The translations under genes and the position numbers were made by a program. Positions 1-64,000 of a DNA stretch of 64,000 bases are shown one piece after another. The notes below the pieces were generated by a model. The model was not told the origin of the DNA, made no database searches, and was given only the letters and a program-made list of their open reading frames with translations. This stretch comes from Sporodiniella umbellata (taxonomy: Eukaryota; Mucoromycota; Mucoromycetes; Mucorales; Rhizopodaceae): positions 340,001 through 404,000 of the forward strand of contig JAIXMR010000002.1 of NCBI GenBank assembly GCA_025677835.1, written 5' to 3'. How positions within the stretch are numbered: position 1 is the stretch's first letter; every line of letters begins with the position of its first letter.

Positions 1-266
1 GTAAAGCTACGGTCGGTCTTTCGAAGTGTTCGATCTTGGAACGGCTTTAATATACAGTCAACCATCTCTCTTTACTTACACGTCGTAGGCCCTTGTTTGA
101 CTTCACAGCCAGGACAATGAAACTTTTCTACTAAATCCACAAGCTCGATCTTGAGACAATGCGAATGATACCAATCGGAACAGACATCGCATTGAAGCCA
201 GATATCGTAATTACCTTCTGTTTCCACTTGATTCTTATCACAAAGTGGACAGGGTTCTGAAGCCAT
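1..266 (-). CDS. PHD-finger protein, 5' part only (possible JmjC histone demethylase)
   Basis: The gene starts at 266 and runs off the left edge. The first exon (80-266) encodes a compact PHD zinc finger: CPLC near residue 6, CDVC near 26, WYHSHC near 32 and CPGC near 51, giving the Cys4-His-Cys3 ligand order. A GTAAGT donor follows, and an acceptor before position 34 lets the frame continue as GPTTYRTLRK to the edge. An N-terminal PHD ending in a GPT(T)Y-like tail is typical of JHDM1/KDM2-7-type demethylases, where the finger reads histone H3 and a JmjC domain follows. The JmjC domain is outside the window, so the enzyme assignment is inference. Confidence is good for a PHD finger and moderate for the gene type. 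Confidence 0.6.
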
Positions 267-394
267 TTTAATTCTCTAATTCAAAAACAAAAAGATGCAC
301 ATTCAAAAAAAAAAAAAAAAAAAAAAAATATCAGCTCAGGAAAATCCACTTTTTTCGGAAATTATTATTATTATTATTATTTTATTATTACTAA

Positions 395-425
<31 letters not shown>

Positions 426-432
426 GGCTTTA

Positions 433-2580
433 TTATAACAATCGAGTAATCTTTCCTATACCTTTTGTACGTCCTTCTCTAAAAACCTAAAGAAAAAGGG
501 TAGGGTTAGCAAAGGAAGGATAGAATGTAGATGTTTTACCAGTCGAGAACCAAGGATGAGATATTCAGGTTGCTTGACAAATTCAAATTCCTATAGAAAC
601 AAGGTTCAACAAGGGCTTGAAAAGGAGGGGGAAATGATTTATATTTTTACGACTTTAGCACGATCGCCGGTACGTAACACGTTTTGTTCTATTGTTGTGA
701 TACTGGCAGTTTGCCGCACAGCACCGCAATGCACCATGGCTTGATATTTTGATTTAATGGTAGTGGAGTGATAGAGTACGAGAATTTCAGCTTCAAAGCG
801 ACGAGAGACCTTGGGCATGGGCTGCTCTTTTTCGTGTGTCAAGAGAACCTGGCCTTTTCGAATGGCGTTTCTTCGGACATTCTTGAGCGCCAAGGTGACG
901 GTCTGTCCGGCTGTGGCAGCAGGTACGGCCACTCGTTTTCGATGGATGCCCTTGATGGAAGTGGTAATAAACTGTGCTACCGAGTCCGGTCCTAGGATCA
1001 ACTTATCGCCCACATGCACTACACCTGACCGGATCAATCCACTTACCACCGTGCCTACAAAGGGCACAGAGTAAGTCTCGTTGATTTCAAAATGAAGTGG
1101 CTGGTCTGTTTCGTAATGCGTCAGACAAGGCAAGATGTTGAGAAAGTTACGGACCAGATCCAGCCCTTGACCGGTCACGTTGCTCACTTGAAATACCGGG
1201 CATAGACGCTCGCTGACAAAGTTTTGCTATACCAAAAGGATAAGAAAGAGCAGAACGCTAGGGTTTTTTTTTTTTTTTTTTTTTTTCAAAGCCTACTTAC
1301 TGCAGTCATGACCACATCGTGATTATTCTGTACAAACAAAGGAATCTTTCGACACGATTTGGATTTCAGTATCTTGTTTAACTCCTTGATCGTTTGTTCC
1401 AGCACATGCTCAGGGCAACGGTCGATCTTGGTGATCACCACCAGAACAGGGATAGCCAACGACAGAGCCAGGCCGAGATGCTCTTTGGCCATACCAATCA
1501 TACCTGCATTGGCGCCTACCTGGTAAGAAAAAAAAAAAAAAAAAAAAAGCATGGATGAGTAGAGCGCTTTAGGGATAGACAAACAAACCATCAACATTGC
1601 AAAATCCGGCGCACTGCCTGTCATACCAAACACGGTAGTCTATCAAATGCTGTGAGAAGAAAGAAAAACAATACGCTTTACCTTCAGATACTTTTCATGT
1701 CCAGCCAAATCTACAAAACTCACCACCTTGGACGCTTTCACCGTGATTTCCTCCCACGTCAACTTCTTACCAGCACCCGAAGGATGAAGAATTGGTTTCG
1801 AGTGCGAATCAAACCCCAAGATATCGCCACCCACGCTAGAGGTTCGACCCGACTCAATCTCATGTTTGTGTCGAAACAGGTTAACTCTTGCTTTTCCTCT
1901 TCCATCGTCCAAGATGCCTTTGGTCAGGACACCCAACATTGTAGACTACAAAGGGCCCTACCGTATCAGCCTTCTCACTTGTACGCCTCCTCTTCTCCTT
2001 CTTACCTTGCCTGCATCCACGTTGCCTACCACAGCCACCCTCACTTCTAACACATCCTGGACTGTCTTGCAACGTTTTCGAATCATGACATGAGAACTCT
2101 CTGTAGTCGGTGTTTTATTGATTTCCAATTCAATCAATGCTTCAAGATCCGTTAGGTCAGCTTCCAATCCATGAGCCACCGCGGTCAAGGTCTCTATTGC
2201 CGTTTGATACTCTTGCTCGGTTAATGCCATAGCTGTACCATCCTCTAAACATGGTTTTGGGGCTTAGATCATCACTTTCTGTCGTACTCCCTTCATTTAC
2301 TACCTTCCGATCCTATTTCAAACAAAGCTTCCCCTTGTCCTTGTTCTATACGTGCTGAGATTGTCTCTGTCAACCATTGTCTATCCGCCGCGTTACCTTG
2401 GATCAATCGCTCCTACATAAAAACCCTAAGACACCACAGCCATACCCTTTCTCTTACTTTTAATGTGCGTTGCACTGTTTCTTCTACAAACGTGGCGTCA
2501 AGAGAAGCATGATATAATGCTGAAACCAACCGTGTTGCTTCATCTTCAGGACCACTTTCTTGCTGAGTGCGTTCAGTCAT
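433..2580 (-). CDS. GTPBP1/GTPBP2-family translational GTPase
   Basis: Eight exons give 561 residues: 2458-2580, 2304-2412, 2006-2244, 1682-1945, 1589-1639, 1301-1519, 651-1226, 540-590 and 433-486 (nine segments; the coding sum is 1686 nt). The G domain shows GNVDAGK-ST (G1, about residue 151, with an intron exactly between K and S), DLAGH (G3, about 236) and TKID (G4, about 292). EF-Tu-like beta-barrel domains follow, and the C-terminus [11 protein letters not shown] is typical of the family. The motifs [15 protein letters not shown] and KEHLGLAL are close to animal GTPBP1, which is linked to ribosome and mRNA surveillance rather than normal elongation. One intron carries a T tract of about 22 nt and another a tract of 20 nt. 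It is divergent from the small gene at 3324. Confidence 0.93.
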
Positions 2581-3323
2581 TTCAATAGAATCTCAAGACG
2601 CTTTTTGATAGGCAGAAAAAATTGTACTTGTGTATATCAACAAAACAAAAAATTAAAAAAAAAATTAAAAAAAAAAAAAAAAAAGAAAAAGAAAAATAGG
2701 CGATAGTGATCTTTCCACACTTTTTTCTTTTTTTTTTTTTTTTTTTTTTCTCTCTCTCTCTCTCTCTCCATTCTGCCTTTTCCTTTTATATTGAATCATG
2801 GATAAGCTCTGAGTTTAAAACGGTGTGTATGTAGAGTGCAGACCGCAGTGTGAGCTCATTCTCTGCTCAATAGACAAGAGTATGTGTCTTAATGACTCAT
2901 TCTCTTAAGAAACCAAAGCAAAAGACAAAAAACCGCAGTAAAACAATCAGCCTAGAAAAAGTGAGGCGAGGTAACTAAGCAAACGGATCCAAGCGCTATG
3001 GATTTGTTTTAGGGTCACACACAGCCTCCCAAACGGCGATTTAAAAGTGTCTTTTAATGCAAAAAAAAAAAAACAACAACACAAAAGAGCTTGTCAGCCC
3101 AACATCTTGCTGTGGAAAGAACGATATAACGCTTCAAGTGCTTGATGATCCTGTCTGGATAGTTTGAGTCTCTTGTCAGTGGGAGATGATTCTGAAGGCA
3201 TACAGGCAAGAAAAAGGGGTGTGTGTGTGTCTGGAAGTTTGTTTATCCGAAAATGACAGATAGAATCCTCCTCCCAATTTTTTTTTTTTTTGGGGGGGGG
3301 AAGCCTTTTTCTTTTTTCTAATC
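2581..3323. other. Divergent intergenic region with homopolymer and CT tracts
   Basis: This lies between the GTPase start and the next gene. It holds A runs near 2650-2690, a T run near 2728-2749 followed by a (TC)n microsatellite to 2768, and a T12-G9 run at about 3279-3300, just 5' of the next start codon. A TGACTCA heptamer (bZIP-type site) is at 2893. I see no gene in it. Confidence 0.6.
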
Positions 3324-3876
3324 ATGTTTCGATTGACCACTAGAATAAGCCGGTCTCTTTTTGTTAGAAACCAACACGTACATCTACCTCGATCCAACCG
3401 AGTGTTAACAGCCTTATCCACAAGAACCTTTGCCTCTTCTCATGATTGGCAACAAGGACCCAGCCATCCTGTTTTGGACAAGATTTCTAAACACCCTCAG
3501 ATTGTCAAACAATTAACTGAATTTACTTATTTCTTGCAAAGCAAAGGGGTTGAATTGACACAAAAACCCAACTACATGCAGGTGAATAAAGTACTTTTTA
3601 AAAGAGAGTTCTACCTTGTTAACCAAAAAAAAAAAAAAAAAAAAAAAAAAGCTAATGAAAGTAATGAGTGATCCTGAAGTAAAAGAAAAGACACGTCAAT
3701 TAGTGCAAGACATGCAAGCAGCAGGCATCACCTTGGATATGAATTCGATTCGAGAGATTCAAGAACAGATGGCCAAGGCAAACGATCCTTTTGGTGAAGA
3801 AAAACCCAAAGAAGAAAAGAAAGAAGGCGTTATGGACAAAGTGAAGGGTTATTTTAAAAAGCCATCATCAGAATAA
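3324..3876 (+). CDS. Small probable mitochondrial protein, 160 aa
   Basis: Two exons (3324-3581 and 3652-3876) join in frame as ...KPNYMQ-LMKVMSDPEV.... The N-terminus is rich in Arg, Ser and hydrophobic residues with no acids for about 35 positions (MFRLTTRISRSLFVRNQHV), which fits a mitochondrial presequence. The mature part is helical and charged: a segment predicting helix (HPQIVKQLTEFTYFLQSKGVEL), then KEKTRQLVQDMQAAG, and a Lys/Glu-rich tail ending in a GYFKKPSSE-like amphipathic end. I do not recognise the family. The intron ends in a run of about 25 A immediately before the AG acceptor, an unusual 3' splice context seen elsewhere in this window. The stop lies 29 bp from the NAF1 stop. 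Confidence 0.78.
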
Positions 3877-3897
3877 TAAAAGAGAGAGGCTTTTATT
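3875..3897. terminator. Palindromic poly(A)-signal pair between convergent stops
   Basis: AATAAAAG at 3875-3882 and CTTTTATT at 3890-3897 form a perfect 8-bp inverted repeat with a 7-nt loop. Each strand therefore carries AATAAA directed at its own gene: the plus-strand gene ends at 3876 and the minus-strand NAF1 ends at 3906. It can serve as a shared, bidirectional poly(A) signal. Confidence 0.6.
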
Positions 3898-3905
3898 TTG
3901 ATGTG

Positions 3906-5016
3906 TTAAAGGTCGGCATAGCTCTGTTGTTGGCGTTGAGGAAGTGCAGCGGAATAGTCTTCCAAAGCTGCATCAAAATCGTTTTCAGCTCTACGTTGTT
4001 TTTTGATCGTCTCGTGTTGGTCTAGCTGTCTCTCTCGTTTTTTCCTAAAGCAGACATGGTTTAGTTTGGGTTTGAATGTTTGTTTTTGGTTTACATCTTC
4101 TTTTCTCGATTCTTTTGCTGTCGATGAGCCAATTCTTTTTCATCGTCAGAGAATTCTGCTTCCTGTAAGGTAAAAAAAAAAAAAAGGAGAGGATGAGAAG
4201 AAGCGGTTGGGTGAGCGACTTACATCTTCAGCCACTTCTTCATCAAAAAAGTTACTGGCGTCTGTGTGTTTGATGAGCTTGAGTCGTTCGGTTTGGATGA
4301 CTTGTGTTTTTTGATAAGAGGGTGCGTAAAAGATAGGAGTGCCAACGACGGCAAGTGCCGGGTTGATCTCGTTCCTGTCGTTATAACGTACGGTATAGAA
4401 AGGGCGAGCGATTGGACCAAAAGTCTCAAAGACCTCCCCCACCACTTCTCTACTCTCGGATACCAAGAGAGAGCCAGCGTCCAGAGCGTTATATTCCGCA
4501 CCGTTCCTAGCCTGGATAACAATGACATGATCAATGACCTGAAAAACGTTGCCAGCAAATAGAATTTCAGTTGTCTGGGTGAGATCAAACACGGGTTTTT
4601 CAATAGTGAATTCGGTCACTTCATTCTTTGTTTTCAAAGGACCTTCCTCTTTGGCTGTCTCCTCTTCTTCCTCTGGTTGATTCTCGTCCCTATCCATCGT
4701 TCTAAGAAAAACATACATACGTCTCTCCAGGCTTATTTACCCAGAGTCTTCACTATCGGACGATAATTCAAATTCACTACTTTCATCGCCTGCCTCCCCT
4801 TTCGATTCACCGGCAATGGCTGCTTCCAATCGTTTATCCTCTTCAGCTAACCCTCTGTCAGGCTCGACAGTTTCCTTTTGAAAAGGTCACCTTACGTTTC
4901 AGTCTATTATAAACCTTTACCTGGGGTCTATTCTGTCCTTCTCTTAAAAGATTCTGTGCAAGTTCTTGTTCTGCAAATTGACTTGCAATCAAAAGATCGT
5001 CTACGGGTGGATCCAT
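3906..5016 (-). CDS. NAF1: H/ACA snoRNP assembly factor Naf1
   Basis: Five exons (4921-5016, 4741-4874, 4224-4701, 4095-4162, 3906-4044) give 304 residues, an exact codon total. The core is the Gar1-like beta-barrel with VIDHVIVIQ, GSLLVSESREVVGEVFETFG and PFYTVRYND, the signature of Naf1 and Gar1. Acidic stretches before it (SSEFELSSDSEDSG and a run of Glu) and a basic KKRERQ region after it fit Naf1 rather than Gar1, as there are no GAR repeats. Naf1 binds Cbf5 during early H/ACA RNP assembly in the nucleus and is later replaced by Gar1. The protein is shorter than yeast and human Naf1 (about 490 aa), lacking a long low-complexity tail. Confidence 0.9.
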
Positions 5017-5700
5017 TCTATAGAAAGATAAAACTAAATTCCCTTTTATTTTTTTTTTTTTTCATTTTTTTATTTTTTTCAGCACTTATCGGCATAAAAC
5101 AGTCACTTTGGGTGTAGACAGAGAGAATGTCAAATCCAAGGTCTAGAAAATGGACTGTTTTTTTTTTTTTTTTTTTTTTTTTGATGATTTAATAGGATTT
5201 GGTGGAAAATGGTAGGCCAACATGTGAAAGAAAGCAAAGGGTTCAACAATGTGAGTGGATGACGTCTCTTTTAAGACAGAGTCAGTGGGAAAGGGTGCTT
5301 AAGACTCTCGATGTGTAGAGTTGATAAGGAATTCAAAGTTTTCAAGGAATTTTATTTGTTTGTTGTAATTTGAAATTCTAGAAAATAAACAAGATTGGGT
5401 TGTAAAAAGAGGGCAAGTGAGTGAGTGAGTGTTCTGAAGTTGAATTGGTCAAGTAAAAATAGCTTGTATCCCAGCCATGATCTGTGATTCGTTCAGAGCC
5501 AATTTTAGATAGGATTTTTTTATTTCTGTTTGGTTTTTTTTTTTTTTTTTTCTTTCCTTTTGTTATTATTTTCTTTTTTTTTTTTTTTTTTTTTTTTTTG
5601 GAGAAAAAAGAGAGCAGTGTTTATAAAGATAATAATAAGAGCAATCATAATAACAATCATAATTCAAATAATAATAATAATAATAATAATCACCAAAATA
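5017..5700. other. Intergenic region with T tracts
   Basis: It contains T runs at about 5157-5182, 5532-5551 and 5574-5599, then an ATA/AAT trinucleotide-rich stretch (5620-5700) that runs up to the next start codon. No gene is visible. Confidence 0.55.
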
Positions 5701-6222
5701 ATGGATTCAATGAGTAAAGAGCAATTAATGAAACGACTCGTGGACGCTAGTCAGTTAAAGATCTATCCGCCTGTGACCTCTCGATACGAGGTGCCTTTAA
5801 GAAAGATATTGCTGACTACGAGGTTAGGATTTTTGATTTTTTTTTTTTTTTTTGTTGCCCTCTCCCATCAAGGGGCTTTAGGCATTGTTGAAGTATATTG
5901 AAAGCAAAGAGAGAATAGATTGTGGAATCATGTTCGTAAAGAGCAGGATTTGCTAGTAGAAGACACCTGGCTAGATGAGTTTATGTTTAGTCAAGAAGAC
6001 CTCAAGAAGAAAGATCTCACAGACTGGTCTTGGATTGAACAAGAAGAACTGCTCTTGGAGACAATAGACGACACCCTCAATCTGCTATCTCATGAAAAAC
6101 GAAAGCGAGAAGAGGACGGTCAGGTACAAAAGAAGTTCAAAATCGATCAAGACATCTTTTGCTTTTCTTCTGATACCGCTGGACCGGCTACACCCACTTC
6201 GCCTGTATTATTGAGTGCCTAA
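5701..6222 (+). CDS. Hypothetical protein, 141 aa
   Basis: Two exons (5701-5822 and 5919-6222) join as KILLTT-RLWNHVRKEQD with an exact codon total (142 with stop). The intron starts GTTAGG, includes a T run and ends at GAATAG; an AG at 5889 was not used because it breaks the frame. The protein is helical, with an N-terminal part MSKEQLMKRLVDASQLKIYPP, a Trp-rich acidic middle (DLTDWSWIEQEELLLETIDD) and a basic KRKREED patch. I do not recognise the family. The start is the first ATG after the A/T-rich leader; a second ATG lies three codons further on. Confidence 0.65.
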
Positions 6223-6645
6223 AAAAAAAGAAAAGAAACTCGAAAAATAACAAAAAACAAAAAAATAACAAAACAAAAACCAAAAAAAAAAAAAAAAAAA
6301 AAAAGCTATCAAAACAAACCAAAACCAAACCAATACTCCATTTCTCTTTCTACTCTTTGCTCTGTTTTCTTTTCTTTTTTTTTTTTTTTTTTTTTTTTTC
6401 TGCTCTCTCCTCATCACACACACCCCTCCCCCTTTTTATTTTTATTTTTTTCTCACTTTTAAGGGAAAAAGCACACTTCACGCACACTCTCTCGCACACA
6501 CACATATTTATATATATGTATATATACACCCACACATATACACCCACACTCACTCACACTTATACATATTTATACTTCATCTCTTTCTTGTTTAAAATTA
6601 AAGCCGTCAAAAAAAAAAAAAAAAAAAAGGAAAAAGCTAACCAAC

Positions 6646-6680
<35 letters not shown>

Positions 6681-7096
6681 AAAAACAGCAGTAATTATAA
6701 TATTATTAGTGAATTAAGAACAGGAAAATAAAAATAAAAAAAAAAGAAAAAGAAAAAAAAAAACAGACACTATGTACAAGACATTCATGAACCATTAAAA
6801 GAAAATAACCCCTTCAAAAAAAAAAACTATGTCGCCCGGACTGAGCTTTATGTCGTCCAACCAGAAATAAACGTCTTTCTTTTTTTTTTTTTTTGACATA
6901 CTTTAAAACTTATGCGCGTTGTACTGCTTGAAAGAGATTAAAAACATTCAAGACTTTTTAAAATTTCAAGAGAAAAATGGGAGCTATTTTTTTTTTTTTT
7001 TTTTTTTGGGTTTTATTGTTATAAAAAAAAAAAAAAAAAAAAGAGAAAATAAGACTTAAAAATAAAGAAGCTTGAGAGGGGGGGGGGGGTGAAAAA
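6223..7096. other. Homopolymer-rich 3' flank
   Basis: Dense A and T runs of 10-26 nt, CA- and TA-rich microsatellite-like sequence at 6412-6560, and a G10 run at 7079-7089. The minus strand close to 7097-7150 is a strong pyrimidine tract belonging to the candidate NMT1 3' UTR intron. No coding signal. Confidence 0.55.
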
Positions 7097-7325
7097 CTAC
7101 AATCCAAACGAGAAAAAAAAAAGGGGGGGAAGGGGGAGGGGAAAGGGGTGGATTATGATTGGTCGACAGCTTCCCTTCGCAGGTATTATCCTGATCAGGT
7201 AATGAGAGTTTTTCATTCTCAGCCACAGAACAAAACCTTTTTTACCAGTTCTGTTCATGATTAGTAGCTCCCCTAGTGTCGACCCTCATTATTTTTAAAA
7301 ACAAACAAAACTGGGATAAGGTAAG

Positions 7326-7356
<31 letters not shown>

Positions 7357-7464
7357 GTTTGATTTCGTTGTGTTTGTTTTAGAATGCAAATAAACAGCAA
7401 AGAAAAAGACCGTTCAAGAAACAGATGAGTATACCTTAAGAATCATACAAAAGATGCATTTTAC
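7097..7464 (-). other. Candidate 3' UTR intron of NMT1 enclosing the riboswitch
   Basis: Downstream of the NMT1 stop (7502) two donor-like sites occur on the minus strand, GGTAAAAT with its G at 7464 and GGTATACT with its G at 7434. Downstream of the aptamer a long C/T tract (about 7160 to 7110 on the minus strand) ends in GATTGTAG, whose AG lies at 7098-7097. Donor, aptamer, pyrimidine tract and acceptor are thus in the order needed for a riboswitch-controlled 3' UTR intron. No transcript evidence is available. Confidence 0.5.
7161..7284 (-). promoter_or_regulatory. TPP (THI-box) riboswitch aptamer
   Basis: Read on the minus strand, the element has P1 formed by GGTCGACA (7277-7284) and TGTCGACC (7161-7168), a perfect 8-bp helix. 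Then come the CTAGGGGAGC strand, the conserved CTGAGA (7217-7222), the pyrophosphate-sensor region ACCTGATCAGGATAATACC (within 7178-7200) and the closing GCGAAGGGAAG. AGCTAC pairs with GTGGCT for P2, and ACAGAAC with GTTCTGT extends P3. These are the invariant blocks of the TPP riboswitch class. It sits about 220 nt after the stop codon of NMT1 on the same strand, so it should control that mRNA from its 3' UTR. Confidence 0.93.
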
Positions 7465-7501
7465 CTCCTTTTTCTTTTTTTTTTTTTTTTTTGGTGGTTG
7501 A

Positions 7502-8592
7502 TTAGACAACCGGTAGCTCGGGAGGAGCGATGCTGCTATGTAAGCAACGCGTACAACCTCCTTGGACAACGCCAGTCTCTACCGTCTTGGGCTCTACACC
7601 AGGCGCGGATTCTGCCAAAAGAGGCCAGCTGAGATACTCGTTTGACTGGTTCTGCTTAAAGTCAGCTTGAACAATAGCCAAGCGTTTACAGTAGGCAGTG
7701 ACCTTGTTCCAGTCGCGCTCTACGTTCTTGAGATCACGAGAAAAGTAGCGGAAGGAACGTTGAAAGATCTTGCGATGAATGTCAGTGTTCAATTCGGGCT
7801 TGAACTTGACAAAGCTAGCATAGGCTTCAGCTGGTTGAGCGACCATGTCGTCTGTAGCACGCTTGATGGCACGCAAATACTTTTTGACCTTTTCAGGGTT
7901 CTTCTGGATAAAGTGCGTGTTTCCGATATAGAGAATCTATGAAAAAGATAAAAACGCGTCAGCCATCTGGCAAGCGATGTTAACCATCTTACAGAACAAA
8001 AGCAACAGCAGCCTAGTTCAGCCAACTCGTCAATACGAAGCATTTGCACATCATCGCGCGATCTTCCCTGTTGCACTGACCATTCTTCCAGTTCGACTTG
8101 CTGTACGTTTTCAATCCCGATACCAGCATCGATTTCACCACGAATGATAGCACCTGTCACATTCATACCCACACGGACTGCTTGGTAATCGTTGGGTGTC
8201 ATGTCAAAATGACGCGTCAGTTCGTCCAGTTGAATCTTGCCAAACTCGCCTACGTAACCAATACGTTTGCCTCGGAGAGAACGAAAGTCGGTGATACCAC
8301 TCGAATGACGCAGATGGATGACACCAGTAAAAGGTTCATCGAGCAAAGTGCCGATGGACTGGATGTCATAGCCGCGCGCCTTGCCTGCAATCGTATGAAT
8401 CATGGCTTTAAGACCCAAGTCGGCCTTACCAGACCCAATGATTTCAGTGACATCAGAAGGGTCGTTGGGTTCAAGAATAGCTACTTGAATGCCTTCGTCT
8501 TTAAAGTAACCCTTTTGAGAGGCCAAGAACAAGGGCAAATGGTAGGGGGTAGCCTTCCAGTTCAATAAACACGTGATCTTTTCACTAGACAT
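7502..8592 (-). CDS. NMT1: 4-amino-5-hydroxymethyl-2-methylpyrimidine phosphate synthase (thiamine biosynthesis)
   Basis: Two exons (7993-8592 and 7502-7936) encode 344 residues, close to yeast Thi5 (340). The sequence follows Thi5 from [18 protein letters not shown] onward. Lys62 and His66 in GLKAMIHT match the PLP-lysine and the histidine that Thi5 consumes as substrate, and the CCCFC iron motif lies at 195-199. The enzyme makes the thiamine pyrimidine HMP-P from its own His66 and PLP in a single-turnover reaction, so tight repression of expression is expected. The start is the ATG giving MSSEK; upstream sequence in the same frame is low-complexity leader. The TPP riboswitch 3' of the stop gives a direct feedback control. 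Confidence 0.96.
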
Positions 8593-8880
8593 GAGGATGG
8601 TTATTTTAAAAACAAAAAGAAAAATGAAATATAGAAAAAAAAAAAAAAAAAAAGAAAATTGGGTGGGAAACCTTTTATTCTTTTTGGCTGCTCTTATTTT
8701 TATGTTGGGGTGTAGATAGGACAGCTGATGGGGGAAAGTCAAGCAAACGAAAGATCTATCTTTGATATCATATAAACAAAAACACAGGTACACACACACA
8801 CACACACACACACACCTATTTATATATATACGCACCCACGCGCTCCCGATACAAACCGATAGTTGGTGTAACCCGTATTT

Positions 8881-8916
<36 letters not shown>

Positions 8917-9917
8917 CCTATTTGCATAAAGGAGACATACAAACAGGGAGGATGAGTCAGTATCACTATCCGCTCTAAGAATATTATCACGTCCCTTCAT
9001 CGATAACTCACAGTCACCTCGTCAGACACTTGTCAGGGTCAAACAGAGGAACCTAAAAAAAATGAGCTACAACGATTACACAGTGCAAAGATTAGTCACA
9101 TCTCTCTTTGATTGGGGAATCCTACATCATCTCGCTCTAAAATCCTTTTTTACGACTTTCATCGTCTTGTTGTTTTGGAAATGTTTTTTTTTTTTTTTTT
9201 TTTTTTTTTGTTTTTGTTTTTGAGATGCTTTTGTTTTGAATCTATGTTTTGAACACTTACACACACTTGTATACCTTTTTTTTTTTATATATAGAAATAG
9301 GAGAAACCATCTTTTTTAGTCTTATTGCTTACCCCCGCCCCTTTTTATTTAGGTGTTTATCACAGAAAGTGATGCACAAGGAAAAACACATATAAAAAAA
9401 AAAAAAAAATCTGAGTGATTTTATTTCTAAATATCTCGGCTATTGAATGAGACAAAAAGAGTCATTTTAGGTACACCCAAAAGAGCTCATTTTGTTCCCT
9501 AAAGAATAGAAACTATAATTTCCTGGGCTGCATAATAAAACATAGCACATATAAAAAGTTATCTGGAATAAGTCCGATAGAACTCAATGACTTGACTACA
9601 ACAACAATGGAAATGATAAGCTATAAATGGTATAAATGATTGGCTTATAAAAGCTCTTATCATCTCATTAATTTTCTTTCCGCTCTCTTCATTATTATTC
9701 ACTTGTCTGTTCTTTATTTTATTTTCATCTTGCTTTCCAAGTCTTTCTTTCTTTTATCTTTTTTTTTTTTTTTTATATATATTTTATATATAAAAAAAAA
9801 AAACTCCTATCCATACATTGGCCCGATAGCCGTATTACTACAATTCATACCTCATTTCATCTTCCTCCCCTTCTCTTTCAACTCTTTTTTTTTTTCACTC
9901 TCATTGATTCCATTCTC
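8593..9917. other. Divergent promoter region between NMT1 and the CofD-like gene
   Basis: It contains an A run at about 8637-8653, a (CA)n repeat at 8790-8813, a (CT)n repeat at about 8884-8911, a TGAGTCA heptamer at 8953, and T runs near 9184-9210 and 9760-9775. No further gene is evident. Open frames here are low-complexity. Confidence 0.55.
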
Positions 9918-10064
9918 ATGACTAGTTTTGTTGTATTCTCTGGTGGATCTGCTTGCAACCATATACTAAAAACCTTTCACCAGCTCTCGAATGATGAAGT
10001 CTCTTATGTTCTTGGTATGAGCGACAACGGTGGATCAACTGTAAACATTCAAAATGAATAATAA

Positions 10065-10096
<32 letters not shown>

Positions 10097-11464
10097 AAAA
10101 AAAAAAAAGAAAAAAAAAAAACGATCCTCCTTTTTTTTTGGTTTTTTTTTTTTTTGGTTCCTAATCCAATTCTTATTTCAATTGTTTTTATTATTGTTAT
10201 TACTACTCTTGTTTGTTATTCTTTGTTTATTAGAGCGAATTATTAAGGGTCTTGGGCGGCCCTAGTGTGGGTGATTTAAGGTCAAGACTACTGAAGCTAA
10301 TGGAACTATTTGATACGGGCGACCCAGAAATGAAGGCGATTAAAACTCTTTTGAGCTACCGACTGCCTATCCTTCATGCGCGAGAGGAATGGGCGTTGGT
10401 ACTGGAGGGAAAACACAAGTAAGTGAAAGACAAAGAGAACCAAGACTGAAGGTTTGATTAGATTATGGCAGCCGATTTCCATCGAAAAGAAAGAAGCCAT
10501 CCGTGGGTTCTTGACACTCTTTGATGTGGAGATTCTCAAACGAGCCCATAAACGGTTCAATTTCTGCAATGGAAGCATCGGAAACTTTCTCCTGACTGGG
10601 GCCAGACTCTTCACTGGCTCATTAGAGGCCGCTTTGTTTTTGTTTGCGTCTATCATTGGTGTGCCTACGATGGTCATACCCGTCATGAACACCAACGGAA
10701 CAGCGACCATTGCCGCCACCCTCAATAACGGTGCCACCCTCAGGGGTCAATGCGAAATCTCACATCCGCCTATTCAATCACCCAAGAAACAGAACCCGAT
10801 GGACCTCTGTCAGGAGAATAACAGCCCACCCGAAGACAGTCATAACCTGTTTTTTTCAAAACACAGGATCGAAAAGTTAGACTCACCTATCCAACGTGTT
10901 TATTACATCAACCGTTACGACCAGGAGATCTATCCGGTGCCTAACCCAAAAGTCATCAGCCAACTTTCCACACGGGAAACCTTGATCTATTCTATCGGCT
11001 CCCTTTACACCTCACTCGTTCCTAGTCTGATCCTCCGCACAATCGGTAATACCATCGCTCAATCCAAAAGTCTTAAACGTAAGATTCTCTTACTCAACGG
11101 CAGTCAAGACCGTGAGACGGGTGACTATAACGCTCTTGATTTCATCCATGCCATCAAAGATGCCCTGAACGAAAGCCAAAGAATCGATGCCCGTCGTACC
11201 TTTTATGATGCTGCCGTTTCCGATGCTTTACACACACCTCCATCCTCTTATCCCCCTTTCCCTGATCACCTCTTTTACCCCAGCTCCGTCTCTAGTTTCA
11301 TCACCCATGTTTTCTATCTTCACAATTCGGCTATCCATGTCGATACCAGAGCTATTCAAGCTTTAGGTATCCAATGCATTCAGATCCAAGGCACCTTGTC
11401 GGATCTAGGTGAGCCTATATACCTTGAGTCTGCTTTGACAGATGCCATTCAACGCATTGTATAA
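9918..11464 (+). CDS. CofD/YvcK-family protein
   Basis: Three exons (9918-10040, 10234-10418, 10462-11464) give 436 residues, exact in codons. The N-terminus FVVFSGGSACNH, then SDNGGST-SELLRVLGGPSVGD, is the nucleotide/phosphate-binding core of the CofD/YvcK superfamily (2-phospho-L-lactate transferase in archaea, a UDP-sugar-binding morphogenesis/gluconeogenesis factor in bacteria). FCNGSIGNFLLTGARLF is the second family motif. The C-terminal part contains the expected domain end (VFYLHNSAIHVDTRAIQALG). The function in fungi is not known to me. Fungi do not make F420, so a YvcK-like regulatory role is more plausible, but this is inference. Confidence 0.88.
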
Positions 11465-12029
11465 TACTATTCCTTCCCCTTTTCTTTTTTTTTTTATTCT
11501 TAACAAAAAAAAACAAAAACAAAAAAAACCACCCACAACCATGACTTTCAAATACTATTCCTTTTAAAACACACCTACACACACCTACACATTCATACAC
11601 CCATACTTACATCTATTTATCTATCTATCTATATCCATTTCTTATTCAATTAGAACGGATTCTATTTATTATCTCCCAACGACCCTTTACACACTTTCAA
11701 AAAAAAAAAAAAAAACTTGTTACTATTGTGTTCATTTGCTTTCTTATTATTAGGTTGAACACGATTCCCCGTTATCTAAACTTGTTCACAAGACTTTTTG
11801 AGTTACGTTGTTCCTGAAAAATATCTTGTTATCACAGGCATATGTAAGACCCTATCACATACACAAAGAATTAACGTGCTTCACACACAATGTTTTTTTT
11901 TTTTTATTATTATTATTATGTTTTACATCATTTTCGTACCTACGTAAAGAGATTTCTATACTAGCCAATTTATTTGGAACACATAGGGTGATATTACATA
12001 ATCTTTTGTTATCGTACCACGCCAATAAC

Positions 12030-12062
<33 letters not shown>

Positions 12063-12750
12063 TGATGTAACTTTTTAAATTCTATAGAACGTTTACCTCG
12101 AATGAACATGGCTAGATGATGATGAGTCTATCGCCTTACATGGTTGTCAATACTTATTTATAAATGATGGTGGTTGGACTATGACCTCACACACAGTAGA
12201 AATTTGACTCTACATGTGTGGGGAAAAGAATTCAATGGACGACAAGAATGCAATTGAGTTATAAAATTGAGTTTTGATCAAAAGCCGTAAAATAATGATT
12301 TCAAATGCCCAAAAAAATTTATGGAACCCAAGGGTATGGATTTTGATCAAACTAATCTAATCTTACGTTGGTTACTATCGATCTTGGTGAAGAGAGCGAG
12401 AGAGAGGGGGGGGGGAGGTGTCAACCACAGTCTTTTTTTTTTTTAAAAAAAAAATCCCATGGAACGAAATCTTATTTGGAACCAAAAATCTACCGAAGAA
12501 TAAAGGCCTTTCATAAGTTTGCATCGATTCATCTCAACAATAGAACAATCACACCGTAAGAATGCACTAGAAAAAAAAATTTTTTTTTTTCTAGGTGGTA
12601 GAAACGTGATCATCTCATTCTTTGCTCATCCCTAGGCATCGAATGTCATCTTCACATATCATTTTTGATTTTAATACTTCGTCATGTATCACATGCAAAT
12701 ACAGTAGGCCTTCGTATAGTATCATACCAGGGCAACCATGGGTCCATTAC

Positions 12751-12783
<33 letters not shown>

Positions 12784-13453
12784 AAAAAATAGGTCAAAAT
12801 CCACTTTTCTAGAAGCACAGGATTTTATTGGTCAGAAATATCCTAAGCCAATGTCGCTTTGACTTTTGAAACCCTCTCTTTTTTGGGTATTCTTGAAGGA
12901 TTTGAATAGACTAGGGAAGAGTGATGAACTACTTTAAAAGAAAAACGATTGAGTTGAGTCGACCTGCTACAAGAAAGAAAAAAATGTATGTAGATGAAAA
13001 CAGAGAGGAGGGGGTGACTGTATGCAAACACATGAACTCAGCAACCGAATGCTCTTGACTCGGAAGAATCTTTTTCTTTTAATCAAGTCCAACATCTCTT
13101 TTTAAGAGATAGAGCAGAGCGCTTTAAAATTTAAAAGGTCTGTTTGAAGCCTTTAATACCATTTGGACGATCTTCAGTCTGCAATTTTTTTTCTTCTTTG
13201 TGCCTATCTATTAGATGTGTAGTATTTTAGCAGTAAAGAGAATCAAGTAAAAACAGCCTATAGTTGCATATTTTTTTCAAGATTTTTTTTTTTTTCTCTG
13301 GTAGTTCTCTTTATGACACATGGGAAAACCTGCATTGTTGGTTAAAATCCAAATAGAGGATACTATAAAGTCTTATTTATTGTAATTGGCTGTATAGAAA
13401 TAAAACTAAAGTTTGGATTCAACCCACAAAGTTTTATATTTTCTTTTCTTAAA
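11465..13453. other. Intergenic region without recognisable genes
   Basis: About 2 kb of AT-rich sequence with A runs (11700-11716, 12031-12060, 12752-12780), a T12A10 palindrome at 12433-12454 and an A/T counterpart at 12570-12591. Open frames are short and interrupted by homopolymers. No conserved protein or RNA is seen. Confidence 0.5.
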
Positions 13454-15360
13454 ATGAAATATCTTTTGGTTCAAAAGCTAGTCAAAGAAACAGACCGCAA
13501 ACCTTTTTTTGTTTTAGCCGCTTCTATATCAGTAGTCATAGCAGTATTGTGGGTCAGGGATGTAACGAAAAAATCCAAAGGCCTCAATACAAAAGGGGTC
13601 AAAGAGATTCCTGTTCCTGAGGGCGAGCATTTTTATTTGGGTACACTCTTTTTTTATGGTATCGTTTTTAATAACCATCACAAAATAGGACATACCCATA
13701 TGTTTGTAAACGGTATCTCTTCTCAAGTCAACAAGTGGCACAAGCAGCTAGGCCCCCTATTTCTAATCAAAATGGCAACAAAGAACTGGCTATTTATTGG
13801 GGATCCCAAAATAGCACATGATATTTTTGTTGTAAAAGGTTTGGCGAGCTCCGGAAGGCCTTATCTGAGATATGGTAGAGATATCTATTCTAGAGGACAT
13901 AGGTGAGACATAGACAGACCCTTCACCCTTTTCTTTTTTTTTTTTTTTTTTTTTTTTGGACTGAATCTAATCTATATATAAACGATATAGAGGTATTGTA
14001 TTTATGGACAATGATAAAGTCTGGAAAAAAAGCCGTAGTGCTGCCGGAAATGCATTGTCACCCAAGTTCATAGACAGCATACATAATTTGATAGACACTG
14101 AAGTCGGCAAAGCTATCGATCTTTTGATCAGCGAGTACATAAAGTCCCCTGAGGAAAGGGTCTGCCCTGTAACTTATACTCGATTGTCTTCTATGAACCT
14201 TGCTCTCTCTATATTTTTTGGTCTTCCAAGCGTTTCATCAGCAAAAGCCCCTATTTTTAAACAGCTGTATCATATTATTCAAAAACATGTCGAGTTTGTA
14301 AATATTGTAAAGGATCAAAGCTACCCCTTCTTTTCTTTTTTAAGCTTTTTCTACAAAAGAGAGCGACAAACAAAACACTTTGCCTACAATGAACTCTACC
14401 CTTTCTATCGTACATTAATCAAAAAAGGGCGGGAAAGTACACAGCCTTCATTGACAAAAAAACTGGATGAATTAAGAAAATCTGCTGACATGGATGAAGA
14501 TAGTATGATAATTATCTTATGTAAGTTTGTTTCATTTTTTTTTTCATCTATATTAAACTATTTTTTCTCAAAAAAAAAAAAAAAAAAAAAAAAAAAACAA
14601 GCTGACTTGATAGTGGGTGCCGTTGACACCATATCCTATGCAATGTCATTCAGCTTAGCTACACTTTGTCATCACCCGGAATGGCAGAGAAAAATAGCAA
14701 GAGAAATTGATGATTTTGTAAAGAAAAATAACCGTATGCCTATGTATACAGAGCGCCAGCATCTTCCCATCACATTGGCTGTTATGAAAGAAATGTTTCG
14801 TTACAGATCCTCTAGTAGCTTAGGTCTTGCACATCGTGCTACCGAAGACAGTAAGTGGAAAATGAATTGGATGCATCCAACCTTTTTTTTTTTTTTTTTT
14901 TTTTTATCTAGTTGTTTACCAAGACTACATAATTCCTAAAGACACTATATTGATAAGCAACAATGTAACAACCAACCACAGCAGCTCTTTTTTTAAAGAG
15001 CCTGAAAAGTTCAATCCTGAACGCTTTCTAGGGGACATTAGATCACTTCACTCTTCAAGCAACGGAAACATAAACAATAGAGAAGTCTTTACTTTTGGAT
15101 GGGGCAGACGTATCTGTCCTGGTATATATCTGGTAGAACTCTTTAGAAAGTATGAGTAATGTCTACTAAAAAAAAAAGCCATTTAGTCTGAAACTGAGAT
15201 ATTCTGCTGGATGTGTCATTTGTTTTATCGATGTACAGTTGAGCCTATAGTTTCATCTACTGGTGAAAAAGTGTACCCTGATATTGACAGCCTAATCGAG
15301 TATGGTGGGATTATAGCTCCTGTACCCTTCGAAGTGAGACTAGCATTAAGAAGGAAATAG
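13454..15360 (+). CDS. Cytochrome P450 (CYP509-like), array copy 1
   Basis: Six exons (13454-13640, 13689-13902, 13991-14520, 14602-14850, 14912-15132, 15187-15360) give 524 residues. An N-terminal membrane anchor (about residues 18-37) fits an ER-bound class II P450. I-helix VGAVDTIS, ExxR as KEMFR, the PERF motif NPERF and the haem loop FGWGRRICPGIYL (ligand Cys near 462) are intact. The exon lengths 187/214/530/249/221/174 match the other three copies. Intron 1 is 48 nt with no stop, so its retention would keep frame. The third intron ends with an A tract of about 27 nt. From 14610 to 15336 the gene is almost identical to copy 4. The substrate is unknown. Confidence 0.92.
14610..15336 (+). 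repeat. Near-identical block shared with P450 copy 4 (25077-25798)
   Basis: I compared the two blocks base by base. I find one substitution (cagctTagct against cagcCtagct) plus length differences in a T run (23 against 19) and an A run (10 against 9). The block spans the end of exon 4, intron 4, exon 5, intron 5 and most of exon 6, so intronic sequence is as conserved as coding. Sequence on both sides diverges strongly. Confidence 0.93.
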
Positions 15361-16181
15361 ATGTATTAAACCTCCCCGCCTCTTTAATATTAAAAGCTAA
15401 ATAAAAACCTAACACACTGCCTTTCTAATAATTTTCTTGCAGATCAAATCGTCTTTTTTTTTTCTCAAGCAAATCTCCCTACTTGATGGGCTATATGACA
15501 GCGCTTGCAGCAGACCAAAACAGTCTTCAAAAATGACAGTAAAAAAAAAAAAAAAAAAAAAAAGTAACCAAACGTTGACCTGAGTCTGGCATTCTTCTTT
15601 GAACGATATGCGAAGCACAGCTGTGCTATTAGGTCACTCATCAAGAAGAAGAAAAAAACTATCTATCCTTTCTTATTTTCTTTTTATTTGGTTCGTTGAC
15701 TATGAATATGCTAAGCAAATATAGAAGAAGGCTTTTCAAAAATTTTAGCACCCTTTGCAATATAATTTATTCTATAATCTATTCTATAATGTTCAATAAA
15801 TGTACAACTTTGTAGTCTTTCCTTCAAAAGAAGCACAAGACTTAGATTTATATACAAAGTGTTAACATAAACAGAAGGCTTTTATGAACTGGAAAAAAAC
15901 ATATCTTTGGGTACAGGTATATTATCGAATCCGGATTTTTTTTTTTTTTTTGACAACTTTTGATCTAAAAGAACTGTCACCAAGATTGTAACCAAAGTAT
16001 TTACTAGAATCAATACCTTGCTGAAAAGACTTCATAATAGTAAAAAATGAGTAGATAGGTGCAAATCTAGCCAAAACATAGCAAAGGTTTTCTTTTGGTG
16101 CTTTCATTTTTACTAAAATGTGTTTTGACTTTATTTACGGTTATATATATTTAAAAAAAATCATATAGGCTTCCTATTATC
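15361..16181. other. Spacer between convergent P450 copies 1 and 2
   Basis: An 820-bp spacer with T/A runs. A minus-strand ATG frame (16107-15922, 61 codons) begins MKAPKENLCYVLARFAPIYS and looks more protein-like than most chance frames here, but it ends in a Lys run from a homopolymer and I cannot match it to a family. It could be a remnant exon. Confidence 0.35.
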
Positions 16182-18048
16182 CTATTCCCTCTCTTTTATA
16201 AGACGGATTTTGAAGGGCGCCGGATATGCCAGAGTACCTTTGGTTATTAAATTGTCAATATTAGGATACACTTTTTGACCATTAGCAGAAACAACTGGCT
16301 CGATTGCGTGATGGGCAATCAATTGACATAGCCAGTCAAAAAACTCGGTTTCAGCCTGGAAAAAGTAAAATAAAGCACATAAACCAAAGTTTTTATAAAA
16401 GTATGTACATACCAGATAAACTCCAGGGCATGCACGCTTCCCCCACCCAAAAGAAAAAAGATTTCGGTCAGCCACATCGCCGCTTGTCAAAGCACAAATT
16501 GATCGTTTGTCTTCTATATATCTTTCAGGCCTAAACTTTTTTGGCTCGTCAAACATCAGCTTGTTTCCATTTGCTGAATAATAGCTGCTAATTAGTACAG
16601 TGTTTTTCGGAATAATGTATTCTTCATAGACAACTACATAAAAAATTCAGAGTTTGAAAGTAAATATTTTTTCTTACTATTCTCAGTAGCCCGATGGGGA
16701 ATACCAAAGTAAGTAGGGGGCCTAAATCGTAACAGTTCTTTCATAATAGAGAGAACGAAAGGGAATCTATTACGCTCTTGGTATCTGGGCATCCGACCAT
16801 TTTCTTTCAGAAATAAGCCAACTTCTATTCTCATTTTTTGCTGCCATTCAGGGTAATGGCATAGTGTAGCTAGTGAAAACAGCTTGGATTGGGTGATGTT
16901 TTCACTACCAGACATCACAAGTTCGACTAATAATAGTTAGTACATTTTTTTTTAAAGAAAAAAAAAATACTAGCGATCACCAATACGTCTTCCTCGTCCA
17001 TACTGAAAATGTCCTTGACTTTATTCAAATTTTTTATCAAACAGAATTGACTACTGATACATGCCTTTCGCATCAAATTTCGGTAGAAAGGGTGTTCTTT
17101 GTTTTTAATAAACTCGCTTTCTTTCTTTTCCTTTTGAAAAAAAAAGTCCAAAAAGCAAAGAAGCGGCAAATATGTGCTTATGTTGTGCGAAACTTTAGAG
17201 TAGCTGATGTGTTTTTGTATCATTTGGTTTACTTCTTTATATAGTGGATCTTCGACTGATTCTAAGGCTGGTGTTCCAAAAACAACATGCATCATGAAAC
17301 TAATAGAAGAAAGTCGAATATAGCCTGCAGGGCAAATCCCATCTTCAGAAGCGCCGAAGCAATCTTCCGTCAAAGTGTCTATAGTTTTTTTCGTATGATT
17401 TTCTATTAAAGTATGCAGGCTATCAACACATTGAATAGAGAGCAATCCCGCAGTCACCCCACGGATAACCTTGCATTTTTTGTTACAATCAACAAACATT
17501 AATCCTCTTTTTGTTCATATATATATATATATATGTTAAGCTCGCCAAATCGCTTTTGCTCTCTTTTCCTTTTTTACCTAGCACCCTGAGAATGAACATC
17601 TCTTCCAAATCCACAAAATGGTCTTCCAGAACTCAACATATCTTTGGTCGTAAATATTTCATGAGCTACCTGAGAGTTGCCAATAAATACCCAGCTTTGC
17701 ACTCCTATTTGAATGCGAAAAATGGGGCCTAATTTTTCATGCCACTCGGTCACTTTTGACCCAAAGTTTTTTCCAAGTGTAAATAAATGCCCTGAATATA
17801 CATTGGAAATGAAAATCAGCAATACGTTTGATATAAATTAGGAGCTTCCAAATAGAAATACCAAAATAAAAGTATCTCCCTTTGGGACAAGGGATTTGTT
17901 TAGTTCTGCAGGTATTGTGGCTATCTGGCTTTGCAATTTTCCGTCGAACCCACCAAATAGTAATCAAAGTTAAAGCTATGGTACCAAAAAAAGGCTGTCT
18001 GTTACGATTCAGTAAATGCTCCAATTTTTGGAATAAACGAAAGATCAT
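16182..18048 (-). CDS. Cytochrome P450 (CYP509-like), array copy 2, atypical I-helix
   Basis: Six exons (17862-18048, 17578-17791, 16971-17506, 16678-16926, 16413-16633, 16182-16355) give 526 residues, exon lengths 187/214/536/249/221/174. The ExxR (KELLR), the PERF region (RPERY) and the haem loop FGWGKRACPGVYL (Cys near 464) are present. The I-helix oxygen-activation motif reads SGSENIT where the other copies have G-x-D-T, so the conserved Thr is Asn. The start chosen is the ATG at 18048, which gives an N-terminal exon of the same length as in the paralogues; an earlier in-frame ATG exists at 18150. The membrane anchor is near residues 20-36. Confidence 0.88.
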
Positions 18049-20619
18049 GATACTAAAGAAAGAAAGAAAAACGAAGAAATAATCGGATAGCTCTTGGACC
18101 ACACACCATACGTAAGTAAGCTGCATGCAATCATAAAAACAGCGAAACATCCCTACCTCATTATAATTATTTTTTTACGTTTTAATGTCGAAAACCTATT
18201 ATAAGGCGATCTTTTTATACATATTGGAAATACTAAAACACGATTCGTAGTTTATAGACTGTAAAAGTAAAGGCTGCAAACATATCCAGTGTTAGGCCGA
18301 AGATACCACAAATCTTTACTGCCAAGATTCGTGAAATTTTAAATGTAAGAAGCTTTTTCATGTACACTATAGTTTCTTGAACTATTTTGCATGAAACATT
18401 CAATCTATACATATGCATTTTCAAGAAAGGAAAAGAAAAGAAAAACCTATTATGATATAGTTATTTAAATTAGAAACGCAATATAAGATAGAAAAAAACA
18501 AAAAACAAAGTCCACCCGTAGCTACCAGTAATAGAACGATACTGCACACATATCTTTGATGTGTTAAGAGAAAAGGGGAAAAAAAGAAAAGCATCACAAC
18601 TTTTAACTTTGAACCAGAAGCCAACACATGAAACGACAAGAAAACCTCCGCTATTGTTTTTTAGTGCATGTTTCTCTTTTGAGCCGGATATTTTTTTGTT
18701 ACTTTGGTCGCTACAAGAACAGAGAAAGAATTACATAAACAAATTTCAACAGAACATATAAAAACTTGAAAATTTAGAGAGCTTACACACAATTTTTGCA
18801 AATTGTTACATACAGGCTTCGATCCAGACAATTGATAAATCCTTGCGTGCTTTAGTAATACATATGAAGACAGTTCATCTATGCTCTAAGACAAGAATAT
18901 TCTGACAGATTCTTAGGTATTAGATTTATAATCAATTCATTCATCACATAGTTATTTATCCGACATCCAGCCCAATGGGATTAGGATATAAGGCGTTATG
19001 AACTATAGAAGATTTCAACACAGAACTATCCATTGTAGATGTCTTGTTTATTGGTTAAATAATCAAGCACAGAAAGTCTACTCATTTTGAACAATCATCC
19101 GGTCTCTCTTTTAGAAAAGTATATAAAGCATTTCTATTGTTATGTTTAATAAAGGACAAAGAATTTATTATAGTCGGCTAGTCTGACCACTCGTTTTTAT
19201 TCATAATATTTTATTTTTCGTATATCTCCTTTATTGCTTGATATCACATAAATAACCGTCTTGACGAGAAATTTTTTTCTCTGACAGAATAAACGATTTG
19301 GTTTTTTTTATCATTATTGTTACAGTTAAATCTAGGCTGAACTAGTAAATTACATTTGTTCCATACAAAAATGGGACACATATACAACATTTGTATTAAG
19401 ACAGGCTATGTTATTTTTGAGCTAATCAAAGGTATTTTAAACGGCTCCTTCAATTCTTAAAACAAAGTAAAAATACAGAAAAAACTAAGGGCTTTCAGTT
19501 GAAAAAAAGATTGTCTTTAAAGCTAAACTTAACTCTTTAAGAATTTTCCAGTTAAACCGGAACCCTGTATCTACGCCTAGTCTCGAGTGCTATATATTTC
19601 TTTTTTGTCTTTGTCAATTAACGTCTAAGAAGGATAGAAAATGAAGCCTTCATATCATTATATAAGTGGCCTTTTAGCCTAATATTTAAATGGTAACTGA
19701 ATGGTTTTTTCACTTACTAAAGCAACTTTAGATACTGCTCCATAAATAGAGTTAGTTGGCATAATTAGAGCACAAAAGAATTTTTCGTCACTTACTCAGT
19801 ATTTCCAAGCTCCAATACGTCGATTAACTGGGCAACTAGATAGGAAGAGTTGAACAAAAAGATAAATGAGCCCAGTAAATACGTTTGTAGCAGGAGTAGT
19901 TGCAAAAAACATAATCTCTGTACAGGTTACCCAAGATAGCGGCGTTATCAATAGCGATTCTCAGTCGAAGAACAAAAAAGGGTACAGAAGAGGAGATCTC
20001 TAAGAAGTTTAGCTACAAAAGCCAGTGTATTTATAATCCAATGGCTAATTATGGTAAGGGTCTTTTTTGAAAAGAGTTCTTCCTAGCAAAAAGGGAAAAG
20101 ATCAATAACCATAGGATGGTTTTAAGTGGTGAAAAAGCAGTATTTTGGAAAAAAAAAAAAAAAAAAAAAGAAGCAATTTTGTATGAGAAAACAACGAAGG
20201 ACTTCAAACAGCGATGTTGTAACAAATTTCTTTTTGTGTCACAATAGAAAGGGAACTAGCGGCCTTCTTGTGTCTGTTTAACACAGAATATCTCTACTTT
20301 TTCCTTGTCCCTGAAGAAAGACAAAACTTGGTCTCAGAGCCCAATGATACATCTAAGGACACTAAGAGGGAAGTGGTACAATATTAGGAGTAATATCAGT
20401 AGAAATCAAAATACAAAGCTATAGTCTAGTACTTTTTGTGATTTTATTTGGCTTAACTATATTAGATATAAGCAAATTAAATATAACTCTAAACCTCTGA
20501 ATCATGAAGTCCCAAAATTTGTTTTTTTGTGTTCTTTTATTCATAACAGTAATATAAATAATGAAGCAAAAAAATCCACGTTGGTGACAAGGCCAATAAG
20601 ATATGTCAAGCAGCTACAT
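18049..20619. other. Intergenic region inside the P450 array
   Basis: About 2.6 kb of AT-rich sequence between copies 2 and 3, both on the minus strand. I found no conserved coding segment, tRNA-like element or terminal repeats. Short open frames of 60-70 codons look random. Confidence 0.5.
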
Positions 20620-22469
20620 TCAGCTTAATACAGCCTTATTGTGCCTTGGCTCATACTTCACTTTAAAGGGAACCGGAACTACAATCGTGCCAAAGTCCAA
20701 ACAGTCTTCAATGTTAGGATAATCTTTTTCCCCGTTAGGTGAAACGACTGGCTCAATAGTGTAATTGGAGAGTAACAAACATAACCAACAAAAAACTTCG
20801 TTTTCAGCCTACGTTTTGTTTAATACATGTTAAACTGAGCATTTACAAAGCTTACCAAGTATATACCAGGACACATACGTCTACCCCATCCAAAATTGTA
20901 AAGTTCTCGCTTAGCTACTGGGCCATTACTTGTAGCATGAAGCGATTGTATATCCCCTAAATATCGTTCGGGTTTGAATTTTTCAGGCTCTTCAAAATAC
21001 GAGCTGCTCGTGTTAAAGGTATTTATATTTGTTATTAAGAGAGTGTCTTTGGGAATAATATAATCCTTATACAAAACTATACTGTTATTAGAAAAGCTAG
21101 AGATTTACAAGTGGTTTAGTAGCTTACTATCTTCGGTAGCTCGATGAGCAAGTCCTAATGATCCCGATGGTCTGTATCTCATTGTTTCTTTCATAACAGC
21201 CAAAACGTTAGGAAGGCTTGCGCGGTCAGCATAGACAGGCGCATGACCATGACTTTCAATATATGCGTCGATTTCTTCTATCATTTTGTTTTGCCAGTTT
21301 TTGTAATGACAAAGTAAGCCAATCGCAAATGCAACACTAGAAGAAGTAGTGTCAACACCACCAATCATTAGTTCGACTATTAAAAAAAGTTATTTTTAAT
21401 ATTAATATCCAACTGATGTTTATAAACACTTACTTCCGGTAGCTACCAAGTGCTCTTCTCGAATGTTATACGGCATACCCGTCTCCTTCAACTTTTTTAT
21501 TAAGTTGGGTTCTTTGCTTTTTAATGCTTTATTGACCAGATCAATATATACAGGATGCTGCTCATTTTTAACAAAGTTTAGCATTCTTTTTTTCTTTTGA
21601 GATAGGAAATCCAAAAACGACAAACTAGGAAAGTAAGCGCTTAGATCACCCAATACGCTCATCCACTGCACATGACCTTTCACTGTACTGACGATATCTT
21701 TAAATAGTTTTTCGTTTACTGACAATACACCAGGAACACCAAATACAGTGGAAAATATTAGATTCATGGCGGAAATTTGAGAGTAGTTTATAGGATCTAT
21801 CCCAGCTTCAGGAGTCTTTTTGTAGTCTTTTATCATTAAATTAATACTCTCTTGAGTATGTTTTTCAATTATATGATAAATATTGTCTACTGCTTTGGTT
21901 GAAAAAAAACTAACAAAACCCGCGCGTGAGATCTTCCAATATTTGTTGTTATCAATAAACGCCAATCCTCTAGAATACAGGGTAAGAAAATTCTCAGGCT
22001 GTTATTTCTTTTACCTATCTCCTTTGCTATGTATATGGTAGTTGAAGGTTGATAAAGGCCTTCCAGAGCTCTTTGTACCATTCAAAGCAAATATGTCGTA
22101 AGCCATTTCTCGATCTCCAATAAAGACCCAATCCTGTACGCCCATTTTTACTCGAACTATCGGGCCTAGCTGCTTGTGCCACTTAGTGACTGTAAGACCA
22201 GGCTGATCTCCAATAAGAGGTAAATGGCCTTTAAAGAAAATACATTAGGTATAAACATCTGAAAATAAGCTAATCAGCTTACCTAAGAAAATGTACTCTC
22301 CTTCAGGCGTCGGTATTTTTTGCAATTCTGATCTGTTTGGCTTTTTTGATCCCCCTACTATTTGCCTAATTAACCAAAAAGTAGCGACAGTCAAAACAGC
22401 AGTGCTTATCACTGAAGCCTGTCTTCGTTCAAATGTTCTGAAAATCTGGTGGAAACTTTGAAGGCTCAT
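20620..22469 (-). CDS. Cytochrome P450 (CYP509-like), array copy 3
   Basis: Six exons (22283-22469, 22015-22228, 21434-21969, 21128-21376, 20856-21076, 20620-20808) give 531 residues, lengths 187/214/536/249/221/189. I-helix IGGVDTTS, ExxR (KETMR), PERF (KPERY) and the haem loop FGWGRRMCPGIYL (Cys near 464) are intact. The membrane anchor is near residues 19-37. The last exon is 15 nt longer than in the other copies, ending KYEPRHNKAVLS. It is the most divergent of the three clearly canonical copies. Confidence 0.91.
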
Positions 22470-23966
22470 GCTGATTAAAAGAAGTAAAAAAAGAAAGAAA
22501 GAAGAGCAAATAAAAAAGTGAATACAAAAAGCTTCTAAACATAGAATGTAAGTGGCACAAAGCCTTCAGTAGCTTTTCATTTGTTTTCAAAATCCTAAAC
22601 AGTTCTAAAACATTACTCTCTCTCTCTGTATATATATATATATACATAGCCATGTTGCAAAACAATTCTTTTATATTTTGGAACTGACAGGCACATGCAT
22701 CCGAAAATATAGATACAGCAAGACTGTTTTTTAACGTTGTATATACGGAGATATAATATGATACATCTGTACAAACTTTTGTCAGTGGTTTCTACTTGTT
22801 TTATTGTTCATAAGCTATTCAAACCGGGATTATCATCTTATTTTTTTTTTTTTTTGTTTCTTTTCTTTTATTTTTGTGTAAGCAGTATCTCTAAATTTTG
22901 TTTTCTTCGAGAACATTGAAATTTCAAACTCTACAGTGACACAAAGTGTGTCAGCGAAAGGAGTACACGGAAAGTTTATGTACTTGTGAACAATAAACGA
23001 AAAAATCGATCAGATCGTAAAAGCTTGCAACATAGTACTCAATTCTCTAAGAATAGGCTTGGTTGTTATTAGTCATTGGGATATTAGTTACGCTTAACTT
23101 TACAAAGTAGAATAAACAAGTTTTTCTGGGTATAAATATATGTAAGCGCACGCTAGTTAATTGACTTTTGTTAGCCTGGCTTGGAATAAAAGTACCCACT
23201 GTAATAATAAAAATATTGTTGCAGACCGTTGTCCATTCATGCAACTGTTATAAGTTGTATCTTCAAAAACCAATACTTTTTGGGTGTAGCTCCAAATGTA
23301 CAAAGAAAAAACCTTCATAATAACCAAGCCTTTTTGTAAAAAAAAAAAAACAAAAAAAAAACAATATCAACACAGACTAAACTTGTGATTACAGCCTTGT
23401 TTTTGTACTTTGCTACCTTTTTGAAACTACACATTGTAATACACATAAGTGCCGCAAATCGACCTAATACTTTTTAAATTAGGAGCTCTTTGGAATTTTT
23501 CTTAGAATTTGTAGCGAGAATCTATAGCTTCACTTCTAACTTAAAAAACTATTATAAACTACTAGAATTTGATGTTGCCTGGTCACAGCTTTTCTTAAGT
23601 TTTGAGTGCCGCACATATTAGAGACAGGATTATACTACGGTTTTAATTGTCGTTTAAATACTTTTGATGCCTACTACCAACACAAGCCTATACAAACCGT
23701 ACAGAACGAGATTTAACCTCAGACAAATTATCTTGAATCATGTTACAATGCACTATGATGTAAATTCCTCCTTCATGAAAAAACCACAACAGCTATACCA
23801 CTCTTGTAGAACTTGAGTTGACCTCATTTTTAAAGGACAAACAAGAACGTTACAAGAACTGTTTTATTTTATATATTTTCTTTTCTTTTTCTTTTTCTTT
23901 TTTTTTTTTTTTTTGAAGAGAACGTGTTATACGATTTATAGTATACCTTTTGTTTTGATCTTTTTT
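22470..23966. other. Divergent promoter region of P450 copies 3 and 4
   Basis: A 1.5-kb AT-rich spacer with a (TA)n/(CT)n stretch at 22617-22645, a T run at 22840-22855, an A-rich run at 23339-23362 and a T run just before copy 4 (23899-23914). It should contain both promoters; no distinct operator is recognisable. Confidence 0.5.
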
Positions 23967-25822
23967 ATGGCCTATCAAACACTCCAACAAGCAGCTCATC
24001 AAATTGATCGCAAAAAAATCTTTGTCATTAGTACTGCCATCTTGACAGTGGTAACTGCATTTTGGGTTAGGAAAGCAGTGAAAAAATCTAAAGAGTTTGA
24101 TAAAAAAGGTGCAAAAAAAATCCCTATGCCCACAGGCGACTATTTTTATTTAGGTAAATCAGATACTGCTCCTTTATGTATATAGATACGTACGGTTGTT
24201 TATATATTGTATTCTAGGACATGCCCCCTTATTTGAAAATGGGATTGTTTCCAGAGTCAATGAATGGCATAGGCAATTAGGCCCTTTATTTCGAATTAAG
24301 ATGGGAGTACAAAACTGGGTGTTTATCGGGGATCCTAGAATAGCGCATGATATCTTTGTAACAAGGGGTGTAGTAAGCTCAGGAAGACCCTATCTTGAAT
24401 ATGGAAGAAACACTTTTTCCGAAGGTCATAGGTAAGAAGGATTACTCAGATTGGTTTAATAGTAATAACAACAGGGGTATTGTATTTATGGATAACACTA
24501 AGAGTTGGAAAAAAAATCGCGCTATAGTTACAAACTCACTCTCGTCTCAGTTTGTGGACAGTCTTCATAGCCTGATAAATCGCGAAACAGAATTGAGTGT
24601 TAGTCTCTTAGTCAATGACTATTTAAAATCTAGCGATGAAGCAATATGCCCTATAGATTATACTCGACTTTCTTCTATGAATCTCGTACTATGTACTTTT
24701 TTTGGTATTCCCAGTGCATCATCCATTGAGGATCCGTTATTTAAAGATATGGATTACGTTATACAGAAACACGTTGAATTCGCTGGTATAATAGGCGACA
24801 AAACTAGTTACTATCCTATATTGTCGTCACTGAACTTTATATCTCAAAGAGAAAGAAAGGCCAAATCTTTTGTTTATAGTGAACTCCGACCGTTTTATCA
24901 CAAACTAATTAAAAGATCACGAGAGAATAAGCAGCCTTCTTTAGCCAAAACGTTGGACTCAGAAAAGGAATCTTTAGGCCTAGATAATAATGATATTATT
25001 GTCATCCTACGTAAGTTGAAGCTTGTGCCAACTGATTTCTCTGTCTCATACGAAGCTTTCAATTTTAGTTGATGCCATAGTGGGTGCCGTTGACACCATA
25101 TCCTATGCAATGTCATTCAGCCTAGCTACACTTTGTCATCACCCGGAATGGCAGAGAAAAATAGCAAGAGAAATTGATGATTTTGTAAAGAAAAATAACC
25201 GTATGCCTATGTATACAGAGCGCCAGCATCTTCCCATCACATTGGCTGTTATGAAAGAAATGTTTCGTTACAGATCCTCTAGTAGCTTAGGTCTTGCACA
25301 TCGTGCTACCGAAGACAGTAAGTGGAAAATGAATTGGATGCATCCAACCTTTTTTTTTTTTTTTTTTTATCTAGTTGTTTACCAAGACTACATAATTCCT
25401 AAAGACACTATATTGATAAGCAACAATGTAACAACCAACCACAGCAGCTCTTTTTTTAAAGAGCCTGAAAAGTTCAATCCTGAACGCTTTCTAGGGGACA
25501 TTAGATCACTTCACTCTTCAAGCAACGGAAACATAAACAATAGAGAAGTCTTTACTTTTGGATGGGGCAGACGTATCTGTCCTGGTATATATCTGGTAGA
25601 ACTCTTTAGAAAGTATGAGTAATGTCTACTAAAAAAAAAGCCATTTAGTCTGAAACTGAGATATTCTGCTGGATGTGTCATTTGTTTTATCGATGTACAG
25701 TTGAGCCTATAGTTTCATCTACTGGTGAAAAAGTGTACCCTGATATTGACAGCCTAATCGAGTATGGTGGGATTATAGCTCCTGTACCCTTCGAAGTGCG
25801 ATTAGTAACGAGATCAAATTAA
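23967..25822 (+). CDS. Cytochrome P450 (CYP509-like), array copy 4
   Basis: Six exons (23967-24153, 24218-24431, 24475-25010, 25069-25317, 25375-25595, 25649-25822) give 526 residues. The start at 23967 gives the 187-nt first exon seen in all copies; an upstream in-frame ATG at 23913 is less likely. I-helix VGAVDTIS, KEMFR, NPERF and FGWGRRICPGIYL (Cys near 464) are intact. Exons 1-3 differ clearly from copy 1, whereas 25077-25798 is practically the same DNA as in copy 1. After that block the two genes differ again in the last eight codons (LVTRSN against LALRRK). Confidence 0.92.
25077..25798 (+). repeat. Near-identical block shared with P450 copy 1 (14610-15336)
   Basis: This is the partner of the block in copy 1, in direct orientation about 10.5 kb away. 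One substitution and two homopolymer length changes were seen. It covers the I-helix to the region after the haem loop, i.e. the catalytic C-terminal half. Confidence 0.93.
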
Positions 25823-28800
25823 CTAACTGTAACCCTCCTCCCTTACATATGCTTATAGCAAACATTATGTATAAAATCTTAAAATGTTTTATTTTTGTGT
25901 TTAAGGCTTACGTTCTATTCCAGATTACTTATTCTTTTTCTATAAAGTATACGTCTGATAACAAAAGATATGGAAGCGGGACTAAACCTGGAACAACATA
26001 TTTTATTATTAAACAGATTACAAATATATTTGTTCTCTGAAATTTTACTCACAAATGCCAACTACTGTCAAAGTAGACTTCGAGGGGGGTTTTTTTTTTA
26101 ACGAGTTTCCCAAATTAGAAACAATCGCTAGATGATATAGCAGCATATGCTGTACGATGTAAGCTTGATAGCTTTTAGACTGTCTTGTTTCTTATATAAA
26201 AAACCGCCTTTGACCCCATTAGATACTGCTTCCCACTTGTAATTTCAAACACAAAAAGCATTTCAAGGCTCTATCTTTGTCAACTATGCTTAAAAGAGTC
26301 AATAAAGGACGAAACTTTTAGATACTTTGCAAAGTAAACATCAACTAACCTAAAGAGGGTTAATGCTTTCGAGATATCCAACATCTCTACCGAAAAAAAA
26401 CGCCTGACTACACACCAAAGCTTCCAGGTACAGTATTTGAAGATACCATAAGTAAAAAGAAAGTTATAGAACATGTGTTTGACCTTTCATGGGTTGAAAG
26501 GCGCTCATTAAACTAAGAAAAGCCGCTTTTGATCGCTTCTGAAGCATTTGTATTGGAAACCATTGGCTGACAAAAGAGATAGTGATTTATTTTGCGAACT
26601 ATTTGCATACATTGCTGAAACAGTGTTTTCTATTCTTTTTTTTTTTTTTTTATAAATTACAAAAGCTCGTAAATAGATTTACTGTTTCACGCTAAAAGGA
26701 GCTATACACCGGCTGACGCAAATAGCCAAAGCAACCCAAAACTGTAGTGTTACATAAATACTACAAATGTCAAGTAAAAGTGATATTAGGCACACATATA
26801 CAAAAATGGAATTTAACAGAAAAACGTACTGCGTCAATACGTAAACGGCTCCGCTGTTACTTTTTATTGAAACACCCTACGTGAAGCTTCATTTTCGCTG
26901 TTAGTATTGAGCAAGCATGGTATCTAAGCTTAACATTGTTCTGTACAACAGGTTTTATTAAACATTACGGTTTTATGTCAGACTAAAAACACGGGTTTTT
27001 TTTTTAGCTTCTGAGATGTTTTTCACGAGCTGTTTTTTTTTTTTTAAAAAAAAAAGAACCAGTAAAAAGTAGAACGCGCGCGCTATGACTTTTTTTTTTG
27101 CTTTGTTTTGAAAAATGAGTTTCAATCAAATAGTCGATAAGTTTTTTCTCTTTTAAGTCGGGTATATTTTACTGATCCGCTTTTCTTTAAGCAGCTAAAA
27201 AAAAACGAACAGTAAGCTTTTATATACTTCACTTATTTAAGAAATATATTTCAATCGAAGGTTTATCTGATTTAAACAATATATTCCATAACCGGATTTT
27301 TGTTTTGAACCAAGTGTGTAAAGTTGTTAGCCTACTGGGCGTTGGGTGTCGGATCAGAAAAATAAATTGTAGACGCGTAACGTTTGTAGTTTGAGTCTCA
27401 GACTTTCGTGTAACTTTTTGTATCACAGTATTTGTATTGTTCAAGCAAACTCAATCTTGCAACACAAATGTATTACAACAGACCTTTTTTGTGCTCTTTT
27501 TTTCTTTGTCAAATATACATAGTATTTTCCGAGGGATTAAATTTAAAATAAAATAAAACAAAGACTCTTTAAAACATAGATAGAAGGGTATATTTTGCTA
27601 GTATTTCTTATGCAAAGCGATTTCGCAAAACACATACTATATTTCGAGTTAACAAACCAAGCATTCTCATATGAAAGAGGGTCTTCCAGTTTTTACCTTT
27701 TTGAAGAAAAAAAAACACTGTACATAAGTCTCGAGTCTTACAAAAGTCATTTAAATCTACATATCGGGCCAAAATCACCAACAGTTATCAAAACACGCGT
27801 TATCTTGATTTGTTTTCTGCTTTCGTCTAGGTGACTAGAGAAATATTCGTGCTTTCGAAAAAGCTATAGAGTATAGCACTTTCCATGTGGTTGTGTTGTC
27901 TCTAGAACGTACAACATACACAAGCCGTGTCCTGCCGAATCTTTACAGGTAAATGGGTGAATCATTTCACCGAGCTTTTCTCTTTCGGCGGAAATTTAAT
28001 AGAATCTAGGCCTTTTAGGCTTATCCCAGTATAGCGATGATTATCTTTGTGGATCATCAAACTGCATATTGAGTACATTCGGCTTTTGGCTTTTTTTTTA
28101 AAAAAAAAAGCTGTCAGATATACTAAGAAATAGCAAACAGTACGGAAAAAAAACGAAAGACAGAGCTAGGTAAGAGCATAGTTTAATTAGTAACTGTAGT
28201 GAAAACAGCAAATGGAAACAACAGACTTTGCTTACAAAGAGTTGTATTTCAACTCTTCTGGGCCTTGTTAAAAAAATTGTCAAAATGAGATCACTATGTT
28301 ATGTTCCCGGATACAAAAACAAAAGTATTTCTATGCCCCCAAGCCAAAAGAAATTACACACACACAAGACCACACATACAACTTTCTAGGCGTTCCCCCA
28401 AAAAAAAGTAAAAAAGATAAAAATACCTTTTTGTCTTGCTCCGTTTAGTTCCTAGTTTTACCTGTCTTGAAACTGTTCTATTCTTTCTTCTGATTCTTTT
28501 GTTTTAAAATATCTCCATATACCAACGCTGGAAAATAGTACAAAGTATATAATGGAACAGATCGCTTGTATTTGTCTGTTTGCGTACTTTGTAAAAAATA
28601 CGCGCAACTTTTTCCCTTTTTTTGAAGCTTTTTTTATTTGAGCGCCAGTTGTGTTTCACTCGAAAATCATTTGTATAGTAACACCAAAAAGTTCAAGCTT
28701 CTCCTCCTTGTATGCCTTTTTTTTTTTTTTTTTTTTTTTTGCTTTAAAGAAAATTGGAAACAAGTAGAAATCAATCTCTTATACAATTCTTTTTTTTTCT

Positions 28801-29651
28801 GCAAGTAACACACATCTGTATTTTTATTTCTATGCTTTTCAATCAAAATCCAGGACAAAGCCGGATGACTACAAATAAAGAAATTTCCCTGTGCAACCTT
28901 TTTTTTTTTTTTTTTTTTGTAGAACAGACTTCAGTTTATTAGATTTTTTTCGCTTTTTTTTGCCATTTTTTTCCTGGCCAAAGCATGGGAAAAACAAAAT
29001 AAAACCAGGCACAGCGCATGTGCACATTCTCTTATACATATTTTTTTCATGCGCGTACGCTCATTTCTGAAAGTGCAGCATTGGCTCATCTTTTGTGACC
29101 CTGTTCTAGAAGGAGTTAGGGTAAAATGAACGATCAAAAAAAGCAAGTAGTAAACCGGTCAAATTTTGTTCACATCTACAGGCGTTTCTCATCTTTGGTC
29201 TTATTTTTTTACACGTACTCTGTAAAAATAAAAGGTCCCTACAGTACTTTTAAGAAGAAAAACATATGGATTGATGTTGTACAATGTGGGGTAAAAAAAA
29301 GTTTTTTTTTCGTAAATGAGATTGCAGGAAATAATAAAAGCACAAAAAAATGTTCCGTTTTAAAAACCGTGTTGGAAACAAAAGAAACTGTAGGGAGATG
29401 AATGGCAAGTAGTACAAGTATTTACATATTGGCGTTCTATTCAATCACCAGTAGCAGGCGATTGTAAAAATGTGCCAATGGAAAGAAAGACAAGCAAACA
29501 CTTTCGAGGTGACCATAGTATTTTAAGATCGCTCCCCTCATTTGTCGCTAATAAATTTCTTATTAAGGAAATCACTCAAGTATAAATATACCGACTGTAA
29601 AGACATTTTCCTTCTCTCTATCTCACCTTTTCATCTCCCAAAAAAACAGAA
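25823..29651. other. Gene-poor region, 3.8 kb
   Basis: AT-rich sequence with T/A palindromes at 27033-27055 (T13A10) and 28091-28109 (T9A10, flanked by GGC/GCT) and T or A runs near 26637-26651, 28718-28740 and 28899-28918. Open frames reach 70-90 codons but none resembles a protein I know. No tRNA or transposon signature was found. Confidence 0.5.
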
Positions 29652-30369
29652 ATGACCATCAACGAAAACATAGATTCTGAAATGAAATACGAGATGCACA
29701 GACAGCCTATTCCTGTGGCCCCAGTTATTGCCAACCCCGGTCCGTTGGGTCTTTGCGGTTTCGCTCTGACAACCTTTGTTTTGTCTCTTCATAATGCTGG
29801 TGTCGGATTGCCTGCTACTAGCCCCCATGGTGTGGTAACTGGTCTTGCTATGTTCTATGGCGGTTTAGTTCAGGTAACATTTCTATTGAAGAATGCTTTA
29901 TTTTAAAATAAAAAACTAATCAGCTTTGCTTTTATAGCTTTTGGCAGGTATGTGGGAATTCAAGACTGGCAACACATTTGGTGCCACTGCTTTCTCAAGC
30001 TATGGCGGTTTCTGGTTGTCTTTTGGTTTTATTTTTATTCCTAGCTCCAATATTACTGCAAGTTATGCTGGAAACACTGCTATTCTTGAAAGATCCCTGG
30101 GTTACTATCTATTAGGCTGGACTATCTTCACAGGTATTATGTTGATCGCTTCTCATCGCTCAAGTGTCGGATTGGTCTCTCTCTTCTTCTTTTTGTTCCT
30201 TACTTTTACGCTTCTTACTGCCGGAAAGCTCAATAGCTCTATCAACTGCCAAATCGCTGCTGGCGCTATTGGAATTTTCACCGCCTTTATTGCTTGGTAT
30301 AACGCTCTGTCGGGTCTTTTAACCAAAGATTCCTCCTACTTTACTTTGCCTATTGGCCGTCTCAACTAA
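29652..30369 (+). CDS. GPR1/FUN34/YaaH-family transporter (Ato-like), frame unresolved
   Basis: Exon 1 (29652-29873) carries the family signature [15 protein letters not shown] and FYGGLVQ. Exon 2 (about 29939-30369) continues with [29 protein letters not shown] and further hydrophobic segments, consistent with six membrane helices. The family exports or imports acetate/ammonium at the plasma membrane. The obvious intron (GTAACA donor at 29874, TATAG acceptor ending 29938) leaves the second exon out of frame by one base: CAG is followed by CTTTGGCA where the family would need one more base before TTG GCA. Either a base is missing in the sequence, a non-canonical junction is used, or the gene is newly broken. 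No good alternative splice pair was found. Confidence 0.75.
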
Positions 30370-30584
30370 TCGTCTCATATTCACTCTTATAATTCCCACT
30401 CTTTTCTTTACTTTCCCCCCATCTAACAATTATCATACATACATAACGCACAACTAATAAATTCGAGTGTATTAACATACATGCACCCACAACTTCACTC
30501 ACCATAAGCCACATTTTTATTCTTAATTTGATAGTTCTGCGACTTTTTTTTTCTTCTGTTCTTTAGAAAACGTCTAACTTCATA

Positions 30585-31605
30585 ATGTACTACGATCTCA
30601 ATATACCATGTTCTTTTTCGCCTGATCGCTCAGCTGCAGATAAACTTAAGCTCATTCTTTCTCGATTAGTACAATGTAAAGAACAATAGCAATAAAAAAA
30701 GCATTCAAAGAACTTGTTCCGATTTACTTTCTTTTTATTTCAATTGTTCTTTTTTCTTTAGTTAAGGACTGTACAGCTGCACTTAACTATACAGTACAAG
30801 ATGTCAAAGTAAATTAGACATTGTTTTTATATTTTATTCTTATTGTTTGCCTCTTTTTTTTAAAAAAATGGCAATAATAGCAAGATAGCATAAGAACCGA
30901 CATTGACCTGTCAGGACTCAATCCCCGGCATACGTTGACTCTAGTAAAGCGTATCACTATTGATACTGACGATGCAATCACTAATGTAATTAGGTCTACA
31001 GAAAAAAAAAAGACAAAGAAAGAGAAGATCTGATAGTTAATATAGGAAGATATATCCAACTTGAGAAAAAGCTATGATTTGGTTGCTTTAAAGACTAGGG
31101 ATATCGACTTGTTTGAAAAAGCATGTGTTGGTCTAAAAGTAGATCTTATTTCTTTCCATTTTGATGAACGGATTCCATTCGAGCTGAACCCTTTATTTAT
31201 AAAAAAAGCAATAGAGAGAAATGTGTATTTTGAAATATGTTATGCACCCACTATTAAAGGTGAGCCTATTGAAATCAAAATCGTATTCTAAGTATTTGTA
31301 CTGAATAGATCAACAAACAAGGCTTTATACTTTACAAATCGCAAAACAACTATTTGATCTTACCACAGGCAACTATTGGATTTTATCCAGTGGAACAGAA
31401 GCAGTCTCTGATATACGTAATCCATCAGATATCTTTTATTTGTAAGTGGTCTCTACTCTTTAACATGCTTGTGTAATTCATATATCCCCCTTTTTTTTCG
31501 TATAGCGCTAAATCCTTAGGTTTGCCCAACGACCTTGCTAAATTCACTGTAGAAAAGCACTGCGAGCAAGTACTGAAAAAGGCAAAAATAAATGACGTTA
31601 TATAA
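30585..31605 (+). CDS. RPP1: RNase P/MRP protein subunit Rpp1 (human RPP30 homologue)
   Basis: Six exons (30585-30675, 30762-30808, 30881-30985, 31046-31259, 31309-31441, 31506-31605) give 229 residues with an exact codon total. Recognised family segments are MYYDLNIP at the start, RHTLTLVKRITIDTDDA, SYDLVALKTRD, KVDLISFHFDERIPF, ERNVYFEICYAPTIK, and a C-terminal WILSSGTEAVSDIRNPSDI, equivalent to the I(I/L)SS(A/G)xE...RxPxDV motif of RPP30. It adopts a TIM-barrel fold and is part of nuclear RNase P (tRNA 5' processing) and RNase MRP (rRNA processing). It is slightly shorter than yeast Rpp1 (293) and human RPP30 (268). Confidence 0.9.
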
Positions 31606-31757
31606 GTCCTTTTTTTTTTTTTCGGAGACAAGTGTCAGGCCAAGCTAAAAAAAAAAAGTTATTTTTTCAAGTTGTTTATTTTGTCCTCTTTTTTTATTAT
31701 TTTTCTTTCTTTTACATACATATACATACAAGCAAAGGTTCTATATAAACAACATCT

Positions 31758-32302
31758 ATGAGCTATCACTACCAATCGACAACAATTAAAACCAGAGAGA
31801 ACGAAACAACATTCACCTCTGTTACTGTTTCTGAGATAAATGAGACGGAAGGGATTGGAATCGAAGAAAGGTCGCTTTATGAGATTTCAGACGAGGATAG
31901 GTTGACAGAACACGACTTTCTATCGCTGATGAATTCAGAAGAGGAGGAAGACAGTGACTCGGAAATTGAAGATTGGTTCCCTTCGCTGCTAAGGAGGTCT
32001 GCCATTGAATTCTTGGAAAGTGACACTTCAGATACAGAGCATGAGCCTGTGGAGGCCATTGTCCATGAAGAAGAAGAAGGCGATGAAGATGATGAAGACT
32101 CAGTTCAGATATCAAGTACCGGTAAAAGATCCCCTCGTTATAAACAACGCCAGAGAAAAAGAGTAAAGCCTTCTGATCAAGTACCCATCGAGGTAAACTA
32201 TATCATCTTGTCAAAATAAACTCTACCCTTCTTTCAAAAAAAAAAAAAAAAAAGATGTCTGTACAAGGCTGGGGTCTTGGTGCGAAAAAAAAGCTGATTT
32301 AA
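31758..32302 (+). CDS. Acidic hypothetical protein, 160 aa
   Basis: Two exons (31758-32192 and 32255-32302) join at ...QVPIE-MSVQGWGLGAKKKLI. The protein is Ser/Glu/Asp-rich and probably disordered, with acidic runs (EEEEDSDSEIEDW, HEEEEGDEDDED), one basic patch (KQRQRKRVKP) near residue 130 and a short C-terminal WGLGAKKK motif carried by its own exon. Acidic plus basic patches suggest a nuclear protein, but I do not recognise the family. The intron ends in an A tract immediately before the acceptor AG. Confidence 0.6.
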
Positions 32303-32899
32303 AGTGATCTTTTTTGTATAACATGAGAAATTAAGTGTTTTGCTTGTGAGCAAAAACTCTGTGCTCCCAAATATATGTCTGCTTGATAGTATTTCATGTT
32401 TAAAGTTAAAAGTTTTGTTTTCGTGCCTTAAAAAGATTATATTGTATAGCTTATCCCTTGAAAATACTTAAGCTAAGGAAGTTCAAAGTAAAATATAGCG
32501 GTCAAATGGGCGAGCTAGGTAAAATGAAAATTAAACACAATCGTTGATTGACAAGCTCTCTCTTTACAATGGCACAATATTACTTTTGTTCTGAATGTAA
32601 TTTCTCATCCCTTTTTTTTTTCTTGTGGCCAGTGCTGCGATAGGTATTACGAACGTGACTTGTTTTGTTTGTTTGCTAAAGAGCTGTGCCTTCTCTCAAA
32701 GCCATACATAAACGCGACAGTATGCATAGCTTGCGACAGACAATAAATTCTGCTCTCAAAAAATGCCGGAACGGCTTGTAGAAATTAAAAAAAAAAGAGT
32801 TTTTGATTTTGGCTTTTAGAGTTACAATCAAGTATAGATCCAAATACAAGGTGCGGATATATTGATAAAGATAAGTAAAAGAAGATTCTCGGATTTATT
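32303..32899. other. Intergenic region with a doubtful small cysteine-rich frame
   Basis: Around 32569 an ATG starts MAQYYFCSEC. A GTAATT donor and the acceptor GCGATAG at 32637-32643 would give a product of about 35 residues with three further cysteines (ITNVTCFVCLLKSC). Downstream in another frame lies CCDRYYERDLFC. Several splice choices are possible and none is compelling, so no gene is called. Confidence 0.25.
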
Positions 32900-33629
32900 T
32901 TAGTATTTCTTTATGAGTTTCTCGTTGTCCAACAAATTGTTTTTGACAAGGTAATCGACGATAAGTTCAACGCCCTGCTCGACTGACACTTGATCAGTAT
33001 GGATATGAATTTCGGGGGCTAAAGGTGCTTCATAAGGAGCCGAAATTCCGGTGAACTCTTTGATTTCTCCTGCCTTTGCTTTTTTATAAAGCCCTTTAGG
33101 ATCTCTAGATTCTACTACCTCTAAAGGAGCATCCACAAACACCTCTATAAAAGGAATACCGGCCTCTTGGTGAAGTATACGTGCTGCATCACGATCTGCA
33201 CGGTATGGGCTGATAAAAGCGGTAGTAGCAACCACAGTAGCATCAGCAAAAAGTTTGGCTACCTAATAGTTTTATTTATTTCTATTTGTCTCTCTTTTCT
33301 TTTCTTCTTACCTCTGCAATCCGACGAATGTTTTCTGTTCTATCCTCAGGCCCAAACCCCAGGTTTTTATTCAAACCAAACCGAATATTGTCGCCATCAA
33401 GCCTGTAAGAGCTAGTGCCTGAATGAAGTAGAGTCTGCTCCAAGGCAGTGGCCAGAGTAGATTTGCCAGAAGCAGAAAGTCCTGTAAACCAAACGGTGTA
33501 GCCCTTTGCACTTTGTGAGTGAGCCCCGCTTTTAATGTCAGATCTGATGATTGTTACCTTTTGGTTTAACAGTTCTTGTCGTTCTTTTAACGAGACGCTG
33601 CCTTCATGCCATGTAATGTTTGTAGCCAT
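32900..33629 (-). CDS. MET14: Adenylylsulfate (APS) kinase
   Basis: Two exons (33312-33629 and 32900-33262) give 226 residues, exact. P-loop GLSASGKS at 50-57, [65 protein letters not shown] and the lid [11 protein letters not shown] are all APS kinase signatures. The enzyme phosphorylates APS to PAPS in cytosolic sulfate assimilation. The length is close to yeast Met14 (202). The intron is 49 nt. Upstream sequence is shared with the region before the secreted-protein pair. Confidence 0.96.
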
Positions 33630-34706
33630 TTATATATGTATGTTAATTTAAGATTGCTTAGCTAATAATAAAGAAAGAAAGAAAAGAAAGAATACAGATA
33701 GCTACACACTTCAAACGATACAAGAGAAAAAAAAAAGATGAAAAAGATGAAAGTGCTCTTCGGAGTTAGTGGGATCCTATTGGATGTGCCTGGGATTGCG
33801 TTATTAAATGACGAGATAAATAATATGCTGATGGAGCAATAGTAACTATCGATTTATAAGAAATTACTGTGTGCAAAAAGAAAAAAAGGTATTGGTTTTA
33901 AAAAAAATAAGAGGAGACCAAAGACTGTAACAGCTATGAAAATAGGTACAGAGCGCAGTTTTATTGACGTTATCACGATGCTGAAGTATCAACAGATAAA
34001 TGAAAAATTGCCAAGCTTTTAAGCAAAAGTGTTATGGCGACTTTTGAGACATGTTTAGTGTGTGCGCCTTTTTTTTTTCTTTTTTTTTTTTTTGGATAAT
34101 TTAATACTGTCGATGTTGGAGAGCATCAGTAAGTGAGTTATTATAGATTTCAATCAACCCTTTTTTGTTTCTTTTGATGAGGGCAATTAAAAAAAGGGCT
34201 TTGACACTGAAAGCTTTTAGACAAAACACCAATAGAAAGTGATTGGAAAAGTATTCGATACTCAGTTACCAAAATACAACAAGATATTTATTGCCAAACC
34301 ACATACAATCGATTTTCATAAGTTTCCGATTGCTTCTATTACATTTGGTCTAGCTGTTTTTCCTACATTCAAAAGTTGATTAAAGAGAGTTTTTCTTCTC
34401 TCTAGTTTATACAGGATTTTGTTAGTTAGAGACATCTTCCTATGTACCCCTCTTTTACCCCCTGCGTGCATCGTTGCATATCAACATCAACAATTCCTTT
34501 CTACATGCATCTATAACAAACAATTAAACGATCTACAATTTGAGAACAGATACTTTTTACATATGTATTCAATTTTGTTAATGGCTGTTGTTTTCTTGCC
34601 AATCAGAGTTGTTTACATCTTTATGAGACTGTAAAAATATAAATATGTACAAGCATGTGCGCTTTTTCTTTAGCTTTATACTCGTTTCCAAATCTCATAT
34701 ATTAGA
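33630..34706. other. Intergenic region upstream of MET14 and the first secreted protein
   Basis: It contains a 35-codon plus-strand frame (33738-33842) starting MKKMKVLFGVSGILLDVPGI, which looks protein-like but has no continuation I could splice, a T run at 34069-34093, and the first copy of a 60-bp repeat (34352-34411). Confidence 0.4.
34352..34411 (+). repeat. 60-bp direct repeat, copy 1
   Basis: AGCTGTTTTTCCTACATTCA... through TCTAGTTTATA; the same 60 bp occur at 35214-35273 with one mismatch (C/T at the position before TCTAG). This copy lies about 300 bp before the first secreted-protein start. Confidence 0.9.
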
Positions 34707-35063
34707 ATGGCCGGGCTTTTTTCTGTTGTAATTGGTCTCTTTTTTTTATTTACATTGACCGTTCAACAATCAGGCGGTACTGCTGAACAATTCATTTTGT
34801 GCGGTTTCTATACGGGTAGCGAAACGAACAGATTCCAGTGTCTTTATCAGGCTGAAAATGCGGCCGCTTGCCGAAATAAAGCTTTTAATATCTCAAACTC
34901 AAGCTGCGAGCCGACGCATCTTTTAACTGAGTGCAGCAAGAATTATGCCTACTGCAAGGCCTTAACAGATGATAATATAAAGAAAGAGTGCTCAACTCTT
35001 TTTGGAAATTATAGTATTGTTAACTCGACAACTCCTGAAGTCTGCCCAAGCCAGCAGGCTTAA
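34707..35063 (+). CDS. Small secreted cysteine-rich protein A, 118 aa
   Basis: A single exon. The N-terminus MAGLFSVVIGLFFLFTLTVQ is a classical signal peptide with likely cleavage after about residue 22-24. The mature part has eight cysteines (CGFY, FQC, AAC, SSC, TEC, YAYC, KEC, EVC) and three or four N-glycosylation sequons (for example NIS, NSS, NYS, NST). The cysteine spacing and the C-x-FY...T...C-x-Y start resemble protein B at 35769. No family is known to me. It could be a cell-wall or effector-like protein; this is inference from size, secretion signal and cysteine content. Confidence 0.75.
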   Translation: MAGLFSVVIGLFFLFTLTVQQSGGTAEQFILCGFYTGSETNRFQCLYQAENAAACRNKAFNISNSSCEPTHLLTECSKNYAYCKALTDDNIKKECSTLFGNYSIVNSTTPEVCPSQQA

Positions 35064-35071
35064 TGCAAAAT

Positions 35072-35120
35072 CCTTCCAAAATTCTGCATTCAAAACCCTT
35101 CCAAAATTCTGCATTCAAAA
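35072..35120 (+). repeat. Short tandem repeat after protein A
   Basis: Two units of about 25 bp, CCTTCCAAAATTCTGCATTC plus AAAAC, directly follow the stop codon of secreted protein A, in its 3' UTR. Confidence 0.85.
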
Positions 35121-35213
35121 ACCTTTTCGTTTCTGCTAATCGGTCTTGTGCTTTTCTTTTTCTTGTATAAAGTTCCAACCATTCGACTTTAAATAAAATT
35201 GATTACTCTTAAC

Positions 35214-35273
35214 AGCTGTTTTTCCTACATTCAAAAGTTGATTAAAGAGAGTTTTTCTTCTTTCTAGTTTATA
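35214..35273 (+). repeat. 60-bp direct repeat, copy 2
   Basis: The second copy of the element at 34352-34411, again upstream of a cysteine-rich secreted protein (protein B, start 35769). It marks a tandem segmental duplication that created the pair, or a shared promoter element. Confidence 0.9.
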
Positions 35274-35328
35274 TTTATTCAAATAAATTCCTCGTTACGA
35301 AAAAAAAAAAAAGACGCGCTAGCTGACG

Positions 35329-35667
35329 ATGAAGATCATGACGTCTAAACCAGCTATGGCCACTAAACTATACAAGCCCCTTGCAGACATCAGAAAAAAA
35401 AAAGTTTTGATCAACAATTTACATATCAATAAACACTGCAAGAAAGAGATAAAAAGAACGACGATAGCAATTTTAGATCTTGTTTATCGAACCAGGCTGC
35501 TTGAAGAACGAACAGTTAGCCTATACTCAACTACAAAATATTGTTTTTTATTATTTAATTTAAGCTTCTTCGGCCGAGGCTTTAAAAAATATATGTATCT
35601 CAAACAAATGCGTTTTATGCATCTGAACCGTTTGTGTATCCATAGTAAGTTTTTGTTTTCTGGTTAA
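35329..35667 (+). other. Uncertain open frame of 112 aa between the secreted pair
   Basis: An ATG frame, basic and without signal peptide, rich in Lys, Leu and Tyr, starting MKIMTSKPAMATKLYKPLAD. It begins 56 bp after the second copy of the 60-bp repeat. It could be a real small protein or an untranslated leader of protein B. No family is recognised. Confidence 0.25.
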
Positions 35668-35768
35668 TATATCCTCATATAACCAAACCGAACTCGCCTG
35701 AGATAACGCAAAACAAAAGATTTTTTTAACTTTTTTTTTTTTTTACAATCTAAACTTGTTCTCATCAA

Positions 35769-36065
35769 ATGTTCAAAACTGTATCTTTTATGTTTGGCTT
35801 CTTGGTCTTTGCCGCTATATCGACGTGGCCTGTTTCCGGAAATAATTGTAGCTTTTATAAGTCTACCAAAACTCAAAACTACATATGCAACTACACTATA
35901 GCTGGAGATATGGGATGCCATTCTTTTATTGAAAGTAAAAAAATCATTGTCTGCAGTATGGTGAATGAAACTGTTGACTATTGCAGACCTCCAAATGCTG
36001 ACGTTTTTCAAGAAGACTGCGGCAAAGTGGGTGGATCTTTTGCCAAAGTAACATCAAGGGCATAA
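35769..36065 (+). CDS. Small secreted cysteine-rich protein B, 98 aa
   Basis: A single exon with signal peptide MFKTVSFMFGFLVFAAISTW..VSG and mature NNCSFYKSTKTQNYIC..., six cysteines and sequons NCS, NYT and NET. Aligned with protein A it keeps the pattern C-x-FY-x4-T-x4-C-x-Y, then C, C, YC and C followed by a Gly and a C-terminal KV/IV. The two C-terminal-most cysteines of A have no partner here, so two residues were lost or gained as a pair. It is a paralogue of A by pattern; the function is unknown. Confidence 0.72.
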   Translation: MFKTVSFMFGFLVFAAISTWPVSGNNCSFYKSTKTQNYICNYTIAGDMGCHSFIESKKIIVCSMVNETVDYCRPPNADVFQEDCGKVGGSFAKVTSRA

Positions 36066-37860
36066 CTTTGAGCTAGTTGAAGATTTTAAACTCTAGTCTC
36101 TTAGAGAATATTTTTTTTGTGTCTTGTCTTCAGTATACATATTTTCTTGGCTAAAAAGAAAGTTGAAAATAAATAAAAACCTTTTGTTGTTATAGTTTGT
36201 TAGCTGTTGATTTTAGTTTTTTGTTGATGAAATTTTGTTGACTTCGGGGGTACAACCTTATGTGCCCTACTTTTGGCTAATATCTTACACCGACTGGAAA
36301 AAATATACAGCTGTTGAAACAAAGAAGCATTTTCTGCTAGAAAGCCTTCATTTGCCAACTTTTTTTTTGTCCTCATAGCACAAACTCTTTGTTATACAAC
36401 ACAAAGGATAAAATAAAAGTTAGAGATTGAAAAAAAAAAAAAGCTCACAGAAACCAAGGCCATAAAGATGCAATTGTTCGTGTAGTTCGAACAGTAGGAG
36501 AAAATTGACATTGATGTCTGCAGCTTTGAATGTTCCACTTTGATAAACGGAGAGGGTCCAAAAATTTTTTTGAAAGGCAGAGTTTTAACTAATTTTTATA
36601 TAAAACAAACCTATTCTTTAAGGTTATGACCCTATTTCTACCATGAGCTTCCTCTACATCGCCGCTGTTCGTATTTTGCCTTTTAACAATACAAATTTAC
36701 TTTGCGACATTCCTGCCACTCTTTCTTCTGTATATAGCCTTCGCTGTATATATTCAATAACAGCTCTTCTAATATTGAGTTGCCATACATTTATTGTGGT
36801 TGTGTTTCAGGCAATCTTAATCTGTAGACATGGCATAAAGGTATGGCTCAATCCAAAAAGTAAAAGAGATATAACTTTCTTTAATAGTTCTAACCACGAT
36901 CAATGGTTAAATGAGATACTGCATACTGCAATGACCACAAGTTTCTATATTTACAGTCTTAAAATATGGCTATTTCAAACTCCCACTTTTAAAGGTCCAA
37001 AAAGAAAAAAACAAATAAATTAAAATTCTGAGTAACCAAAAGAAAGTCAAGTCAGCTGTTGAACTGACAGAAAAACAAGAACAATAATCACCCCAAAAAA
37101 AAATAATAAAAATAAAAAATAAAAAAACAGGGCGCAAATATAAGAAGAGTAAAAATAGATTGATTTAGAAATCAAAGAAGTTGTGAAAGATAGCAAAAAA
37201 GAAAGAGGAAATTGTTTAAAGAAGACAACTGAGCTGTTGACGGTAAATCGAGACAGTATGAAGGGTATAACGAATTATACCTTTATTGTGCCGTCCACAA
37301 CTCAGTTCAAGAACAAAAAAAAAAAAAAAAAAAAACTGACTGTAATACATACTTTGTGATACAGACACTGGTGCAACATGCAGAAAGGATGATGTTCCAA
37401 TTGGCTTAGAATTTATTTTCTAAAAAAGATAAAAGAAAAAAAAGGCAATGGAAGGCTTGTTCATAACAGGTGAATTAAAAAACACAAAAACTTCTTTTGA
37501 CAGGACTTTGTTTGTTTCTTTAATTTGTCAAAAGGAAAAGACAGAATGGCCTTTTCAATTTTTCTGGATAATAAAAGGTCAGAATTTTGCCTTTAGCACG
37601 TGTCTGTATTACACCACTTTTTTTTTTTTTTTTTTTTTGAAAAGGTGGTTAGAAGTAGAAAATTCTTTTCTTTTGTTTTCTGCTCTTTTATCTATCTTTT
37701 TTTTTTTTTTTTCATCTTTGGATTACTCGATTCTTACTTTGTAATTTCTTTTCTCAAATTTTTGAAAGAATAAATCTTTTATTTTAAAACAACCAACCAA
37801 AAGAGAGGGAGAGAGAAAAAAAAAATCCAATTTCACTTTTTATAACAAATATTTCGAAAC
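36066..37860. other. Intergenic region with an uncertain hydrophobic frame
   Basis: It holds a 126-codon plus-strand frame at 36643-37023 (MSFLYIAAVRILPFNN...; hydrophobic around residues 30-60, basic C-terminus). I cannot match it and it may be chance. T runs occur at 37617-37638 and 37698-37712, and an A run at 37315-37335. The stretch after 37740 is the leader of the next gene. Confidence 0.35.
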
Positions 37861-38193
37861 ATGCCATTAGAGGAACCAAGCAAACAAGGCCATAAAACAC
37901 ATTCTTCTTTACCTTCACTCACTTTTTCAATCACAAGTACTGAACATAACCCAAGCCATCCATCATCACCGCTTGGTACCAGCTTCGATACAAGTCTGTT
38001 GTCAAAAAGACCCAACGAGCCTACGAAACGTTGGGACGATTCACAGTTAGAAATGGAACTGGCAGACGACGATGATTTCATCCAGCCCAGACGGCCCTCA
38101 CTCCGCTTGAAGCAAAAGCTGCTACCTTCAGAAAACTATTGGAAAGGTAGACTGACAAACTATTTAAACAAGCTGAGTCATTGGTTTTCATAA
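37861..38193 (+). CDS. Hypothetical protein, 110 aa
   Basis: A single exon, probably disordered, rich in Ser, Pro and Lys, with an acidic ELADDDDF segment near residue 68 followed by basic RRPSLRLKQK, a possible kinase site or nuclear signal. The C-terminus NYWKGRLTNYLNKLSHWFS could form an amphipathic helix. No family is recognised. It is convergent with the gene that ends at 38341, separated by about 150 bp that include ATT/TTA-rich repeats. Confidence 0.55.
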   Translation: MPLEEPSKQGHKTHSSLPSLTFSITSTEHNPSHPSSPLGTSFDTSLLSKRPNEPTKRWDDSQLEMELADDDDFIQPRRPSLRLKQKLLPSENYWKGRLTNYLNKLSHWFS

Positions 38194-38340
38194 CAACACC
38201 CTTTATTATTGTTATTATTATTGTTATTATTATTACTGTTATTATTTTTATTCCGTTTTATTTCTCTATTATTATTTTTTTTTTTTTGTTGTAAATACTT
38301 TATTAAATAGAATTCTTTTCCTGTCTTTACTGTTACCCAT

Positions 38341-39119
38341 TCAAAAAGAAATAACATTCAAGTTTTCAAAGATACGCGTGGTAAGTTGCTCAAATGACTC
38401 AGCAGTGGAGCCCTCTCTAGGCTTAGTATAAGTAGCTTCTTCATTGTCTCTATATTTCGCAAACTGATTATAACTCGGGGTCTCTGATGTTTGAAGGGTG
38501 GTTTCTTTGATCAATCGGAACTTTTGTGAATTCCCCGAACTGGTTAAAGAGGGTCTTCCTTCAATACAGACCGGATTGGAAATCAGCTGTTTCGTGATTT
38601 CTTGGCTATTGTTGTTCTCATTCTTTGCCTAAAAAAAAAAAAAAAAAAAGCGGGAAGATGTGAATTAACGTATACAGATCGCTTTTAAGGACTTACTTTA
38701 GGTAAATACATCTTCTTGAACTGACGTTTAAGTCCACCAAAGACAGATTTTTTCTTTTCACTGGTCATAGAAGCCGAATAATCAGAATCCAGAAAAGACC
38801 GTTGAGAGTTTTTGAAAGCATCGGACATTAACATATACGATTTGCCATCGCTACTATAAATACTACTCTCGAGATCCTGCAGACTCCTGTTCCCCTTCTT
38901 GCTCCAGGAACGGTGGTGGCGATGGTGGTGGTGATGATGTGTTTTATGAATGTCTTCTTCATACTCTCCTTCTTCGTTAAACATTGGGTTCTCAGGTGAG
39001 GTTGTTGTACTGTTTCCTAGTAACTCTGGCGTCTCTTCATTATCGTAGTCGCTAAAGTTGACCATATCCTCTTCTCCATAAAATGAATAACCAGACATTC
39101 TCTGCTTGTTGTCGCTCAT
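38341..39119 (-). CDS. Hypothetical disordered protein, 236 aa
   Basis: Two exons (38697-39119 and 38341-38628) give 236 residues, exact. The protein is low in hydrophobic residues, with Asn/Asp/Glu/Ser-rich text, a His cluster of about ten (THHHHHHRHH) near residue 62, a SWSKKGNRSL patch and a basic GGLKRQFKKMYLPK segment at the exon end. No domain is recognised. The intron has a T run just upstream of TTTAG. Function unknown; the His run may bind metal or simply be low complexity. Confidence 0.6.
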
Positions 39120-39695
39120 CTTTCAAAAAAAAAAAAACAAAAAAAACAAACAAAAAAAACAAAAATAAAAAACGGCTTGTAATAGAACAAGGGGTTGAAA
39201 AAACAAAAAAGAAGAAAACAAAGGGTCTATCGTTTCTTGTTCAACACCTTTATATTTTTTTTAAAAAAAAAAAAAAAAGAGATAAATATGTGGAAAAAAA
39301 TAAAACGGTAATTCTCCGTAACAGAAAGTTCATAACTTCTCTTTGGATTTTATTTCGTAAACATTTGTTGTTGGTTTACCTTTTTTATTATTATTATTTT
39401 TGCTTAAAAAATGACACTTAATCTCCGTTGTCCAAAAAAAAAAAAAAAGGGGGGGGGAAACCCATTAAACCAAAGTTTGCATTCCAAAAAGTCACGATTG
39501 GTTACAATAAAAAGACCTGATGATTGGTTAATATCGTCCAGTTAATTTGATTAAATAATATAAAACGGGAAAGTTATTATTATAAAAGAACAGGGAAGAT
39601 GAGAATTGTATTAAAAGTACTGTTCTTTTTGATTAAGAATACTGTATATATGTATATATGTTGGTGGGTGGATAGGTTGTATTTTGCTTTGCTTT
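39120..39695. other. Leader/intergenic region
   Basis: A-rich leader of the previous minus-strand gene, an A16 run at 39263-39278, an A15-G8 run at 39434-39457, and the 3' flank of ERG1. No gene. Confidence 0.5.
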
Positions 39696-42757
<3,062 letters not shown>

Positions 42758-44111
42758 TTAGCCAAAAGGACACCCACGCTTAGTCTTTAAAAGATTATCT
42801 GGTCCAACTTCCGAAATTCTGTATCCATCTTCGTACAAACGGTTGCCATACGCGAAGAAGTTGGGAACATATTTGCCCTGTGAGTTGGCATGTATGGGTG
42901 TCTGAACTTCAAAGGAAGTTCTTGGTAACTTGAAGTGCCGAATAAAAAAAGCGCGCAATCCAAACAAAAAAGAAACCATGTTGGAAAGATATTTGCTTCC
43001 TTTGGGCAAACCCAAAGCCGCTGCTGCTTTTGGGTGCATAATAGAGGAAATTGTACGACACGAAAAGTTGAAAATGTACTTTGAAAACGGGAGATCGCTA
43101 ATCATCAACTCTATAGTAGGCTTAGTAAGCTTTCAGTTGGCATTGCTGTATTCATAGTGCTTTTCGGCAAAGTCCTGACAACAAATTAATTTTTTAGGAA
43201 CTGTGGTTCAATTTGCTTACTTCTCTAAACTCCAGTAACTTTTCATAGCTATCTGGAATATTCTTTAGCCCCATTTGCTCTGCAATGTCATACCAGAACC
43301 GATATAGAGCCTTAAATTTTTGGGTAAAGTAGTTAGCGATTCTTTCAATTTTTGTACAATGTTGTATATATCTACGTTAATTTCTCTGATGTCAAGTTTT
43401 CTCCACTCGTATTTATTAATCCAAGCTATGGGGTCTTCTACAAATATCGCAATCGTATGTAAATAATTGTCGTTTTTAACATTATAAAACGAGTGGATCT
43501 TATTCATTTGCTTGATAGCATCCTGACTTCTTTGCCATTGTATATCTATGTCTTCTTGAGACGTTTGCGGGTTTTCTTTCAGTTGATTTCCAATTCTACC
43601 GAATATTTCAAAAAATTCAGCCACTAAAAGACCCGTTTCCTCATAGCGACGATCTGTTTGTTTTGTTATCTGGTTTGTAGACAACATAAGTTTCGCGTCT
43701 TCGGGAATAGCAAAAGGTTTGATTAATCCTATTACTAAGGAAAGCGCGTGTGAAACTAAAAAAAAAAAAAAAAAAAAAGCTGTTAGCGATTGTGTTCTTT
43801 GATCACATTTAAACACACATCCTTGTATGTATAGGTTATTTTTTATACATACACACAAATTCTTTGTGAGCTGTGATAGTTACGATTTCAGCAGCAGCTT
43901 TTGAGTCTTTAAGAATCTGATCGGGATCTGGATACCTTTCTTGAATGTATTTTAAGTTCTTATAACGTAAATGGTGTACCAGCCCTAAGTAAGAGACAGC
44001 CAAAACTGCAATAAAAGAATATAGGTAGTAAGCAATAGAGGGTTCCCATTTGGAAGCAAAAATTTGATGGGGCAAATATATAGCTTGAAATAGTTCCAAA
44101 AGACAAACCAT
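42758..44111 (-). pseudogene. mpaB/rubber-oxygenase-type (DUF2236-like) protein with an in-frame stop
   Basis: Four exons (43853-44111, 43358-43755, 43221-43310, 42758-43174) make 388 codons in one frame. After an N-terminal membrane segment (about residues 23-45) the family pattern is clear: RRYEETGLLVAEFFEIFG, AIKQMNKIHSFYNVKNDNYL, IFVEDPIAWINKYEWRKL, ALYRFWYDIAEQMGL and MHPKAAAALGLPKG. The family (fungal mpaB, bacterial Lcp/rubber oxygenase catalytic domain) binds haem and cleaves olefins oxidatively. In exon 4 a TGA at 43133-43135 interrupts the text between NAN and KLTKPTIELM. A cryptic acceptor TTACTAAG at about 43118 would skip it in frame, deleting a conserved stretch. Thus it is either a recent pseudogene or depends on such splicing. 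Confidence 0.7.
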
Positions 44112-47100
44112 TTTGACTGATTCTAATGTTTTTAAATATTGTGTTTTGAAAGCAAAAGATAAAAACGAAAGCTGTATGTGAATTTATACCCAAAGCATAG
44201 TATGATTGGATCTACTAATAACAGGCTGTCTCTAACTTCTGCAAACGTCAACCTTTTTTTTTTAAAAAAAAAAGAAGCAAAAGTAACTTTACGGCACTAT
44301 GCCACTGTTGCGAAAAAAAAAAAAAGGGGGCATTTTAGCACATATCAAATTGGATAAAGCAAACTTTTTGTATCCAATGTAATGGGTTGCTCATTAAAAA
44401 TACAGCAAATAAATGTAAGAAAACGATCGTTACTATTATACATAAGTGGGAAAGAATGTATTTTACTTGAAGCCCAGTTAGTGCATATCAAAAAGCAAGA
44501 TCTGAAACCTCAACAAAAACTGAAGACGAGCGTGGTCATCTCTTATTAGCGTACCACATTCAAAGTTGCATCATACTTCGATACTAATGTAGTTTATCTT
44601 TCTAATACTCCCCTACCTTATTGGTACCAATACCTCTATATATTGGTTAAAAGGAAACAAATTGCAATGTGATAATGGGCAGCGTTTCTATAGAATGATC
44701 TGCAACAGCTCGGGAAAATTTAAGAAAAAGTGCATATTTCTTTTCTGGCTCTTGTTCTGTCAGTTTTAGGAGTTTTTTTTTTTTTTTGATGTAGTGACAT
44801 TTTTGTTTATTTATTTTAAAAACTATATGTTGTAAAGCGCTTTAGTACAAGAGATTATGATTTTGCTATAAAGGTTGCATATGGAAAGATGTTTGTTACA
44901 TTTAAAACAGCTCTTAAATGATTTGTTCAGGTTTATATTTTTCGGAATAGTCAATGTCTGTTGTAAACAGATTGGTCTTAAAAAGCTTGCTGTTTGAATT
45001 TTCCCAGTAACCTAACTAAGTGCCGTTCATGACTAAACTCGAATAAGCTGCTTAAAGACCCGCTAAACTCTAGAGTATATATCTTTAGGAATTGGTACTC
45101 CAAAATACAAAGTCCACATTTTCTTTTTCGGACCATTAGTCGGAACCGGCTTCCTTATTACAGTTGACTCAGGGTATTTTCCATTGCTTTAGACCTGTAC
45201 AAAAGTTGGGTTTGTTTTCTTTTGGTAATTATCGTACATGTATTCCATAGTAATTACCTTTGTCTTTTTTTTTTTATAGGTATTTTTTTCCTGTCTAATG
45301 CATCAGTCCTTCCATATATGTTAATTGGATTTTAGCAGCTTTTCTATTTGAAGACAACTATCTGCTGATAATCAGAGTATCTTTTTGAGTGCGTGTTTCA
45401 AAGGTAGTTCAGTTAAAATAGCAATAGAACTACATCCGTCGTTAGTCTTATAGTTAAATCATAGTATGGGTTTAGACTATGTTTGTAAATTCAAGAAAGA
45501 GGACTAGAGTTGCAGAATCTTGTACTATTGACAAAACCGTTTCAAATCTATATAACAAAACTGTCATACGGAAATCAACGGTTGCATACTTTCTGTATAC
45601 CTATTGAAGATAACCTATTTCAGAGATTCAAAAGTTACAGTTCTCTTGGAAAAAGAGAAATGGCCATTTGGCCATAATAGACCAGTAAACTCTTTTATTG
45701 TTTCAAATAACTCTATATTAGAAATAGGATGCTTTTTAAAAGGCACTTTATGAAGTTGACAGGTACCAGCTTTTTTTTTTCTTCGGAAATAAGATGTTTC
45801 TAGTAGTTATAAACTCTTTTATGGGCGTTTGATTGGCAGATTGAACTTTTGGCTTCATTTTATACGCCCCCTGCGCTATTTTTCAGAATTTATGCCGGTC
45901 ACGCATTTCTAAAGTATCCTTACACTCTTATTTTCCCCCATTTGTTTAACGATCGTTGAAATTTATACTTGCCACTAGTAAGTGGACGTCTATCTATCTC
46001 TGTAATCCACTCTTTTTTTTTTTTTTTTTTTTTGAAAACCGTATTCTTGCATCGTTTGGTCTCCGTCAATCGACGGTACCCCATGAGGTTTTGTGATGGG
46101 AAACCACCTTGCGCTATCCCTCATCCTTAAATTTCCAATAAAGTCAAGAGTGCATCCGCACTTGTCTGGATGTTGCTCTCGAAACCGTTTCTTTGTACTC
46201 AATCCCATAACTGCCTTGAAAAATCGAGAAAGTGCAGGACTATTTCAATACAAGTGGAGCGAATGTAGCCATTCCCTTAATTGAGCTTTCTCTCAAAAAT
46301 TTGGGTTGCTAGATATACTCCCGTTTATTACCTTTGTTGATATCTTGCCGTCGCAATAGGCCAGCGACGTTAACTGTCTTTTTACAATTTTGGCTGTATC
46401 GGAGTGATTTCAGGTTTTCTTTTTACCATTTTAGGACCAAAGGAATCTAGCAGGGACAACCAAAAAAAAAAAAAAAAGAGAAGTAGAGGTAATAGGAGCA
46501 ATGGTCGATATTTAGTAAAGGAAAAACAATCAAACTACGCATTCAAAGAGTCTTAATACAAGTCCATAGTTCATAGTAAGGTTATACTAATGTATTCTAA
46601 TGCAAAAATAGTTTTCCTCAGTTTATCAAACAGCAGCAGGTGTTGAAGTATAGATACGCACTGCGATCTGAGCACTAAAAAAACAAAAAATAGAAACCTT
46701 TTTTTTTTACTCAAGTAAACTAAAGGTTTATTAATTACTATTTAAGAGATGGAAATACGTGTACTTGCAATCCCTTACTGTTCAAATCGTTCTCACACTA
46801 GAGTAGGTCCTTTGTCTGAGAAACCACGGTGTATATTCCAACTGTAACCCAAAATGTATAAAAAGGAGATTTTGAAGGGACAGTAAGTTTTGTGAAGTAG
46901 ATCATCTAATTTATACATTTGCTTAAAGCAACTAGGTTGAAAAGACGCTTAGGGGGAATTTTTTAGAAGGTTGGATGGCTCATCGTCCTTGTAAGCCAAA
47001 CCCGAGAAACCTAGGAACATGTTTCCCTTCTGAGTCAGCACATGCAGGTACCTGGACTTCAAAGAAGGTTTTTTTTTAACAGGAAATATACCAAGTTTTG

Positions 47101-48793
47101 AAACATACAGTACAGCCAAAAAAAAAAAAAAAAGGGTAAAGGGAAGCCTGTAATTTTTTAACAAAAAAAGATGCTAAACAACAGTACAAACTGTTTTTAT
47201 GTATTAGATACAACTACTACCACGTAATGTTGATACTATTTGTAAGCGTTTTTACCTGATAAGCTTAATGCCATCTGTTCATTCAGAACATTTTTTTTAG
47301 CTAGAAAACAGCCAACGTTTTGTATTTTCAAAGCTATAACCAATTCCCTGGTTAGCTTGTATTTTGAAAAGTACAATGAAACCCTTGATGTGATTTTTTA
47401 AGCGCATATGAAAATAAAAAATCCCTTGTTAAATGAGATCTCTGTTAATAGAAAAAGAAAATGAAAGCTTTACTGCCACCAAAAAAAAAAGGGGGGGAAG
47501 AGTGGAAAGCTATTATTGCAGTGGATTCTTTCATAAGACAAGTTGGATTGTATTTACAGAAGTAAAACTTGAGCCAATCGAAAGCACGTTTGGGCTGTAA
47601 ACGCTGGTCGGCATTTCAACTTTCATTTTTGGCAATCCCGAATGACGTACTTCATTACTCGAAAACACTCACCATCTACTTTTTCCAGTGCTGTGAACGG
47701 CTCTATAACGAGTGCCAAGGTTAGCCTTCTTCAAAAAAAAAAAAGCTAAACAAGCTGATCTGAAAAATTATGCAGTGGGGATGGTAGTGAAGCTGTAGAC
47801 TGGCTTGATAGACTCTCACTTCTTTATGGAAATGGCGATCACGCCAAACAATTAACAGGTCGTAAACCCATGACCTAGAAAAAACGGATGTTGTTATGGC
47901 AGAGCTAGAAGCGCTCTGTTGAGGTCTGTTCATAGCCAAGCGAAAGCCCCCAGAAGAATTTACTTTTCCAGGCTAAAAGCGTAAGTGAGAGCATGGCATA
48001 AGCGCCAACCGACGCGCGATACAATTCTTGAAAGCGTCAGTAAAAGGAGAAGAGAGAGAGAGAATGCAAAAGGAGTGTGTGTGTCAGTTTTCTTTTTAAA
48101 GATAGTAAAAGGACGACAGAAAGAGATCTGATTGGCCGAGATGGTGCCATCAAAAGATATGTTCTCATCTTTTGTTTTATTCTACAGCCTTTCTTGCCGT
48201 CTTGTTCTTATTCCTTTACCCTTTTTAAGACTGTACCTTGATCACATTTACGCCATTTTGCTGGCCATGGATACCGAAAAGTAAAAAAGCTTCAAGGGCA
48301 GCACGTGAACATACAGTCTAAACCTAATTAAGAAAAGATGATGTAATCATTAACGACGTAATCTTTACACTCCTACCAGCCTCTCTTGCCTGCCAGTTTT
48401 TTTTTTTTTTTTTTTTTTTCTTTGCTCTTTTTCTTTTCTTTGTATTTTCAGGTTTTGCTTGCCAAAAAAAAAAAAAAAAAAAAAAAGAGAGAGAAAAAGA
48501 GAGGGAAAGAACCGTGAAAGAAAAGGAAATCAAGCAAAAAAGAAAATCTTTTTAGCAGACAGCAGAAGAGAGAGAAAAAAAAACCCTATTTTATTCAAAA
48601 CATTTCATCATACAGAAAAGAAAAATTTTTTTGTATTTATTTATTTGAAAGATCCAGCCAAAGAAAAAAAAATAGTAAGAGAATTGTAACTATTTGAATA
48701 ACGATAATGACAATAACCAATGATTTCTTTTTGCCAGGCCTAAAAAAAGAAAGCCCGTTTATCAAAGTCATTTCTCGAAACAAGTCTCTTATT
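44112..48793. other. Gene-poor region, 4.7 kb, with a decayed gene fragment
   Basis: AT-rich sequence with homopolymers (T10A10 at 44254-44273, T runs near 46013-46034, A/T runs near 48398-48485) and (GA)n at 48050-48063. A minus-strand 60-codon frame at 46208-46030 (MGLSTKKRFREQHPDKCGCT...) is not recognised. A fragment of an mpaB-like gene lies at about 46948-47072, listed separately. The final 600 bp form the promoter of the bZIP gene. Confidence 0.5.
46948..47072 (-). pseudogene. Decayed fragment of an mpaB-like oxygenase
   Basis: DNA such as CTAGGAACATGTTTCCCTTC, TGAGTCAGCACATGCAGG and GGACTTCAAAGAAGGTT parallels the 3' end of the oxygenase gene at 42780-42925 (GGGAACATATTTGCCCTGTG, AGTTGGCATGTATGGG, GAACTTCAAAGGAAGTT), in the same order and on the same strand. 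The reading frame here is disrupted and no further exons are recognisable, so it is a relic of a duplicate. Confidence 0.62.
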
Positions 48794-50146
48794 ATGGCAG
48801 TTGGACAATCGCATCAAAGCATGGACAGTAACAACAGCGGCAACAGTAATAACAAACCGCAGAGCGAAAATAAATCAAAATCAAGTAATCATCCTAATTA
48901 ATAATTATTGGATGATTTATTAACCCTTTTTGTTTGTCACAGACAGTCCACCTATGGCCCTGTTGTCTATCAACTCCTCAGCCAAGCTGGATCAAGAACC
49001 CAATCCGTTTGAGCAGAGCTTTTCAGGTGCTCAAATACCCGAAAAAGACAAGAAAGAGAATAAGCTGACCTTGCCTCCTGTTGCTTCTATTACCAGCCCA
49101 TCTCCCGCCATGCCGATGGCCGCTCAGCCGGGTGGGAATAATCCCATCATAGGGGGTGGGGTGTTACCAAAAGAAGTCACCAACCAGTTCAATTGGGACT
49201 CGTTGCGTGCCGGCCCGCTTTCCCCTTCGATGCTGCAGGGTCCTGCCCACCCAGAAGAACACTACAGTGCTGCTCTGAAGCAGAAGGCCAATTCAGCCGC
49301 CAGCATGATTCACCAGCCTCAACCACACCACCACACAATCCCTTATCGTGCCTTTTCCGAATATACGCCTGTCAAGTCAGAGCCTTATCCGCCCCCTCCC
49401 CCTCAGCAGCGAGCCTCACATCCCCGCAAACGGTCCACTTCACATCCCTCGGATGATGACTACTCACTTGGCAGCAGCAGCGAATCCAACGACCTCAAAA
49501 CAAAGTCTAGAAGGTCTTCCCACAAAGAGCTTGACTCAGACGAAGAGCCTGTCAATCCCAAGAAATCAAAGACAAGGTCCTCCAGCAACAAGAACTTGGA
49601 AGATGATGAGAAGCGAAAGAACTTTTTAGAAAGAAATAGAATCGGTAAGTTCAGAAAATATCAAAAACTTGCCTTTTTTTAACACCTTCTTCTTCTGCAG
49701 CTGCTTTAAAATGCCGTCAAAGAAAGAAGCAGTGGCTCACAAACCTTCAAGCCAAGGTTGAGTTCTTGACAGATGACAACGAACGACTCCAGGTGCAATC
49801 CGAGTCTTTGAAAGAAGAGATTGTGAATCTCAAAACCTTGTTATTGGCGCACAAAGAATGCCCTGTGGCCCAATCAAACGGCTTCCATGTAAACGCAGTG
49901 CAGAAAGCGATGCCCTCTATGCTCTCACAGCAAGGTGTGACGAGATCGATCAGCAACGCACCTGCCAACTACTCCAATAATAACAACAGCAACGGCAACA
50001 GTCGTCTTGCTGCCAACGCGACATCATCCACTCATTCTATTCCTCAATACCAAAACACAAACATCATGCCCACACCACAGACTTCAAATTCACAAAGTAT
50101 GGTGGCTGGCGGTGTACGAAGTTCATCCAGTGTCTTGCGTTTCTAA
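48794..50146 (+). CDS. bZIP transcription factor, Atf1/CREB type
   Basis: Three exons (48794-48884, 48943-49644, 49701-50146) give 412 residues, exact. An N-terminal NPFEQSFSG and TLPPVASITSPSP region, then QFNWDSLRAGPLSPSMLQGP, correspond to the Aft1/Atf1 HRA and HRR conserved blocks. The basic region NFLERNRI-AALKCRQRKKQW (about 255-275) with the N-x2-AA-x2-C-R bZIP signature is followed by a leucine zipper to about residue 320. An Asn/Ser-rich tail ends the protein. Such factors act in the nucleus under stress-activated MAP kinases and bind CRE (TGACGTCA). An intron lies within the basic region. An upstream in-frame ATG (48707) is possible but the leader looks untranslated. Confidence 0.93.
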
Positions 50147-50773
50147 ACATCCCACACAGACACTTTCACAAAATTAATTTTAATTTATTGTACATTGTTT
50201 CTTACATAAAAAGAAAACTGCTCCCTCCCCCTTTTTTTTTTTTTTTTACTCTTTTCTTTTTTTTTTTTTTTTTTTTTGGCTGTAGACACACACACACACA
50301 CACATATCAAAAAACACATCCTTGAATAAATTTTTCTATTGTTTTAAAGTTTCGTAGATGCAGAAATCACTTTTTACTAACATCACCCTACCCCTTCTCA
50401 CTTACTACCCTTACCTATTGACACTTTGACACATTTTATTCACACTCCTCTCTCATTCCCCTTGTCCTTAAAATAAGGTCATTTCATTTTTCTTGTACAA
50501 CCACGCTAACAAAGTTTCCCTTCGTAAAGTAGGCCCGAGCATTGTACAATGAAAAACGTCTGCTAGAAAACAAAAACGTCATTAGACTAGTTTTTTTTTT
50601 TTTTTTTTTTTTTTTTAGTAGTGGCCATAGTAGAAAAAAAACCTCAATGACGCTACTAATTACATCAATTCTTTTTTTTTTTTTAAAGTAAAAGATATAA
50701 AAAGGCCAACATTGAAAGCCAAAAAGAGGTTATTGTTATTTTTATTCTTGACAAAAAAAAAAAAAAAATTATA
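50147..50773. other. Intergenic region
   Basis: 3' flank of the bZIP gene with two T runs (50231-50247, 50258-50277), (CA)n at 50286-50304, a T run at 50591-50616 and the promoter of the repeat protein. No gene. Confidence 0.55.
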
Positions 50774-51460
50774 ATGTTGCCCAAAGCTTGTGTTTACCTC
50801 TCTGCTGCTATGGTGTGGATGGCCAGCTCTGTCTCTGGTTTAGATATCAAGAACTGCAATCTGGCAGTAAGCGAAGCTGATGTATTTGCTACCAAGACCC
50901 ATCTTCGCGTTCGTGGTGATGTTCAAGTAGGCAGCGTGGGTTGTGAACCTAGAAACGGTGATATCTGGACCACTGTTGCCATTCAATCCAAGCAACCTGT
51001 CAATTTCCAAGATGATAAAGGAAGAAAACACGCTGGTTCTCGTTGCACTGTGCTTGCCGAATGGTACAATAACCCAAAGACATTCGATGCTGCTGTCAAC
51101 AGTACTCAAATCTATATCCCTTTCCGTTTGGCTAAAATCGTACAATGCGATCAAGATGATGCCCAAGTAGCCAGCAAGATGTCAAGCAAACAGACCTCCA
51201 TTGCCTCTAAGACTGCTGAAAAGAGCGCTTCTATCGCTTCCAAGACTGCTGAAAAGAGCGCTTCCATTGCTACCAAGACTGCTGAAAAGAGCGCTTCTAT
51301 CGCTACCAAGACTGCCGAAAAGAGCGCTTCCATTGATGATAAACTCGATGCTAAAAAGTCTTCATTGAGCGAAAAATTGGCAAGACGTACCATTAAGAAG
51401 CGTAACATCAAGAACAATGCCAAGCGTACTCCCAAGCCTACCCACCGTTATTACTATTAG
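50774..51460 (+). CDS. Secreted protein with 11-residue repeats, 228 aa
   Basis: A single exon. Signal peptide MLPKACVYLSAAMVWMASSVSG (cleavage about residue 22). The globular part (23-130) has four cysteines (KNC, VGC, SRC, VQC) and is Val- and Trp-containing. Then comes a repeat region of 11-residue units KTAEKSASIAS/T (about residues 146-189) and a basic tail RRTIKKRNIKNNAKRTPKPTHRYYY. The repeat resembles the 11-mer helical motif of LEA group 3 proteins, but a secreted, lysine-tailed form is not something I recognise. Codon use is strongly biased, with little A/T wobble variation, suggesting high expression. Confidence 0.82.
   Translation: MLPKACVYLSAAMVWMASSVSGLDIKNCNLAVSEADVFATKTHLRVRGDVQVGSVGCEPRNGDIWTTVAIQSKQPVNFQDDKGRKHAGSRCTVLAEWYNNPKTFDAAVNSTQIYIPFRLAKIVQCDQDDAQVASKMSSKQTSIASKTAEKSASIASKTAEKSASIATKTAEKSASIATKTAEKSASIDDKLDAKKSSLSEKLARRTIKKRNIKNNAKRTPKPTHRYYY
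51209..51340 (+). repeat. Four tandem 33-bp units coding KTAEKSASIAx
   Basis: Units start at 51209, 51242, 51275 and 51308, each beginning AAGACTGCTGAAAAGAGCGC. Differences are mostly synonymous T/C changes; the last unit ends SIDDK and merges into non-repeat sequence. Confidence 0.9.
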
Positions 51461-52076
51461 ATTACTTTATTTATTCACTTTGTTTTTTTTTATTCAATAA
51501 AACACACTCTTTTGCTTTTAAAAAAAAAAAAAACGCGTGAAGTTTCCATGACAACCGTAGCATAGTAACCACACTAATATGATATCACAATTTCAATAGA
51601 CGCGTTTCCTCAGTCAGCCTGGCAACCGTAGCAATGCTGCTATGGTCGTGTATCTAGAATTATCATAGCGACTGTAGTATAGCAATGTCAAAATGAAATC
51701 ATAGTCATAAAGACGCGTTTAGTAGAATTTCCTTTAGAGTAGTACGTTCTTTTTTGTTTGTTTACAAGTCTCTAAACGCGCTCTTAAAGTTTGCTTACCA
51801 AAAAAAAAAAAAAAAAAAAAGTCAGTTGATTCCGATTGAAAAATAAGCTCCTAGTAGCTTGGATTGCACTTGTTCTTAGTTCTGTTTTATGTATGTCGTC
51901 ATATTTCATTTTAACGTCTACCGAATCAACGGGAAAAATCTGTTTAGAGTCGATAGCGCTCAAAACTAAAAAAAAAAAAAAAGAAGGGTCTCGTTATCGT
52001 CATGGCAGAGTCACTCTTTTATTTTTAGAACGAAATTCTAGCCCTTTTTATGTCTTTTTGCCATTGAGCCTCTTGT

Positions 52077-52111
<35 letters not shown>

Positions 52112-53238
52112 TTTTAATACACTCGACTTGGCTTAGAAACAAAATACAAAGAAAAAAACAGAGCAAGTAATGCTTTTTGCTTATTCTTTCTATCTTGGGT
52201 GACCAAAGAGAAGCAGTAACTGAATCGAAAGTTGTTTCTGGATCGCGAATTCCCGGTAACACAGCTACTTTTTCAAAAAAAAAAAAAAAAAAAAAAAAAA
52301 GCCTTTCCATTTCAAATTACTTTAAATAACAACACATTAAGCTTGTTTTTTTTTTTTTTTTTTTTTTTTTTTTTCAATTCCTTCACTCCTTTTTTCCTAA
52401 TTTTTTTTTTTTTAGATAAACAAGTCAAAAATAAAACTGTTAAAAGGAACAAGACAGTTGCAATGGAAAACAAACAAACAAAAAAGGGGGCTTTGTTTCA
52501 CTAATTCTAGTACGAGGGTTATGCAGTTTGTGTTACGGCTCATGGTTGTTTTTCCGTTTTTTTTTTTTTCAAGAAAAAAAAAAGCAAATGGTTCCTAAGC
52601 ACAGGTAGAAAATAAACACAAAGTAAGGTGTGACAAATCGACCACGCTTTTGAACGAAAGGGAAACGTTAGGTGTTGCCCTCTAGAATTCTATTTTCTTT
52701 GTATTTTTCGACCAAAAAAAAAAAACTGAATTGTAGTTTAAGCACAAAAAAGCAGAGGTGTTTGAGTAAGAATTTTTTTGAAGTTTATTTATTTCAAGTA
52801 TTTCAGACGAGTATCTAAAGATTTTTTTTTTTTTTGGTTAAAATATAAGCCCGCAAAAATGAATTCACATTCACAGAGAGAAACCTCAATTCCAGAGAAA
52901 AATAAAAGAGTCATGAATAAGCACATGCAAAAAAAATTTTTTTTTTTCTGAGACTACTTCTGACACTTTTGTTAAAACAATGGAAAAAAGAACAAAACTC
53001 TTATTAGGAGGCTTATGTTAAAAAGTAAAGGATAGAATTGTACAATTTATCATGTTTTTGTTTTTGCATGTGTTTGTTACCGAGACCATATAAATATAAA
53101 TAATACGAAAACGACTATTAAAGTTTTTTTTTTTTGGGTGTGCCGCAGTAAAAAAAATAAAACAAGAGAGAAAATTCCAAATAAATAAGTGTGTGGGTGG
53201 GTGTTTTTTTTTTTTTGAGTCTTGAGGCAGAAAGTCTT
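51461..53238. other. Intergenic region with promoter-like motif cluster and homopolymers
   Basis: The first 320 bp hold a motif cluster (listed separately). The rest is A/T-tract sequence: A runs at 51800-51819, 51969-51981 and 52275-52300, T runs at 52079-52108 and 52346-52374, with no coding frame. The end (53100-53238) is the 3' flank of the bZIP gene. Confidence 0.5.
51533..51718. promoter_or_regulatory. Cluster of ACGCGT and X-box-like motifs
   Basis: ACGCGT (MluI cell-cycle-box core) occurs at 51533, 51600 and 51713. GTTTCCATGACAAC at 51542-51555 fits the RFX X-box palindrome (GTNNCC-AT-RRNAAC). CAACCGTAGCA is repeated at 51552-51562 and 51623-51633. The arrangement looks like a degenerate tandem repeat of an ACGCGT + X-box-type module. 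No gene start is recognised nearby. Confidence 0.5.
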
Positions 53239-53907
53239 CTAGGCTGTGATTTCTTTGAGAGGAGTAGTTTGTAGCAAGATACGGTGAGCATAAGCCAACT
53301 GTCTTTCTAGTTCTAAAATTCTGACTTTGCTACTCTTTTCCTTTGCTTCGATATTTGCTTTTTCACTTTCAGCTATAGCCGTACGCAGCCTTAGTTTTTC
53401 ATTAGCAGTTTCGAGGTCCATCACCCTCTTTTCGAGCGAATCCATTCGAACAGCTTTACGCTGACGCGATCTTCGAGCTGCGTCCGTATTGCGTTGACGC
53501 TTTAGAACTACTGTTTCTTCTGGGCTTAAGGATTTATCAAGGCTTTGGGATCGCTCTCGTTTATGCACCTTGGGGATATAGGATTCAGTATTTGTAGCCG
53601 ATGCGGAACCCAGTAACGCTAGTGTTTCCATGAATGATTTTATGCCAACTTCAGTAGGAAACTCGGGCGAGTGTTCAGTTTTAGGCGTTTCTATGGGCGA
53701 TAGAGGCAGATAGCCCATGGCAGGTGCAGGCATGTGTGCAAGATGACCCAGTTGTGGAGTACAATCAGAGATAGGAGGCGACACCATAAAGTTAGCCAAG
53801 GAAGGCTCATTTTCAGTATTAGCTAAGAAACCAGACACGCGAAGATCATCTTCTAACCAGTCATCTAATTTTTCTAAGTTCACAAAGTGGTTAGAGGAAG
53901 CGTCCAT
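53239..53907 (-). CDS. bZIP transcription factor, Gcn4-like
   Basis: Intronless, 222 residues. The basic region LKRQRNTDAARRSRQRKAVR at about 134-153 matches the Gcn4/CpcA signature (N-T-x-A-A-R-R-S-R-x-R-K), followed by a leucine zipper of about five heptads (MDSLEKRVMDLETANEKL...). The N-terminal half is acidic with hydrophobic clusters (WLEDDLRVSGFL, FMETLALLG), as in activation domains. Gcn4-type factors bind TGASTCA and activate amino-acid biosynthesis genes. The leader lacks obvious short upstream reading frames that I could verify, so translational control is not claimed. It could be another Gcn4-like family member. Confidence 0.88.
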   Translation of the reverse strand: MDASSNHFVNLEKLDDWLEDDLRVSGFLANTENEPSLANFMVSPPISDCTPQLGHLAHMPAPAMGYLPLSPIETPKTEHSPEFPTEVGIKSFMETLALLGSASATNTESYIPKVHKRERSQSLDKSLSPEETVVLKRQRNTDAARRSRQRKAVRMDSLEKRVMDLETANEKLRLRTAIAESEKANIEAKEKSSKVRILELERQLAYAHRILLQTTPLKEITA

Positions 53908-56503
53908 TTTATATACAAAAAAAGTTTATGAATTGATATTTACAAGAAGAGAGAGAGAAGAGAAAAAGGAAAAAGAGAAGAAAAAAAAAAAAGAAAGTAC
54001 AAAAGAACTTGGATTTTCTTCGTTCTATTTAAACAAAATGTCAAAAATTTTCATGACTGTTTTTCGGTTTTAAGCCCAGGGTTTGTCTCATTGGTTCATT
54101 TTCGGCCTTTTTTTTTTTTTTTTTTTAAAAGACAGTTTTAACGGAACCTAAAATCAAATGTTGAGTGAACAAATGGCAGTAACCGTTCTTTGCTAATACA
54201 AAAGTACACACTTTTTTATTTTTTTTTTTAAAAAAAATAATGTGTTTAAAACAACCATATAATTGATGTGTCAATTGAGAGTAGAAACACTGTTTCTGAT
54301 TTAAACAAAAACATGCAGGATTTTCTTTTTTCAACATGGAAATCACTGATTGAACTCCCCGTTTCATTTTGAACTACACAAATATAGGTTCCTCTTTTGT
54401 TTAAAAAAGAGACAGAGGTGTTCTTGTCAAACGTTCTTTGTTGCTGTTTGGATCCGATTCAAAAAGAGAGTATGGGCTTTGGTGTCACCGTAAAGAGACT
54501 TTTTTTTCCTAAAGCAGCAATTCTCTTTGAAAACACCTTGAACTTACCTGGTTATTTATCGTTCTATCTCGGAAAAAAGTAAGAATTTTTTTTAGTAAAC
54601 GCTGAATTTGTGTTTGCTACGCGTTTGGAACTGGCTTTTTTCGTTGCAATTAGCAAAATACTGGCCTTTTTCTATTTTTGTTTGGCTCAGCTCACACTTA
54701 CAAATATCAACATTAAACCTTTAAACAATAGAGTATATTGATTTCCTACCAAATTTTCTTTTCCCTTTTTTTTTTTTTTTTTTTTTGCTCTGGCTTAGAT
54801 TTTTACTTGATAAAGGCTAAAGGAAGCTCTCTTATATCGTACTATTCTTAGCTGCAAAAAAAAATTTACTATTCTTGGTACAAGACCGACACAAGAGGAG
54901 AATAAACAGCCGTGTATTGTGTTTAATGGTTTTCAATTCACAACCATATAAAAGAGCGCTTATTTTAAATAGAAACCAAAGAAACAGGTAGTACTTTACT
55001 AGTTGTGTACTTGGTTTCTTTAAGGAAACAGAAGAGCAAAAAAAAAAGCTTGTCGTTTTAGATTGCTATTTTTTCAAGTAATTGATGTTAGTGTTCGCTC
55101 GATTTTAAACAAACGTTTTCAAGTATACTTGAGTGCTAGGTGGGTAGTTCATCGTTTTGTGATTTGTTTATTGTCTGGCTTAACGTTTTGCCGGGACGGA
55201 CCCAAGTGTAGTGAACGCTTTTCTGGGTTGTGTCTCTGAAGTTAAACTTGGACGATCTTTAAACTGTGTTGCTTTTGGATTGTTTTGAACCCTATATTTT
55301 TAGGAGGGTAAAATTCGATTCTGAAAGATTTAACGGTACCGAATTGCTTTTTATTGTTACTAGCTTTTTGTTCAAAAAAAAAGGGTACGTCAAATCTTCA
55401 CTGGAATAAAACAAAAGCTCAATCAGACTGGCTTTGGCTTCAATAACCCTATTGGTGGAGAGATCGACGGGAATTCTTAAAGTCGATCTTAGAATAGTAC
55501 TGCACCACGCCTCATGTTATATTATTGCTGATAATCGCTTCAACTGATAGTGAGGCCAGTATTTACGTCTTTATAAACGCGTATAACTTTTTACACAAGC
55601 ACAAACCACAGATTAAAAAAAACTGCGTCACTGCAGCTGTTCTAATGATTAAAAGTAGTCAATGGTACCCTATAGAGTCGATATTCAATCTAATGGCTTC
55701 AAACGTTCACTAGAGATTCTCAAAGATAGCTAACTGTCAATTAGAAAAAAAAAAAAAAAAAAAGAAAGAGAGAGGGACTGCCACTAGTCGTTACTCTGAC
55801 CTTGTAACTACATTTCTGATGGTGACTGATAGCCATAAGTAAATAATAAAAAAAAAAAAAGTAACTACACTAGTCAGTACATACACACACACTTTCTCTC
55901 TTGTACTCTGTTCAATACTCAGGATCGTTTTGAACAATTAAAGTGCGTTTATAACTTCTTTTTCACAAGCACGACCCGATAGAGTCAGAATAAATTCAAG
56001 TAGGTGTGGAAGAAAGAGAAGGGCTTTCATGGTTTTTTTTTTTTTTTGAAAAATAAAATAAAATAAAAAAAACTTTCTATATTAGCTACTAAATAGACAT
56101 AGAGAGGCTTTGTTAGAAAAGAAAAAAAAAATACACCAAGCATATTATAACCATAGCGAATTTACTGTATAAAAAGTATCCACAGACTTTTGCTATTGTA
56201 AACTTTTTTTCTATCCTAAAGTGTATGGACAGTTTCCAAAAAAGGTATAATTTCCAAAAAAGGCATCTCTCTTTCTTTCAACCATGTTGCGAGCTGTGAT
56301 TTGCAGAGAGAGATCGTTTTATTCGCATTCCGATTCACCTCATTAAAGGAAACACGTACTATCTTTGGAAAGGCTTTATTTTCTTTGCTATAGCTTCATC
56401 TAGTAAATTCATCTTGAAAACTTTAGACCATCCTTTGCTAGTACTGATCTTTTTTCTTTTTAATACAAACACTTAGTTTTCGATTCTTGCTTCTATTGAA
56501 ATA
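53908..56503. other. Intergenic region, 2.6 kb
   Basis: A/T runs (53978-53994, 54109-54126, 54766-54786, 55744-55763, 55846-55860), no recognised gene. TTTCCAAAAAAGGTATAA/TTTCCAAAAAAGGCAT is a short direct repeat at 56233-56266, about 240 bp before SEC31, possibly part of its promoter. Confidence 0.5.
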
Positions 56504-59500
56504 ATGGCAAAGAAATTAAGTGAAATCAATAGTACAGCTACTTTTTCCTGGAGCTCAGGACAAGAGACACCTTTACTTGCAGCAGGTACTGCTGCTGGTG
56601 CCATGGACGATTCTTTTTCAAACACGTCCGAATTGGAATTATTTAAACTTGATTTCAAAAACTCATCTCAAGGAGTTGCTTCTGTTGGCAAGATCACTAG
56701 CTCAGCTAGGTATGTATATAGCATAGAATATATATAAATGTAAATTGACTTTTTTTCTGTGTATATATAAAGATTCAACAAGATAGTTTGGGGAAACGCT
56801 TCTTCTAACAACCCTCATGGCGTTATTGTTGGTGGTCTTGAAAATGGACATTTGACACTTTGGGATCCCAGAAAAATATTAGACGGAAAAAGGTAAAATA
56901 AAAAGACAGGTTCGCGTGAACCTTTTGTTTATTTTTCTTTCCTGTAGCGATGAAGAGTCTAGATTGTTTGATAACTCAACCCATACAGGTCAAATCCGTG
57001 GACTTGATTTTAATCGATTCCAAAGCAACTTGCTGGCCTCAGCTGGAAGCAATAACGAAGTTTATATTTGGGATCTTACAAAACCCGATACACCTTTCAG
57101 CCCAGGCCCCAAGTCATCCAAGTTGGATGATATCACCAGTGTTGGCTGGAACGGTCAAGTGCAACATATTTTGGCCACCTCTTCATCAAACGGACACACT
57201 GTTGTTTGGGATCTTCGTAACCGCAAAGAAGTGATGACACTCTCTGCTCCTAACAGTGGCGCCATCTCAAGCCGTAAGACTATTTCTTCTGTAGTATGGC
57301 ATCCTGATGTGGTAAGTGGTCTCTATAAGCCTGGGCTTGAATTCTGTTTATTCATAGTTGTATAGGCTACTCAACTTGTTACCTCTTCAGAGGATGATTC
57401 AAACCCAGTGGTCACACTTTGGGATCTTCGACATGCTCACTCGCCCGAAAAGACTCTTGCAGGGCACTCGAAGGGTGTTTTGGATGTTTCCTGGTGTAGA
57501 CAAGACTCTGATCTGTTGATGTCTTGCGGTAAAGACTGTAAGACGCTCATTTGGAACCCTAACTCGGGTGAGTTGCTCGGTGAAATTGCCCAGAGTAACA
57601 ACTGGACTTTCCAATCTGAGTGGTGTCCTCGTAACCCTGATTTGTTGGCCTCTGCTTCATTTGATGGAAAGATCAGTGTTTACTCGCTTCAAAACTCTGG
57701 ATCTCAAGAAGAGTCTTCTGAAGCAGTCGATACCACCAATGACGATCCTTTCACCGCTGCCTTGAAAGCATCTGCCTCCTCTTCTGGTGCCGGTTTCACC
57801 CTGAAGCATCCTCCTAAATGGCTTCGTCGCCCTGCCGGTGCCACCTTTAGTTTTGGCGGTAAACTTGTGACATTCAATAACAAGGCAGGCCAGGCTGCTG
57901 CCCAAGCTGCTGCTAGCTTACCTCCCGGCCAAGCTCCTGTAGCGCAAACCATTCCCCGTACTGTTCAGGTGACATCCATTGTTACTGACAAGGATGTTGT
58001 CAGCCGTTCAGAAGAGCTTGAGATTGCTCTACAACAACAAGATGTTAGTCAACTAGTCGAGTCTCGTCGTCAGCTATCTGAGGAAGATAAAGATGAGATG
58101 GAAAGTTGGGAAGTCATCAAATCCTTGCTGGCTCCCGATGCTAGAGAACAGCTAATGACCTATCTTGGTTTCCAAAAGTCCGAGATCATCGCTGCCGTCA
58201 ACAAGATGACTGCCGATAAAAACGGGCCTGTAGAGCCTGTAGAGGAAACAAAAGAAGAGAGCAAAGAAAGCAAAGAGGAAGCCTCTTCACCCAAAGAAGA
58301 ATCCCAGTCCACGAACGAAGAGGAGACCAAGGAAGAGAGCAAGTCAGACTCTGTGTCTGGTTTGTTCCAGTCTGAAGGTGCTAACGAAGACTTCTTTGCC
58401 TCTCAACCCGAAACCAAAGATGGATCGCACGAAGCTGAACTCAAGGAGGCTATTCAATCTACCATTCCACTTGAACCTCTTCAGCTTTACACCCAAGAGG
58501 GCTCGGATGTTGATCGTCTAATCACACGCGCTGTTGTCTTGGGTGACTTTGAATCTGCTGTCAACCTTTGTCTGTCTACCGAAAAATTCTCAGATGCCTT
58601 GATGTTTGCTATCTGCGGTGGCGGCGATCTCTTGCTCCGCACCCAACGTGCCTACTTTAAACATCAATCCAAAACTACCTCCTACCTTCGCCTATTAGAA
58701 GGTATTATCGATGAAGATTTGAGTTCTATTGTGGCTACCGTCTCCTTGGATGAATGGACATCCATTGTCGCCATTCTTTGTACTTTTGCTAAAGCTGAAG
58801 ATTTCAGACATCACTGTGAAGCTTTGGGATCTCGTCTGGAAGATGCACTGGATACAAAGAACACGGAGAGTGCCAAGGAGTTCAGACGCCGTGCTACTCT
58901 CTGTTATCTTGCAGCAGGCAACTTGGAAAAGGTAGCCCGTATCTGGATCACTGAGCAAGAAGAAGTGGCAGAGAAATCCAAGAACGAGAAATCTTACACT
59001 GCCAGCCTTCAGCAGTTGATTGAAAAGGTGACCATTTTCCGTAGAGTGATCTCTTACGAAGATGCAGCTCTTTTGGAAACCAATGGCTCTAAAATGTCTT
59101 ACGAATATCCTCTCTCACCTCTTTACGACAAGTACTGTGAATATGCCGAGCTCTTGGCTAGTCAAGGCCGATTAACTACCGCCTTGGCCTACTTGAGTCT
59201 GACGCCTGCTGTCTACCGTAAGGCTACGTTTGATCGTTTGAGCGTAGTCCATGATCGTGTGTATCATGCCTGTCCTACTTCTGTAGCCAGTTTATACGTA
59301 CAGCCTTCTGCTGCTTTCGAAAACCAAGCTATTGTGACAGAGGCTGCAGCTGCTGCTCCTGAGGTACCCGTAGCTCAACCTATGACTGACAATGCCTATC
59401 AAACACAAGCCTACCCCTCCTATTCATCTTACCAGCCTGCTACCTTTGCAGCCAAGAGCCAACCCACACCTCCTCAGCCAACTCAATACAGCTCACAGTA

Positions 59501-60284
59501 TGCACCTGTGAACACCATGTACACACCGGCTGAGACTACTTCAGCCACTTCTCAATCTTACCAGCCTGTGAACAAAGCCTATATACCTACGCCTGAAGCA
59601 CAGACATCTCAATACTCTCCTTACCAGCCCTCTGGTTACAACAGCTACTCTGCTCCTAACACGACTGTCGAAGGTCAATACAACACAACGTCTTACAGTA
59701 ATCCCACCGCCCTTAGCACAGCTCGTCCTACCATTCCCCCTCCCCCTCCAATGACTGGCGTCGCGCCTTCCCCTCGTTTCCAGTCTCAAGCAGCCAATAC
59801 GCCACCTAAAAAACCCCAAGGTGCTTGGAACGATCCTCCCTTATCGCTTGCTTCCAAGAAAGTCAAGAGCCCTGCCATGGCCTCTTTGCCTGCTAAGAGA
59901 GTCACCTCGCCTTTCCCGACGCAACCCTCTGCCAACTCTTTTGTCGCTCCTCCCCCGCAACAGCATGGCGGTCCATTCCCTCCACAACAAAACACCCTGC
60001 CTCCTCCTCCTATGGGAGCTGCTAGAAGCTTTACTCAGGGACCACCTCAGGGACCGCCTCAAGGTTTCCACCCAGGCCCACCTCAGGGACCGCCTCAAGG
60101 TTTCCATCCAGGCCCACCTCAGGGACCTCCTCAGGGACCGCCTCAAGGTTTCCATCCAGGCCCACCTCAGGGACCTCCTCAGGGACCACCTCAAGGTTTT
60201 GCTCAAGGCGGTTTTCAAGGGCCTCCTCGAGGCCCAGCCCAAGGCCCACCCCGAGGCCCCCCTCAAGGCCCTCCTAAAAAATAA
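56504..60284 (+). CDS. SEC31: COPII coat subunit Sec31
   Basis: Four exons (56504-56709, 56773-56892, 56948-57311, 57366-60284) give 1202 residues, exact. The N-terminal beta-propeller starts KLSEINSTATFSWSS...PLLAAGTAAGAMDDSFS and contains WD-like repeats (LTLWDPRK, VYIWDL, TVVWDLRNR, VTLWDLRHA, TLIWNP). It is followed by an acidic Glu/Ser segment (about 500-560), an alpha-solenoid (ACE1-like, about 590-840) and a Pro/Gln-rich C-terminus with PPPPPM and GPPQGPPQGFHPG repeats. Sec31 with Sec13 forms the outer cage of vesicles leaving ER exit sites. Length is as in yeast (1273). Its stop is 96 bp from the stop of the convergent gene at 60381. Confidence 0.97.
60042..60200 (+). repeat. Minisatellite in SEC31 coding the GPPQGPPQGFHPG tail
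   Basis: Units based on CCACCTCAGGGACCGCCTCA + AGGTTTCCACCCAGGC (about 36 bp, some extended by an extra CCTCAGGGA block) repeat four times. Wobble differences between units suggest repeated internal duplication. Confidence 0.85.
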
Positions 60285-60302
60285 AGCAAGGGATAATCAA
60301 GC

Positions 60303-60315
60303 AATAAAGTTTATT
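60303..60315. terminator. Palindromic AATAAA pair between SEC31 and the DUF3712 gene
   Basis: AATAAAGTTTATT: an AATAAA on the plus strand (60303-60308) and one on the minus strand (60310-60315) abut with one base between. SEC31 (stop 60284) and the minus-strand gene (stop 60381) converge here. Confidence 0.6.
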
Positions 60316-60319
60316 CAAA

Positions 60320-60330
<11 letters not shown>

Positions 60331-60377
<47 letters not shown>
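60331..60377. repeat. (TG)n microsatellite between convergent genes
   Basis: About 23 TG units end four bases before the stop codon of the minus-strand gene; a shorter TGTGTGTATA stretch precedes it. Confidence 0.95.
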
Positions 60378-60380
<3 letters not shown>

Positions 60381-60382
<2 letters not shown>

Positions 60383-62887
60383 AGAATCCTGTTCTTACTT
60401 TTGCAGTGATGTTGTTTTGGATATAGGCGAGGTTATGTAATGGGAAATGGCCGAGCATGAGACTGATGTGACTTTCGACAGAGATAACGATGGAACCACC
60501 GAGCGCGTGTCGAATGGCATCGATGCCGACCTTTTTTGTTTTGACATGAATCTTTTCAGACTGTACGATGAGGCCCTGACAGGTGTTTTCACATACGGGG
60601 CCGGGTAGGAGGATCGGTCCATGCTTCCAACCCTCGCCTAGGTCTTGAAAGTTAGCGTCGATATCACCGATCTGGATGGTTTTATAAGTGGCAGTGGCGT
60701 TGATACGAAGGATGGTCATCCAAAGGCCTGGGAAAGGGTTGCGTAGACTCAAGACGGCGGTAGAAGAAAGGATGTTCATACGGCAGTCAGCCAAGATGGG
60801 CGGCTTATCAAAAGGCGGGACGGGCACGTCCAAGGTCAAGGCCTGAATCAGGGGGCGTAACCAGGGCGAACGTGTAGCGTTAGGAAAATCACCCGAGATG
60901 GTCAGATAGGTCTGGGCAGGAAGGAGGCCTGGCAAGTGTTTTATTTTGTTTTCGAGTGAAGGGTTTGTGGATATATAGTGGCTAATGAAGGCCACGCCAT
61001 GCGGATTGTTGGCATCCAACCAAGCGGTGGCCTGGATGAGGTTGGATTGATTGGCAGCCAAAGCAAAGGAGGGAATCGAGGTGTATCCGATACGGTTCCC
61101 GTTGAACAACAAAGCCATCTGAAGCGCGCCGAGATGGACATCCGCACTGGAAGGGTTGAATAGACGAAGGGCGGTGCTGATTTCCAAAGCGTGTGGGGAA
61201 CCTTGGACGAGCGAAAGCGAGGTGACCTCAGGTCTTCCTAACCCTGCCATGCCCTCGATCTCAATCGGCCCATCAAAGTCAAGATCACGTACGGTCACCA
61301 AACCCAAGGCGCTTTCGACCTGGGCGTCCGATGTGCCGTGCATGTAGAGCTCACCTCTCTTTTCGTAAAAAACGCGTCTCAAGAACTCTTGAAAGTCCTT
61401 TTGCCCGCCTGGCAAGACTTTGAAGGGGGCTTTGACCAGTTTGGATCGGACGGTGATCTGGTGATGGCCTGACGGTTCGGTCTGAGCAGGGCAAGGGGTG
61501 TTGGGGCGAACAAAAGCAAACGGACTGGGCGAGTGACGGTGAAGATAGATGTAGACTCTGGGATCGATCTGGTTGACATTTAACGCGAGATTGAACTCTT
61601 TGGGCTGCTTGAGTATGGCTGTGGCATCGGCTGAGATCAAAGGCTGTTGTTGAGAAGAAAAGTCAATCTTGATATTGGCCAAGGCCATGGTCTGGATCAA
61701 GTCTGTCTCGTTTACTCCGGGGAATGGCACGGAGATCGTCAAGGCCTCGAGCGCTTGTCTGAGCCACATCGGGGTGTCTGAAGGAAGGTTAGGGTCAGGC
61801 CCGTAGAAACTGCCCCGGACATGAACCAGGTTACTGTCGCCGTGCAAGTAACGGCTCAAGAAGACTGAGATGAGTTCCTGTGCATCCGATGAGAAAGGAA
61901 GGGTGCGACCGGACACGTTAAAGTAATTCATCCTGCGTCCATCCAGCCGAGCGTCCGAGGCTCTGACCACCGCTAGCTGGATTCCCCTTTCCCCGGGCAA
62001 ATAGATGCCAAAATCAACGTCACCCAGACGCAAACTCAGGACGGAGGACGGATTGAACAAGCCTACGGTACTAGCAATCCACACGCCGCCCAAAGGGTGT
62101 TCGCCTGGAAACGAGAGACGCTGCATCTCGGTCTCTTTCAAGCCACCCATGCCTTTGGCTAAGTTAGTAGTGGACCAAAGAAAAAGCCTCGGGTAGAACA
62201 CTCACCTGCAAGCGCCACACGTTTGTCAAGCGTTAGAGTCGATCCCAAGCTTCCTAAATGAACCGTCAAAGGGCCGTAGATGTGCCAGAGCACGGTCTGT
62301 GCCTCTACCGCGTGTTTACAAAAGGCCATCAAGGCCTGAGTGTCCTGAATCACAAAGTCAGTGACAAAATCAAACGTAGTCGAGGGGGAAGAGTCATTGA
62401 GGGATAAAGCAGGTAATTCGATGGTACCCAAGGTCTGGTCAAGAAAGAGCACGCTTAACCGGCTTGGGGAAGTAACGATGGAGCCCAGGAAGCGGCTTGC
62501 TCTCTGTGACCAGCGATAGAGCCTAGGCTCGAGCTCTATCTGGCCGATGACGTGGAGAGACATCGAGTTGGCTTTGGATAGATTCAAAATCGAAGCTGTC
62601 TGAAATTTGAACTGGACGCTGTCCTTGACAGTTCTCTCGGCAAAGGTAGGGGCAAACCAGAGGATGAGAAAAACGATGAGGGTGGTCAAGACGGTGATAA
62701 ACAAGAGAATGTAAGTGCAGATCTTTTTGTTTTGCTGGCTATCGTTCAGTAGTGTCGGATCTTCTTCCACAGCGCCATAGCCTTCTGGAAGTGCAGGTCC
62801 AGCGCTGTTTTTGTTCAAAAGGGATCGTTCGTCTGGCGTAGTTCTGGAAGAAGACGATTCTCCCATCGTAGTGCGGTTAGTGTACAT
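60381..62887 (-). CDS. Large single-pass membrane protein of the DUF3712 type, 819 aa
   Basis: Two exons (62206-62887 and 60381-62158) give 819 residues, exact. The cytosolic N-terminus (Ser/Thr-rich; MGESSSSRTT could be the true start, seven codons in) is followed by one membrane helix (about 55-77, ILLFITVLTTLIVFLILWF). The long outer part has LEA/DUF3712-like repeats in which phrases such as TALRLFNPSS, TVGLFNPSSV, VLSLRNPFPG and LNVNQ recur, as in the fungal DUF3712 family (membrane proteins of unknown function). Several N-glycosylation sequons are present. The intron is 47 nt. Confidence 0.85.
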
Positions 62888-63407
62888 TCAGCCGGTCTTT
62901 TCTCTCTCTCTCTTTCTTTCTTTCTTTCTTCACTCACACCTTTTGAAAAGAAAAACAAAGAATAAAAAATAAAATAAAATAAAATAAATCAAACCAATGA
63001 CCTCAAATCATCGGTACTTTCAAACCCAGACTGCATAAGAAAAACATTTCATGCCAATGGCTTCTTATCACTCATGCTGGATTTCCCAACACATGTCTTT
63101 TCAAATGACTTTTCAGCTGTTCTATCCTAAATTCTCGGTGTAAATACCCCTACAGAGCAGTTAAATTACCACGCCCAAGGCGTACACACACCCAAAAAAA
63201 AAAAAAAAAAAAAAAGCGTTTGCAGTAGTCAAATTGAAGGGCAAGCACCTCCACCTTTGCTACCGGAAATGGAGCCATGGAAAAAGATTGGGTTGATTGT
63301 AGAATACTCTTTTGATTGGACAAAACTCACTGGCTACTGGAAAGCGTTTATAGATTTATTTGTTTATTTTAATAAGAACGATACGAGTGATAGGCACAGA
63401 GTTGAAT
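62888..63407. other. Intergenic region
   Basis: Promoter of the large membrane-protein gene with (TC)n/(TTTC)n at 62904-62929, an AAAAT pentamer repeat at about 62963-62988, and an A run at 63193-63213. No gene. Confidence 0.55.
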
Positions 63408-63811
63408 TCAAGGCCTAACATCGCACTCTTCTTCTGTAAGCTGAATATCAATGACATCTCGATCTGTAGCATACTGTTGGGATATTCTTCGCTCTCTCTT
63501 TTCTAGACTATCGCTCTTATGGCAGTCATAGCCCGCACTCTTTTGATATTCAGATACAAACAGTTCGTCGTTCCATTGAAATCCCTGGTGTCTTGACATA
63601 ACAACCGTTGGGCAAGGTCCATAGTCTGACAGTCCATAATTGTAGGCGCTTTTGTTATACACTCGAAACTCGTAGTCGCTATCAATCGTATTTGTTTTCT
63701 TTTTCGTAAACCCCATCCCCGCTTATATATATAAGAAAAGGTAAGAAAAAGAAAAAGAAAAAAAAAAAAAAACTCGCATAAAGTCTTACCAATTGAATTC
63801 AATTTCCGCAT
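63408..63811 (-). CDS. Hypothetical protein, 111 aa
   Basis: Two exons (63790-63811 and 63408-63721) give 111 residues starting MRKLNSIAGMGFTKKK; alternatively translation begins at the ATG at 63716 (102 residues) with the first exon as leader. It is rich in Tyr, Asp and Glu and contains YEFRVYNKSAYNYGLSDYGP, then VVMSRHQGFQWNDELFVSEY, and an acidic C-terminus. The Y-x-G-L-S-D-Y-G-P and GFQWNxxLF phrases look like a conserved small protein motif, but I cannot name a family. No signal peptide. Confidence 0.6.
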
Positions 63812-63929
63812 GCCCTCCAACCAAGTGTAAAGAGTGCGTGTGTGGATGACCACTTTTTATTATGCAGAGTACAGCAAGTCAGTCCATCGATTTTAAATAG
63901 CCGAAACAAAACGGCTCTCTTTTGTGGAA

Positions 63930-63969
<40 letters not shown>

Positions 63970-64000
63970 AAAAAACTCTTTCTTTCTTTTAGCAGAATGA
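63812..64000. other. Right edge: leader and A tract
   Basis: A long A run (about 63936-63967) and a TTTC-rich end. No gene is seen before the edge. Confidence 0.5.

Follow-up and report, generated by a model that had tools for sequence, protein, structure and literature searches.

Fungal TPP riboswitches studied so far occupy the front of genes or coding introns. According to excerpts of a 2018 survey of 192 fungal genomes, they reside in 5’ UTR introns, in coding introns and in single-exon 5’ UTRs, with the eIF5B gene of Postia placenta as the one 3’ UTR case; an NMT1 riboswitch from Mucor is mentioned as well, in a passage that does not give its position (PMC5882874). A survey from 2024 states in the sections consulted that most fungal TPP riboswitches are located in 5’ UTRs, and describes a TPPsw-SUGAR group that is most abundant in Mucoromycota and consistently assigned to the 5’ UTR; in two Mucor species, ABC ATP-binding proteins without membrane domains were reported to adjoin TPP riboswitches (PMC11683625). 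TPP aptamers in 3’ UTRs have been reported in plants (PMC10226581), in diatoms (PMC9544697) and in Micromonas and Aureococcus (PMC4260697), and in plants and green algae the regulated acceptor AG is reported to be inside P2 (PMC9544697). Since 3’ UTR aptamers thus occur in algae, too, this position is not specifically a plant design.

The present analysis started from a window of 64,000 nucleotides (the whole stretch of DNA analysed) from the genome of Sporodiniella umbellata (Rhizopodaceae, Mucorales). An initial annotation of this window had proposed a TPP riboswitch in the 3’ UTR of NMT1, on the premise that fungal TPP riboswitches sit in introns at the 5’ end of genes and that a 3’ UTR position is the arrangement of plant THIC. 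The surveys assign fungal cases mostly to 5’ UTRs or introns; the second premise is too narrow in view of diatoms, Micromonas and Aureococcus (PMC9544697, PMC4260697). Our searches of openly licensed papers brought up no fungal thiamine gene with a TPP riboswitch in its 3’ UTR, which does not prove that none has been described.

Results

An RF00059 Aptamer behind the NMT1/THI5 Stop Codon

The two-exon model of NMT1/THI5 (Table 1) encodes a protein of 344 amino acids whose sequence agrees completely with public protein P0001 of S. umbellata. Its C-terminal end falls at about the same place in nine homologues, from Rhizopus to Mortierella, so that the stop codon has very likely been placed correctly, without any coding exon after it. 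NMT1 is the sole strong PF09084 match in the genome, with one more that is weak (26.4 bits). A scan of viral contigs revealed no relatives of NMT1 or THI4, and a scan of bacterial genomes gave six NMT1-like bacterial loci, which were left out of the comparison.

At a distance of 217 nt behind this stop, on the same strand, we identified a match to RF00059 with 51.7 bits; its E-value was 3.0e-8 in the whole-genome search and 4.6e-8 when three loci were examined by cmscan. Being 2.6 bits below the gathering score of 54.3, this aptamer escapes a default Rfam scan, and scanning the window at that cut-off returned no hit. The THI-box aptamer that had been claimed for this place, with an 8-bp P1 and CTGAGA on the coding strand 3’ of the NMT1 stop, is borne out in that all named elements could be located and the covariance match, though below the gathering score, coincides with it. 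Judged by eye in the covariance alignment, P2 comprises four standard pairs, of which one is G-U. The minimum-energy fold contains P1, P3, P4, and P5 and has a z-score of -3.9, with 0/200 shuffles as stable; P2 is missing from it, the GAGA of CUGAGA pairing with CUCUC instead. The long P3 also carries a branch-point-like word, TACTAAT (7266-7260), and a donor-like GTAAAA (7245-7240, score 5.0).

Table 1. Features of the NMT1/THI5 gene and its 3’ side in the window of S. umbellata.
Feature	Position	Strand	Basis or score
NMT1/THI5 coding exon 1, ATG at 8592	7993..8592	-	gene model; protein identical to public P0001
Coding intron GTAAGA...CATAG	7937..7992	-	gene model
Coding exon 2, stop TAA 7504-7502	7502..7936	-	gene model and homologue ends
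Three donor-like sites, GTAAAA 7464, GTATGA 7448, GTATAC 7434	7429..7464	-	scores 5.5, 7.1, 2.4
Predicted TPP aptamer (RF00059), extended P3	7154..7284	-	covariance match, fold, motif coordinates
Aptamer P1, 8 bp, GGTCGACA / TGTCGACC	7284-7277 / 7168-7161	-	motif coordinates
Aptamer CTGAGA	7222-7217	-	motif coordinates
Aptamer L5 TAAT	7188-7185	-	motif coordinates
Aptamer GCG	7180-7178	-	motif coordinates
Pyrimidine-rich tract behind aptamer	7099..7151	-	sequence
AG of candidate 3’ splice site TTGTAG	7097..7098	-	score 6.7, attained by 7/68 controls at identical offsets
AATAAA, candidate poly(A) signal of NMT1	7012..7017	-	sequence only

Two Further Aptamers behind THI4 and a Transporter Gene

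A genome-wide RF00059 search (25.9 Mb, 49 of 687 first-look candidates scored) gave two other matches, of 55 and 54.6 bits, both above the gathering cut-off, and the same three matches were obtained when the search was redone at E-values up to 10. All three lie behind a stop codon on the same strand, at distances of 97-217 nt, and none of the three is upstream of a start codon or in a 5’ UTR. One of the additional aptamers is located 97 nt behind the stop of THI4 (locus L002), the gene model of which equals the public protein P0121; the genome contains one strong match to the Thi4 family, which is this gene, and six weak ones. The other is found 147 nt behind the stop of a transporter gene (locus L001, gene model equal to public P0241) that encodes a sugar-porter-family protein of 490 amino acids (PF00083 Sugar_tr, 319.9 bits). 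S. umbellata has a second sugar-porter-family transporter, P0351, which is 40% identical to the aptamer-bearing one and seemingly encoded on the same contig.

The ligand-binding motifs CUGAGA, the UAAU loop, and GCG recur in every one of the aptamers, and the covariance model aligns P1-P5 in each of them. With strands assigned by hand from the covariance alignment, P5 has four of four pairs in every aptamer and P4 has three, four, and four of four, with base pairs in both helices differing between the three RNAs. Fold stability was equalled by 52 (THI4) and 42 (transporter) of 200 shuffles, and the minimum-energy fold of the transporter aptamer, like that of NMT1, lacks the normal P2. Taken from the sequences, the three S. 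umbellata RNAs appear to be TPP aptamers, TPP binding itself being predicted, and the location of such an aptamer in the 3’ UTR of NMT1 is supported and strengthened by the THI4 and transporter cases.

The aptamers might also be intact but without regulatory function, being either relics or elements with another role, such as in mRNA turnover or export, that is independent of RNA processing. Diatoms provide a precedent, as the 3’ UTR TPP aptamers in the excerpted study have kept their sequence and show no response to thiamine (PMC9544697), and the expression platforms of the three S. umbellata aptamers are candidates only. Conservation of the ligand-binding motifs in three aptamers with different helices, as well as the flank word common to two of the genes (see below), would rather fit ongoing selection, and we consider a loss or absence of regulation quite improbable.

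Gene Context of the Aptamers

The transporter is followed by a gene in convergent orientation, consisting of a plus-strand frame of 566 codons and a following exon that ends at L034:2032; the aptamer therefore cannot be the leader of that gene. For NMT1, the closest candidate downstream is likewise convergent, a frame of 106 codons that could be assigned to no known family, and the NMT1 aptamer is likely not the leader of a following gene either. The gene-like frames that come next behind THI4 are in tandem orientation, with an ATG about 250 nt past the aptamer as judged by eye, and gave no Pfam match. Considered alone, the THI4 case could thus be read otherwise, and a survey assigning the next gene as the target would record a 5’ UTR here. 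Nevertheless, that the aptamers are part of another transcript, be it as the 5’ leader of the gene that comes next or as an RNA of their own, seems very far-fetched in view of the convergent genes behind the transporter and, likely though not proven, behind NMT1, and of the fact that NMT1, THI4, and a transporter make up the classic gene association of the TPP riboswitch family. The ABC ATP-binding genes of Mucor might perhaps be neighbours of aptamers that really lie behind other genes.

Splice-Site Candidates

Splice sites were scored with a model derived from 22 introns that were recognised by reading frame in 264 kb, without RNA, to which four donors from the coding introns of NMT1, THI4, and the transporter were added by hand. 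Strict codon-score training had provided 5 introns, and relaxed donor-conditioned training on the 264 kb had provided 54, all of them from the 64-kb window and loci L014-L033; of these, we retained the 22 that had a branch-point word and did not exceed 110 nt, and discarded 32. As controls we used the 460 nt that follow the stop codon in 68 open frames with 200 or more codons, and 4 pairs of these segments overlap; some control frames end inside introns, so that the controls are not all true gene ends.

Each of the three genes has a conspicuous acceptor-like site behind its aptamer. In NMT1, the TAG at 7097 that had been noted after the pyrimidine tract is present and scores highest, 6.7 versus 4.0 for a plant-like AG inside P2 (7274-7273). 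The TTTAG behind the THI4 aptamer scores 9.5, a value reached by 1 of the 68 controls, and the TTTAG behind the transporter aptamer 7.6, reached by 3 of 68. Rival acceptor-like sites are found in THI4 (7.6 at +44 and 8.2 at +375) and in the transporter (7.6 at +626). By eye, no good branch point was seen between the THI4 aptamer and its acceptor. The 3’ side of NMT1 (6300-7510) appears on inspection to be rich in homopolymer runs of A, T, and C, and pyrimidine tracts alone therefore mean little there.

The donor side is less distinctive. Instead of the two donor-like sites that the initial annotation had placed before the NMT1 aptamer, we found three, at 37, 53, and 67 nt past the stop, GTATGA obtaining the best score (Table 1). 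In the same span, 27/68 controls have at least one donor with a score of at least 5 and 5/68 have at least two, so the pair of such donors in NMT1 is not decisive. Between the THI4 stop and aptamer, no donor reaches 2.3, as opposed to 28/68 controls with one that does, and the corresponding segment of the transporter contains two weak donors (3.0 and 4.0), at least one being found in 42/68 controls. Donor-like words are also present inside the THI4 and transporter aptamers (3.5 and 5.2). The NMT1 donors could pair with the aptamer in helices of 8, 7, and 6 bp, which were reached by 33, 50, and 73% of all upstream windows; this complementarity, examined as a sign of plant-like donor masking in NMT1, does not exceed background. 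One of the weak transporter donors pairs with the aptamer over 8 bp, to which 7% of windows come up. The TPP-controlled splicing of the 3’ UTR that had been predicted for NMT1 is possible and suggested by the acceptors of three genes, but the NMT1 donors are unremarkable, those of the transporter are weak, THI4 offers no credible one, and the NMT1 pairing is at background level. If splicing is to account for all three genes alike, a donor is missing in THI4, and a 3’ UTR intron is only suggested.

For THI4, having the highest-scoring acceptor of the three genes and yet no 3’ UTR donor, the switch could instead act on the last coding intron. Depending on TPP, the last coding exon would be skipped and the splice made to the acceptor past the aptamer, or the last intron would be retained; the protein would then be cut short before the conserved GPTFGAMLISG segment. 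Public THI4 models from five other Mucorales, namely Rhizopus stolonifer, Mucor fragilis, Parasitella parasitica, Cunninghamella echinulata, and C. blakesleeana (P0136, P0144, P0142, P0167, P0169), stop shortly after GAPRM-V..., the pattern that a retained last intron would produce, although these models may also reflect unspliced RNA or prediction errors, and a thiamine dependence of the retention is an assumption. Two further models, P0160 and P0152, look like retention of the next-to-last intron. Among the 21 of 120 listed THI4 proteins that were aligned, none showed a join to the downstream acceptor, and the explanation does not extend to NMT1 or the transporter. We regard it as unlikely; as it overlaps with our preferred explanation (splicing to the acceptor behind the aptamer), the confidences assigned to the different explanations do not add up to 1. 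As a side hint, the models may point to variable processing at the 3’ end of THI4 in other Mucorales.

A Sequence Word Shared at the Acceptors

The flanks of the THI4 and transporter aptamers have an exact 12-mer in common, TCTTTAGCAATA, situated at the acceptor. Among 2000 control pairs, 2 had a common word at least as long, and the longest word shared by controls measured 42. The genome contains 23 exact copies of TCTTTAGCAATA on both strands, including the two described here, and 7 copies of the reversed word. We take TCTTTAGCAATA as the best sign of what may be a conserved working part outside the aptamer. An upstream word common to NMT1 and THI4, TTTCTTGAAC, was dropped, as 13% of control pairs have a match of this kind.

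The shared TTTAGCAATA extends past the AG into CAATA, beyond what an acceptor needs, and the THI4 copy of the 12-mer overlaps an AATAAA situated 23 nt past the aptamer. This would be in line with alternative polyadenylation, whereby TPP would lock P1 and shift the use of a poly(A) site by the aptamer, resulting in a shorter or less stable mRNA without any splicing. AATAAA motifs are likewise found in NMT1 (Table 1) and in the transporter, there both before (+27) and behind the aptamer (+486), the transporter being the only one of the three genes with AATAAA ahead of the aptamer. Polyadenylation moreover needs no donor, which would suit THI4. Then again, the element copy in the transporter reads CAATAG rather than AATAAA, all of these AATAAA motifs are candidate signals, and a polyadenylation mechanism that was tested by 3’ RACE in a diatom was not confirmed in the excerpted study, which describes the characterised eukaryotic TPP riboswitches as all working by splicing (PMC9544697). 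We rank alternative polyadenylation second to splicing, as a close rival that in itself is rather unlikely.

The transporter 3’ UTR also contains a 12-bp perfect inverted repeat, noticed by eye (ATAGCCACCAAC / GTTGGTGGCTAT, L001:1377-1388 and L001:1469-1480), which begins directly past the acceptor-like site. In the same gene, a branch-point-like CTAAC precedes a long extended P1 (GUAUAUGAAAAG/CUUUUCGUACAC), with the TTTAG acceptor just past it, and this fold would bring CTAAC and the acceptor together. The duplex energy of the extended P1 was matched by 25% of shuffles in the transporter, 66% in THI4, and 0/500 in NMT1. An extended P1 that serves as a branch-point/acceptor device in the transporter is, at 25% of shuffles, mentioned here as a remark only.

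Discussion

In terms of aptamer family and target genes, the S. umbellata riboswitch candidates resemble fungal types I-III (Neurospora NMT1/THI4, Aspergillus thiA), and the acceptor of types I and III is located behind the aptamer, where an acceptor-like site is present in all three S. umbellata genes (PMC5882874, PMC5997356). However, types I-III reside in 5’ UTR or coding introns and, as excerpted, act via upstream ORFs or premature stops (PMC5882874, PMC5997356), with the type I aptamer carried by an intron that precedes the start codon, whereas in S. umbellata all three aptamers are behind the stop. In the latter respect they come closer to plant THIC, where the aptamer follows the stop of a pyrimidine-synthesis gene and 3’ UTR processing is the suspected output (PMC10226581), and NMT1 also shares the AG inside P2, at a score of 4.0. 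Here, by contrast, the genes are NMT1/THI5, THI4, and a transporter. Furthermore, in plants the 5’ splice site is described as masked and the intron as containing a poly(A) site (PMC10226581), while the donor-aptamer pairing of NMT1 is at background, and the plant acceptor is reported within P2 (PMC9544697), while the best-scoring one of NMT1 is behind the aptamer.

The transporter case recalls the TPPsw-SUGAR group, likewise a TPP aptamer by a sugar-transporter-family gene in Mucorales, but the survey excerpts place this group in the 5’ UTR (PMC11683625) and the S. umbellata copy is 147 nt behind the transporter stop. The 3’ UTR aptamers of diatoms, Micromonas, and Aureococcus belong to unrelated lineages, and the diatom aptamer that was tested did not respond to thiamine according to the part of the study consulted (PMC9544697, PMC4260697). 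P. placenta eIF5B provides another fungal TPP aptamer that has been called 3’ UTR, yet it concerns a non-thiamine gene, and in the excerpted text the structure check did not confirm it (PMC5882874).

We propose that a TPP riboswitch ends each of NMT1, THI4, and the sugar-porter-family transporter gene, in the 3’ UTR. Judging from the TPP riboswitches studied in fungi, plants, and green algae, TPP binding would lower expression of these genes. The output, and this is the least certain step, would be RNA processing at the 3’ end, most likely with TPP altering the use of the pyrimidine-TAG 3’ splice site directly behind each aptamer. Processing at the 3’ end seems likely because a processing-type element is shared directly behind the aptamers and because the characterised eukaryotic TPP riboswitches, as described in the sections consulted, act on splicing (PMC9544697, PMC10226581). 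For TPP feedback by 3’-end processing via splicing to the acceptor behind the aptamer, we estimate a probability of about one half.

Details of such splicing can be sketched for two of the genes. In NMT1, an mRNA spliced past its stop codon could become a target for decay. The limit for nonsense-mediated decay in other eukaryotes is 50-55 nt, and with donors at 37, 53, and 67 nt past the stop an exon junction is possible on either side of it; the Mago and UPF3 families, parts of the nonsense-mediated decay pathway, are encoded in the S. umbellata genome. In THI4, either the last coding intron or the aptamer itself would have to supply the donor.

Conclusions

As a set, NMT1, THI4, and the transporter indicate that the same sensor can occupy the other end of a gene, and two of these gene-end platforms have a conserved element in common. 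The fungus thereby offers a lineage apart from plants for testing 3’ UTR riboswitch control. The 2024 survey’s 5’ UTR placement of sugar-transporter aptamers in Mucoromycota, as given in its excerpts (PMC11683625), fails for the S. umbellata copy, and the NMT1 copy escapes the default cut-off of Rfam. Tentatively, and with somewhat less confidence than in the mechanism itself, we suggest that the Rhizopodaceae, perhaps the Mucorales, have relocated their TPP riboswitches, which once stood ahead of thiamine genes, into the 3’ UTR, where TPP would control 3’-end processing via a fixed acceptor or processing element directly behind the aptamer. If this is true, published 5’ UTR calls for Mucoromycota need revision, and fungi would possess a 3’ UTR riboswitch mode that evolved apart from that of plants. 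For S. umbellata, our findings suggest that the fungus may control NMT1, THI4, and the transporter through processing of the tails of their messages.
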